Origin: Candidatus Solibacter usitatus
Lineage (GTDB): Bacteria > Acidobacteriota > Terriglobia > Bryobacterales > Bryobacteraceae
Length of the DNA: 34,076 nt
Assembly (NCBI GenBank): GCA_016213245.1
Contig: JACRBC010000080.1
Location: 1 to 34,076 of the forward strand
Direction of reading: 5' to 3'
Shown piece by piece: positions 1 to 34,076 of this stretch. The translations under genes and the position numbers were made by a program. The notes under the pieces are model-generated. The model saw nothing but the letters and a program-made list of their open reading frames with translations. It did not search any database and had not been told where the DNA came from. Position 1 is the stretch's first letter. Every line of letters begins with the position of its first letter.

Positions 1-20
1 CAAAAAATTGTAGAAAGTGC

Positions 21-49
21 TTGCAATCCGGAAAGCAGTATACTAAGAT
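21..49 (+). promoter_or_regulatory. Candidate sigma70-type promoter
   Basis: TTGCAA (21-26) and TAAGAT (44-49) are separated by exactly 17 bp, a good match to a housekeeping promoter. Transcription would begin near 56-58, just before the strong stem described for the next feature. A second -10-like TATACT (39-44) lies inside the spacer but has no well-placed -35. The promoter could drive a long dxr leader or a separate small RNA. Confidence 0.45.
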
Positions 50-56
50 TGGAATC

Positions 57-143
57 AAGCCGGGGAGGCAACTCCCACCAAAGCGAGACTAACCTCAAAA
101 GACCCCTGAAGCATTCACCTCCCCGGCGCCCTCTGGGTCTTAC
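57..143 (+). ncRNA. Candidate structured RNA with possible pseudoknot
   Basis: A perfect 10-bp stem pairs GCCGGGGAGG (59-68) with CCTCCCCGGC (118-127). Inside its 49-nt loop AAGACCC (99-105) can pair with GGGTCTT (135-141), which lies outside the stem, so the two helices form a pseudoknot. A competing small hairpin, GGGAG-GCAA-CTCCC, uses the left arm of the main stem. The structure begins at the predicted transcription start. I do not recognise it as 6S, SRP, tmRNA or any riboswitch class I know. It could be an independent small RNA or a leader element of dxr, whose start is about 315 bp downstream. The evidence is base pairing in one sequence only. Confidence 0.3.
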
Positions 144-265
144 AAACAAGCCACCAACAAGACAGGTCGAACAGCAGATAGAGTATGGGCCTGTCAGGCA
201 ACGGGCGAACAGGTGCGCGTGTACCCCCTCCGTTGAAGACGCGCTTGGCATGGCCGACCCCCTCC

Positions 266-310
266 CTACCGGTCGGGGCTCTACCGGTCGGGGCTCTGAC
301 GGGCGCGGCT
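266..310. repeat. Tandem 15-bp repeat, three units
   Basis: CTACCGGTCGGGGCT occurs twice in perfect tandem (266-280 and 281-295), followed by a degenerate third unit CTGACGGGCGCGGCT (296-310). A related unit lies at 350-364 and another at 15177-15191. The spread across unrelated gaps points to a dispersed intergenic repeat family, not a local duplication. Confidence 0.8.
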
Positions 311-349
311 TCATCGCAATTTAGCGGCCCGCAGGGCCATGGGGACTCC

Positions 350-364
350 CTGACGGTCGGGGCT
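350..364. repeat. Fourth dispersed copy of the 15-bp repeat
   Basis: CTGACGGTCGGGGCT differs from the tandem unit at 266-295 by one base (A to G-A context at positions 3-4). It is preceded by GACTCC, so the local word is ACTCCCTGACGGTCGGGGCT. Confidence 0.6.
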
Positions 365-458
365 GTAGCGGGGCGCTACCAGTTTCGCGTCGGGTTGAAA
401 GAAGCGCTCGTCGAATCTCCCGGATATGAGGGATGATAGGATAACGGGCGGCGCGCGC

Positions 459-1643
459 ATGCAACGAATCACGCTACTAGGCTCCACAGGCAGCATTGGA
501 CAGAGCACATTGGACGTAGTGCGGCAGAACCGCCAGCTTTTTGAGGTGTACGCGCTGGTGGCCGGGCGGAACCTGGAGCTGCTGGTGGAGCAGGTGAAGG
601 AGTTCGGGCCGAAGGTGGTGGTGGTGGCCCGGGGCGAGGATGTGGCGAGGCTGGCCGGCAAGCTGCGGGAGGCGGGGATTCCGGTGCCGGAGTTGAGGTC
701 CGGCGCGGCCGCCTATGTGGAAGTGGCTACGGCCGGGGAGACCGATTTCGTGATGTCCGCGATTGTGGGTGTGGCCGGGATGGAAGCGACCTACGAAGCG
801 GTATGCAGGCGGAAGCGCATCGGCCTGGCGAACAAAGAGACGCTGGTGACGGGCGGCAGCCTGGTGATGGAGGCGGTGAAGAGCCACGGGACGGAGCTGA
901 TCCCGGTGGACAGCGAGCACAACGGAGCGCACCAGTGCCTGCGGGCGGGGCGGCGCGAAGACGCGACGAAGCTGATCTTGACGGCGTCTGGGGGGCCGTT
1001 CCGGAATACGAGGAAGGAAGATCTGGCTTTTGTCACGCCTACGGAGGCGCTGAATCATCCAACATGGAAGATGGGGCCGCGGATCACGATCGACTCGGCG
1101 ACGCTGATGAACAAAGGGTTCGAAGTGATCGAGGCCTGTCGGCTGTTCGACTTTCCGGCGTCGCAGGTGGAGGTGGTGGTGCATCCGCAGTCCACCGTGC
1201 ACGCGATGGTGGAATACAATGATGGCAGTGTGATTGCGCAGGTCTGTGCGACGGACATGCGGATGCCGATCCAGTATGCGCTGACGTATCCGGAGCGGCT
1301 GCCGGCGCCGGCGCCGCGGCTGGATTGGACGCAGGCCCGGAGGTGGGATTTCGAAGCGCCTGATCTGGAGAAGTTCCCTCTGCTGCGGCTGGCCTATGAG
1401 GCGCAGGAGGCAGGCGGGACAGCCACTTGCACGCTGAACGCGGCGGACGAAGTGGCGGTGGAGGCGTTCCTGGAGGGGGTGATTCCGTTCCCGGGGATCG
1501 CCGAAGTGGTCGAAGAAACATTGGCCCGGGCGGCGTCCAAGCAGGCCGGGTCGATTAGTGAGATTCTGGAAGCAGACCGGGAGGCGCGAATCATTGCGCG
1601 AACCGTGGTGCAGGAACGAGCCGGCGCGCGGGTGTTGGCGTAG
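459..1643 (+). CDS. dxr: 1-deoxy-D-xylulose 5-phosphate reductoisomerase
   Basis: This cytosolic enzyme converts 1-deoxy-D-xylulose 5-phosphate to 2-C-methyl-D-erythritol 4-phosphate with NADPH and a divalent metal. It is the second step of the MEP isoprenoid pathway. The NADPH-binding loop GSTGSIG is at residues 8-14. The metal ligands D151 and E153 sit in VDSEHNG, and ASGGPF and HPTWKMG (about residue 200) with IDSATLMNKG follow. The length, 394 aa, is normal. I chose the ATG at 459 because the family starts a few residues before GSTGSIG. An in-frame ATG at 426 would add 11 residues without homology, and neither start has a strong ribosome site. rseP follows 31 bp downstream, the usual bacterial order. 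Confidence 0.96.
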   Translation: MQRITLLGSTGSIGQSTLDVVRQNRQLFEVYALVAGRNLELLVEQVKEFGPKVVVVARGEDVARLAGKLREAGIPVPELRSGAAAYVEVATAGETDFVMSAIVGVAGMEATYEAVCRRKRIGLANKETLVTGGSLVMEAVKSHGTELIPVDSEHNGAHQCLRAGRREDATKLILTASGGPFRNTRKEDLAFVTPTEALNHPTWKMGPRITIDSATLMNKGFEVIEACRLFDFPASQVEVVVHPQSTVHAMVEYNDGSVIAQVCATDMRMPIQYALTYPERLPAPAPRLDWTQARRWDFEAPDLEKFPLLRLAYEAQEAGGTATCTLNAADEVAVEAFLEGVIPFPGIAEVVEETLARAASKQAGSISEILEADREARIIARTVVQERAGARVLA

Positions 1644-1674
1644 GGCCGGAAGGAAACTACAAAGGTAACGGGGC

Positions 1675-2991
1675 ATGGTCTTTTTCGAAAACATCTGGTG
1701 GCTGCTGGTTCTGATCGGGGTGATGATCATCATCCACGAGTTGGGGCATTATTGGGCGGCCAGACTGTTCGACATCCGGGTGGACACCTTCAGCATCGGT
1801 TTCGGGCCGAGGATGATTGGATTCCGGCGGGGCGAGACGGACTTCCGCATCGCCTGGATTCCGTTTGGCGGCTACGTACGGATGGCGGGCGAGCAGGCGA
1901 CCGATGACATGGATCCGCGCGGGTTCCTGGCCAAGCCACGGTGGCAGAGGCTAATTGTCGTGTTTGCGGGGCCGGCGATGAACGTGGTGCTGGCGGTGGC
2001 GCTGATGGCGGGCCTGTACATGGTGCGCTATCCGAAGCTGGCCAGCGCGCAGGGTCCGGCGGCGATCGGGTATGTAAAGCCGGACTCACCGGCGGCCAAG
2101 GCGGGGCTGAGGGAAGGCGACGTGATCGCCCAGATCGAGGGCGAAGCGAACCCGACCTGGGAAGAGGTCCTGATGAAGGAACTGGTCAGCGCCGGAAAGG
2201 GCCTGCCGGTGATCATCGAGAGGGCGGGCGAACGCATCCCCGTGATGGTGACGCCGGAGATGGACGCCAAAGCCGGGGTCGGGCTGGCCGGGTGGGCTGA
2301 GAAGACGGACATCGAGGTCGGCGGCCTGGTGGCGGGCATGGACGCGGAGAAGAAGGGGCTGCTGAAGGGCGACCTGCTGGTGAGCATCAACGGCCACCCG
2401 ATCCGGACGATCTACCGCATTCATGAAGAGCTGAAGAGATCCGACGGCCAACCGGTGGAGCTTGCCTACCGCCGGCAGGGCGTGGAGCACACGGTGACGA
2501 TCCATCCGGCGTTCAACGATCAGTTGGGGAACGGCGGGCGCTGGATGATCGGCGTGGAGCTGGCGCCACGAATCATCTACACGCGGCTGGGGCCGGTGCA
2601 GGCGGTGCGGGAATCGATCCGGCAGAACATGAAGGGCGCGACGCTGATCTACCAGTTCCTGCAGGCGATTCTGGAGCGGCGTTCATCTCCGAGGTCACTG
2701 GAGGGCCCCATCAGCATCGCGCGGCTTTCGGGAGAGGCGGCGCGCGAGGGCGCGGGCTCGTTCGTCAACCTGATGGCGACGGTGAGTTTGAACCTGGCGA
2801 TTTTCAACCTGCTGCCGATTCCGATACTGGACGGCGGCGTGATTCTGCTGCTGCTGATTGAGATGCTGATTCGCAGGGACCTGAGCCTGGCGTTGAAGGA
2901 GACAGTGTTCAAGCTGGGATTCGTGTTCCTGATGATGGTGGTGATGTTTGTGCTCTACAACGACATCAGCAAGCTGCTGCCGGGATCGTAG
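1675..2991 (+). CDS. rseP: Site-2 intramembrane zinc metalloprotease, RseP type
   Basis: This is an inner-membrane M50 protease that cleaves within membrane spans, classically anti-sigma factors and leftover signal peptides. The first membrane segment carries the zinc motif HELGH (H21, E22, H25). Two PDZ domains span about residues 120-285. The third zinc ligand is in NLLPIPILDGG (N378-G388, D386) in a late membrane segment, followed by a final hydrophobic span. The length of 438 aa is typical. It lies 31 bp after dxr and 26 bp before the next gene, so the three are probably cotranscribed. The PDZ pair places it with RseP/EcfE and not with the PDZ-free SpoIVFB group. Which anti-sigma factor it cuts cannot be told from this window. 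Confidence 0.95.
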   Translation: MVFFENIWWLLVLIGVMIIIHELGHYWAARLFDIRVDTFSIGFGPRMIGFRRGETDFRIAWIPFGGYVRMAGEQATDDMDPRGFLAKPRWQRLIVVFAGPAMNVVLAVALMAGLYMVRYPKLASAQGPAAIGYVKPDSPAAKAGLREGDVIAQIEGEANPTWEEVLMKELVSAGKGLPVIIERAGERIPVMVTPEMDAKAGVGLAGWAEKTDIEVGGLVAGMDAEKKGLLKGDLLVSINGHPIRTIYRIHEELKRSDGQPVELAYRRQGVEHTVTIHPAFNDQLGNGGRWMIGVELAPRIIYTRLGPVQAVRESIRQNMKGATLIYQFLQAILERRSSPRSLEGPISIARLSGEAAREGAGSFVNLMATVSLNLAIFNLLPIPILDGGVILLLLIEMLIRRDLSLALKETVFKLGFVFLMMVVMFVLYNDISKLLPGS

Positions 2992-3017
2992 GGCGGGCGG
3001 ACTCCAAGGGACCAGGC

Positions 3018-5702
3018 ATGCGTTTGGCGATCATGCTGGCGACGCTGGCGGCGTGCGCCGCGGCGGCGGACTACCGGCCGCCGGCAGGAACGCGGCCGGC
3101 CGCGCGGCGGCCGGGAGCGGAGAGCGTACTGCCGGGCGGGCGGATGATCGCGCCGCTGGGCAGGCAGTTCACCACCGGGCCCGGAGCATTCGGCCTGGCG
3201 GTGAGTCCTGACGGAAAGCTGGCGGTGACCGCCAACGCCGGCGGGGGCAGATACTCACTTTCCATCCTGGATATGACGGCCGAGCCGTGGCAGGTGAAGA
3301 GCCTGGCGGCGCTGAGGAGGGATGAAAAGGCGGCCAATGAAGAGGAGGACTGGCGCAGCGTCTTCATGGGCCTGGCTTTCTCGGAGGAGCGGCGGCTGTT
3401 CGTATCGGAGGGCAACTCAGGGCGCGTCAGGGACATCACGGTTCCCTCCGGCAAGGTCCACAATCTTTACCACCTGAACCAGGGGCAGTGGCGGGACAGC
3501 TACTCCGGGGACCTGGCCTATGACGCGGCCAAGCAGGTGTTGTACGTGGTGGATCAGACCAACTTCCGGGTGGCGGTCTTCGACGCGAAGAGCCGCAAGC
3601 TGCTGAGTTCTGTTCGAGTGGGGCGGCTGCCGTTCAAGATGGCGCTTTCCCCGGATCGCAACCGGTTGTACGTCACCAACATCGGGATGTTCGAATACCA
3701 GCCGGTGCCGGGCGCCGATGCGAAGAGCCCGCAGGCAACAGGGTTGCCGTTTCCGGCATTCGGGTTCCCATCGCCCGAGGCGGTGAAAGGGGCGCGGCGG
3801 GCGACGGAGATGGGCGAGGTGGACGTGCCGGGGCTGGGCGACCCGAACGTGGAGGAGTCCAATTCGCTGTGTGTGGTGGACGTGTCGACGCCGGGGGCGG
3901 CGCGCGTGGTGAAGTTCGTGCGGACGGGCGAGCCGTTTGGGCCGAACAGTCACGGGGGATCGAGCCCGTCGGGGGTGGCGGCCACTTCGGGCCTCGTTTA
4001 TGTGTCGAACGGCAACCAGGACACGATCACGGTGATCGACGCGGTGACGCTCAACGTGAGGACGCAGATCCCGATTCGCATTCCAGGGCTGGAGAAGTAC
4101 CGGGGCGTGCTGCCGGTAGGCCTGGCGCTGGACGTGCCGAACGGCCGGCTGCTGGTGGCCGAAGCGGGGATGAACGCGGTGGGAGTGATCGACCTGACCA
4201 CCCACAAGCTGGCGGGGCACCTGCCGGCGGGGTGGTTTCCGACGGCGGTTTGGGCGGATCGCGGCCAGATGATCGTGGCGAGCGCCAAGGGGCTTGGCAC
4301 GGGGCCGAACGCGACCCGCACGGCGCCGCTGGAGCGGAGTTTCCAAGCGGAGTTGCGGCAGGGGACGTTGAGCGTGTACGACGCGCCCTTGAACCGCTGG
4401 CTGCCCACCCGCACGGAGCAGGTGATGGCGCTGAACGGTTTCCAGGGGAGGCGGGAGGAGGCGCGGCCGCTGCCCATCGAGTTGCGGCACGTGGTGATCA
4501 TCGTCAAGGAAAACAGGACCTACGACGAGGTTTTCGGCGACATCGATTCGGACTCGACAGGTGAACTGCGCGGGGCTCCGGAGCTGGCGCGCTTCGGGCG
4601 CAGGGGCTGGGTGCAGAACGAGCCGGGGATGCTCAAGGCGCGGTTGGAGAAGAAGTTCTACAACATTACTCCCAACCACCACGAACTGGCGCAGCGGTAC
4701 GCGTTCAGCGACAACTTCTACGCCGACAGCGAAGTGAGCGTGGACGGGCACCATTGGATTGTGGGGTCGTATCCGAACGTGTGGACGGAGAGCTCGCTGA
4801 TGGCGTCCAGCGGCGGGCAGAAGGACTTCCGGTTCCCGACCACGGCGCCGGGCCGGCTGCTGGCGGCGCAAAGCAACTCCAGCGTGCATCCGGAGGAGCA
4901 GCTTGAGGCCGGGGCGCTGTGGCACCACCTGGAGCGGAACGGCATTCCGTTCCGCAACTTCGGGGAGGGTTTCGAGCTGGCGGGAGTGGCGGAAGAGGCG
5001 GGCGAAAAGCCAACGGGCGCGCGCTTCCTGACCAACGTGCCGATGCCTGATCCGCTGTACCGCAACACGTCGCGCGAGTATCCGCAGTACAACATGAACA
5101 TCCCGGACCAGTACAGGGCGGACAAGTTCATCGAGGAGATAGATGCTTTGTACGTCAAGCCGGGGGTGGACCTGCCGCGCCTGATCTTCATCCACCTGCC
5201 GAACGATCACACGACGAAGCCGCGTCCCGCAGACGGCTACCCCTTCGGCGCGTCCTACATGGCGGACAACGACTACGCGCTGGGGCGCATCATGGAGTAC
5301 CTTTCGCGCTCGAAGTGGTGGAGGAGCATGGCCGTGCTGGTGACGGAGGACGACGCGCAGGGCGGAGTGGATCACGTCGATTCGCACCGCACGGTGCTGC
5401 TGGTGGCGAGCCCGTTTGCGCGGCGCAACTACGCCTCGCGGACCAACGCGAGCTTCCCGGCGCTGCTGAAGACCGCCTTCCGCCTGCTGGGCATCCCGCC
5501 GCTGAACCTGTTCGACGCGGCCGCGGCCGATCTGACGGACTGCCTGACGCCGGTACCGGACTTTACGCCGTTCACGGCGATCCGGCCGGATCCGGAGATC
5601 TTCGTGCCGGAGAATGCGCGCGACCCGAAGGATCCGCGGCCGGGGCCGAAGATGGACGACCCGGAGGTGCTGCGCGAGCAGCACAGGCAACAACAGAGAT
5701 AG
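3018..5702 (+). CDS. Secreted YncE-like beta-propeller / alkaline-phosphatase-fold phosphoesterase
   Basis: This is an 894-aa exported two-domain protein. A signal peptide covers about residues 1-20 (MRLAIMLATLAACAAAA). Residues ~50-450 are a beta-propeller of YVTN/YncE type, with repeats such as LAVSPDGKLAV, LYVTNIG and VYVSNGNQDTITVID. Residues ~490-860 are a phosphoesterase related to phospholipase C and acid phosphatases. Its marks are E498-N-R-T-Y-D503 (T501 the likely nucleophile), SVDGHHW, HLPNDHTTKP, ADNDYALG, and TEDDAQGGVDHVDSHR with metal-binding Asp and His. The substrate is unknown. It sits 26 bp after rseP and 8 bp before a ceramidase-like gene, so a role in phospholipid or sphingolipid turnover is possible but only inferred. 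A paralogue is at 27411. Confidence 0.88.
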   Translation: MRLAIMLATLAACAAAADYRPPAGTRPAARRPGAESVLPGGRMIAPLGRQFTTGPGAFGLAVSPDGKLAVTANAGGGRYSLSILDMTAEPWQVKSLAALRRDEKAANEEEDWRSVFMGLAFSEERRLFVSEGNSGRVRDITVPSGKVHNLYHLNQGQWRDSYSGDLAYDAAKQVLYVVDQTNFRVAVFDAKSRKLLSSVRVGRLPFKMALSPDRNRLYVTNIGMFEYQPVPGADAKSPQATGLPFPAFGFPSPEAVKGARRATEMGEVDVPGLGDPNVEESNSLCVVDVSTPGAARVVKFVRTGEPFGPNSHGGSSPSGVAATSGLVYVSNGNQDTITVIDAVTLNVRTQIPIRIPGLEKYRGVLPVGLALDVPNGRLLVAEAGMNAVGVIDLTTHKLAGHLPAGWFPTAVWADRGQMIVASAKGLGTGPNATRTAPLERSFQAELRQGTLSVYDAPLNRWLPTRTEQVMALNGFQGRREEARPLPIELRHVVIIVKENRTYDEVFGDIDSDSTGELRGAPELARFGRRGWVQNEPGMLKARLEKKFYNITPNHHELAQRYAFSDNFYADSEVSVDGHHWIVGSYPNVWTESSLMASSGGQKDFRFPTTAPGRLLAAQSNSSVHPEEQLEAGALWHHLERNGIPFRNFGEGFELAGVAEEAGEKPTGARFLTNVPMPDPLYRNTSREYPQYNMNIPDQYRADKFIEEIDALYVKPGVDLPRLIFIHLPNDHTTKPRPADGYPFGASYMADNDYALGRIMEYLSRSKWWRSMAVLVTEDDAQGGVDHVDSHRTVLLVASPFARRNYASRTNASFPALLKTAFRLLGIPPLNLFDAAAADLTDCLTPVPDFTPFTAIRPDPEIFVPENARDPKDPRPGPKMDDPEVLREQHRQQQR

Positions 5703-5710
5703 GGTAGAGC

Positions 5711-6496
5711 ATGACCTGGCGCGCGGGCGTGCTGCTGATGCTGGCGGTTGCAGCCTCGGTGGCGGCGGCGCTGATGCCGCGCTGGCCGCAGAATCCGGCC
5801 TATCACGCATTTGCGGACCAGCGCCTTTTGCTGGGCGTTCCGCATTTCTGGAATGTCGTCTCCAATGCCGCCTTCACGGGGGCAGGGCTGTTCGGACTGG
5901 TGTTGTGGGGCGGGGCGGACTGGCGGTCGCGGCCGGGCCGGTGGGGCTGGCTGGTGGTTGGGGCGGGGGCGGCGCTCACTGGTATCGGAAGCGCCTACTA
6001 TCATGTTGCGCCGGACAACCAGACGCTTTACTGGGACCGATTGCCCATGGCGGTTCTGTTCATGGGGATCTTCTCGACCGCGATCGGCGAACGGATCAGC
6101 GGGCGGGCCGGCTCGCTCCTGCTGGCGCCGCTGCTGCTGCTTGGGGCGGGCAGCGTGGAGGTGTGGCGGAGGGGCGAGTTGGCGGGCGTAGGGGCGGGGG
6201 ATCTGCGACTTTACGGGCTGGTGCAGTACTACCCGATGATCGCGTTGGCGCTGATGCTGCTGTTCTATCAGGCGCGGTACGGGGGAGGGTGGCGCTGGTG
6301 GACGATGCTGGCTCTCTACGCGGGCGCGAAAGTGGCGGAGCTTTGCGACGCGCCGGTGTACGGCGTGACGGGAGGGCTGCTGAGCGGGCACGTGCTGAAG
6401 CACGTGCTTGGCGGCGCGGCGCTGGTGGTGCTGTTTGGGCGCCTGCGGTCATCGCGACAGAATCGAACCGCAGCACTCAGCGCGCCAGCGGGTTGA
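5711..6496 (+). CDS. Ceramidase-like integral membrane hydrolase (CREST superfamily)
   Basis: This 261-aa protein has about seven membrane segments and matches the alkaline ceramidase/CREST family of zinc-dependent amide hydrolases. FWNVVSN (46-52) matches the FWNTVSN motif of human ACER3. S94, H98, D109, H227 and H231 have exactly the spacing of the ACER3 active-site residues (S-x3-H-x10-D and H-x3-H). ACER3 has a glutamate calcium ligand just before FWN; here it is a histidine (H45), so the calcium site probably differs. It may cleave ceramide-like or other N-acyl lipids, but the substrate is not shown. It follows the phosphoesterase gene by 8 bp. Its last 20 bp overlap the 3' end of the convergent vapC. 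Confidence 0.82.
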   Translation: MTWRAGVLLMLAVAASVAAALMPRWPQNPAYHAFADQRLLLGVPHFWNVVSNAAFTGAGLFGLVLWGGADWRSRPGRWGWLVVGAGAALTGIGSAYYHVAPDNQTLYWDRLPMAVLFMGIFSTAIGERISGRAGSLLLAPLLLLGAGSVEVWRRGELAGVGAGDLRLYGLVQYYPMIALALMLLFYQARYGGGWRWWTMLALYAGAKVAELCDAPVYGVTGGLLSGHVLKHVLGGAALVVLFGRLRSSRQNRTAALSAPAG

Positions 6497-6905
6497 TCCA
6501 CTTCAGACCGGGAAAGCGCGAGAAATCGGCGTCAGCGGAGCAGAGCGTCAAGCCGTGCTCCATGGCGAGGGCGGCGAGGTGGCAATCCGGGATCAGATTG
6601 GCGCTGGTTGCGTGAGGCAGGAGGGCGGTGAAGATTCGGCGGTGATCCTCGCCCGGGGCAGGGATCCAGACGTTGGGGCAATCGAGCCATTCTTCTACCT
6701 GGCGCCACGCGGAATGGAGTGAGTCCGGCCGCTCGAAGACGCGCGGATTGGTAGTGAGGCGCAAGAAGGCCAGCAGACTGGCCCAGGGGAGTGCGACGAG
6801 GGCCGGACCGTGCAGGGCTTCCTCAAGCCAGCGCCTAGCGGCGACATGCATCGGCATTGAGGTAGAGCGCGAGTAGATCAGGAGGTTGGCGTCGACGAGG
6901 ATCAC
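6477..6905 (-). CDS. vapC: PIN-domain toxin, VapC family
   Basis: This is a 142-aa single PIN domain, a Mg-dependent ribonuclease fold whose members usually cut tRNA or rRNA to arrest growth. D5 (ILVDANLLIY), D107 (IPDCHLAALA), D125 and D127 (SADADFSRFPGL) supply the acidic cluster. The ending FPGLKWINPL is typical of the Mtu_PIN subfamily. The mid-domain glutamate of many PIN toxins is not obvious; the corresponding stretch reads LPWASLLAFLRL. It starts with GTG, which overlaps the antitoxin stop in a GTGA, so translation is coupled. Its 3' end overlaps the ceramidase-like gene by 20 bp. Confidence 0.9.
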   Translation of the reverse strand: MILVDANLLIYSRSTSMPMHVAARRWLEEALHGPALVALPWASLLAFLRLTTNPRVFERPDSLHSAWRQVEEWLDCPNVWIPAPGEDHRRIFTALLPHATSANLIPDCHLAALAMEHGLTLCSADADFSRFPGLKWINPLAR

Positions 6906-7150
6906 TTGAACTGCTCGCCTTCGGCCAGCGCTAGCGCCTCCGCGATGTTGTCGAGGTTGTTGAGGTAGCAGCGTCCGAGTGAGACGGGCCGCGTCCGGGT
7001 GCGGGCGCTCTTTGCCGCTGGCCTGGAGAGTTGCTTGAGACCTTCTCGCAGGGCCGTATTGACGGCGTCCTTCATGCTGGTCTTTCGCCGCTGGCGCAAC
7101 CTGTCGAGAAGCACTGCCACATCATCGTCAATGGTCAACGTGGTTCTCAT
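6902..7150 (-). CDS. vapB: Ribbon-helix-helix antitoxin, VapB type
   Basis: This 82-aa protein begins MRTTLTIDDDVAVLLDRL, a classic ribbon-helix-helix start: a DNA-binding beta strand, then an amphipathic helix. A Lys/Arg-rich linker is followed by a C-terminal tail (NNLDNIAEALALAEGE) that would wrap and inhibit the toxin. It is translated just ahead of vapC with a 4-bp overlap. A perfect inverted repeat 6 bp upstream of its start (7157-7175) is the likely binding site through which the pair represses itself. The family assignment comes from fold and context, because antitoxin sequences vary widely. Confidence 0.85.
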   Translation of the reverse strand: MRTTLTIDDDVAVLLDRLRQRRKTSMKDAVNTALREGLKQLSRPAAKSARTRTRPVSLGRCYLNNLDNIAEALALAEGEQFK

Positions 7151-7156
7151 ACATCA

Positions 7157-7175
7157 CATCATCGCATAGATGATG
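7157..7175. promoter_or_regulatory. Inverted repeat, probable VapB operator
   Basis: CATCATC (7157-7163) and GATGATG (7169-7175) are a perfect 7-bp inverted repeat with spacer GCATA. The site begins 6 bp upstream of the vapB start codon. Its position suits binding by the dimeric ribbon-helix-helix antitoxin, which commonly represses its own operon. Confidence 0.6.
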
Positions 7176-7226
7176 CCGTGATGCCTATATCGTAGCGCGT
7201 CGTCACTGCTTCGGCGGAAGGGAGCT

Positions 7227-7235
7227 TGCTAGACT
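7227..7235 (+). promoter_or_regulatory. Extended -10 element, possible leaderless start
   Basis: TGCTAGACT fits the extended -10 pattern TGnTAnnnT. Its last base is six bases from the ATG at 7242, so the transcript could start at or beside the initiation codon. No ribosome site precedes that ATG. The -35 region (about 7207-7212, TGCTTC) is weak. Confidence 0.35.
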
Positions 7236-7241
7236 GCCTCC

Positions 7242-7931
7242 ATGACGCAGGGTCCGAGGCGCAATGTTCCGCAGGGGGAGGGCGCACCTTCCGCGCCGGC
7301 CAGGATGCCGCCCGACGTGCCGGCGGATACAGGGGTGCTGGGGTGGGTGGTCATCGCGCCCGAGACGGTAGGCCTGATCCTGGAGGATTGCCGGGCGGGG
7401 GCGGTGTCGCTGGCCGGGAAGAATCTGGACGAGTTCAGAGCGACGGGAGCGGTGCTGGAGGGCGTCTCGCTGGCCGGGGTGGTGGCGCGCTCGGCGCGCT
7501 GGCGGGATGTGCGTTTTGTGAAGTGCGACCTGTCCAACGCCGTACTGCGCGGGGTGGAGGCGAGGCGCGTGGAGATGGTGGAGTGCAGAATGCTGGGGAT
7601 GAAGGCCGTGGAATGCCGCTGGGAAGAGGTGCTTGTTGCGGGGTGCGATGCGCGCTACGCGCAGTTTCGCGACGGGGCTCTGCGAAGGTGCGAGTTCAGG
7701 GACAACCGCATGGAGGAGAGTGATTTTGCGGGTGCGGACCTGTCGAACACAGCGTTTGCGGGATGCGCTCTGCAACGAGCGGACCTGACGGGGGCAAAGC
7801 TTGCAGGTGCAGATCTCCGCGGCGCGGACCTGGAGGGCATCCTGGTGCGGCCGGAAGACGTGCGGGGGGCGACGGTCAGCGCTGCACAGGCGATGGAGCT
7901 GGCGCGGCTGCTGGGTCTGAAGATCGGCTGA
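7242..7931 (+). CDS. Pentapeptide-repeat protein
   Basis: This is a 229-aa protein with A(D/N)LxX-type repeats, clearest at about residues 160-210 (AGADLSNTAFAGCALQRADLTGAKLAGADLRGADLEG) and more degenerate from about residue 55. Such repeats build a right-handed quadrilateral beta-helix. Some members mimic DNA and protect gyrase (Qnr, MfpA), but most have no known role and nothing here points to one. The first 35 residues are Pro-rich and probably flexible; there is no signal peptide. The start lacks a ribosome site and follows an extended -10, so it may be leaderless. Its last 56 bp overlap the convergent propeller gene. No partner gene is evident. Confidence 0.85.
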   Translation: MTQGPRRNVPQGEGAPSAPARMPPDVPADTGVLGWVVIAPETVGLILEDCRAGAVSLAGKNLDEFRATGAVLEGVSLAGVVARSARWRDVRFVKCDLSNAVLRGVEARRVEMVECRMLGMKAVECRWEEVLVAGCDARYAQFRDGALRRCEFRDNRMEESDFAGADLSNTAFAGCALQRADLTGAKLAGADLRGADLEGILVRPEDVRGATVSAAQAMELARLLGLKIG

Positions 7932-8889
7932 CGGGGACGAACCAGACGCGCTGGGCGGCGGTGTCGAGGAGCTGAGCCGGCTGGGCGCCGGCGACACCGC
8001 GGTCGAGGAGGTAGAGCGAGCCGGGACCGAGGCGTTCCAAGCGGGTGGGGATGAAGTCGAGGTCGAGAGTGTTGCGGACGGAGGCGGAGGCGAGGTCCAC
8101 GGTCAAGACCTGGCGCGACCGGGCATTGGCGACGTAGAGGAGGCTGCGGTCGGCGGAGAGGGCGATCCCGACCGGTCCGTCCAGGCCGAGCCCGGACGGC
8201 GCGGCGGCGGTCACGCTGGGATTCCGGTCCCAATTGGCGATGCGGAGGACTTCGTTGCGGCCGAGGTCGGCGGCGAAGAGCTCGCCGCCGGAGAGCAGCA
8301 GGGCTCCGGCGCGAGCGAGCGGGACGAGGAGTCGCGGAGTTTCGCCGGGGGTCAGCAGGTAGAGGGCGGCGGAGGTCTCACCCTGGACCGCGGCGAAGGC
8401 GTGCAGGCCATCGGGGAGGACGGCCAGGGAGACGACCGGGTCGCTGATGGCGGTGAGGTCGACCGAGCCGAGCCGCGCTGGCTCGGCGGAGAGATTACTC
8501 CAGAGGTCCAGACGGCGGGCGGCGGAGTCGAGCAGGGCGAGCGAATCGGCGCTGCCGCTCCAGGCGGCGAGGGAGATGCCTGGGGTCTGTCCGGAAAGCT
8601 CGAGCCATGCGGGCGTGCCAGTTTGGAGGGCGTGGACGATAGAGACGCCGCCGTTTCTGGAGACGAGCGCTGTCTCGCCGTTGGGCGCGGCGGAGGCAAA
8701 ATCGACGCCGCTGACCGACGGATCGCCGGCGTAAGCGGCTCCGGGCATGCCGACGATGGCGCGCAGAGACCGGCCGGCCGGGTCGACCAGCAGACCGGAG
8801 AGCGGCCCGCGGAGGACGGTATCCTGTGCGGCTGCCAGGGCAACCGATACGGCCAAAGCCAGTAGTACACGGCCTGCCAAGACGATCAT
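7876..8889 (-). CDS. Secreted beta-propeller (NHL/YncE-like) protein of unknown function
   Basis: This is a 337-aa exported protein. A signal peptide covers about residues 1-21 (MIVLAGRVLLALAVSVALAAAQ). The rest is built from repeats such as LLVDPAGRSLRAIVGMPG, LAVLPDGLHAFAAVQG and GIALSADRSLLYVANARSRQVLTVD, which fit a six- or seven-bladed propeller. No catalytic motif is visible. The start has a good ribosome site (GGAGG, 7 bases upstream on the reverse strand). The C-terminal tail is Pro/Ala-rich (DPAAAPAPSPVQ) and lies in the 56-bp overlap with the pentapeptide-repeat gene. It has no phosphoesterase domain, unlike the propeller proteins at 3018 and 27411. Confidence 0.75.
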   Translation of the reverse strand: MIVLAGRVLLALAVSVALAAAQDTVLRGPLSGLLVDPAGRSLRAIVGMPGAAYAGDPSVSGVDFASAAPNGETALVSRNGGVSIVHALQTGTPAWLELSGQTPGISLAAWSGSADSLALLDSAARRLDLWSNLSAEPARLGSVDLTAISDPVVSLAVLPDGLHAFAAVQGETSAALYLLTPGETPRLLVPLARAGALLLSGGELFAADLGRNEVLRIANWDRNPSVTAAAPSGLGLDGPVGIALSADRSLLYVANARSRQVLTVDLASASVRNTLDLDFIPTRLERLGPGSLYLLDRGVAGAQPAQLLDTAAQRVWFVPVSRSSDPAAAPAPSPVQR

Positions 8890-8922
8890 CCGATGCCTCC
8901 TCGGCGTCGCGAGTGACGATTC

Positions 8923-10323
8923 CTACCTTATAGCAGATCCGGCGGCGCGCAGCGCCAGGATCTCGGCGAAGGACTCCTCCAGGACCTGGCAGCCCTCGCG
9001 CACGGCGGCGGCGGTGATGGTCAGCGGCGGCGCGATCTTGATGGTACAACCCATGGGGCCCACTGGTGCGAACATCAGCAGTCCTTTCTCGACCGAACGC
9101 CACACGATGTCATGGGCCAACTGCCCGTCGGGCTGGCGGTGCTCGGGGTGGACACAGGCCAGGCCGGCGACCAGGCCCTTGCCGGCGAGGAAGCCAGCCT
9201 GAGGGAAGCGGCGCTGGATGGAGGCCAGGCCGTCATGGAGGATGTCCCCCATGGCGCGGGCATTGGCGGGCAGATTCTCCCCGACGATCAGGTTGACGCT
9301 GGCCAGAGCCGCGGCGGCGCAGACGGGGTTGCCGGTGTGGGTGGAGGAAGCGCTACCGGGGCCGTGCAAGTCCATCAAGTCGGGCCGGCCGACGATGGCG
9401 GAGATGGGAAGGGAACTCGAGATGCCCTTGCCCCAGGTGGTGAGGTCCGGCAGGACTCCGTAATGCTCGAAGCCCCACATGGCGCCGGTGCGGCCGAAGC
9501 CGGCCTGCACCTCGTCGAAGATGAGGAGGGCCTTGTGGCCGTCGCACCACTGGCGCAGAGCCTTGATGTAATGCACAGGGGCGAAGGCGGCGGTACCGCC
9601 CTGGTAGGTCTCGAGCATCACGGCGCAGACCTGCCCGGGGATGATGCCCTTTTCGGCGAGCGTGGCTTCGAAGAGCTCGAAGCTGGTGTCCTCGTTCCAA
9701 TACCCGTCGGGAAAGGGCACCTGGACGAAGCCTGGATCCAGGTTGCCGATCCACTCCTTGAGCGCGGGGATGCCGCCGGCCTGCTGAGCGCCGAGCGTCC
9801 GGCCATGGAACGCGTTGTCGAAGGAGACGATCACGATCTTGCCGCGGCCGCCGGCCTTCTGGCCGTGGGTGCGGGCGAGCTTGACGGCGAACTCGACGGT
9901 TTCCGAGCCGGTGGTGAGCAGAAAAATCTTCTTGAGCGGCTCCGGCATCAACGACAGCAACCGCTCGCACAACGCGGCGCGGATTTCGGACGGGAAACAG
10001 TAGTTGGTCAGCAGCTTGTGCGACGCCTGCCGGACGATGGCGTCGACGATCTGCTGGCGGCCGTGGCCGGCGTTGGCGATGAGCACCCCGGAGGACCAGT
10101 CCAGCCACATGTTGCCCCAGGCGTCGTAGACCTGGAAGCCCTCCGCGCGATCCCAGACGACGGGAGGCTGGCCGCGCATGGCGCAAATCTCGTGCCGGTG
10201 GAGGCGCTCCAGCACAGGCAGCGACTGCGGAACCGGGAAATCCGTGACGATGCGCCGGAATTCCGTATCGACGCGAGGTACGCGGCGGGGGACCGGGGGA
10301 GACTCAGCGTTCATCATGACCAT
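8923..10323 (-). CDS. Class III pyridoxal-phosphate aminotransferase
   Basis: This 466-aa cytosolic fold-type I PLP enzyme belongs to the ornithine/GABA/acetylornithine aminotransferase group. It moves an amino group, usually a terminal one, to 2-oxoglutarate or a similar acceptor. TTGSETVEFAVKLAR binds the phosphate. FDEVQAGFGRTG holds the PLP-ring Asp (about D270). TWGKGISS carries the Schiff-base lysine (about K299). The HTGNPVCAAAALA segment is also typical. The amine donor cannot be fixed from sequence; GABA, 5-aminovalerate or ornithine are the obvious choices. I chose the ATG at 10323. The frame stays open to 10422, but those extra residues lack homology and run into the EF-P leader. 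A closer ATG at 10314 is possible. Confidence 0.88.
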   Translation of the reverse strand: MVMMNAESPPVPRRVPRVDTEFRRIVTDFPVPQSLPVLERLHRHEICAMRGQPPVVWDRAEGFQVYDAWGNMWLDWSSGVLIANAGHGRQQIVDAIVRQASHKLLTNYCFPSEIRAALCERLLSLMPEPLKKIFLLTTGSETVEFAVKLARTHGQKAGGRGKIVIVSFDNAFHGRTLGAQQAGGIPALKEWIGNLDPGFVQVPFPDGYWNEDTSFELFEATLAEKGIIPGQVCAVMLETYQGGTAAFAPVHYIKALRQWCDGHKALLIFDEVQAGFGRTGAMWGFEHYGVLPDLTTWGKGISSSLPISAIVGRPDLMDLHGPGSASSTHTGNPVCAAAALASVNLIVGENLPANARAMGDILHDGLASIQRRFPQAGFLAGKGLVAGLACVHPEHRQPDGQLAHDIVWRSVEKGLLMFAPVGPMGCTIKIAPPLTITAAAVREGCQVLEESFAEILALRAAGSAIR

Positions 10324-10390
10324 TCTGGGGGATGGCCGCCGCAGACGCAATGTGATAGGGAAGAAGGAGTCCGAAGGGAGGTCCACAGGC

Positions 10391-10963
10391 ATGATGCTGG
10401 CGTCGCAACTCAGGACCGGCATGGCGGTCCGGCATGAAGGGCAGAGTTATAAGGTGATTTCCGCTGAATACCATCCCGGGCAGGGCAAGATGGGCGGAGT
10501 CTCCCACGTCCGGCTGAAGAACCTCGACACCGGCACGCAATGGGAGACCAGCCTGCGAGCCGACCTCAAACTGGAGGAGTTGCCGCTGGAGAAGAAGCCC
10601 ATGGCCTTTCTGTACGTGGATGAGGGCTTCTGCTTTTTCATGGACCCCGACACGTGCGAACAGGCCGAGGTCGCGCTAGAGCAGATCGGCGATGCGGCGA
10701 AGTTCCTGCTGCCGGAGATGCGGGTCTCGGTGGAGTTCCTCGGAGAAAAGCCGGTGAGCGTGCAGATGCCCGGCATCATCGAGGTCCGTGTCGAGGACAC
10801 CGCGCCGCCCATGCACGGACAGACGGACAGCAACTGGAAGCCGGCGCTGCTGGAAAATCGGGCAGAGGTCATGGTGCCGCAGTTCATCAAGAACGGGGAC
10901 TCGATCCGGCTAGACCTGACCACGCTCAAGTACATGGACCGGGTGAAGGCGGGCGCCCGGTAA
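10391..10963 (+). CDS. efp: Translation elongation factor P
   Basis: EF-P binds the ribosomal E site and relieves stalling at polyproline stretches. The 190-aa protein has the three expected barrels: a KOW-like N domain (MMLASQLRTGMAVRHEGQ), a central OB domain (FLYVDEGFCFFMDPDTCEQ) and a C-terminal OB domain (ENRAEVMVPQFIKNGDSIRLD, then KYMDR). The N-domain tip reads PGQGKMGGVSH, not the common PGKGQAF, so its lysine (K33) lies two positions further on and the loop is longer. The start is fixed by GGGAGG (10376-10381), 9 bases before the ATG. The gene is divergent from the aminotransferase. I see no epmA or epmB modification gene nearby. Confidence 0.88.
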   Translation: MMLASQLRTGMAVRHEGQSYKVISAEYHPGQGKMGGVSHVRLKNLDTGTQWETSLRADLKLEELPLEKKPMAFLYVDEGFCFFMDPDTCEQAEVALEQIGDAAKFLLPEMRVSVEFLGEKPVSVQMPGIIEVRVEDTAPPMHGQTDSNWKPALLENRAEVMVPQFIKNGDSIRLDLTTLKYMDRVKAGAR

Positions 10964-10994
10964 TTGCGCCGGGGGGCCAGGGGGAAGATTTTGC

Positions 10995-11024
10995 TTGACA
11001 TGTACTAGATCACTAGTACACTAT
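10995..11024 (+). promoter_or_regulatory. Promoter with embedded GntR/YtrA operator
   Basis: A consensus -35 TTGACA (10995-11000) is followed by a perfect inverted repeat TGTACTAG-ATCA-CTAGTACA (11001-11020) and overlapping -10 candidates TACACT (11017-11022, spacer 16) or CACTAT (11019-11024, spacer 18). The palindrome fills the spacer, so a bound dimer would block RNA polymerase. GTACTA/TAGTAC half-sites are known for YtrA-subfamily GntR repressors. Transcription would begin within a few bases of the ATG at 11033, so the mRNA is nearly or fully leaderless. Confidence 0.8.
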
Positions 11025-11032
11025 AAGACCAG

Positions 11033-11437
11033 ATGATCAACCCCGTTCCATTCCGCTTTCGGCTGGACAACTCGACGGGCGTGCCAGTGTACCGGCAGTT
11101 GATCGACCAGGTGCTGCTGGCAATCGCGTCGGGGGCGCTTGCAGGTGGAGTGCAACTGCCGACGGTGAGGCAGGTGGCGGTGGACCTGGCGATCAACCCG
11201 AACACGGTGATGCGGGCGTACCGGGAGATGGAGATTCGGGGGATGCTGACGACGCAGCAGGGGCTGGGGACGTTCGTGACGCTATCGAGCGTGAAGGAAG
11301 ACGAGGCGCAGCGGCAGGCGCGGCTGAGCCGGCTGGCGGCCGAGTGCGCGTCGAAGGCGGGCGCCGAGGGCTTCTCGGTGCAGGACCTGGCAATGCGGTT
11401 GAGCGAACTGGCGGCCGGAGACGGCTGCGGGAGCTGA
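11033..11437 (+). CDS. GntR-family transcriptional regulator, YtrA subfamily
   Basis: This is a 134-aa short GntR regulator. Residues ~12-75 form the winged helix-turn-helix (VPVYRQLIDQVLLAIASGAL, then LPTVRQVAVDLAINPNTVMRAYREMEIRG and the wing GLGTFV). Only a short helical tail follows, which is diagnostic of the YtrA group; other GntR groups carry a large effector domain. YtrA proteins usually repress their own operon, often one with membrane or transport genes. The palindrome in its promoter (11001-11020) fits autorepression. The stop codon overlaps by 1 bp the start of a small membrane-protein gene, and a slipin gene follows, so all three probably form one operon. The ligand is unknown. 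Confidence 0.92.
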   Translation: MINPVPFRFRLDNSTGVPVYRQLIDQVLLAIASGALAGGVQLPTVRQVAVDLAINPNTVMRAYREMEIRGMLTTQQGLGTFVTLSSVKEDEAQRQARLSRLAAECASKAGAEGFSVQDLAMRLSELAAGDGCGS

Positions 11438-11628
11438 TGACAATGCGCAGTTGGATGCCAAGCGGGGTGGCGGCGATGCTGGCCTGGGCGGCAATGGGCG
11501 TATGCCTGGCGGAACTGGTGGAGCGGCGCGCGGTGGTGATGACGGTGATGCAGGAGAGCGTCAGGAGCTGGATGGAAGACAGATTGTCAGGAGGAACGAG
11601 CCATGTTTATGAAGGGCGCGGCCAGTGA
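11437..11628 (+). CDS. Small single-span membrane protein in the GntR-slipin operon
   Basis: This is a 63-aa frame starting at the ATG that shares one base with the GntR stop codon. It has one hydrophobic segment (about residues 9-25, GVAAMLAWAAMGVCLAE) followed by a charged, Met-rich amphipathic stretch (ERRAVVMTVMQESVRSWMED). It overlaps the slipin start by 26 bp. I do not recognise a family. The tight spacing on both sides and the membrane-protein composition support it as a real coupled gene, possibly a partner of the slipin. It is too short to exclude chance. Confidence 0.55.
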   Translation: MTMRSWMPSGVAAMLAWAAMGVCLAELVERRAVVMTVMQESVRSWMEDRLSGGTSHVYEGRGQ

Positions 11629-12538
11629 GGCCAGAAGTACGTTCAACGCGGTGAGAAGCCAGGCGGTGAGCAGTATCGGCGCCGCGGCGTTCGTGGTGTG
11701 TCTGCTGGCGGGGGTGGGGCTGGCAGCGGCGATCGAGCGGCCGTGGCCGGCGATGGCAGGCGCCCTGGTGGGCGTGTACTTTTTATTCGCCATCAAGGTA
11801 GCGCAGCAATGGGAGAAGGTGGCGGTGCTGCGGATGGGGAAGTACCGCGGGTTGCAGGGGCCGGGGATCTTCATGATCGTGCCGGTGATCGATGCGCTGA
11901 GCGACTATGTGGACCAACGCATCCGGGTGACGGACGTGAAAGCCGAGTCGTCGCTGACGCGGGATGCGGTACCGGTGTTTGTAGACGCGATCGTCTTCTG
12001 GGTGGTGTGGAACGCGGAGAAGGCGATTCTGGAGGTGCAGAACTTCAGTGACGCCATCTCGCTGAGCGCGCAGACGGCGCTGCGGGAGACGATCGGCCGG
12101 CACATGCTGACCGAGATGTTGATCGACCGCGAGTCGCTGGGGCGGGAACTGCAGAAGATCCTGGACGTGAAGACGAACCCCTGGGGGGTGACGGTGCAGA
12201 GCGTGGAGATCCGGGACGTGCAGATTCCGCAGGGGCTGGAGGACGCTATGTCGCGCGAAGCGCAGGCGCAACGGGAGAGGCAAGCGCGAATCATCCTGGG
12301 GACGGCGGAGACGGAGATCTCGGAGAAGTTCGCCCAGGCGGCGGAGATGTACAAGGGCAACCCGATCGCGCTGCACCTGCGGGCGATGAACATGCTGTAC
12401 GAGGCGATCAAGGAGAAGGGATCGATGGTGATAGTGCCCTCGTCGGCGGTGGAGACGATGGGGCTGGGCGGGATGATCGGCACGACGGCGCTGTCGCAGT
12501 TGATGGAAGGCAGCGGCGGGCAGAAGCCGCAGGCCTGA
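11603..12538 (+). CDS. SPFH/band-7 membrane scaffold protein, slipin-like
   Basis: This 311-aa protein has two N-terminal hydrophobic segments (about residues 24-44 and 50-65) followed by the SPFH domain. That domain includes QQWEKVAVLRMGKYRGLQGPGIFMIVPVID, VKAESSLTRDAVPVFVDAIVFWVV and LRETIGRHMLTEML. WGVTVQSVEIRDVQIPQGLEDAMSREAQAQRERQARI and a helical oligomerisation region complete it. Slipins assemble into ring- or cage-like membrane microdomains and often recruit an NfeD-family protease partner. No nfeD gene is present here; the small membrane protein just upstream takes the neighbouring position. An AGGAGG ribosome site lies 8 bp before the ATG at 11603. It is probably controlled by the GntR repressor. 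Confidence 0.9.
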   Translation: MFMKGAASEARSTFNAVRSQAVSSIGAAAFVVCLLAGVGLAAAIERPWPAMAGALVGVYFLFAIKVAQQWEKVAVLRMGKYRGLQGPGIFMIVPVIDALSDYVDQRIRVTDVKAESSLTRDAVPVFVDAIVFWVVWNAEKAILEVQNFSDAISLSAQTALRETIGRHMLTEMLIDRESLGRELQKILDVKTNPWGVTVQSVEIRDVQIPQGLEDAMSREAQAQRERQARIILGTAETEISEKFAQAAEMYKGNPIALHLRAMNMLYEAIKEKGSMVIVPSSAVETMGLGGMIGTTALSQLMEGSGGQKPQA

Positions 12539-12635
12539 GGGGAAAGGCAGGCGCGAAAAAATGCAGGCCGCCTGATTGCTTCGCTGTTCCGCTCTGGTGG
12601 ATAGTGGAAAGGAAGCCTGGAGGCAGCGATGCTGG

Positions 12636-13883
12636 ATGGCGGAAAACCTGCTCTACCTCACCGAACTGCTCGGGCTGAAGGTCTATGATCTGAAGCGCCG
12701 AGTATTGGGACGGGTGCGCGATGCCGCGCTTCTGCCCCTGGTCCACCCTGTGCGGGTGGACTGTTTCCTGATGGGCGGACGCGGGTACGCCTGGATCGCC
12801 ATCCGGCACGACCAGATCCGGTCGATCTCCCTGGACGGGATCTTCCTCAAAGACGAGCAGTTGACGCCGTACCACGCGGATGAATATGTACTCCGGCTGG
12901 TGCGCGACTTACTGGACCAGCAGATCATTGACGCGCGCGGGCGCAAGGTGGTGCGTGTCACCGACGTCACCTTCGGCATCAGGCGGGAGGAGGATCGCGA
13001 CACGCTGCACGTGCTGGAAGTGGACATCGGGATGAGGAGCATGTTCCGGCGGCTGGTGCAAGGCGCCATTCCGCGCCGCATGGTGCGCCGCCTGCAGCGC
13101 AGGATCCCGCCGAACTCCATCAGCTGGGATCTCTGCAACATCGTCGAGCCGGATCCGCAGCGCCGCCTGCGGCTGAATATCTCCATGGCGCCTCTGGAGA
13201 AGATGCACCCGGCGGACCTGGCCGACATTGTGGAAGAGCTGAGCCCGGAGGACCGCGAGGCGATCTTCGAGGCTATCGATACGGAAACCGCCGCCGAGGC
13301 GCTGTCGGAGATGGAGCCGGAGATCCAGGCTCAGATCATCGAGTCGCTGGAGACCGAGAAAGCGGCCGACATTCTGGAAGAGATGGATCCGGACGAAGCG
13401 GCCGACGTGCTGGGCGATCTGGAAGAAGCCACGTCGGAGGAGATTCTGGAGGAGATGGAGGACGAGCCGAAGGCGGATGTCGAGGAACTGCTGGAGTACG
13501 ACGACGATACGGCCGGCGGGCTGATGAACACGGAGTTTATCGCCGTGCATGAAGATGGGACGGCGGCCGACGCGCTGGAGGCCCTGCACCTGAATCAGGA
13601 CCTGGCCGACACGCTGAATACCATTTTCGTGACGGACATCGACCACCGGCTGCGGGGCGCCCTGCCGGTGGCGCGCGTGTTTCTGGCGCGCCCGCAGGCC
13701 AAGCTGAAGGACCTGCTGCAGGACGAAGTGGTGATTCAGGCGGGTGTGGAGGAGAAGGCAGACCGCGTGGTGGAACTGTTCGACAAGTACAACGTGATGA
13801 CGCTTCCGGTGGTGGACGAAGAGGGCCGGCTGGCGGGCGTGGTGACGGCCGACGACATCATCTCGCTCCTGAGGAAGCGTTAG
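12636..13883 (+). CDS. Soluble PRC-barrel / MgtE-N / CBS-pair protein, probable Mg sensor for the adjoining transporter
   Basis: This 415-aa protein has no membrane spans. Residues ~1-75 and ~85-165 resemble two PRC-barrel units (LLGLKVYDLKRRVLGRVRD and LLDQQIIDARGRKVVRVTDV). Residues ~183-290 are an MgtE N-domain with its acidic helical repeats (LEKMHPADLADIVEELSPEDREAIFEAI, then EKAADILEEMDPDEAADVLGDL). Residues ~290-415 are a CBS pair beginning YDDDTAGGLMN. In MgtE channels these two domains bind Mg and close the pore; the pore domain is absent here. The stop codon is immediately followed by the ATG of an NRAMP-like transporter, so the protein probably regulates it in trans. I chose ATG 12636, with GGAGGC 11 bp upstream. 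A TTG at 12576 is less likely. Confidence 0.85.
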   Translation: MAENLLYLTELLGLKVYDLKRRVLGRVRDAALLPLVHPVRVDCFLMGGRGYAWIAIRHDQIRSISLDGIFLKDEQLTPYHADEYVLRLVRDLLDQQIIDARGRKVVRVTDVTFGIRREEDRDTLHVLEVDIGMRSMFRRLVQGAIPRRMVRRLQRRIPPNSISWDLCNIVEPDPQRRLRLNISMAPLEKMHPADLADIVEELSPEDREAIFEAIDTETAAEALSEMEPEIQAQIIESLETEKAADILEEMDPDEAADVLGDLEEATSEEILEEMEDEPKADVEELLEYDDDTAGGLMNTEFIAVHEDGTAADALEALHLNQDLADTLNTIFVTDIDHRLRGALPVARVFLARPQAKLKDLLQDEVVIQAGVEEKADRVVELFDKYNVMTLPVVDEEGRLAGVVTADDIISLLRKR

Positions 13884-15128
13884 ATGCTGAAGCGCCTCAA
13901 ATACCACATTCTGGTCTTCTTCTCCGTCATCGGGCCGGGCTTCATCACGGCCATGGTGGACAACGACGCCGGCGGTATCTTCACCTACTCACAGGCGGGG
14001 GCGAAGTACGGTTACCTGCCGCTGTGGACGCTGGCGCCGATCACCGTGCTGCTGGTGGTGACCCAGGAGATGTGTTCACGCATGGGCGCGGTGACAGGCA
14101 AGGGCTTGTCGGACCTCATCCGGGAGGAGTTCGGCCTGCGGACGACGTTCTTCATGATGGCGGCGCTGGTGGCCGCCAACCTGACCAACGTCATGGCGAA
14201 CTTCGCCGGCATCGCGGAAGCGCTGGAGTTGTTCCACGTCAGCCGCTATATTTCAGTGCCGCTGGCCGCGGCGGGCGTCTGGTTTCTGATTGTCAAGGGA
14301 ACCTACGAGCGCGTGGAGAAGGTCTTCCTGTTCGCCACATCGCTCTACATCTGCTATATCATCTCCGGCGTATTGGTCAAGCCCGACTGGAAGGAGGCGG
14401 CCCTCTACAGCGTCAAGCCCGTGCTGCTGCTGGAACCGGGCTACCTGACGCTGCTGATCGGCATGGTGGGCACTTCGGTGGCGCCCTGGATGCAGTTCTA
14501 TCTGCAGGCGGCGGTGGTGGAGAAAGGAATCGGCGCCAAGGACTACGCGGAGAGCCGCGTGGAGGTGGTGGTGGGATGCATCGCCATGTCGGTGATCGCC
14601 TTCTTCATCATCGTCGCCTGCGCGGGCGCCATCCATTCCGTGAAGCCGCAGGACATCGACAGCGCCACTGACGCCGCGCTCGGCCTCAAGCCGTTCGGGC
14701 AGTACGCCTTCCTGCTGTTCTGCGCGGGCCTGTTCAACGCCTCGCTGTTCGCCGCCTGCATTCTGCCGCTGTCGACCGCCTACACCGTGTGCGAGGGGCT
14801 GGGCTTTGAGTCCGGCGTGAACCGGCGCTTCGGGGAGGCTCCGATCTTCTATTCGCTGTTCGCGCTGCTGATCGTGCTGGGCGGAGGCGCGGTGCTGCTG
14901 CCCGGCTTTCCGCTGGTGAAGATGATTCTCCTCAGCCAGGTCATCAATGGCGCCCTGCTGCCGTTCGTGCTGATCTTCATGATGCTGCTGATCAACAAAG
15001 AGCGGCTCATGAAGAAATGGAAGAACAACGGCTTCTACAACGCGACCGGCTGGATCAGCGTGGTAGTGATGATCGGCCTGACACTGGCGCTGGTCGCCAT
15101 CACGGTGCGCGACCTGTACGCCGGCTAA
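13884..15128 (+). CDS. NRAMP-family transporter with altered metal site, possible Mg transporter
   Basis: This is a 414-aa polytopic protein of about eleven spans, clearly NRAMP (SLC11) in its GPGF start and QAGAxYGY motif. Aligned without gaps to E. coli MntH, the span-1 DPGN metal motif reads DAGG (D28-A29-G30-G31). The span-6 MPH reads APW (A200-P201-W202). The Asn and Met that bind Mn and Fe are therefore both lost while the Asp is kept. Loss of these ligands is consistent with the NRAMP-related magnesium transporter (NRMT) branch. The gene starts directly after the stop of the MgtE-N/CBS protein, with no spacer, which supports magnesium as cargo. The transported ion is inferred. Confidence 0.85.
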   Translation: MLKRLKYHILVFFSVIGPGFITAMVDNDAGGIFTYSQAGAKYGYLPLWTLAPITVLLVVTQEMCSRMGAVTGKGLSDLIREEFGLRTTFFMMAALVAANLTNVMANFAGIAEALELFHVSRYISVPLAAAGVWFLIVKGTYERVEKVFLFATSLYICYIISGVLVKPDWKEAALYSVKPVLLLEPGYLTLLIGMVGTSVAPWMQFYLQAAVVEKGIGAKDYAESRVEVVVGCIAMSVIAFFIIVACAGAIHSVKPQDIDSATDAALGLKPFGQYAFLLFCAGLFNASLFAACILPLSTAYTVCEGLGFESGVNRRFGEAPIFYSLFALLIVLGGGAVLLPGFPLVKMILLSQVINGALLPFVLIFMMLLINKERLMKKWKNNGFYNATGWISVVVMIGLTLALVAITVRDLYAG

Positions 15129-15129
15129 C

Positions 15130-15161
15130 CCTTGCGTTCCAGCAAGTGGACGCAGCGCTCC
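15130..15161. repeat. Imperfect duplicate of the asparaginase 3' end
   Basis: Positions 15130-15161 match 15203-15234 at 28 of 32 bases. The second copy encodes the last residues of the asparaginase (CVYLLERKA); this one would encode a similar CVHLLERKG tail but lies beyond the stop codon. Both copies carry the small inverted repeat CTTGC-GTTCCA-GCAAG. A variant of the 15-bp repeat (CTACCGCTCGCGGCT, 15177-15191) lies between them. Confidence 0.75.
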
Positions 15162-15176
15162 GGCCGTACCCGCTCG

Positions 15177-15191
15177 CTACCGCTCGCGGCT
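15177..15191. repeat. Dispersed 15-bp repeat, variant copy
   Basis: CTACCGCTCGCGGCT differs at two positions from the unit repeated at 266-295 (CTACCGGTCGGGGCT). It lies between the NRAMP-like gene and the asparaginase, flanked by the two copies of the asparaginase tail. Confidence 0.6.
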
Positions 15192-15197
15192 CTACGC

Positions 15198-16295
15198 TTA
15201 AGCCTTGCGTTCCAGCAAGTAGACGCACTTCTCCAGCCTGGATTCGGCGCCATCGTTGACGGCGAACTGGAACCCGGAGACCGAACCGCGCCGCACGCGG
15301 CCGTTCCAGAGCGAAGCGCCGGCATAGGCGCCGTCCTTGCGCAGGGCGTAGAAGTTGATGTCGAAGGAGCCGAGCTTCTTTTCGTCGCCGTGGAAGTTGC
15401 GGGCGATGCGCTTCAGGGCGTCCAGGGCCGCCTCGCGGGGGTGCATGCCGTGGCGCATGTTTTCCACGATGGTGTGCGCGCCGGCGATGCGGATGTTCTC
15501 TTCACCGCGGCCGGTGGAGCCCGCGGCGCCCACCTCCTGGTCGACATAGACGCCGGCGCCGATGATAGGTGAATCGCCGACGCGGCCGGGGATCTTCCAG
15601 GCCAGGCCGCTCGTGGTTGTCGTGCCGGACATCTCACCGGTGGCGTTCAATGCGAGGCAGTTGATGGTGCCGGTGGGCGGGCGGCGGGCGACATCGAAGG
15701 CCCAGGCGATCATCTCATCGGAGGCTTCGGGCCAGATCTGGCGCAGCGCAGCGGAGGGCTTGGCATCGGGCGCATCCAGGCCATCGGTCCAGTTGTTGCG
15801 ACCTTCGCCGTCCCGCTGCGACTGCTTCCAGGCCATCCAGGCCATACGGGAGCGTTCGGTGAGCAGGTTCATCTCAGGAATGCCCCAGGCGCGCGCGAAG
15901 CGGGTGGCGCCTTCGCCGGCAATCATCACGTGGTCGGTCTGCTCCATGACGAGCTTGGCGAGGCGGGCGACGTTCTTGATATTGCGCACGCTGGCGACCG
16001 ATCCGGCCCTGCGAGTGGGGCCGTGCATCACGCTGGCATCGAGCTCAACGATGCCCTCCTCGTTGGGCAGGCCGCCGTAGCCGACCGAGGTGTCGTTGGG
16101 GTCGTCCTCGACCAGGGTGACGCCCTGGACGACGGCCTCCAGCGTGTCGCCGCCGGCCTTGAGGACATCCATTGCGCGGGCGCAGGCTTTCAGGCCGTTG
16201 GCGCTGGAAATCACGATGTTCCTCGCCTGACCCTGGCCAGTCTGGGCCGCGACAGGAACAGCGGCGGTGGTAAGCAACCAATCTCTTCTGCGCAT
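15198..16295 (-). CDS. Exported N4-(beta-N-acetylglucosaminyl)-L-asparaginase-type Ntn hydrolase
   Basis: This 365-aa precursor of the asparaginase_2/aspartylglucosaminidase family should cleave itself to free an N-terminal threonine. It then hydrolyses glycosylasparagine, isoaspartyl peptide or asparagine bonds. The probable nucleophile is T210 in TGTINCLALN. Downstream, GTTTTSGLAWKIPGRVGDSPIIGAG and the glycine-rich GAAGSTGRGE form the substrate pocket. The start, MRRRDWLLTTAAVPVAA, looks like a twin-arginine (Tat) signal, so export of folded protein is likely. It converges on the NRAMP-like gene and diverges from aroA. Part of its C-terminal coding sequence is duplicated beyond the stop. 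Which amide it prefers cannot be read from sequence. Confidence 0.9.
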   Translation of the reverse strand: MRRRDWLLTTAAVPVAAQTGQGQARNIVISSANGLKACARAMDVLKAGGDTLEAVVQGVTLVEDDPNDTSVGYGGLPNEEGIVELDASVMHGPTRRAGSVASVRNIKNVARLAKLVMEQTDHVMIAGEGATRFARAWGIPEMNLLTERSRMAWMAWKQSQRDGEGRNNWTDGLDAPDAKPSAALRQIWPEASDEMIAWAFDVARRPPTGTINCLALNATGEMSGTTTTSGLAWKIPGRVGDSPIIGAGVYVDQEVGAAGSTGRGEENIRIAGAHTIVENMRHGMHPREAALDALKRIARNFHGDEKKLGSFDINFYALRKDGAYAGASLWNGRVRRGSVSGFQFAVNDGAESRLEKCVYLLERKA

Positions 16296-16411
16296 CGGAT
16301 GACCCCTTGGCGGCGCGGTAAACTGAAGACTCCGGCGCCCGCTTCCCTATTCTGGTTTGCCGGGCGGCAGCAGCGCAAGCCGAGGCGAACCCCGATCGCA
16401 GGAAGGACAGG

Positions 16412-17692
16412 ATGCAGGAAGTGATCACACCGGCCGGCCGGCTGACGGGCGCCTTCAGTGTGCCGGGCGACAAGTCGATCTCGCACCGCTACGCCATGCT
16501 CGCCTCGGTGGCCGAGGGCGTGAGCACCATCCACAACTACTCGTCCGGAGCCGACTGCCATTCCACGCTGGCGTGCATCCGCGGGCTGGGCATCGACGTT
16601 TCGGTTCAGGGCCGGAGTGTCACCGTGCACGGCCGTGGTCTGGGCGGGTATCGCGCGCCCTCGGCGGATCTCGACGCGGGCAACTCAGGCTCCACCATCC
16701 GCATGCTATCCGGCCTGCTGGCCGGCCAGCACTTCAGAAGCAGACTGGTGGGCGACGAGAGCCTGTCGCAGCGCCCGATGCAACGCATCATGGGGCCGCT
16801 GGCGCAGATGGGCGCGAAGCTCTCAGCGCGCGACGGCAGGTTTCCGCCCCTCGAGATCGAAGGCGGCGTCCTGACGCCGATCGACTACGCCATGCCGGTG
16901 GCTAGCGCGCAGGTGAAGAGCTGTGTGCTGCTGGCGGGGCTCCACGCGGCCGGAGAGACGACCGTGCGCGAACCGGCTCCCACGCGCGACCACACCGAGG
17001 TGGCATTGCGCGAATTCGGCGTTCCGGTGGAATGCGGCGGCGGCTGGGCGAAGGTGAAGGGCCCGGCCAGGCTGCGCGCGCAGGAACTCAGCGTGCCGGG
17101 AGATCTCAGTTCCGCCGCATTCTTTCTGGTCGCCGGCGCCGCCGTTCCAGGTTCGAACCTGGTGATCGAGAGCGTTGGAGTGAACCCCACGCGGGCTGCA
17201 CTGATCGACTTCCTGATTTCGGCGGGCGCCCAGGTCCGGGTGCTGAACTCCAGCATACGGAACGGCGAGCCGTCGGGCGACCTGGCGGTGAGCGGATCCA
17301 GGCTGAAGGGCGGGCGGATCGAAGGCCGGCTGGCGGCGGCGCTGATCGATGAAATCCCGGTTCTTGCGGTCCTGGGCGCCGCCAGCGAAGAGGGCCTCAC
17401 GGTCCGGGACGCCGCCGAGTTGCGTATCAAGGAGACCGATCGTATCGAGGCCGTGGCGGAGAACCTGCGGCGCATGGGCGTGCTGATCGAGACCTCGGAC
17501 GACGGCTTTCACATTCCCGGCGGGCAGCGCTTCCGCAGCGCGACTGTGATCAGCCGCGGGGACCACCGCATCGCCATGGCATTCGCCGTGGCCGCGCTGA
17601 TGGCCGACGGACCGGTGATCATCGAAGGATCGGAAGCCGCCTCGGTGTCTTTCCCCGAGTTTTGGAGTACACTGCGAGGGATTGCGGGGTGA
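16412..17692 (+). CDS. aroA: 3-phosphoshikimate 1-carboxyvinyltransferase (EPSP synthase)
   Basis: This cytosolic enzyme of the shikimate pathway joins phosphoenolpyruvate to shikimate 3-phosphate. The substrate-binding loop is PGDKSISHRYAML (K21, S22, R26). DAGNSGSTIRMLSGLLAG, KSCVLLAGLHAAGET, RIKETDRIEA and the C-terminal GDHRIAMAFAVAAL are all present, and the length of 426 aa is normal. The NSGSTIR loop looks more like the Bacillus-type enzymes (GNSGTTIRL) than the enterobacterial GNAGTAMR. The ATG is preceded by GGAAGGACAG. A small kinase gene begins 9 bp after the stop codon. No other aromatic-pathway gene is adjacent. Confidence 0.96.
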   Translation: MQEVITPAGRLTGAFSVPGDKSISHRYAMLASVAEGVSTIHNYSSGADCHSTLACIRGLGIDVSVQGRSVTVHGRGLGGYRAPSADLDAGNSGSTIRMLSGLLAGQHFRSRLVGDESLSQRPMQRIMGPLAQMGAKLSARDGRFPPLEIEGGVLTPIDYAMPVASAQVKSCVLLAGLHAAGETTVREPAPTRDHTEVALREFGVPVECGGGWAKVKGPARLRAQELSVPGDLSSAAFFLVAGAAVPGSNLVIESVGVNPTRAALIDFLISAGAQVRVLNSSIRNGEPSGDLAVSGSRLKGGRIEGRLAAALIDEIPVLAVLGAASEEGLTVRDAAELRIKETDRIEAVAENLRRMGVLIETSDDGFHIPGGQRFRSATVISRGDHRIAMAFAVAALMADGPVIIEGSEAASVSFPEFWSTLRGIAG

Positions 17693-17701
17693 CACCGGAG
17701 G

Positions 17702-18355
17702 GTGAGCGAAACGACATCTGGTGACCTGACCCTACCTGGGCTGGTCCACGACTTGAACAACGTCTTCGAGACGATCTCGGAGGCCGCCGAGCTTGTCTCC
17801 ACCGACCCGGAATGGGCGAATCTGGCTGCGGCCATCCAGCGGAGCGTGGATCGGGGGCGGAGGATCGTCGGCTGTTACGCCGGCCAGAGCCGCTCCGGCC
17901 CGGACCTGGAAGTGGCCGTGGACCGGGCGGCCACGTTCCTCCACGACTTTCTTCCCCACCTGCCGGGCACCAAGGTGAAACTCCTCAAGAAGATTCAGGC
18001 CGGACTGCGGGTTCAAGGCGATTCCGGCGACTGGGAGCGCGTGTTCATGAACCTGTTCCTGAATGCCGCGCAAGCGATGAAAGAGAGCGGAGGCGGGGAG
18101 ATCGAGGTCGTCTCGCAACTCCGCGATTCGATGGTGGAGATGAGCGTGGCCGACAGCGGTCCGGGCATTCCGGAGTCGATTCTGGCCAAGATCTTCCATC
18201 CGCGATTTTCCACCAAAACCAAGCAGGCCGGGCTGGGCCTGCACATCGTCCATACCATCGTGCAGCAGAATGGCGGAGTGGTGAAGGCGGGCAACCGCGA
18301 CGGAGGACGCGGGGCCGTGTTTACGATTCTGGCGCCCGCCGCCGAGCCCGACTGA
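17702..18355 (+). CDS. Minimal histidine kinase (H-box plus HATPase) without sensor domain
   Basis: This 217-aa protein begins almost at its H-box, LVHDLNNVFETI with H16, followed by a short dimerisation helix pair. The ATP-binding domain has an N box (FMNLFLNAAQAM), a G1 box (VADSGPGIP), an F-like box (IFHPRFSTK) and a G2 box (GLGLHIVHTIV). There is no input domain, membrane span or receiver. It starts with GTG 9 bp after aroA and is probably cotranscribed. It may depend on a separate sensor or on the convergent hybrid kinase, whose gene ends only 6 bp away. Its partner regulator is unknown. The ribosome-site-like GGAGG sits very close to the GTG. Confidence 0.85.
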   Translation: MSETTSGDLTLPGLVHDLNNVFETISEAAELVSTDPEWANLAAAIQRSVDRGRRIVGCYAGQSRSGPDLEVAVDRAATFLHDFLPHLPGTKVKLLKKIQAGLRVQGDSGDWERVFMNLFLNAAQAMKESGGGEIEVVSQLRDSMVEMSVADSGPGIPESILAKIFHPRFSTKTKQAGLGLHIVHTIVQQNGGVVKAGNRDGGRGAVFTILAPAAEPD

Positions 18356-18370
18356 GTCCGCTCAGCGGGC
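18346..18370. terminator. Hairpin shared by two convergent kinase genes
   Basis: GCCCG(A)CTGAG pairs with CTCAGCGGGC around the loop TCCG, giving a 10-bp stem with one bulged A. It contains both stop codons: TGA at 18353-18355 and the reverse-strand TGA at 18362-18364. No T-run follows in either direction, so intrinsic termination is uncertain. Confidence 0.4.
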
Positions 18371-19852
18371 AAGGATGCGTGCCAGCCGGATCACGAACTC
18401 ACCGAGATGAGCCGGCTTCTCGATGAAGGCGACGCCGGAGATACCGGCGAGGCGTTTGCGCGCAATCTCCTCGCTGAGGCCACTCCACACCACCAGGCGC
18501 AGGTCAGGGCGGGCCGCCCGTATGGACGACAGCACCTCGCGCGCTTCCAGCCCCGGCATGTTCATGTCGACAATCGCCACGTCCAACGCCGCCGCTACCT
18601 GCCGAAAGATATCCAGGCCCTCTTCGCCGGAGGACGCCTCAAAGACGACGTAGCCTGACCGGCGGAGCAGCCGCCTTGCCGCCACGCGTGCCGCCTCGTC
18701 GTCGTCGATGAGCAGTACGGAGACGGGCGGGCGGGCAGCTTCATCGGGCAGGCTCTCGTCATCGTGCTTCTGTGTTCCGGCCGCCACCGGGAAGGTCACG
18801 CGCAATCGCGCTCCGGCCGCCGCCGCCGGGTCGGCCTCAATGCGCCCGCCGTGCGCGCGAGCGATAGCGGCCGCAGCGGGAAGGCCGAGGCCGCGGCTGT
18901 CGCCCTTGCTGGAGAAGAAGGGATCGAAGAGATGAGGCAGCGCCGGCGCCGGAATGCCGGGGCCTTGGTCCTCCACCTCCAGAAAGACCTCCGCCGGCGA
19001 ATTGTCCGACACGCCCGTCCGCACGCTGATGGCGCCTCCCGTCTCGCCCATCGCTTCTGAGGAGTTCATGACCAGTCCCAGGACAAGCTGGCGTAGCCGG
19101 ACGGGATCGCCGACGATGAGGGGCAGCGCCCGGCCCAGGCGATACTCCAGCCGCGCGTTGCGCGAGACCGAAACCCGCAGTATCTCGCGCATCTCCCGCA
19201 CTACCTGGCTCAAGCTCAGATGGACTGAACCAGTCCCCGACTCCGCGGCGCCAGAATAAACCAACATCTGGCGGGTCAATTCGGCCGCGCGGTGTGATGC
19301 AAGTTCAATCTGCTCCAGGCTGTACCGGACCGACGGCTCGATGGTGAGGTCCATGAGGGCCAGTTCGGCGTTGCCCTGGACGGCCGAGAGGATGTTGTTG
19401 AAGTCGTGGGCGACGCTTCCGACCAGCGATTTCAGGGACTCCAAATGGTGGGCGCGACGCAGCCTCTGCTCCAGCCGCGACTGTTCGCCCGCGGAAGAGC
19501 GGAGCCAGTAGCGGTGCAGGCTGGTTTGCAGCCGGATGGCGGTGTCCGGAGAGCCGCAGGGATCCAGAATGTAATCTTCCGCGCCGGCTTCCAAGACGGT
19601 CTGCACCCAGCCCAGGTCGGCACACGTTCCGCAAGCCACGATGGGAAGTTCGGGCTGCTGCGCCACCAGTTCGCGGATCAGCGGGAGGGCGCGGTCGTGC
19701 TCCGGAGGCAGGCAAACCAGCCAGGCATTCTCGCCGCCGCTCCTGGGCCAGGCCGCGTGCCCTGCCAGGACCACGTCGTGGCCGAGCGCTTCGAGGTTTT
19801 CGCGAAGCGCGTCACAGCGAACGCCGCAGCTTGGCAGATACAGGATCTTCAT
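18362..19852 (-). CDS. Hybrid histidine kinase with N-terminal receiver-like and C-terminal receiver domains
   Basis: This is a 496-aa cytosolic protein. Residues ~1-115 resemble a receiver fold but lack a clear phospho-acceptor Asp, so they form a pseudo-receiver. The H-box VAHDFNNILSAV (H149) follows. Then come the ATPase domain (LVLGLVMNSSEAMGE, VEDQGPGIP, FDPFFSSK, RGLGLPAAAAI) and a linker. A full receiver ends the protein, with the acidic pocket LLIDDDEA, the acceptor Asp in VAIVDMNMPG (about D429) and Lys in FIEKPAH. The ATG at 19852 begins the receiver-like fold directly (MKILYLPSCG); a GTG at 19864 would add four residues. It converges on the minimal kinase gene, with 6 bp between them. 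Possible cross-talk is inference. Confidence 0.88.
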   Translation of the reverse strand: MKILYLPSCGVRCDALRENLEALGHDVVLAGHAAWPRSGGENAWLVCLPPEHDRALPLIRELVAQQPELPIVACGTCADLGWVQTVLEAGAEDYILDPCGSPDTAIRLQTSLHRYWLRSSAGEQSRLEQRLRRAHHLESLKSLVGSVAHDFNNILSAVQGNAELALMDLTIEPSVRYSLEQIELASHRAAELTRQMLVYSGAAESGTGSVHLSLSQVVREMREILRVSVSRNARLEYRLGRALPLIVGDPVRLRQLVLGLVMNSSEAMGETGGAISVRTGVSDNSPAEVFLEVEDQGPGIPAPALPHLFDPFFSSKGDSRGLGLPAAAAIARAHGGRIEADPAAAAGARLRVTFPVAAGTQKHDDESLPDEAARPPVSVLLIDDDEAARVAARRLLRRSGYVVFEASSGEEGLDIFRQVAAALDVAIVDMNMPGLEAREVLSSIRAARPDLRLVVWSGLSEEIARKRLAGISGVAFIEKPAHLGEFVIRLARILAR

Positions 19853-20084
19853 CTCAAGCTTCACTGCTGGGCGACCGGATGGCGAACCGGAATTGCTGTT
19901 GCAACAACCATCAGTCAGTAAAAGTGTACACCAGTTAATCCTCCGTCCGGCCGTGTCTCAGGCATTACCCGTCCGCGAAATCTCGGGTGAACACCTGACT
20001 GCCCTAAGGTCTTCCGGCCACCCGGCCGATCATACGCAAGAGACCACGTGGCCTGGCCCACGAGTCCCAAGTCAGAAACCGACA

Positions 20085-21293
20085 ATGCGCTCGACAGGCA
20101 AAGCTCCGGGACGTTTGGCTGGCGTCATGGCCGGCTGGCAGGCAAGCCGGATTGACGACCCGGTGAGCCGCCTGCGCTTCCTCCGCCGGAGCGTGGGGGA
20201 CCGCCGTATCTGGGATCCGAGGACGGAACCCGGAAGGGCCTTCCTGCGAAAGGCGCGGGGACCACTGGCACTGGCGCTGGGCTTCCTGATTCTGATTCCG
20301 GCCGGAACCATGACCAGTGCCGGCAGAATCTGGCGGCGGGGCCCGGTGGTCACTGCGCAGGCCAGCGAAAAGGGGCCGGAGACTATCGACCAGGTTTGGC
20401 AAGTGGAGCAAAACAGGGAGTTTGAGACGTACTCAAACGGGCTCCGCATCGAGAGGCGGTTTGAGACCGGCAACGAACCTCGCCGGTACTTCGTCTACCC
20501 GCGGGGCGCGGAGGACTCAGGCGCGAGGCAGGAGCGAGGGGCGCCCGCCGGCATTGTCTTTCACACCACGGAGAGCCAGTTGGCCGACTTCCGGGAGGAT
20601 CAGACCGGACGGATCCGGCTGCTGGGCGAGGCTCTGTTGGAGTTCGTGCGGCGGGAGCGCGCCTACCACTATCTGATCGACCGTTTTGGCCGCGTGTGGC
20701 GGGTAGTGAAAGAGAGCGACGCGGCCAACCATGCGGGCCATTCGGTCTGGGCGGACGCGCGGTGGACGTACGTGAACCTGAACAGGAGTTTCATCGGAGT
20801 CTCGGTGGAGACAGTGACACAGGCGGGCAGCGACCGTCCGGAGGCGACCGCGGCACAGATTCACTCCTTGCGGGTATTGACTGCGATGCTGCGCGCGCGG
20901 CACGGCATTGCGGCGCGAAACTGCGTGACGCACGCCCAGGTGTCGGTGAACCCGGCGAACATGCGGGCCGGGTATCACTACGACTGGGCGGCGAATTTTC
21001 CCTATCCGGCCGTGGGCTTGCCGGACAACTACGGGTTGGCCTCGCCCGGCCTGTGGCTGTTCGGCTTCAACTACGACCAGGCGCTGGTGAACGTGACGGG
21101 CCAGCCGTTCTGGAAGGGATTGCTGTTGGGTGAGGAGCAGTTGCGGCAGGACGCAACGGCGCAGGGGATGAGCGTCACCGCATATCGCCAGGCTCTGGCG
21201 GAGCGTTACCGCCGGATCCTGTCAAGTTTGAAGCAAGAGGAAGAGACGTCGAAAGAGAAGGCCTCGGACCAGGCCAAGGAGAAGCAAGGATGA
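20085..21293 (+). CDS. Membrane-anchored N-acetylmuramoyl-L-alanine amidase (amidase_2 fold)
   Basis: This is a 402-aa protein. A basic cytosolic N-terminus (about 55 residues) precedes one membrane span (~58-80, ALALGFLILIPAG). The periplasmic amidase_2/PGRP-like domain follows, with likely zinc ligands H160 (GIVFHTTES) and H283 (NCVTHAQVS). AYHYLIDRFGRVWRVV and NHAGHS are also family features. The expected activity is hydrolysis of the MurNAc-L-Ala bond of peptidoglycan or muropeptides. The C-terminus is Lys/Glu-rich (EEETSKEKASDQAKEKQ). It overlaps the next, actin-fold gene by 4 bp (ATGA). The frame is open further upstream, but those residues lack homology and run into the divergent kinase gene; an ATG at 20127 is also possible. 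Confidence 0.8.
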   Translation: MRSTGKAPGRLAGVMAGWQASRIDDPVSRLRFLRRSVGDRRIWDPRTEPGRAFLRKARGPLALALGFLILIPAGTMTSAGRIWRRGPVVTAQASEKGPETIDQVWQVEQNREFETYSNGLRIERRFETGNEPRRYFVYPRGAEDSGARQERGAPAGIVFHTTESQLADFREDQTGRIRLLGEALLEFVRRERAYHYLIDRFGRVWRVVKESDAANHAGHSVWADARWTYVNLNRSFIGVSVETVTQAGSDRPEATAAQIHSLRVLTAMLRARHGIAARNCVTHAQVSVNPANMRAGYHYDWAANFPYPAVGLPDNYGLASPGLWLFGFNYDQALVNVTGQPFWKGLLLGEEQLRQDATAQGMSVTAYRQALAERYRRILSSLKQEEETSKEKASDQAKEKQG

Positions 21294-22297
21294 GCAGCGA
21301 AACAAGCACGAAAGCAACGGTCATCGGTCTCGACATCGGCACCAGCCGGATTGTCGCGGCCCGGCAGGACAACGGGAAGGAGCGGATCGAATCGCAATTG
21401 AACGCCTTCGTCTCCATCCCATACTCGAAACTGACTGAAACCAGCCTGAGCCGGGAGAACATCCCGCACACCGTCAGCGACGGACAGATTGTGATTCTCG
21501 GCAACGAAAGCGCGCGCATGGCCGACCTGCTGGGGAGGGAAGTGCGCCGCCCGATGATGCGTGGGGTGCTGAACGCCGGCGAACCGGACGGGCTGCCGCT
21601 GATTGAGGAACTGATCGGCTCCGTGCTCGGGGAAGACCCAGCCGAGGGAACGTCGCTGTGCTTCAGCGTTCCAGCGCCGGCGCTGGGCGCAGAGGAGAAC
21701 CTCACTTATCACGAGGCGACGATCCGGCAGATCCTCACCCAGATCGGCTACCGCGACGTGCGCAGCATCAACGAGGGAGTGGCGGTGGTCTACAGCGACC
21801 TGGCCGACACCAACTACACCGGCATCGGCATCAGTTGCGGCGGTGGCCTGTGCAACGTGTCGCTGGCCTACATGTCGGTGCCGGTATTGAGCTTCAGCGT
21901 GGCCAAGGGAGGCGACTTCATCGACTCCAGCGCCGCCGGCGTCACCGGCGAGCTGGTCAACCGCGTCCGCTTGCTCAAGGAGGAGAACTTCCATTTCAAC
22001 GGCCATTTCTCCGACAAGGTGCAGCAGGCGCTGACGGTGTACTACGACGACATGATCCAGTCCGTCGTCCAGGGGCTCAGGGACGCCTTCTCGGCATCGC
22101 GCAACGTGCCCAAGTTCGGGCGCCCGGTGCCGCTGGTGTTGAGCGGCGGCGGTGTGATGCCGCAAGGGTTCAGGGAGCGGTTTGAAAAAGCGCTGAACTC
22201 CACCACCCTGCCGGTCACGGTCTCGGAGGTGCGGATGGCCCGGTCGCCGCTGGAGACCACGGCGCGCGGCGCGCTGGTGGCCGCTCTCAGCGAGTAG
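21290..22297 (+). CDS. Divergent actin/MreB-fold protein coupled to a wall amidase
   Basis: This is a 335-aa protein with the layout of an actin/Hsp70-fold ATPase. Phosphate-1 is at residues 12-20 (IGLDIGTSR, D15). A connect-like stretch reads INEGVAVVYSDL. Phosphate-2 is at about 177-186 (GIGISCGGGLCN) and the adenosine motif at about 280-288 (LVLSGGGVMP). The phosphate-2 Asp of MreB (DIGGGTT) is missing here, so hydrolysis may be weak or absent. It does not look like canonical MreB, FtsA or PilM. Its ATG overlaps the amidase stop by 4 bp, so the two are translated together. It probably acts with that amidase at the membrane. Its last 11 bp overlap the convergent helicase gene. Confidence 0.72.
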   Translation: MSSETSTKATVIGLDIGTSRIVAARQDNGKERIESQLNAFVSIPYSKLTETSLSRENIPHTVSDGQIVILGNESARMADLLGREVRRPMMRGVLNAGEPDGLPLIEELIGSVLGEDPAEGTSLCFSVPAPALGAEENLTYHEATIRQILTQIGYRDVRSINEGVAVVYSDLADTNYTGIGISCGGGLCNVSLAYMSVPVLSFSVAKGGDFIDSSAAGVTGELVNRVRLLKEENFHFNGHFSDKVQQALTVYYDDMIQSVVQGLRDAFSASRNVPKFGRPVPLVLSGGGVMPQGFRERFEKALNSTTLPVTVSEVRMARSPLETTARGALVAALSE

Positions 22298-24224
22298 GCT
22301 CTTCCGTCCCGTCGAAGAACGCCTCGACGTCCTCCAGCTTCGTCGTAAAGCGGTAGGACGGCAGGGAATCGAAGAAGACCTGCCCGTATCGATTGCGGGT
22401 GATGCGGTTGTCCAGCAGGACCAGCACGCCGCGGTCGGCGCGGGAACGGATCAGCCGTCCGAAGCCCTGCTTCAGGGCGATGGCGGCCTGGGGCACCTGG
22501 TATTGGTAGAACGCGTTGCCGCCGGCCGCCTTGACGGCGCGTACACGGGCGTCCACCACCGGATCGCTCGGCACGGCGAACGGCAGCTTGTCGATGATGA
22601 CGCAGGAGAGCTGGTCTCCCTGCACGTCCACCCCCTGCCAAAAGGACGACGTGGCGAACAGGACGCAGTGCGGCGTGGAGCGAAACTCCTCGATGAGCGC
22701 GCGCTGCGGAGCGTCCCCTTGCATGAGCACGGGATAATCGAGGCCGTATGCCACGGCCTCGTGGATCAGCCGCATCTGCTGGTAGCTGGTGAAGAGCACG
22801 AAGGCCCGGCCGCGGCTGTGCTGGAGGATGGCGCGCACCTCTTCCACCGCCGCCTGGACAAAGCCGGGGGCGCGCACATCGGGCAGGTGGTGCGGCACAT
22901 AGAGCAGCGCCTGCCGCTGAAAATCGAAGTGGCTCGGCACGATCAACTCGCGCGCGCCGTCCAGGCCGAGGCGGTCGCGGACGTAGTCGAATTTCTCCTG
23001 AACGGCCAGCGTCGCCGAAGTCAATACCGCCGCAGGAAGCTGGGAGAACAGCCGCTCTCGCAGCAGCTCCGAGACGTCGATCGGCGTCGCCTGCAGGTAT
23101 ACGCCGCGGCCGCGCTTCTCGATCCAGTAGACGTAGCCCTTGTCCTCGCCCTCCATCCAGCGACGCAGCGCGTCGAGCATCGTTACGGCGCGCCGGTGCA
23201 GCGGCACCGCCTCTTCCGGCGAGTTTTTCACGAGCGAAAGGTGCGCCGCCAGCAACTCGAGCGCCGAGCCGAAGTTCCGATAGGGCTCGCCGTACTCGGA
23301 GAGGAACTGGCGATGGGCGCTGAAACCGGTACGCCCCTCGCCTTGCGGGAAGAGGAGGAAGAAGCGCTCGGAGTGATCGGCCAGCAGCGTCAGCATCCGC
23401 TCCAGGTCGTGCGACAGGAACTCCTTGCGGCGAGCCGTCGCCAGAATGTCGCGCCGCAGATCCTCCACCTGGTGTGAGCTGATCGACAGTCCGAAGTACT
23501 GTCCGGCGACATCCTCCAGTTCGTGAGCCTCGTCAAAGATCACCGCGGCGTAGTCGGGCAGAATGGCGGCGAATTCTTCCTCCTTCATCGCCAGGTCGGC
23601 GAAGAAGAGGTGGTGGTTGACGATGATGATGTCTGACTCCATCGCCCGCTGGTGCATCAGGGTGATGAAGCAGCGCTCGTAGGAGGCGCAGCGCTGGCCC
23701 GTGCACAGCTCGCCGCGGGCATCGAGCTTCGCCCAGGCGGTGGAGCCGTCCGGCAGGTTGGCGATGGAGGCGCGATCGCCGATCCCGGCGGTCTTCTCCC
23801 ACTCGCGGACGATCTGGAAGTCCGACACTTCCTCAAGCCCGCTCAGGATGGGCTCGCGTTCGGCGTCGTAGATCTTCTGCCGGCAGGCGTAGTTGTTACG
23901 CCCCTTCATGTAGCAGGCCTGGATGCCGCCGGGGAAGAACTGTTCCAGGAAGGGTATGTCCTTGAAGAACAGTTGCTCCTGCAGGTTCTTGGTTCCGGTG
24001 GAGATCACCACACGCTTGCCGGAGAGAATCGCCGGTATGAGATAGGCCAGCGTCTTGCCGGTGCCGGTGCCCGCCTCGACGAGCTGATGTCTCTTTTCGG
24101 CGAGCGCGGATTCCACCGCGAGCGCCATCTCCAGTTGGCCGGAGCGGAACTCGTAGTTGGGGTGCGCTTCAGCAAGCGGCCCGTTGCGGGAGAAGAACTG
24201 GCGAACAGTGAAGGGGCGGGACAA
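22287..24224 (-). CDS. dinG: DinG/XPD-family ATP-dependent DNA helicase
   Basis: This is a 645-aa superfamily-2 helicase. Walker A is AGTGTGKT (K57, T58), and motif Ia includes VVISTGTKNLQEQL. Four cysteines at 114, 174, 179 and 185 match the iron-sulphur domain of XPD/DinG enzymes. DEAH is at 231-234 (VIFDEAHELEDVA). Motif III is LTSATL, and motif VI is KQGFGRLIRSRADRG. The enzyme unwinds DNA 5' to 3' and in E. coli helps resolve R-loops and D-loops. The start is a TTG at 24224 with GGAAG upstream; there is no near ATG. It lies 97 bp downstream of the MATE gene on the same strand and overlaps the actin-fold gene by 11 bp at its 3' end. Confidence 0.93.
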   Translation of the reverse strand: MSRPFTVRQFFSRNGPLAEAHPNYEFRSGQLEMALAVESALAEKRHQLVEAGTGTGKTLAYLIPAILSGKRVVISTGTKNLQEQLFFKDIPFLEQFFPGGIQACYMKGRNNYACRQKIYDAEREPILSGLEEVSDFQIVREWEKTAGIGDRASIANLPDGSTAWAKLDARGELCTGQRCASYERCFITLMHQRAMESDIIIVNHHLFFADLAMKEEEFAAILPDYAAVIFDEAHELEDVAGQYFGLSISSHQVEDLRRDILATARRKEFLSHDLERMLTLLADHSERFFLLFPQGEGRTGFSAHRQFLSEYGEPYRNFGSALELLAAHLSLVKNSPEEAVPLHRRAVTMLDALRRWMEGEDKGYVYWIEKRGRGVYLQATPIDVSELLRERLFSQLPAAVLTSATLAVQEKFDYVRDRLGLDGARELIVPSHFDFQRQALLYVPHHLPDVRAPGFVQAAVEEVRAILQHSRGRAFVLFTSYQQMRLIHEAVAYGLDYPVLMQGDAPQRALIEEFRSTPHCVLFATSSFWQGVDVQGDQLSCVIIDKLPFAVPSDPVVDARVRAVKAAGGNAFYQYQVPQAAIALKQGFGRLIRSRADRGVLVLLDNRITRNRYGQVFFDSLPSYRFTTKLEDVEAFFDGTEEPTR

Positions 24225-24321
24225 AGCTACCGCTTCCAGTGTAAGACGGCGGATGCCGGAGATTGGAGGAGCCGCAGGTACGGCGCGCCGGAGCTTGTGA
24301 GGTCAACCGGCTCCCGTGCGA

Positions 24322-25722
24322 CTAGATCTTCTGTCTTTTCCATGCGCCTCTCCGGAATACAAGCACGCCTGTTATCGCCAGCACGGATTCGGCCAGAGGA
24401 ACGGCCCAGAAGGCGCCATGCGCCCCCAGCCGCCAATGGATGGCCAACAGCCAGGCCAGCGGGATTTGCAGGCACCAGTAGCAGCCCAGATTGATCAAGG
24501 TGGGTGTCACCGTGTCCCCGGCGCCGTTGAAGGCCTGCACGATCACCATGCCGTAGGCGTAGAAGACATACCCGTAGCTCATCACGCGCAGGCAGTCCGC
24601 GCCGTAACGGACTATCGTGGGCTCGGTGGAAAACAAACGGATCAACGGCTCGGGCATGGCGATGAACAGGGCGCCGATCAGCCCCAGAAACACCATGTTG
24701 TAGAAGCCGCACTTCCAGACGGACTCTTCCGCCCTCTCCGGATGCCGCGCGCCGAGGTTCTGTCCCACCAGGGTGGCGGCGGCGTTGGCCAGCCCCCACG
24801 ACGGGAGGATGGAGAAGATGATGATGCGCAGCGCGATGGTGTAGCCTGCCAGCGCCGCGCTGCCGGACGATGCGATCACCCGCACCAGGCCCACCCAACT
24901 GGCATGCGCGATGAGAAACTGCAACATGCCAGTGGCCGAGATCCTGGAGAGCCGCCGCAGAATCGCAAAGTCGATCCGCAGGTGGCGGCGCGCCACGGTG
25001 ACGCGGCCGCGCGAGCGGAAGAACACGGCCAGTTGCAGACACACGCCGAAGGAGCGGCTGATGCTGGTGGCCACCGCGGCGCCGGCCACGCCGAGTTCCG
25101 GGAAGGGTCCCAGCCCGTAGATCAGGCAGGGGTCCAGAGCCATGTTGAGCAGGTTGGCCGCCCACAGCACGCGCATGGCGATGGCCGCGTCGCCGGCGCC
25201 GCGGAAGATGGCGTTCATCAGAAACAGCAGCATGATGCTCGGTGATGTGCCCAGCAGAATGGCCGTGTAGGCGGCGCCGTGTTCCACCACGCCCGCCTCG
25301 GCGCCCATCAGCCGCAGCAGGTCGCGGGCATGGATGACGCCCGGCACGCCCACTGCGAGCGACAGCAGCAGCCCCAGCACGATGGCCTGCACGGCAGCCA
25401 CGGAAGCGCCCTCGGTGTTTTGTTCGCCCGTGCGCCTTGCGATCATCGCCGTCGTCGCCATGGAGACGCCCAGCGCCACCGAGTACAGGATGGTGAGCAG
25501 GGACTCCGTCAGGCCGACGCCCGCCATGGCCTCCGGGCCAAGCCGGGCCACCCAGAAGATGTTCACGATGCCAAAGAGCGACTCCATGCACATCTCCAGC
25601 ACCATCGGCACCGCCAGCAGCAGGATGGCGCGCTTCAGCGGTTCGCGAGTGAAGTCCCGCCCGGCGCCGGAGACGGCGTCGCGCAGATCGCGCCAGAGCG
25701 TGGAACTGCCCCCGGAAGCCAT
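24322..25722 (-). CDS. MATE-family multidrug/toxin efflux transporter
   Basis: This 466-aa inner-membrane protein has about twelve spans in two six-span halves, as in all MATE exporters, which expel organic cations or toxins using sodium or proton gradients. The first half contains PLKRAILLLAVPMVLEMCMESLFGIVNIFWVARLGPEAMAGVG; the second contains ALAGYTIALRIIIFS, VGQNLGARHPERAEESV and FNGAGDTVTPTLINL. It has a 30-residue polar N-terminal extension. It lies back to back with nadE, with 42 bp between the start codons, so the two promoters must overlap. The substrate cannot be predicted. Confidence 0.93.
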   Translation of the reverse strand: MASGGSSTLWRDLRDAVSGAGRDFTREPLKRAILLLAVPMVLEMCMESLFGIVNIFWVARLGPEAMAGVGLTESLLTILYSVALGVSMATTAMIARRTGEQNTEGASVAAVQAIVLGLLLSLAVGVPGVIHARDLLRLMGAEAGVVEHGAAYTAILLGTSPSIMLLFLMNAIFRGAGDAAIAMRVLWAANLLNMALDPCLIYGLGPFPELGVAGAAVATSISRSFGVCLQLAVFFRSRGRVTVARRHLRIDFAILRRLSRISATGMLQFLIAHASWVGLVRVIASSGSAALAGYTIALRIIIFSILPSWGLANAAATLVGQNLGARHPERAEESVWKCGFYNMVFLGLIGALFIAMPEPLIRLFSTEPTIVRYGADCLRVMSYGYVFYAYGMVIVQAFNGAGDTVTPTLINLGCYWCLQIPLAWLLAIHWRLGAHGAFWAVPLAESVLAITGVLVFRRGAWKRQKI

Positions 25723-25742
25723 ACTCCAGTGTAGCGGGCGGC

Positions 25743-25748
25743 TACAAT
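25743..25748 (+). promoter_or_regulatory. Candidate -10 box for nadE
   Basis: TACAAT lies 16 bp before the nadE ATG at 25765 and has no good -35. It overlaps an upstream in-frame ATG (25747), which argues that this ATG is not the translation start. The leader would be about 10 bases. Confidence 0.4.
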
Positions 25749-25764
25749 GGGGAATCTCCCAGCT

Positions 25765-27414
25765 ATGCGCATCGCCTTGTGCCAGATCGACAATACGGTG
25801 GGCGACCTCGCGGGCAATGCCGCGCTGATCCTCCGCTTTGCGCGCCAGGCTGCCGAACGCGGCGCGGACCTCGCGGTATTCCCCGAATTGGCGCTTACCG
25901 GCTATCCGCCGCGCGATCTGGTGGAAAAGCCCTCGTTCATCGCGCGCTCAGTGGAGGCTCTGGATGCGCTGGTCCGCTCCACCAGCGGCCTGGGGCTTGG
26001 CCTGATCGTTGGTTTCGTCGGCCGCGCGCCGGCCGGCGCGGCCCGGCCCGCCTCCAATTCGGCGTCGTTGATCGAAGACGGACACGTGTTGTTCACGCAG
26101 ACCAAGATGCTGCTGCCGACCTACGACGTCTTCGACGAATGGCGCAACTTTCATCCGGCCGAAAGCCAGCAGATCGCGGTTTTCCGCGGCCAACGCATCG
26201 CCCTCACCATCTGCGAGGACGCCTGGAACGACAAGCAGTTCTGGGAGCGCCCCCTGTACCAGAACGACCCCGTGGAGAGCCTCGTCCGCCAGGGCAGCGA
26301 GATCGTCATCTCCATCAACGGCTCGCCTTACGACATGGCCAAGCGCTCCGTGCGCAGGCAGATGTTCTCCGCCATGGCGCAGCGCCATGGTCTGCCGCAT
26401 GTTTACGTGAACATGGTGGGCGGCAACGATCATCTGGTGTTCGACGGCTCCAGCTTTGCCGTGGACGTGGCGGGACGCGTGGTCGCCTCGGCCCGGTCGT
26501 TCGAAGAAGACCTGATCCTGCTCGACACCGATTCCATGACGGGCGAGTTGCACGACAGCCATCCGGATGAAACCGAGGCCGTGTACGATGCCCTGGTGCT
26601 CGGCACGCGCGACTACATCCGCAAGTGCGGCTTCAGCAAGGTGCTGATCGGGCTCAGCGGCGGCATCGACTCCACGCTGGCCGCCTGCATTGCCGTGGAC
26701 GCCGTGGGCGCGGAAAACGTCGCCGGCGTGGCCATGCCCGGCCCGTATTCCTCCGCGCACAGCGTCACCGATGCCCGTAAACTCGCGGTTAATCTCGGCG
26801 TGCGCTTCGAGATCGTGCCCATCACCGGCGGGTACGAGCGAGTTGTCGAGAGCCTCGATCCCATTTTTGGCGGCGCCGCTCCTGACGTGACCGAGGAGAA
26901 CGTCCAGGCTCGCCTGCGCGGGTTGATCCTGATGGCGCTCTCCAACAAGTGGGGCGCCATCGTCCTCACCACCGGCAACAAGAGCGAGATCGCCGTCGGC
27001 TACTGCACTCTCTACGGCGACATGTGCGGCGGCCTGGCCGTCATCAGCGACGTGCCCAAGACCATGGTCTATGAACTGTGCCGCGTGGTGAACCGCCGCA
27101 AGGGTCCGGTCATCCCGGAGGACATCTTCACCAAGCCGCCTTCGGCCGAGTTGCGCCCGGACCAGAAGGACTCCGATTCGCTTCCCCCTTACGAAGTCCT
27201 CGATCGCATCCTCAGAGCCTACGTCGAGGAGATGAAACCGCCGGCGGCAATCGCCGAAGAGCAGAATCTCCCCATGGAGCTGGTCCGCGATATCGTCGAC
27301 AAGGTCGACCGCAGCGAGTATAAGCGCCAGCAGGCCGCGCCGGGATTGAAGGTCACCTCCAAGGCCTTCGGCATGGGGCGGCGCTTCCCCATCGCGCAAA
27401 GATTTCACGAATGA
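25765..27414 (+). CDS. nadE: Glutamine-dependent NAD+ synthetase
   Basis: This is a 549-aa two-domain enzyme that amidates nicotinic acid adenine dinucleotide to NAD+ with ammonia channelled from glutamine. The N-terminal nitrilase-type glutaminase has the triad E41 (FPELALTGYPPRDL), K114 (TKMLLPTY) and C150 (ICEDAWND). The C-terminal synthetase has the ATP loop GLSGGIDS (296-303), TTGNKSE and GGLAVISDVPKT. The length matches the glutamine-dependent group. I chose ATG 25765, giving MRIALCQIDNTVGD as in homologues; the ATG at 25747 lies in a -10 box. The stop overlaps by 4 bp (ATGA) a second propeller/phosphoesterase gene, so translation is coupled. Confidence 0.96.
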   Translation: MRIALCQIDNTVGDLAGNAALILRFARQAAERGADLAVFPELALTGYPPRDLVEKPSFIARSVEALDALVRSTSGLGLGLIVGFVGRAPAGAARPASNSASLIEDGHVLFTQTKMLLPTYDVFDEWRNFHPAESQQIAVFRGQRIALTICEDAWNDKQFWERPLYQNDPVESLVRQGSEIVISINGSPYDMAKRSVRRQMFSAMAQRHGLPHVYVNMVGGNDHLVFDGSSFAVDVAGRVVASARSFEEDLILLDTDSMTGELHDSHPDETEAVYDALVLGTRDYIRKCGFSKVLIGLSGGIDSTLAACIAVDAVGAENVAGVAMPGPYSSAHSVTDARKLAVNLGVRFEIVPITGGYERVVESLDPIFGGAAPDVTEENVQARLRGLILMALSNKWGAIVLTTGNKSEIAVGYCTLYGDMCGGLAVISDVPKTMVYELCRVVNRRKGPVIPEDIFTKPPSAELRPDQKDSDSLPPYEVLDRILRAYVEEMKPPAAIAEEQNLPMELVRDIVDKVDRSEYKRQQAAPGLKVTSKAFGMGRRFPIAQRFHE

Positions 27415-29909
27415 ACACAACGCATCGAACCATTCTCATCGCGGCGCTGGCCGCCACAGCCGGCCTGCTGGTCTCCCAGCCCGTGCCTCCGGAACGCGTC
27501 GGCCCAGCGCCCGACGGTAGTTTTCTGCTCAACAGCGGCGCTCGTTTGCGGCCCGCGGGCCGGCAGATCCCCTTGAGCACCTTCCCGATGGCCAGCGCGC
27601 TCTCGCCGGACGGCAAGCACCTGGTGATCCTTCAGGGCGGCTATATGCCGCCTTCGGTCAGCCTGCACGACCCCGCGACGCTGGCCGAGATCCACCGGCT
27701 CACGCTCCCGGACGCCTGGCTGGGCCTCGTCTTCGCTCCCGCCGGCAACGTGTTCTACGTGGGCGGCGGCTCGCGCTCAGCGGTCTACGAGGTGGCCATC
27801 TCGGCGGAAAACAGGCTCGAGCTGCGCCGCGAGTTCGCCGTCGTCCCTGTGGACCGGCGCAAACACACCGACTTCATCGGCGACGTGACGATGTCGCCCG
27901 ACGGCCGGCTCATCTATGCCGCGGCGCTGTTCCACGACTCGATCGTGGTGATCAACCCTCAAAGCGGCATGGTGATCGAGGAGTGGAAGACCGGCCACCG
28001 CCCGTACCGCGTCCTCTTTCACCCGGACGGCAAGTCGTACTTCGTCACCGGCTGGGGCGATTCGTCGCTGTACCGCCACAATGCCGGCAACGGAGAGATC
28101 CTGGCGCGCTACGCCGCCGGAACGCAGCCGATGGACATGGCCTGGCGGGGCGCAAAGACCCTGAACGAAGAGGGGGAGGAGGATTCCGGTTACCGGGCGC
28201 GCCTCTTCGTCACCGCCGCCGGAACCAACAACGTCCTGGTCTTCGGCGTGGGCGACGACGGCGCCCTGCGGCGGCTGGAAACCATCAACGTGGAGCTCTA
28301 CCCGAAAAAGCAGCCTGCCGGCATGACGCCGGCGGCGCTGGCGCTCTCTCCGGAACAGGACACGTTGTACGTCGTCTGCTCGGACTTGAACGCGGTGGCG
28401 CGAGTGGACGTGCGCACCGCGCGCAGCGTGGTGCAAGGCTTCATCCCCACGGGTTGGTATCCCACCGCCGCGCGCGTGCTCAGCGGGGGCCGGTTGATGG
28501 TCCTCAACGGCCGTGGGCAGTCTTCATTCCCCAACCCCCAGGGGCCCAACCCCACCATTCGCCGCGCGCCCGTGCATGAGGGTGTTGTCGCCGTCCAATA
28601 CGTCGGCGCCATCCAGAACGGCAGCGCTTCCCTCATCCCCGCGCCATCGGCGGAGGAGTTGGACCACCACACCAGAACGGTGCTTCGCAATTCGCCCTAC
28701 CGGCAGCAGGATGCCGTGCCTGCCGGCATTCCCGCCGGCAATCCGCTGGCGCGCGCCGAAGGCAAGCCTGCGCTCATCGAGCACGTCATCTACGTCGTCA
28801 AGGAAAACCGCACTTACGACCAGGTGCTGGGCGACCTCGGCATCGGCAACGGCGATCCCTCCCTTTGCCTGTTCACGGAAGAGATTGCGCCAAACCACCA
28901 CAAACTGGCCCGCGAGTTTGTCCTGCTCGACAACTTCTACGTCTCGGCCGATGTCAGCGCGGACGGCCATAACTGGAGCACCTCGGCCATCGCCCCGCCC
29001 TATGTGCAGCGCATGTGGCCCAACAGCTATGCCGGCCGGCGCCGCCACTACGACTATGAGGGCGGCGAGCGGGCCGCCCTGCCGCCCGCCGGCTACATCT
29101 GGTCCAACGCACTGCAGAAGGGCCTCCGCGTGCGCAACTACGGCTGGTGGGCCACCAACATCATGCCCGCGCCGCAGTCCGGCCCGCAGATCTCGGCCGT
29201 CAGGGACCCCGCGCTGGCGCCGCACACCAATCTCGACTATCGCAGCTTCGATCTCGACTACAAGGACCTCGACCGTCTCCAGGTCTTTCTCAAGGACCTT
29301 CAGCGGTTCGAATCCGAAGGCCGCATGCCCAGCCTCATCACGCTGCGTTTGGGCAACGACCACACCTCCGGAACCGCTCCGAAGAAGTACACCCCGAAGG
29401 CCGCCATGGCCGACAACGACATGGCTCTCGGCATGCTGGTCGAGGCGCTGAGCCGCAGCCGTTTCTGGGCCAAGACCGCCATCTTCGTGCTCGAAGACGA
29501 CGCCCAAAACGGGCCCGACCACGTCGACTCCCACCGCTCGCCAGCCTACATTATCTCGCCCTACACCCGGAACCGCGGCATCGACTCCTCCATGTACAAC
29601 ACCGTCTCGGTGCTGCGCACCATCGAGGTGATCCTCGGTCTTGCGCCCATGACCATGCACGATGCCGGCGCCCGCGTGATGTGGGCGGCCTTCCGGAACA
29701 CGCCGGACCTCCGGCCCTACCAGGCCGAGCAGGCCCGCGTCTCCACAGATGAGCGCAACCCCGAAATCGCCCCCACGGCGGCGCGCTCCAGGGCTCTCAA
29801 TTTGGACGAAGCCGACCGTGCCGATGACGACGAACTGAACGACATCCTCTGGCGCGCTCTGCGCGGCGCCGCGCCGCCCCCGCCTGTTCGCAGCTTCTGG
29901 GGCAGATGA
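27411..29909 (+). CDS. Secreted beta-propeller / phosphoesterase, paralogue of the 3018 gene
   Basis: This is an 832-aa exported protein with a signal peptide (about residues 1-22), then a beta-propeller (about 45-420). Its blades include MASALSPDGKHLVILQGG, VTMSPDGRLIYAAALFHDSIVVINP and LALSPEQDTLYVVCSDLNAVARVDV. Residues ~455-790 are the phosphoesterase, with E465-N-R-T-Y-D470, a DGHNW motif, LGNDHTSG, ADNDMALG and EDDAQNGPDHVDSHR. The domain order and motifs match the 894-aa protein at 3018, so the two are paralogues with different neighbours. Its ATG overlaps the nadE stop, which is surprising for an exported enzyme. Its substrate is unknown; a nucleotide or pyridine-nucleotide link suggested by nadE is speculative. 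It ends 9 bp from the convergent SYLF gene. Confidence 0.88.
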   Translation: MNTTHRTILIAALAATAGLLVSQPVPPERVGPAPDGSFLLNSGARLRPAGRQIPLSTFPMASALSPDGKHLVILQGGYMPPSVSLHDPATLAEIHRLTLPDAWLGLVFAPAGNVFYVGGGSRSAVYEVAISAENRLELRREFAVVPVDRRKHTDFIGDVTMSPDGRLIYAAALFHDSIVVINPQSGMVIEEWKTGHRPYRVLFHPDGKSYFVTGWGDSSLYRHNAGNGEILARYAAGTQPMDMAWRGAKTLNEEGEEDSGYRARLFVTAAGTNNVLVFGVGDDGALRRLETINVELYPKKQPAGMTPAALALSPEQDTLYVVCSDLNAVARVDVRTARSVVQGFIPTGWYPTAARVLSGGRLMVLNGRGQSSFPNPQGPNPTIRRAPVHEGVVAVQYVGAIQNGSASLIPAPSAEELDHHTRTVLRNSPYRQQDAVPAGIPAGNPLARAEGKPALIEHVIYVVKENRTYDQVLGDLGIGNGDPSLCLFTEEIAPNHHKLAREFVLLDNFYVSADVSADGHNWSTSAIAPPYVQRMWPNSYAGRRRHYDYEGGERAALPPAGYIWSNALQKGLRVRNYGWWATNIMPAPQSGPQISAVRDPALAPHTNLDYRSFDLDYKDLDRLQVFLKDLQRFESEGRMPSLITLRLGNDHTSGTAPKKYTPKAAMADNDMALGMLVEALSRSRFWAKTAIFVLEDDAQNGPDHVDSHRSPAYIISPYTRNRGIDSSMYNTVSVLRTIEVILGLAPMTMHDAGARVMWAAFRNTPDLRPYQAEQARVSTDERNPEIAPTAARSRALNLDEADRADDDELNDILWRALRGAAPPPPVRSFWGR

Positions 29910-29918
29910 GGCCGGCGG

Positions 29919-30590
29919 CTACTTGCCCTTGAACGCCGAGTACTTGTTCAGTTTGTCCAGCAACGGTTTCGCCGCCGCCGGCGCCGGCTTCTTCCCCGCC
30001 AGAATCGCCCGGCGGTCCGCGCCGGCGCCGTACAGCGCTTCGTCCACTTCCGCATCGTCCCGAAGCGTTGCGCCTTGCAGCGCGATGCCGCCGAAGACCC
30101 CGCGGGAGCGCGACCAGGAGAGGATCTCCGCCCGCATCGTCGCATCCGTCTGCGCCTGCGCGTCGCGGCCCACCGGCCCCGCGGCCGCCGTCGCCTCACC
30201 GCCCAGCGTGAACTTGCTCGATAGCAACCTCTCCATCCCTTTGCTGTTCATCATCAGCATGATCACGTCGCTCTCCGCGCCGCCGATCTGGAAGCCGACG
30301 CTGCCGCCTTCCACACGCATCCCCACCGGTCCGGTCCAACCCTTGCCTCCCGGCAGCCGGCAGGAGGCAAAGCCCCGCCCGTACTTGGCGGCCAGAATAA
30401 ACCCGCCCTTCTTCATCGCCGGGATGATGATGGCGCAATGCGCCTTGGCAAACAGGTCCTGCGGGATCGCCCGGTCGCCCGCCGCCATGATCTCGCCGAG
30501 AACCTCGGCCGACGCGTTCAAGCGCTTCTTCTCGGCCGTGCCTCCGAAGAGCAGTGTGGCCGGCATCAGGCAAAGTAACAGTTTTCTCAT
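29919..30590 (-). CDS. Secreted SYLF-domain (YSC84/DUF500) lipid-binding protein
   Basis: This is a 223-aa protein with a signal peptide (about residues 1-18, MRKLLLCLMPATLLFGG), followed by a SYLF domain over most of the chain. Its marks are RLNASAEVLGEIMAAGDRAIP, AHCAIIIPAMKKGGFILAAKYGRG, GPVGMRVEGGSVGFQIGGAESDVIMLMMN and SWSRSRGVFGGIALQGATLRDD. SYLF proteins bind phosphoinositides in eukaryotes; bacterial members are common exported proteins without a settled role. The C-terminus is a Lys/Ala tail. I chose the ATG at 30590 because it gives the signal peptide and has GGGAA upstream; a longer frame to 30641 adds residues without homology. Confidence 0.88.
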   Translation of the reverse strand: MRKLLLCLMPATLLFGGTAEKKRLNASAEVLGEIMAAGDRAIPQDLFAKAHCAIIIPAMKKGGFILAAKYGRGFASCRLPGGKGWTGPVGMRVEGGSVGFQIGGAESDVIMLMMNSKGMERLLSSKFTLGGEATAAAGPVGRDAQAQTDATMRAEILSWSRSRGVFGGIALQGATLRDDAEVDEALYGAGADRRAILAGKKPAPAAAKPLLDKLNKYSAFKGK

Positions 30591-30686
30591 ATGTGTTCCC
30601 ATTTTGAATGACGAAGCCCCGCTGCGGCCGGTTGCGGCCAAGCGGGGGGGCCAGACGGCCTCAAGGCCGCGGTGAAATAAGGTGCA

Positions 30687-30710
30687 GGGGACAGATTGAA
30701 GTCTGTCCCC
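30687..30710. terminator. Strong hairpin after the TonB receptor gene (terminator or dispersed repeat)
   Basis: GGGGACAGA (30687-30695) and TCTGTCCCC (30702-30710) form a perfect 9-bp stem with loop TTGAAG. It starts 7 bp downstream of the receptor stop codon on the reverse strand, a terminator position, but has no clear T-run. The same GGGGACAG-loop-CTGTCCCC form is familiar as a dispersed intergenic repeat in many bacteria, so REP-like origin is an alternative. Confidence 0.55.
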
Positions 30711-30716
30711 GGGTCA

Positions 30717-33700
30717 TTAGAATTGCACGCGCAGGCTGACCTGCACGCGCCGCCGGCCCGCGTCGGTGTTCCACTGGTTGAGGAACGCCGCCGAGGTGAT
30801 GCGCCCGTCGGGCAAGCCGAAGTTGCGGGTGTTGGTGAAGTTGAAGAAGTCACCGCGGAGCTGCGTGTTGACGCGCTCGCCGATCTTGGTGTTCTTCATT
30901 ACGCTGAGGTCCATGTTGCCGATGCCGTCCGCGCGCAGAATGCCGCGGCCGGCGTTGCCGATGCCCTGTGCCGCCGTCACCGGAGTGAAGAAGCCCTGCG
31001 TGGCGCGCTGCGCCGCCGGGATCGAGTTCCAGATGCGGTACAGCTCGGGCAGACCCATGCTGGACAGGTCCATGGTGGTGTTCACGTTGGGCCGGATGGC
31101 CACGCCCACCAGGCCGGAGATGCCCGACAGGCGCCCGCCCGGATCGGCCCCGTTCAGCACCGTAAACGGAGCGCCGGTCTGGAGCGTCAGGAACGGGCTG
31201 ATCTGCCAGCCGCCCACGACCTTGCCGGCAAAGCCCTTCTGGTCGCGCAAGAACGGCACCTCATACACGCCGTTTACCGTGAAGCGGTGCGTGCGGTCGA
31301 AAGTCGAGGGGCCGCGGTCCGCACGGCGGTTGTAGCTGTCCTGCGGCAGAGCCACGTCGGACAATGCGTTGGGGTTGAACAGCTCGCTGGCGTAATCGAT
31401 GAACTTGGCCCAGGTGTAGTGCGCGCCCATGGCGAAGTTCTTCGAAAGCCGCTTCTCCAGGGAGGTCTGCAGCGAGTGATAGATGGATGCGGCGCAATTA
31501 CAGCGGTTCCGCAGCACGCCGAAGTTCGGATCCACGCGCCGGCCGCCCGATCCGGGAATAATTGGGTTGCCGTCGATGGTCTGGAACAGGCCGGTTCCCT
31601 TGGTGGCCACCCAGCCCACGGTCACGCCCCAGTCGCGCGCGAACTCGCGCTGCATCTGCATGCTGTACTGCTCGGCCACCGCCGAGCGCTGGTCGGGCGA
31701 CAGAATGGTGCGGTTCGCCGTCGCCGGGTTGGCCGGCACGCCGCTGAAGCGCGCGTTCTGGATCTTGGTGAACGCCTGCGTGGCCACGCCGCCGGAGATG
31801 AAGTTCACCGAGTTGAGGAACGGGAAGGCCGACGCCACGTTCAGCGTCAGGTTCACGAAGTTGTGGTCGTAGCTGCGCGCATAGCCGCCCCGCAGCACCA
31901 GTTGCTCGTTGCCCGTCAGCCAGCCCAGAAGCCCTGGTCCCTGGCCGAAGCGATAGTTGAAGCCCACGCGCGGCGCCCAGTTGTTCAAGTCGCGCGCCGG
32001 CCTGTTCGTCATGCGGTAGGCCTCGTTGTTGCCCGCGGCGGCGACAATCCGGTTGTTGATCGGGATCAGGCTGTCCAGCGAAGGGCCGGGCGATTCCCAG
32101 CGCAGCCCGTAGGTCAGCGTGAAGCGCCGCGATACGCGCCACTCGTCCTGCAGGAACCAGTAGTAGTCGTACTGCTTGAACGGCCAGATCACGTCGCCGC
32201 CCGGCAGCGTCGCGTTGATCGTCGCCACCGTCGCCACGTCGTCATACAGCCGCTGAAGCGTGTCGTAGCTCAGCGAGCCGCGCGAGGTCGGTCCGAAGAA
32301 GCTGACGATGTCCACCCGGCGGAAGTCGATGCCGCCCTTGATGGAGTGCTTGCCCTTGATCCAGCTTGTCGTGTTCTGAAGCTGGTAGGTGTTGTTGCGC
32401 CGGAACTGCGGCAGGTTCACCGCCAGCCCGATGGCCGTGCGCGACGCCGCGGCGTTGATGCCCACCAGGCCCAGCTCGCCCACTTCCAGCGACGGAATCG
32501 CCTGCGATGCCGAGTTGGACGCGTCCGACTGGCTCACCAGCCGCTGATAGGAGACCCGCATCTCGTTGAACACCGCCGGCGCGGGCGTGTAGTTCCACGC
32601 CAGCGTGGCGGACTGCGCCCGAGACGGCGACACTGTCGTCAGCCCCGGAGGCGTTACCTGCCCGCTGCCGTACACCAGGTCGTCGTTCACCATGTACCGC
32701 CCGGTGAGCAGGTTCCTGTCGTTGAAGCGGTGGTCGAAGCGCGCCGTGCCCTGGTAGTTGGTCTGCCCGACGCCGGTCGATCCGGTGATCCTGCCCAGGG
32801 GAATCTGCAGCGTCTGCGTCCCCGTGTTGAGCGGCGCGAACTTACCGCTCGCGACCTCCGCCGCCGGCAGGTACGTCAGCAGCGCCTGCACCTGCGCCCG
32901 GCCCTGGCTCACTCCGCTCAGCATCTGCCGGCCCGCCTCGGTCGGCGCGCCGTCCAGGGTCGAGCCGAAGCCCACCTGGCGTACTGTCCACTTCTGCAGC
33001 GAGGTGAAGAAGAAGGTCTTGTCCTTGCCGTTGTACACCTTCGGGATCAGCACCGGGCCGCCCACCGTTCCGCCGAACTGGTGCTCGTTCAGGAACGGCA
33101 CCTGCGTCACTCTGGCGTTCACTTCCTGGTTGCTCAGCGTGTTCAGCGCGTTGCTGTTGTAAAACCAGAAAGCCGAACCATGCAGTTCGTTCGTCCCGCT
33201 CTTGGTGATGATGCTCACCACCGAGCCGGCTGTCCGGCCGTACTCCGCCATGAACTGGTTGGTGACGATCTTCACCTCGGCCACGATGTCCGGGTTGTTG
33301 ATCGTCTGCTGATTGCCGGTCACGCTCGGGTCGTTGGAGTCCTGCCCGTCGATCATGAAGTTGTTCGACCGCACCCGCATGCCGTTGGACGAGAAATTGA
33401 CTCCGCCCGCTGCGAAGTTCGACTGCCCCGAGCTCAACTGGCTCACCCCCGGCACCGACAGCGCCAGGTTCAAAATGTTTCTGTTCGGCGCCAGCGGCAG
33501 CTCCGAAATGCGCTTCGATTCAAAGTTCGTGCTGACCTCGGCGTTGGTCGTGTTCAGCAGCGGAGCGTCCGTGTTCACGCTGATGGTCTCGGTGACGCTC
33601 GCCACCTCCAGCTTGATGCTCAGGTCCGCGTCCTGGCCGGAGCGCAGCACGATCGGCCCCTGGACGTACTTCCCAAAGCCCGCCTTCGTCACCGTCACCT

Positions 33701-33926
33701 CGTAGGAGCCCGGCGGCAGTTGCGGGAACCGGAATGTCCCCTCCGTGGAGGCGGTGAGTTCGCGCGTGTCGTTCGTGCCGATGTTTCGAGCCTTTACGCC
33801 CGCACCGCTCACCGGCGCCCCACTGGCGTCGCGTATGGTGCCGAGAATCGTGCCCGATGTGATCTGCGCCACGGCCGAAAGCGTCATGGCCAGCGTCAAT
33901 AGCAGTGTCAGCAATGTTCTCTTCAT
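30717..33926 (-). CDS. Oar-like TonB-dependent outer-membrane receptor with carboxypeptidase-regulatory N-domain
   Basis: This is a 1069-aa outer-membrane protein with a signal peptide (about 1-21, MKRTLLTLLLTLAMTLSAVAQ). Residues ~22-105 are a carboxypeptidase-regulatory-like beta-sandwich (GTILGTIRDASGAPVSGAGV, then FPQLPPGSYEVTVTKAGF). A plug-like region (~110-240) contains ISELPLAPNRNILNL and GRTAGSVVSIITKSGTNELHGSAFWFYNSNALN. The long beta-barrel ends in an aromatic residue (SLRVQF), as needed for outer-membrane assembly. Acidobacteriota carry many such receptors, generally linked to glycan or large-molecule uptake; the ligand here is unknown, and no sugar enzymes or SusD are next to it. 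The AGGGG ribosome site sits 6 bp before the ATG, next to the IS boundary. Confidence 0.92.
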   Translation of the reverse strand: MKRTLLTLLLTLAMTLSAVAQITSGTILGTIRDASGAPVSGAGVKARNIGTNDTRELTASTEGTFRFPQLPPGSYEVTVTKAGFGKYVQGPIVLRSGQDADLSIKLEVASVTETISVNTDAPLLNTTNAEVSTNFESKRISELPLAPNRNILNLALSVPGVSQLSSGQSNFAAGGVNFSSNGMRVRSNNFMIDGQDSNDPSVTGNQQTINNPDIVAEVKIVTNQFMAEYGRTAGSVVSIITKSGTNELHGSAFWFYNSNALNTLSNQEVNARVTQVPFLNEHQFGGTVGGPVLIPKVYNGKDKTFFFTSLQKWTVRQVGFGSTLDGAPTEAGRQMLSGVSQGRAQVQALLTYLPAAEVASGKFAPLNTGTQTLQIPLGRITGSTGVGQTNYQGTARFDHRFNDRNLLTGRYMVNDDLVYGSGQVTPPGLTTVSPSRAQSATLAWNYTPAPAVFNEMRVSYQRLVSQSDASNSASQAIPSLEVGELGLVGINAAASRTAIGLAVNLPQFRRNNTYQLQNTTSWIKGKHSIKGGIDFRRVDIVSFFGPTSRGSLSYDTLQRLYDDVATVATINATLPGGDVIWPFKQYDYYWFLQDEWRVSRRFTLTYGLRWESPGPSLDSLIPINNRIVAAAGNNEAYRMTNRPARDLNNWAPRVGFNYRFGQGPGLLGWLTGNEQLVLRGGYARSYDHNFVNLTLNVASAFPFLNSVNFISGGVATQAFTKIQNARFSGVPANPATANRTILSPDQRSAVAEQYSMQMQREFARDWGVTVGWVATKGTGLFQTIDGNPIIPGSGGRRVDPNFGVLRNRCNCAASIYHSLQTSLEKRLSKNFAMGAHYTWAKFIDYASELFNPNALSDVALPQDSYNRRADRGPSTFDRTHRFTVNGVYEVPFLRDQKGFAGKVVGGWQISPFLTLQTGAPFTVLNGADPGGRLSGISGLVGVAIRPNVNTTMDLSSMGLPELYRIWNSIPAAQRATQGFFTPVTAAQGIGNAGRGILRADGIGNMDLSVMKNTKIGERVNTQLRGDFFNFTNTRNFGLPDGRITSAAFLNQWNTDAGRRRVQVSLRVQF

Positions 33927-33935
33927 GGTTTACCC

Positions 33936-34076
33936 CTAGTGTCCTGAGTTAGAAATACGTTCGCAAAGTCGTTGAACTTTCCCGAGGATCAGATCGGCAT
34001 CAGCAGTCCAGATGAACGGCTTGGGATGTTCGTTGTTATGTTCCAAATACTCCTGAATGGCCTTCTCCAGACTCGG
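33936..34076 (-). mobile_element. 3' end of an IS630-like insertion element
   Basis: The DNA from about 33938 to the window end reads as the end of an insertion element whose transposase ends at the TAG at 33936-33938. The terminal bases GTGTCCTGAGTTAG beside a TA fit an IS630-type end with its TA target. The other end lies outside the window, so no pair of terminal repeats can be seen. Confidence 0.6.
33936..34076 (-). CDS. IS630-family transposase, C-terminal 46 residues (partial, runs off the window)
   Basis: The reverse strand reads without a stop from the window edge to TAG at 33936-33938. The frame includes LEKAIQEYLEHNNEHPKPF, WTADADLILGKVQRLCERI and the ending SNSGH. The PKPFxWTA motif and the small C-terminal tail are typical of the end of IS630-type DDE transposases; the catalytic residues lie outside. 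The stop codon appears to be completed by the TA at the insertion boundary. Only 9 bp separate it from the receptor start codon, and both genes point the same way. Confidence 0.75.
   Translation of the reverse strand, partial: PSLEKAIQEYLEHNNEHPKPFIWTADADLILGKVQRLCERISNSGH

Follow-up and report, generated by a model that had tools for sequence, protein, structure and literature searches.

The window, a 34,076-nucleotide stretch of DNA from the soil bacterium Candidatus Solibacter usitatus (Acidobacteriota), carries a two-gene unit on its plus strand: a gene for a soluble sensor related to the MgtE magnesium channel (positions 12636 to 13883, 415 amino acids), followed by the gene of an NRAMP-related magnesium transporter (NRMT; positions 13884 to 15128, 414 amino acids). 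We consider it rather likely that the products form one Mg2+ uptake unit, in which an MgtE-derived, dissociable sensor subunit docks on the NRMT carrier, shuts it at high Mg2+, and replaces MgtE together with it. The Mg-gating module of MgtE has most likely been reused here as a separate inhibitory subunit. If this is true, the gating module of a magnesium channel controls, in trans, a carrier with a different fold, which would make the pair a clear example of how ion transport is regulated by reusable modules. The genes abut with zero gap, the sensor stop codon TAG (13881 to 13883) being followed at once by the carrier ATG at 13884, as an earlier note on this DNA had stated. A GAGG stretch inside the sensor gene (13871 to 13874), 9 nucleotides before that ATG, may serve as a ribosome-binding site. 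The sensor start is shared with relatives (e.g., MAENLLYLTEL in locus L090).

The carrier matched PF01566 (E 1.9e-89), and its nearest solved structure was EleNRMT of Eggerthella lenta (7qia; 355 bits, E 4.9e-105), whereas canonical NRAMPs reached at most 76 bits. It resembled EleNRMT (7qia/7qji) with a TM score of 0.91 to 0.92 by target length, 43 to 44% identity, and the same DxxG/TxxA site. Its score was below the NCBIfam cutoff for MntH (98 vs. 430 bits) and passed the broad Nramp_1 model (58.8 vs. 50). In a quick tree of 64 rows, an analysis proposed in the earlier note, it clustered with EleNRMT and other NRMTs (support of 91 for the EleNRMT group) and fell outside the eight canonical NRAMPs, which were split off by a branch with a support of 99. 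Compared with the published signature, the canonical DPGN and MPH motifs are absent and DAGG and APW are found instead, within D28-A-G-G31 of TM1 (13965 to 13976; DxxG) and T197-S-V-A200-P-W202 of TM6 (14472 to 14489; TxxA). The proton-path histidines of TM6 are absent as well, with W202 at the first position and L207 at what we take, from the spacing, to be the second. The tryptophan is shared with EleNRMT, for which W and N are given at the two positions. The earlier note had read both motifs correctly and had concluded that the Mn/Fe ligands were lost. This holds for the changes of N to G and M to A, but the ligand D28 is kept, as in the published NRMT pattern, and EleNRMT, which has that pattern, still carries Mn according to a 2022 study. 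The identification of the carrier as an NRMT, and not as a canonical Mn/Fe NRAMP, is thus supported, and this relative of manganese/iron transporters probably carries magnesium.

The sensor was found to be a separate, poreless protein with the order PRC, PRC-like, MgtE_N, CBS, and CBS. An N-terminal PRC-barrel unit (about residues 4 to 71; 12645 to 12848) was detected by PF05239 at residues 4 to 29 (25.1 bits vs. a cutoff of 21.2) and by beta strands in the fold model. A second, PRC-like unit (about residues 88 to 140; 12897 to 13055) is not a Pfam hit and was recognized from model strands at 96 to 130 and from conservation, D99, V108, D110, and R138 being invariant in the 118 sensors compared. 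The MgtE_N domain spans residues 190 to 291 (13203 to 13508; PF03448, E 1e-28), and two CBS stretches follow (13527 to 13874), ending at residue 413. This arrangement is the one described in the earlier note, and Pfam bears it out apart from the second PRC-like unit. The Pfam scores obtained for the two proteins lie well beyond what chance would give. The protein thus has the MgtE_N domain and CBS pair of an MgtE channel; Pfam gave no match in it to the transmembrane pore domain PF01769, and the plug helix is absent, the chain stopping five residues past the D250 column. Among solved structures, it matched the cytosolic domain of Thermus thermophilus MgtE (E 8.7e-34), and its fold model superposed on 2yvy with a TM score of 0.81 by target length. 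With the T. thermophilus channel (2yvx/2zy9) it shares about 32% identity and the acidic ligands of Mg4 (D253 and D407), Mg6 (D257), and Mg7 (E221), of which D407 lies in the CBS pair and the others in MgtE_N. Unlike that channel, it lacks the plug ligands, the Mg5 ligands (N386 and S410 stand in their place), and the ATP-site residues, and it has the extra N-terminal PRC-type units. At the ATP-site columns, F227 is replaced by V, R187 by A, and D188 by R; F227 is also missing in 7/7 of the phylum's own MgtE channels, so that these replacements do not bear on ATP sensing by the CBS pair.

The earlier note knew of no described MgtE-N/CBS regulator beside an NRAMP-type carrier. Such a pairing had in fact been reported: according to Shin et al. 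2014 (PMC4072509), an MgtE-N gene adjoins most nrmT genes. The pairs of Clostridium acetobutylicum (Ca_c0685 operon) and Acidobacterium capsulatum (Acp2976/Acp2977) are the same two-gene unit as in the window, and in A. capsulatum, which belongs to the same phylum, the MgtE-N-like gene also lies directly upstream of nrmT. In the available text of that paper, feedback regulation by the partner is offered as speculation, and nothing is said of a CBS pair, of PRC units, or of a pattern of Mg sites such as those of the window sensor. What is added here to that work is two co-occurrence tests, the exclusion of MgtE, the Mg-site pattern, an M-box upstream of a plasmid-borne Bacillota pair that nests within the acidobacterial clade, and a docking model.

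The genome search for neighboring pairs suggested in the earlier note supported the sensor as a regular partner of NRMT. Among 197 genomes of Acidobacteriota, profile searches found NRMT and the full-length sensor in an identical set of 61, with models drawn partly from the very genomes counted. NRMT was called at an A3 profile score of at least 511 bits (the next score was 403), and the sensor at an A4 profile score of at least 347 bits over the full model (the next was 233, over positions 187 to 414 only); a strongly diverged sensor could be hidden among the MgtE matches in these counts. Three NRMT-like genes just under the line (395 to 403 bits) all belonged to genomes already positive for NRMT, and the two inspected had a DNDAGA motif and no sensor in the stretch. 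In 15 of the 61 genomes the two genes were not linked; contig ends place them 9 kb or more from each other. In a second phylum, counted irrespective of completeness and kinship, the sensor was present in 16/16 NRMT genomes and in 2/140 others. Co-occurrence is therefore near-obligate. The expectation set beforehand, that no sensor would occur without NRMT, was broken by those two genomes, in which the sensor gene adjoins that of a PAP2 membrane protein. Other clients may thus exist, and the two proteins might be genomic partners that never touch, with the sensor acting on another Mg-related target. We regard this as very improbable given the co-occurrence in 61/61 and 16/16 genomes, unlinked acidobacterial pairs included, and a model placement that depends on paired rows (see below). 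Sensor-carrier fusions, considered for two genomes with NRAMP frames of 947 and 1147 amino acids, were rejected after separate sensor frames were found.

NRMT and MgtE were mostly mutually exclusive. The MgtE pore was present in 5/61 NRMT-positive and 104/136 NRMT-negative Acidobacteriota genomes (p 3e-20), leaving out seven genomes with only a weak PF01769 match in a short frame (about 350 to 440 amino acids); when these were counted as MgtE, the values became 11/61 and 105/136. The same was seen within six mixed families (2/23 vs. 18/20). CorA was not associated with NRMT (37/61 of the positive vs. 83/136 of the negative genomes). In this survey, which covered NRMT, MgtE, and CorA, 28 genomes lacked both MgtE and CorA, and 22 of these had NRMT; four weak partial CorA matches (G146, G170, G185, and G171) were not counted, and counting G171 would give 21/27. 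The window's own genome, 79% complete, gave no MgtE or CorA match and contains a separate canonical NRAMP. The NRMT-sensor unit thus seems to replace the MgtE channel in these bacteria.

Control of the pair by an M-box was rejected for the window and 25 acidobacterial relatives, since Rfam gave no match at the window and none was found at the other loci, although at one of these, L075, the sequence covers just some 200 bases ahead of the sensor gene. None was found at eight NRMT loci of the second phylum either, a result of little weight because in these 4.2-kb loci the sensor is preceded by a mere 200 bases or so. An M-box does precede the pairs found on plasmids of Alicyclobacillus, Arthrobacter, and Mycolicibacterium, and the Alicyclobacillus (Bacillota) pair, with its M-box just upstream, nests inside the acidobacterial clade.

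These data bear on the substrate. The pair could be mainly a manganese system, with NRMT importing Mn2+ and the sensor reading Mn2+ or total divalent load. In the assays of Shin et al. 2014 (PMC4072509), A. capsulatum NrmT cured a Mn-import mutant fully and rescued Mg uptake only at low millimolar Mg; the acidobacterial pairs, those of A. capsulatum and the window included, showed no M-box, the element that marks the Mg-specific nrmT subset of that study, and EleNRMT likewise carries Mn. Since this single acidobacterial test rescued Mn fully and Mg weakly, magnesium as the main substrate is open to question. Still, we hold a mainly manganese role to be unlikely: a canonical NRAMP is already present, by score, in 33/61 NRMT genomes, the window's among them; NRMT excludes MgtE; MgtE and CorA are both missing from 22 NRMT genomes; the clade-nested Bacillota pair lies under a Mg riboswitch; and several Mg-site ligands are retained in the sensor.

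The structure of the complex, whose prediction the earlier note had also proposed, was modeled with AlphaFold. Judged by pTM and pLDDT, the sensor seems to be placed on the carrier when 22 rows are paired (pTM 0.78) and not in the control, alignment A7 with four paired anchor rows (pTM 0.57); mean pLDDT was equal, and the two runs differed in alignment depth (91 vs. 64 rows) besides pairing. With paired rows, pLDDT rose at sensor residues 161 to 190 (13116 to 13205), where W164 is invariant, and at carrier residues 205 to 214 (FYLQAAVVEK; 14496 to 14525), in the inner part of TM6, where Q208 and K214 are invariant in 18/18 aligned NRMTs. These two segments are candidates for the docking face; the second PRC unit, too, would be expected to touch carrier residues 205 to 214.

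Taken with this model, the favored reading of a sensor that closes the carrier would work as follows. NRMT would admit hydrated Mg2+ (and Mn2+) with no proton coupling, and the sensor, the Mg-sensing module of MgtE severed from its pore and fitted with PRC units, would use these units to dock to NRMT from the cytosol, close to the inner part of TM6. High cytosolic Mg2+ would bridge the N and CBS domains through Mg4, Mg6, and Mg7, so that the module closes and the carrier is held shut; at low Mg2+ the module would loosen and uptake proceed. Both the sign and mechanism of gating and magnesium as the physiological substrate are what we infer. Gating in trans remains a proposal because adding the sensor to A. 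capsulatum NrmT gave no further gain in the rescue assay of Shin et al. 2014 (PMC4072509). What the MgtE-like gene next to nrmT does was left open by that study and now becomes a concrete test: does the sensor close NRMT at high cytosolic Mg2+? The near-perfect co-occurrence in two phyla, the exclusion of MgtE, the kept Mg ligands, and the predicted docking face all sharpen the question.

Alternatively, the sensor may be an assembly factor or Mg-dependent scaffold for NRMT folding or stability, with structural Mg sites and no gate. A stability requirement would equally yield near-absolute co-occurrence, even of unlinked genes, and the invariant residues of the sensor lie mostly in its PRC part. 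We find this improbable, as NrmT of A. capsulatum and of C. acetobutylicum worked in Bacillus subtilis without the partner (PMC4072509), and EleNRMT was purified and studied as a single protein. The available description of EleNRMT from 2022 mentions no regulatory subunit, whereas the window carrier has the sensor gene beside it.

A broader version of the gating proposal, which we put forward tentatively, is that the PRC-MgtE_N-CBS protein senses Mg2+ as a subunit both obligate and portable. As the gating half of a magnesium channel, it would have been transferred, in the form of a separate protein, to an unrelated LeuT-fold carrier, where its PRC units dock at the inner part of TM6, and in some few lineages to a different client, a PAP2 membrane protein. 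If so, membrane proteins of three unrelated folds would share a single type of cytosolic Mg sensor. Two observations on other loci count against the favored reading of a Mg2+ uptake unit. Of 88 matched plasmid records, eight were examined, and two of these had an NRMT-type gene with no sensor within 3.5 kb. The pairs of Citrobacter and Cellulomonas adjoin genes for ArsR and a heavy-metal P-type ATPase.

The sensor gene (12636-13883, + strand) encodes a soluble protein of 415 aa, and the carrier gene (13884-15128, + strand), which starts directly after the sensor TAG, encodes a membrane protein of 414 aa. A Pfam search of the 415 aa gave a PRC-barrel match at residues 4 to 29, MgtE_N at residues 190 to 291 and two CBS stretches up to residue 413, with no MgtE pore domain. 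Among solved structures, the cytosolic domain of the Thermus thermophilus MgtE channel (TtMgtE) matched sensor residues 186 to 413 (E = 8.7e-34). The carrier belonged to the NRAMP family (PF01566, E = 1.9e-89). The coordinates, domains and motifs reported in an earlier note all proved correct against ORFs, Pfam and the sequence. That note knew of no described MgtE-N/CBS regulator acting on an NRAMP-related transporter; however, an MgtE-like gene together with nrmT had already been published (Shin et al. 2014, PMC4072509, available part). The gene pair is real, conserved and previously described, and the window holds a new member.

By far the best solved relative of the carrier was EleNRMT, the Eggerthella lenta NRMT (E = 4.9e-105, 355 bits; best canonical NRAMP, 76 bits). 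The NRMT signature, given as DxxG in TM1 and TxxA/T in TM6 in the available part of PMC8806188, is found as D28AGG31 and T197SVA200. In a quick tree of 64 rows with several long branches, the window carrier grouped with NRMTs including EleNRMT (support, 91), and the 8 canonical NRAMPs formed one side of a branch with a support of 99. W202 and L207 occupy the positions of the proton-path histidines, L207 being presumably the second of these, as assigned by spacing. The claim that the transporter had lost its Mn/Fe ligands held for the N-to-G and M-to-A changes but was an overstatement, because the metal-binding aspartate is retained. EleNRMT, which has the same two changes, carries both Mg and Mn (PMC8806188, available part).

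The distribution of the two genes was surveyed in 197 Acidobacteriota genomes, for which a completeness of at least 90% was requested (the window's own genome, 79%). NRMT was called at an alignment-model score of at least 511 bits (next match, 403), and the sensor was called at a model score of at least 347 bits over the full length (next match, 233 bits, MgtE part only). Each was present in 61/197 genomes, and the two sets were identical (sensor in 61/61 NRMT+ versus 0/136 NRMT- genomes). The search for neighboring MgtE-N/CBS and NRAMP-type genes proposed earlier gave adjacent pairs in 33 of the 61 NRMT genomes, with the sensor upstream in 22 and downstream in 11. Another 13 pairs lay 0.7 to 5.6 kb apart on the same strand, 1 pair was separated by 199 kb, and 14 were on different contigs, at a separation, from the contig ends, of at least 9 kb (at least 21 kb in 12/14). 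Because some pairs were far apart or on different contigs, the co-occurrence is not mere linkage. At the loci fetched from GTDB genome contigs, the sensor was within the stretch at 68/80 (2 partial or split) and not at 12. Canonical NRAMP loci had no sensor in the stretch (mostly ~1.5 kb on each side) in 32/34 cases, and the two exceptions (G105 and G161) adjoin an NRMT with its own sensor.

Other clades were also seen among the fetched loci. The sensor was absent, within the fetched stretches, from two GPGT-clade loci and from all five loci (L065, L072, L196, L200 and L201) of an NRAMP-like clade whose TM1 contains DDDPSG and whose TM6 contains TTISPYLFFW. In a second acidobacterial NRMT sub-clade (DNDAGG; TTITPWQIFFQQ or TTIAPWMIFFQQ; loci L217, L218, L219, L220, L221, L077 and L078), the sensor lay downstream of the carrier, not upstream. 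NRMT-like genes with DNDAGA in TM1 had no sensor within the fetched stretch at L241:5331-6740 (- strand), L242:5236-6540 (- strand) and L230; the Cellulomonas and Arthrobacter DNDAGA genes had one adjoining. A type II NRMT was present at 5001-6293 of a viral-collection contig (L222, IMGVR_UViG_3300027896_002037), and the 11 kb fetched showed no sensor; this contig may represent host DNA that was binned as viral.

A second phylum was sampled around a Myxococcales-titled MAG (156 genomes, 16 with NRMT), with the expectation, set beforehand, that the sensor would be in exactly these 16 and in none of the other 140. The first half was upheld, with an adjacent upstream sensor in 16/16, but the second half failed, as the sensor was also found in 2/140 genomes without NRMT. 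Therefore, the carrier implies the sensor, but the reverse does not strictly hold. In the two NRMT-less genomes, the gene for a full PRC-MgtE_N-CBS sensor (L239:5953-7245 and L240:6113-7405, both - strand) has a one-base overlap with a gene for a 221-aa PAP2-family membrane protein (L239:5291-5950 and L240:5451-6110, respectively). The PAP2-family protein is possibly a second client of the sensor.

The MgtE pore was detected in 5/61 NRMT+ versus 104/136 NRMT- Acidobacteriota genomes (P = 3e-20, inflated by kinship), or in 11/61 versus 105/136 with weak short-frame matches counted. Because relatedness inflates P values, the comparison was also made inside the six families holding both states, where MgtE was found in 2/23 NRMT+ versus 18/20 NRMT- genomes. 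No association between CorA and NRMT was found in the 197 genomes. Of the 28 genomes that lacked both MgtE and CorA, 22 had NRMT, the incomplete window genome being one of them. The pair could instead be a Mn system. According to the available part of PMC4072509, the A. capsulatum NRMT carrier rescued a Mn-transport mutant fully but a Mg-transport mutant only when Mg was in the low millimolar range, and Mg rescue was not improved by the co-expressed MgtE-like gene of that pair; feedback regulation was a speculation of Shin et al., who left the partner's role open there. However, a canonical NRAMP is also present in the window's genome and in 33/61 NRMT genomes (PF01566 score of >353 bits), which weakens the case for NRMT being the Mn importer. 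The canonical NRAMP of the window genome has an unusually long frame (614 aa; L001:859-2700, - strand) with a C-terminal extension of ~200 aa, and frames of similar length (~620 to 660 aa) were found at several other acidobacterial loci of canonical NRAMPs.

The Mg-site residues of TtMgtE (PMC5882242, available part) were mapped to 118 distinct sensors; 7 acidobacterial MgtE channels served as the control. The window has D253 and D407 at Mg4 (D in 78/118 and 87/118 sensors), D257 at Mg6 (D in 113/118) and E221 at Mg7 (E or D in 105/118); the Mg4 and Mg7 ligands were not universal among the 118. Mg5, which ties the CBS domain to the plug helix in MgtE (PMC5882242, available part), was lost in the window, with N386 (N in 103/118 sensors) and S410 in place of the D residues retained in 6/7 and 7/7 control channels. 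The window sensor ends 5 residues past the D250 column, and since 91/118 sensors end 5 or 6 residues past it, the plug residues E258 and D259 (Mg2 and Mg3) are absent in these 91; another 22/118 sensors run on for 9 to 16 residues beyond it. Judging from the aligned residues, most of the putative N-domain-to-CBS ligands are retained and the putative pore-coupling ligands are gone. The ATP-site residues listed in the available part of PMC5529423 are not retained. Five residues (D99, V108, D110, R138 and W164) were invariant in 118/118 sensors, and these fall within or just after the second PRC-like unit, outside the MgtE-aligning part.

The window sensor and carrier were then modeled as a single read-through chain, with one job per alignment. 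With 22 paired and 68 unpaired rows, the mean pLDDT was 88.1 and the pTM was 0.78; with 4 paired and 59 unpaired rows, the values were 88.2 and 0.57. Since two unplaced halves of such size would give a pTM of ~0.5 by our rough estimate, the predicted placement of the sensor on the carrier is apparently due to the paired rows; the runs also differ in depth (91 versus 64 rows), and rows spanning both halves may in themselves increase confidence. The largest pLDDT gains with paired rows were at sensor residues 171 to 190 (+27 and +21) and carrier residues 205 to 214 (+17), followed by sensor residues 91 to 110 (+12 and +11) and 161 to 170 (+10), with falls of at most 9 elsewhere. By target length, the modeled carrier half matched EleNRMT with a TM score of 0.91 to 0.92, and the modeled sensor half matched the Mg-bound MgtE cytosolic domain with a TM score of 0.81. 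No later study of the MgtE-like partner of NrmT was found among the open-licence papers of one library, including the available parts of PMC13060092 and PMC13209247. As far as our searches show, four lines of evidence are new: carrier and sensor are near-obligate partners, MgtE is excluded, the Mg sites that couple to the pore have been selectively lost, and a docking face is predicted. These lines support the sensor as a regulatory subunit acting in trans, which we consider somewhat probable; the ion that it would gate may be Mg or Mn.

No M-box, an Mg riboswitch, was found in the window or in 17 plus 8 further acidobacterial loci. On plasmids, for which 8 of 88 matched records were opened, an M-box (145 bits) was found just upstream of the sensor gene of Alicyclobacillus fastidiosus (Bacillota). 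The carrier of this pair is 48% identical to that of the window and, in the quick tree of 64 rows, was the sister of an acidobacterial NRMT (support, 100) inside the window's larger clade. A closer relative outside the phylum was on a Myxococcales-titled contig (57%). Two points lowered our confidence in the regulatory-subunit reading very slightly: another relative outside the phylum is closer than the M-box pair, and the riboswitch search in the second phylum covered too little upstream sequence. The Arthrobacter and Mycolicibacterium plasmid pairs also carry an M-box; none was found at the Citrobacter, Cellulomonas and Rhodococcus plasmid pairs. The sensor was not found within 3.5 kb of the Paraburkholderia and Acidiphilium NRMT-type genes. 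The Citrobacter freundii and Cellulomonas pairs (L224 and L225) adjoin common neighbors on the opposite strand, genes for an ArsR-type regulator and a heavy-metal P-type ATPase, and this shared neighborhood suggests a mobile metal cassette.
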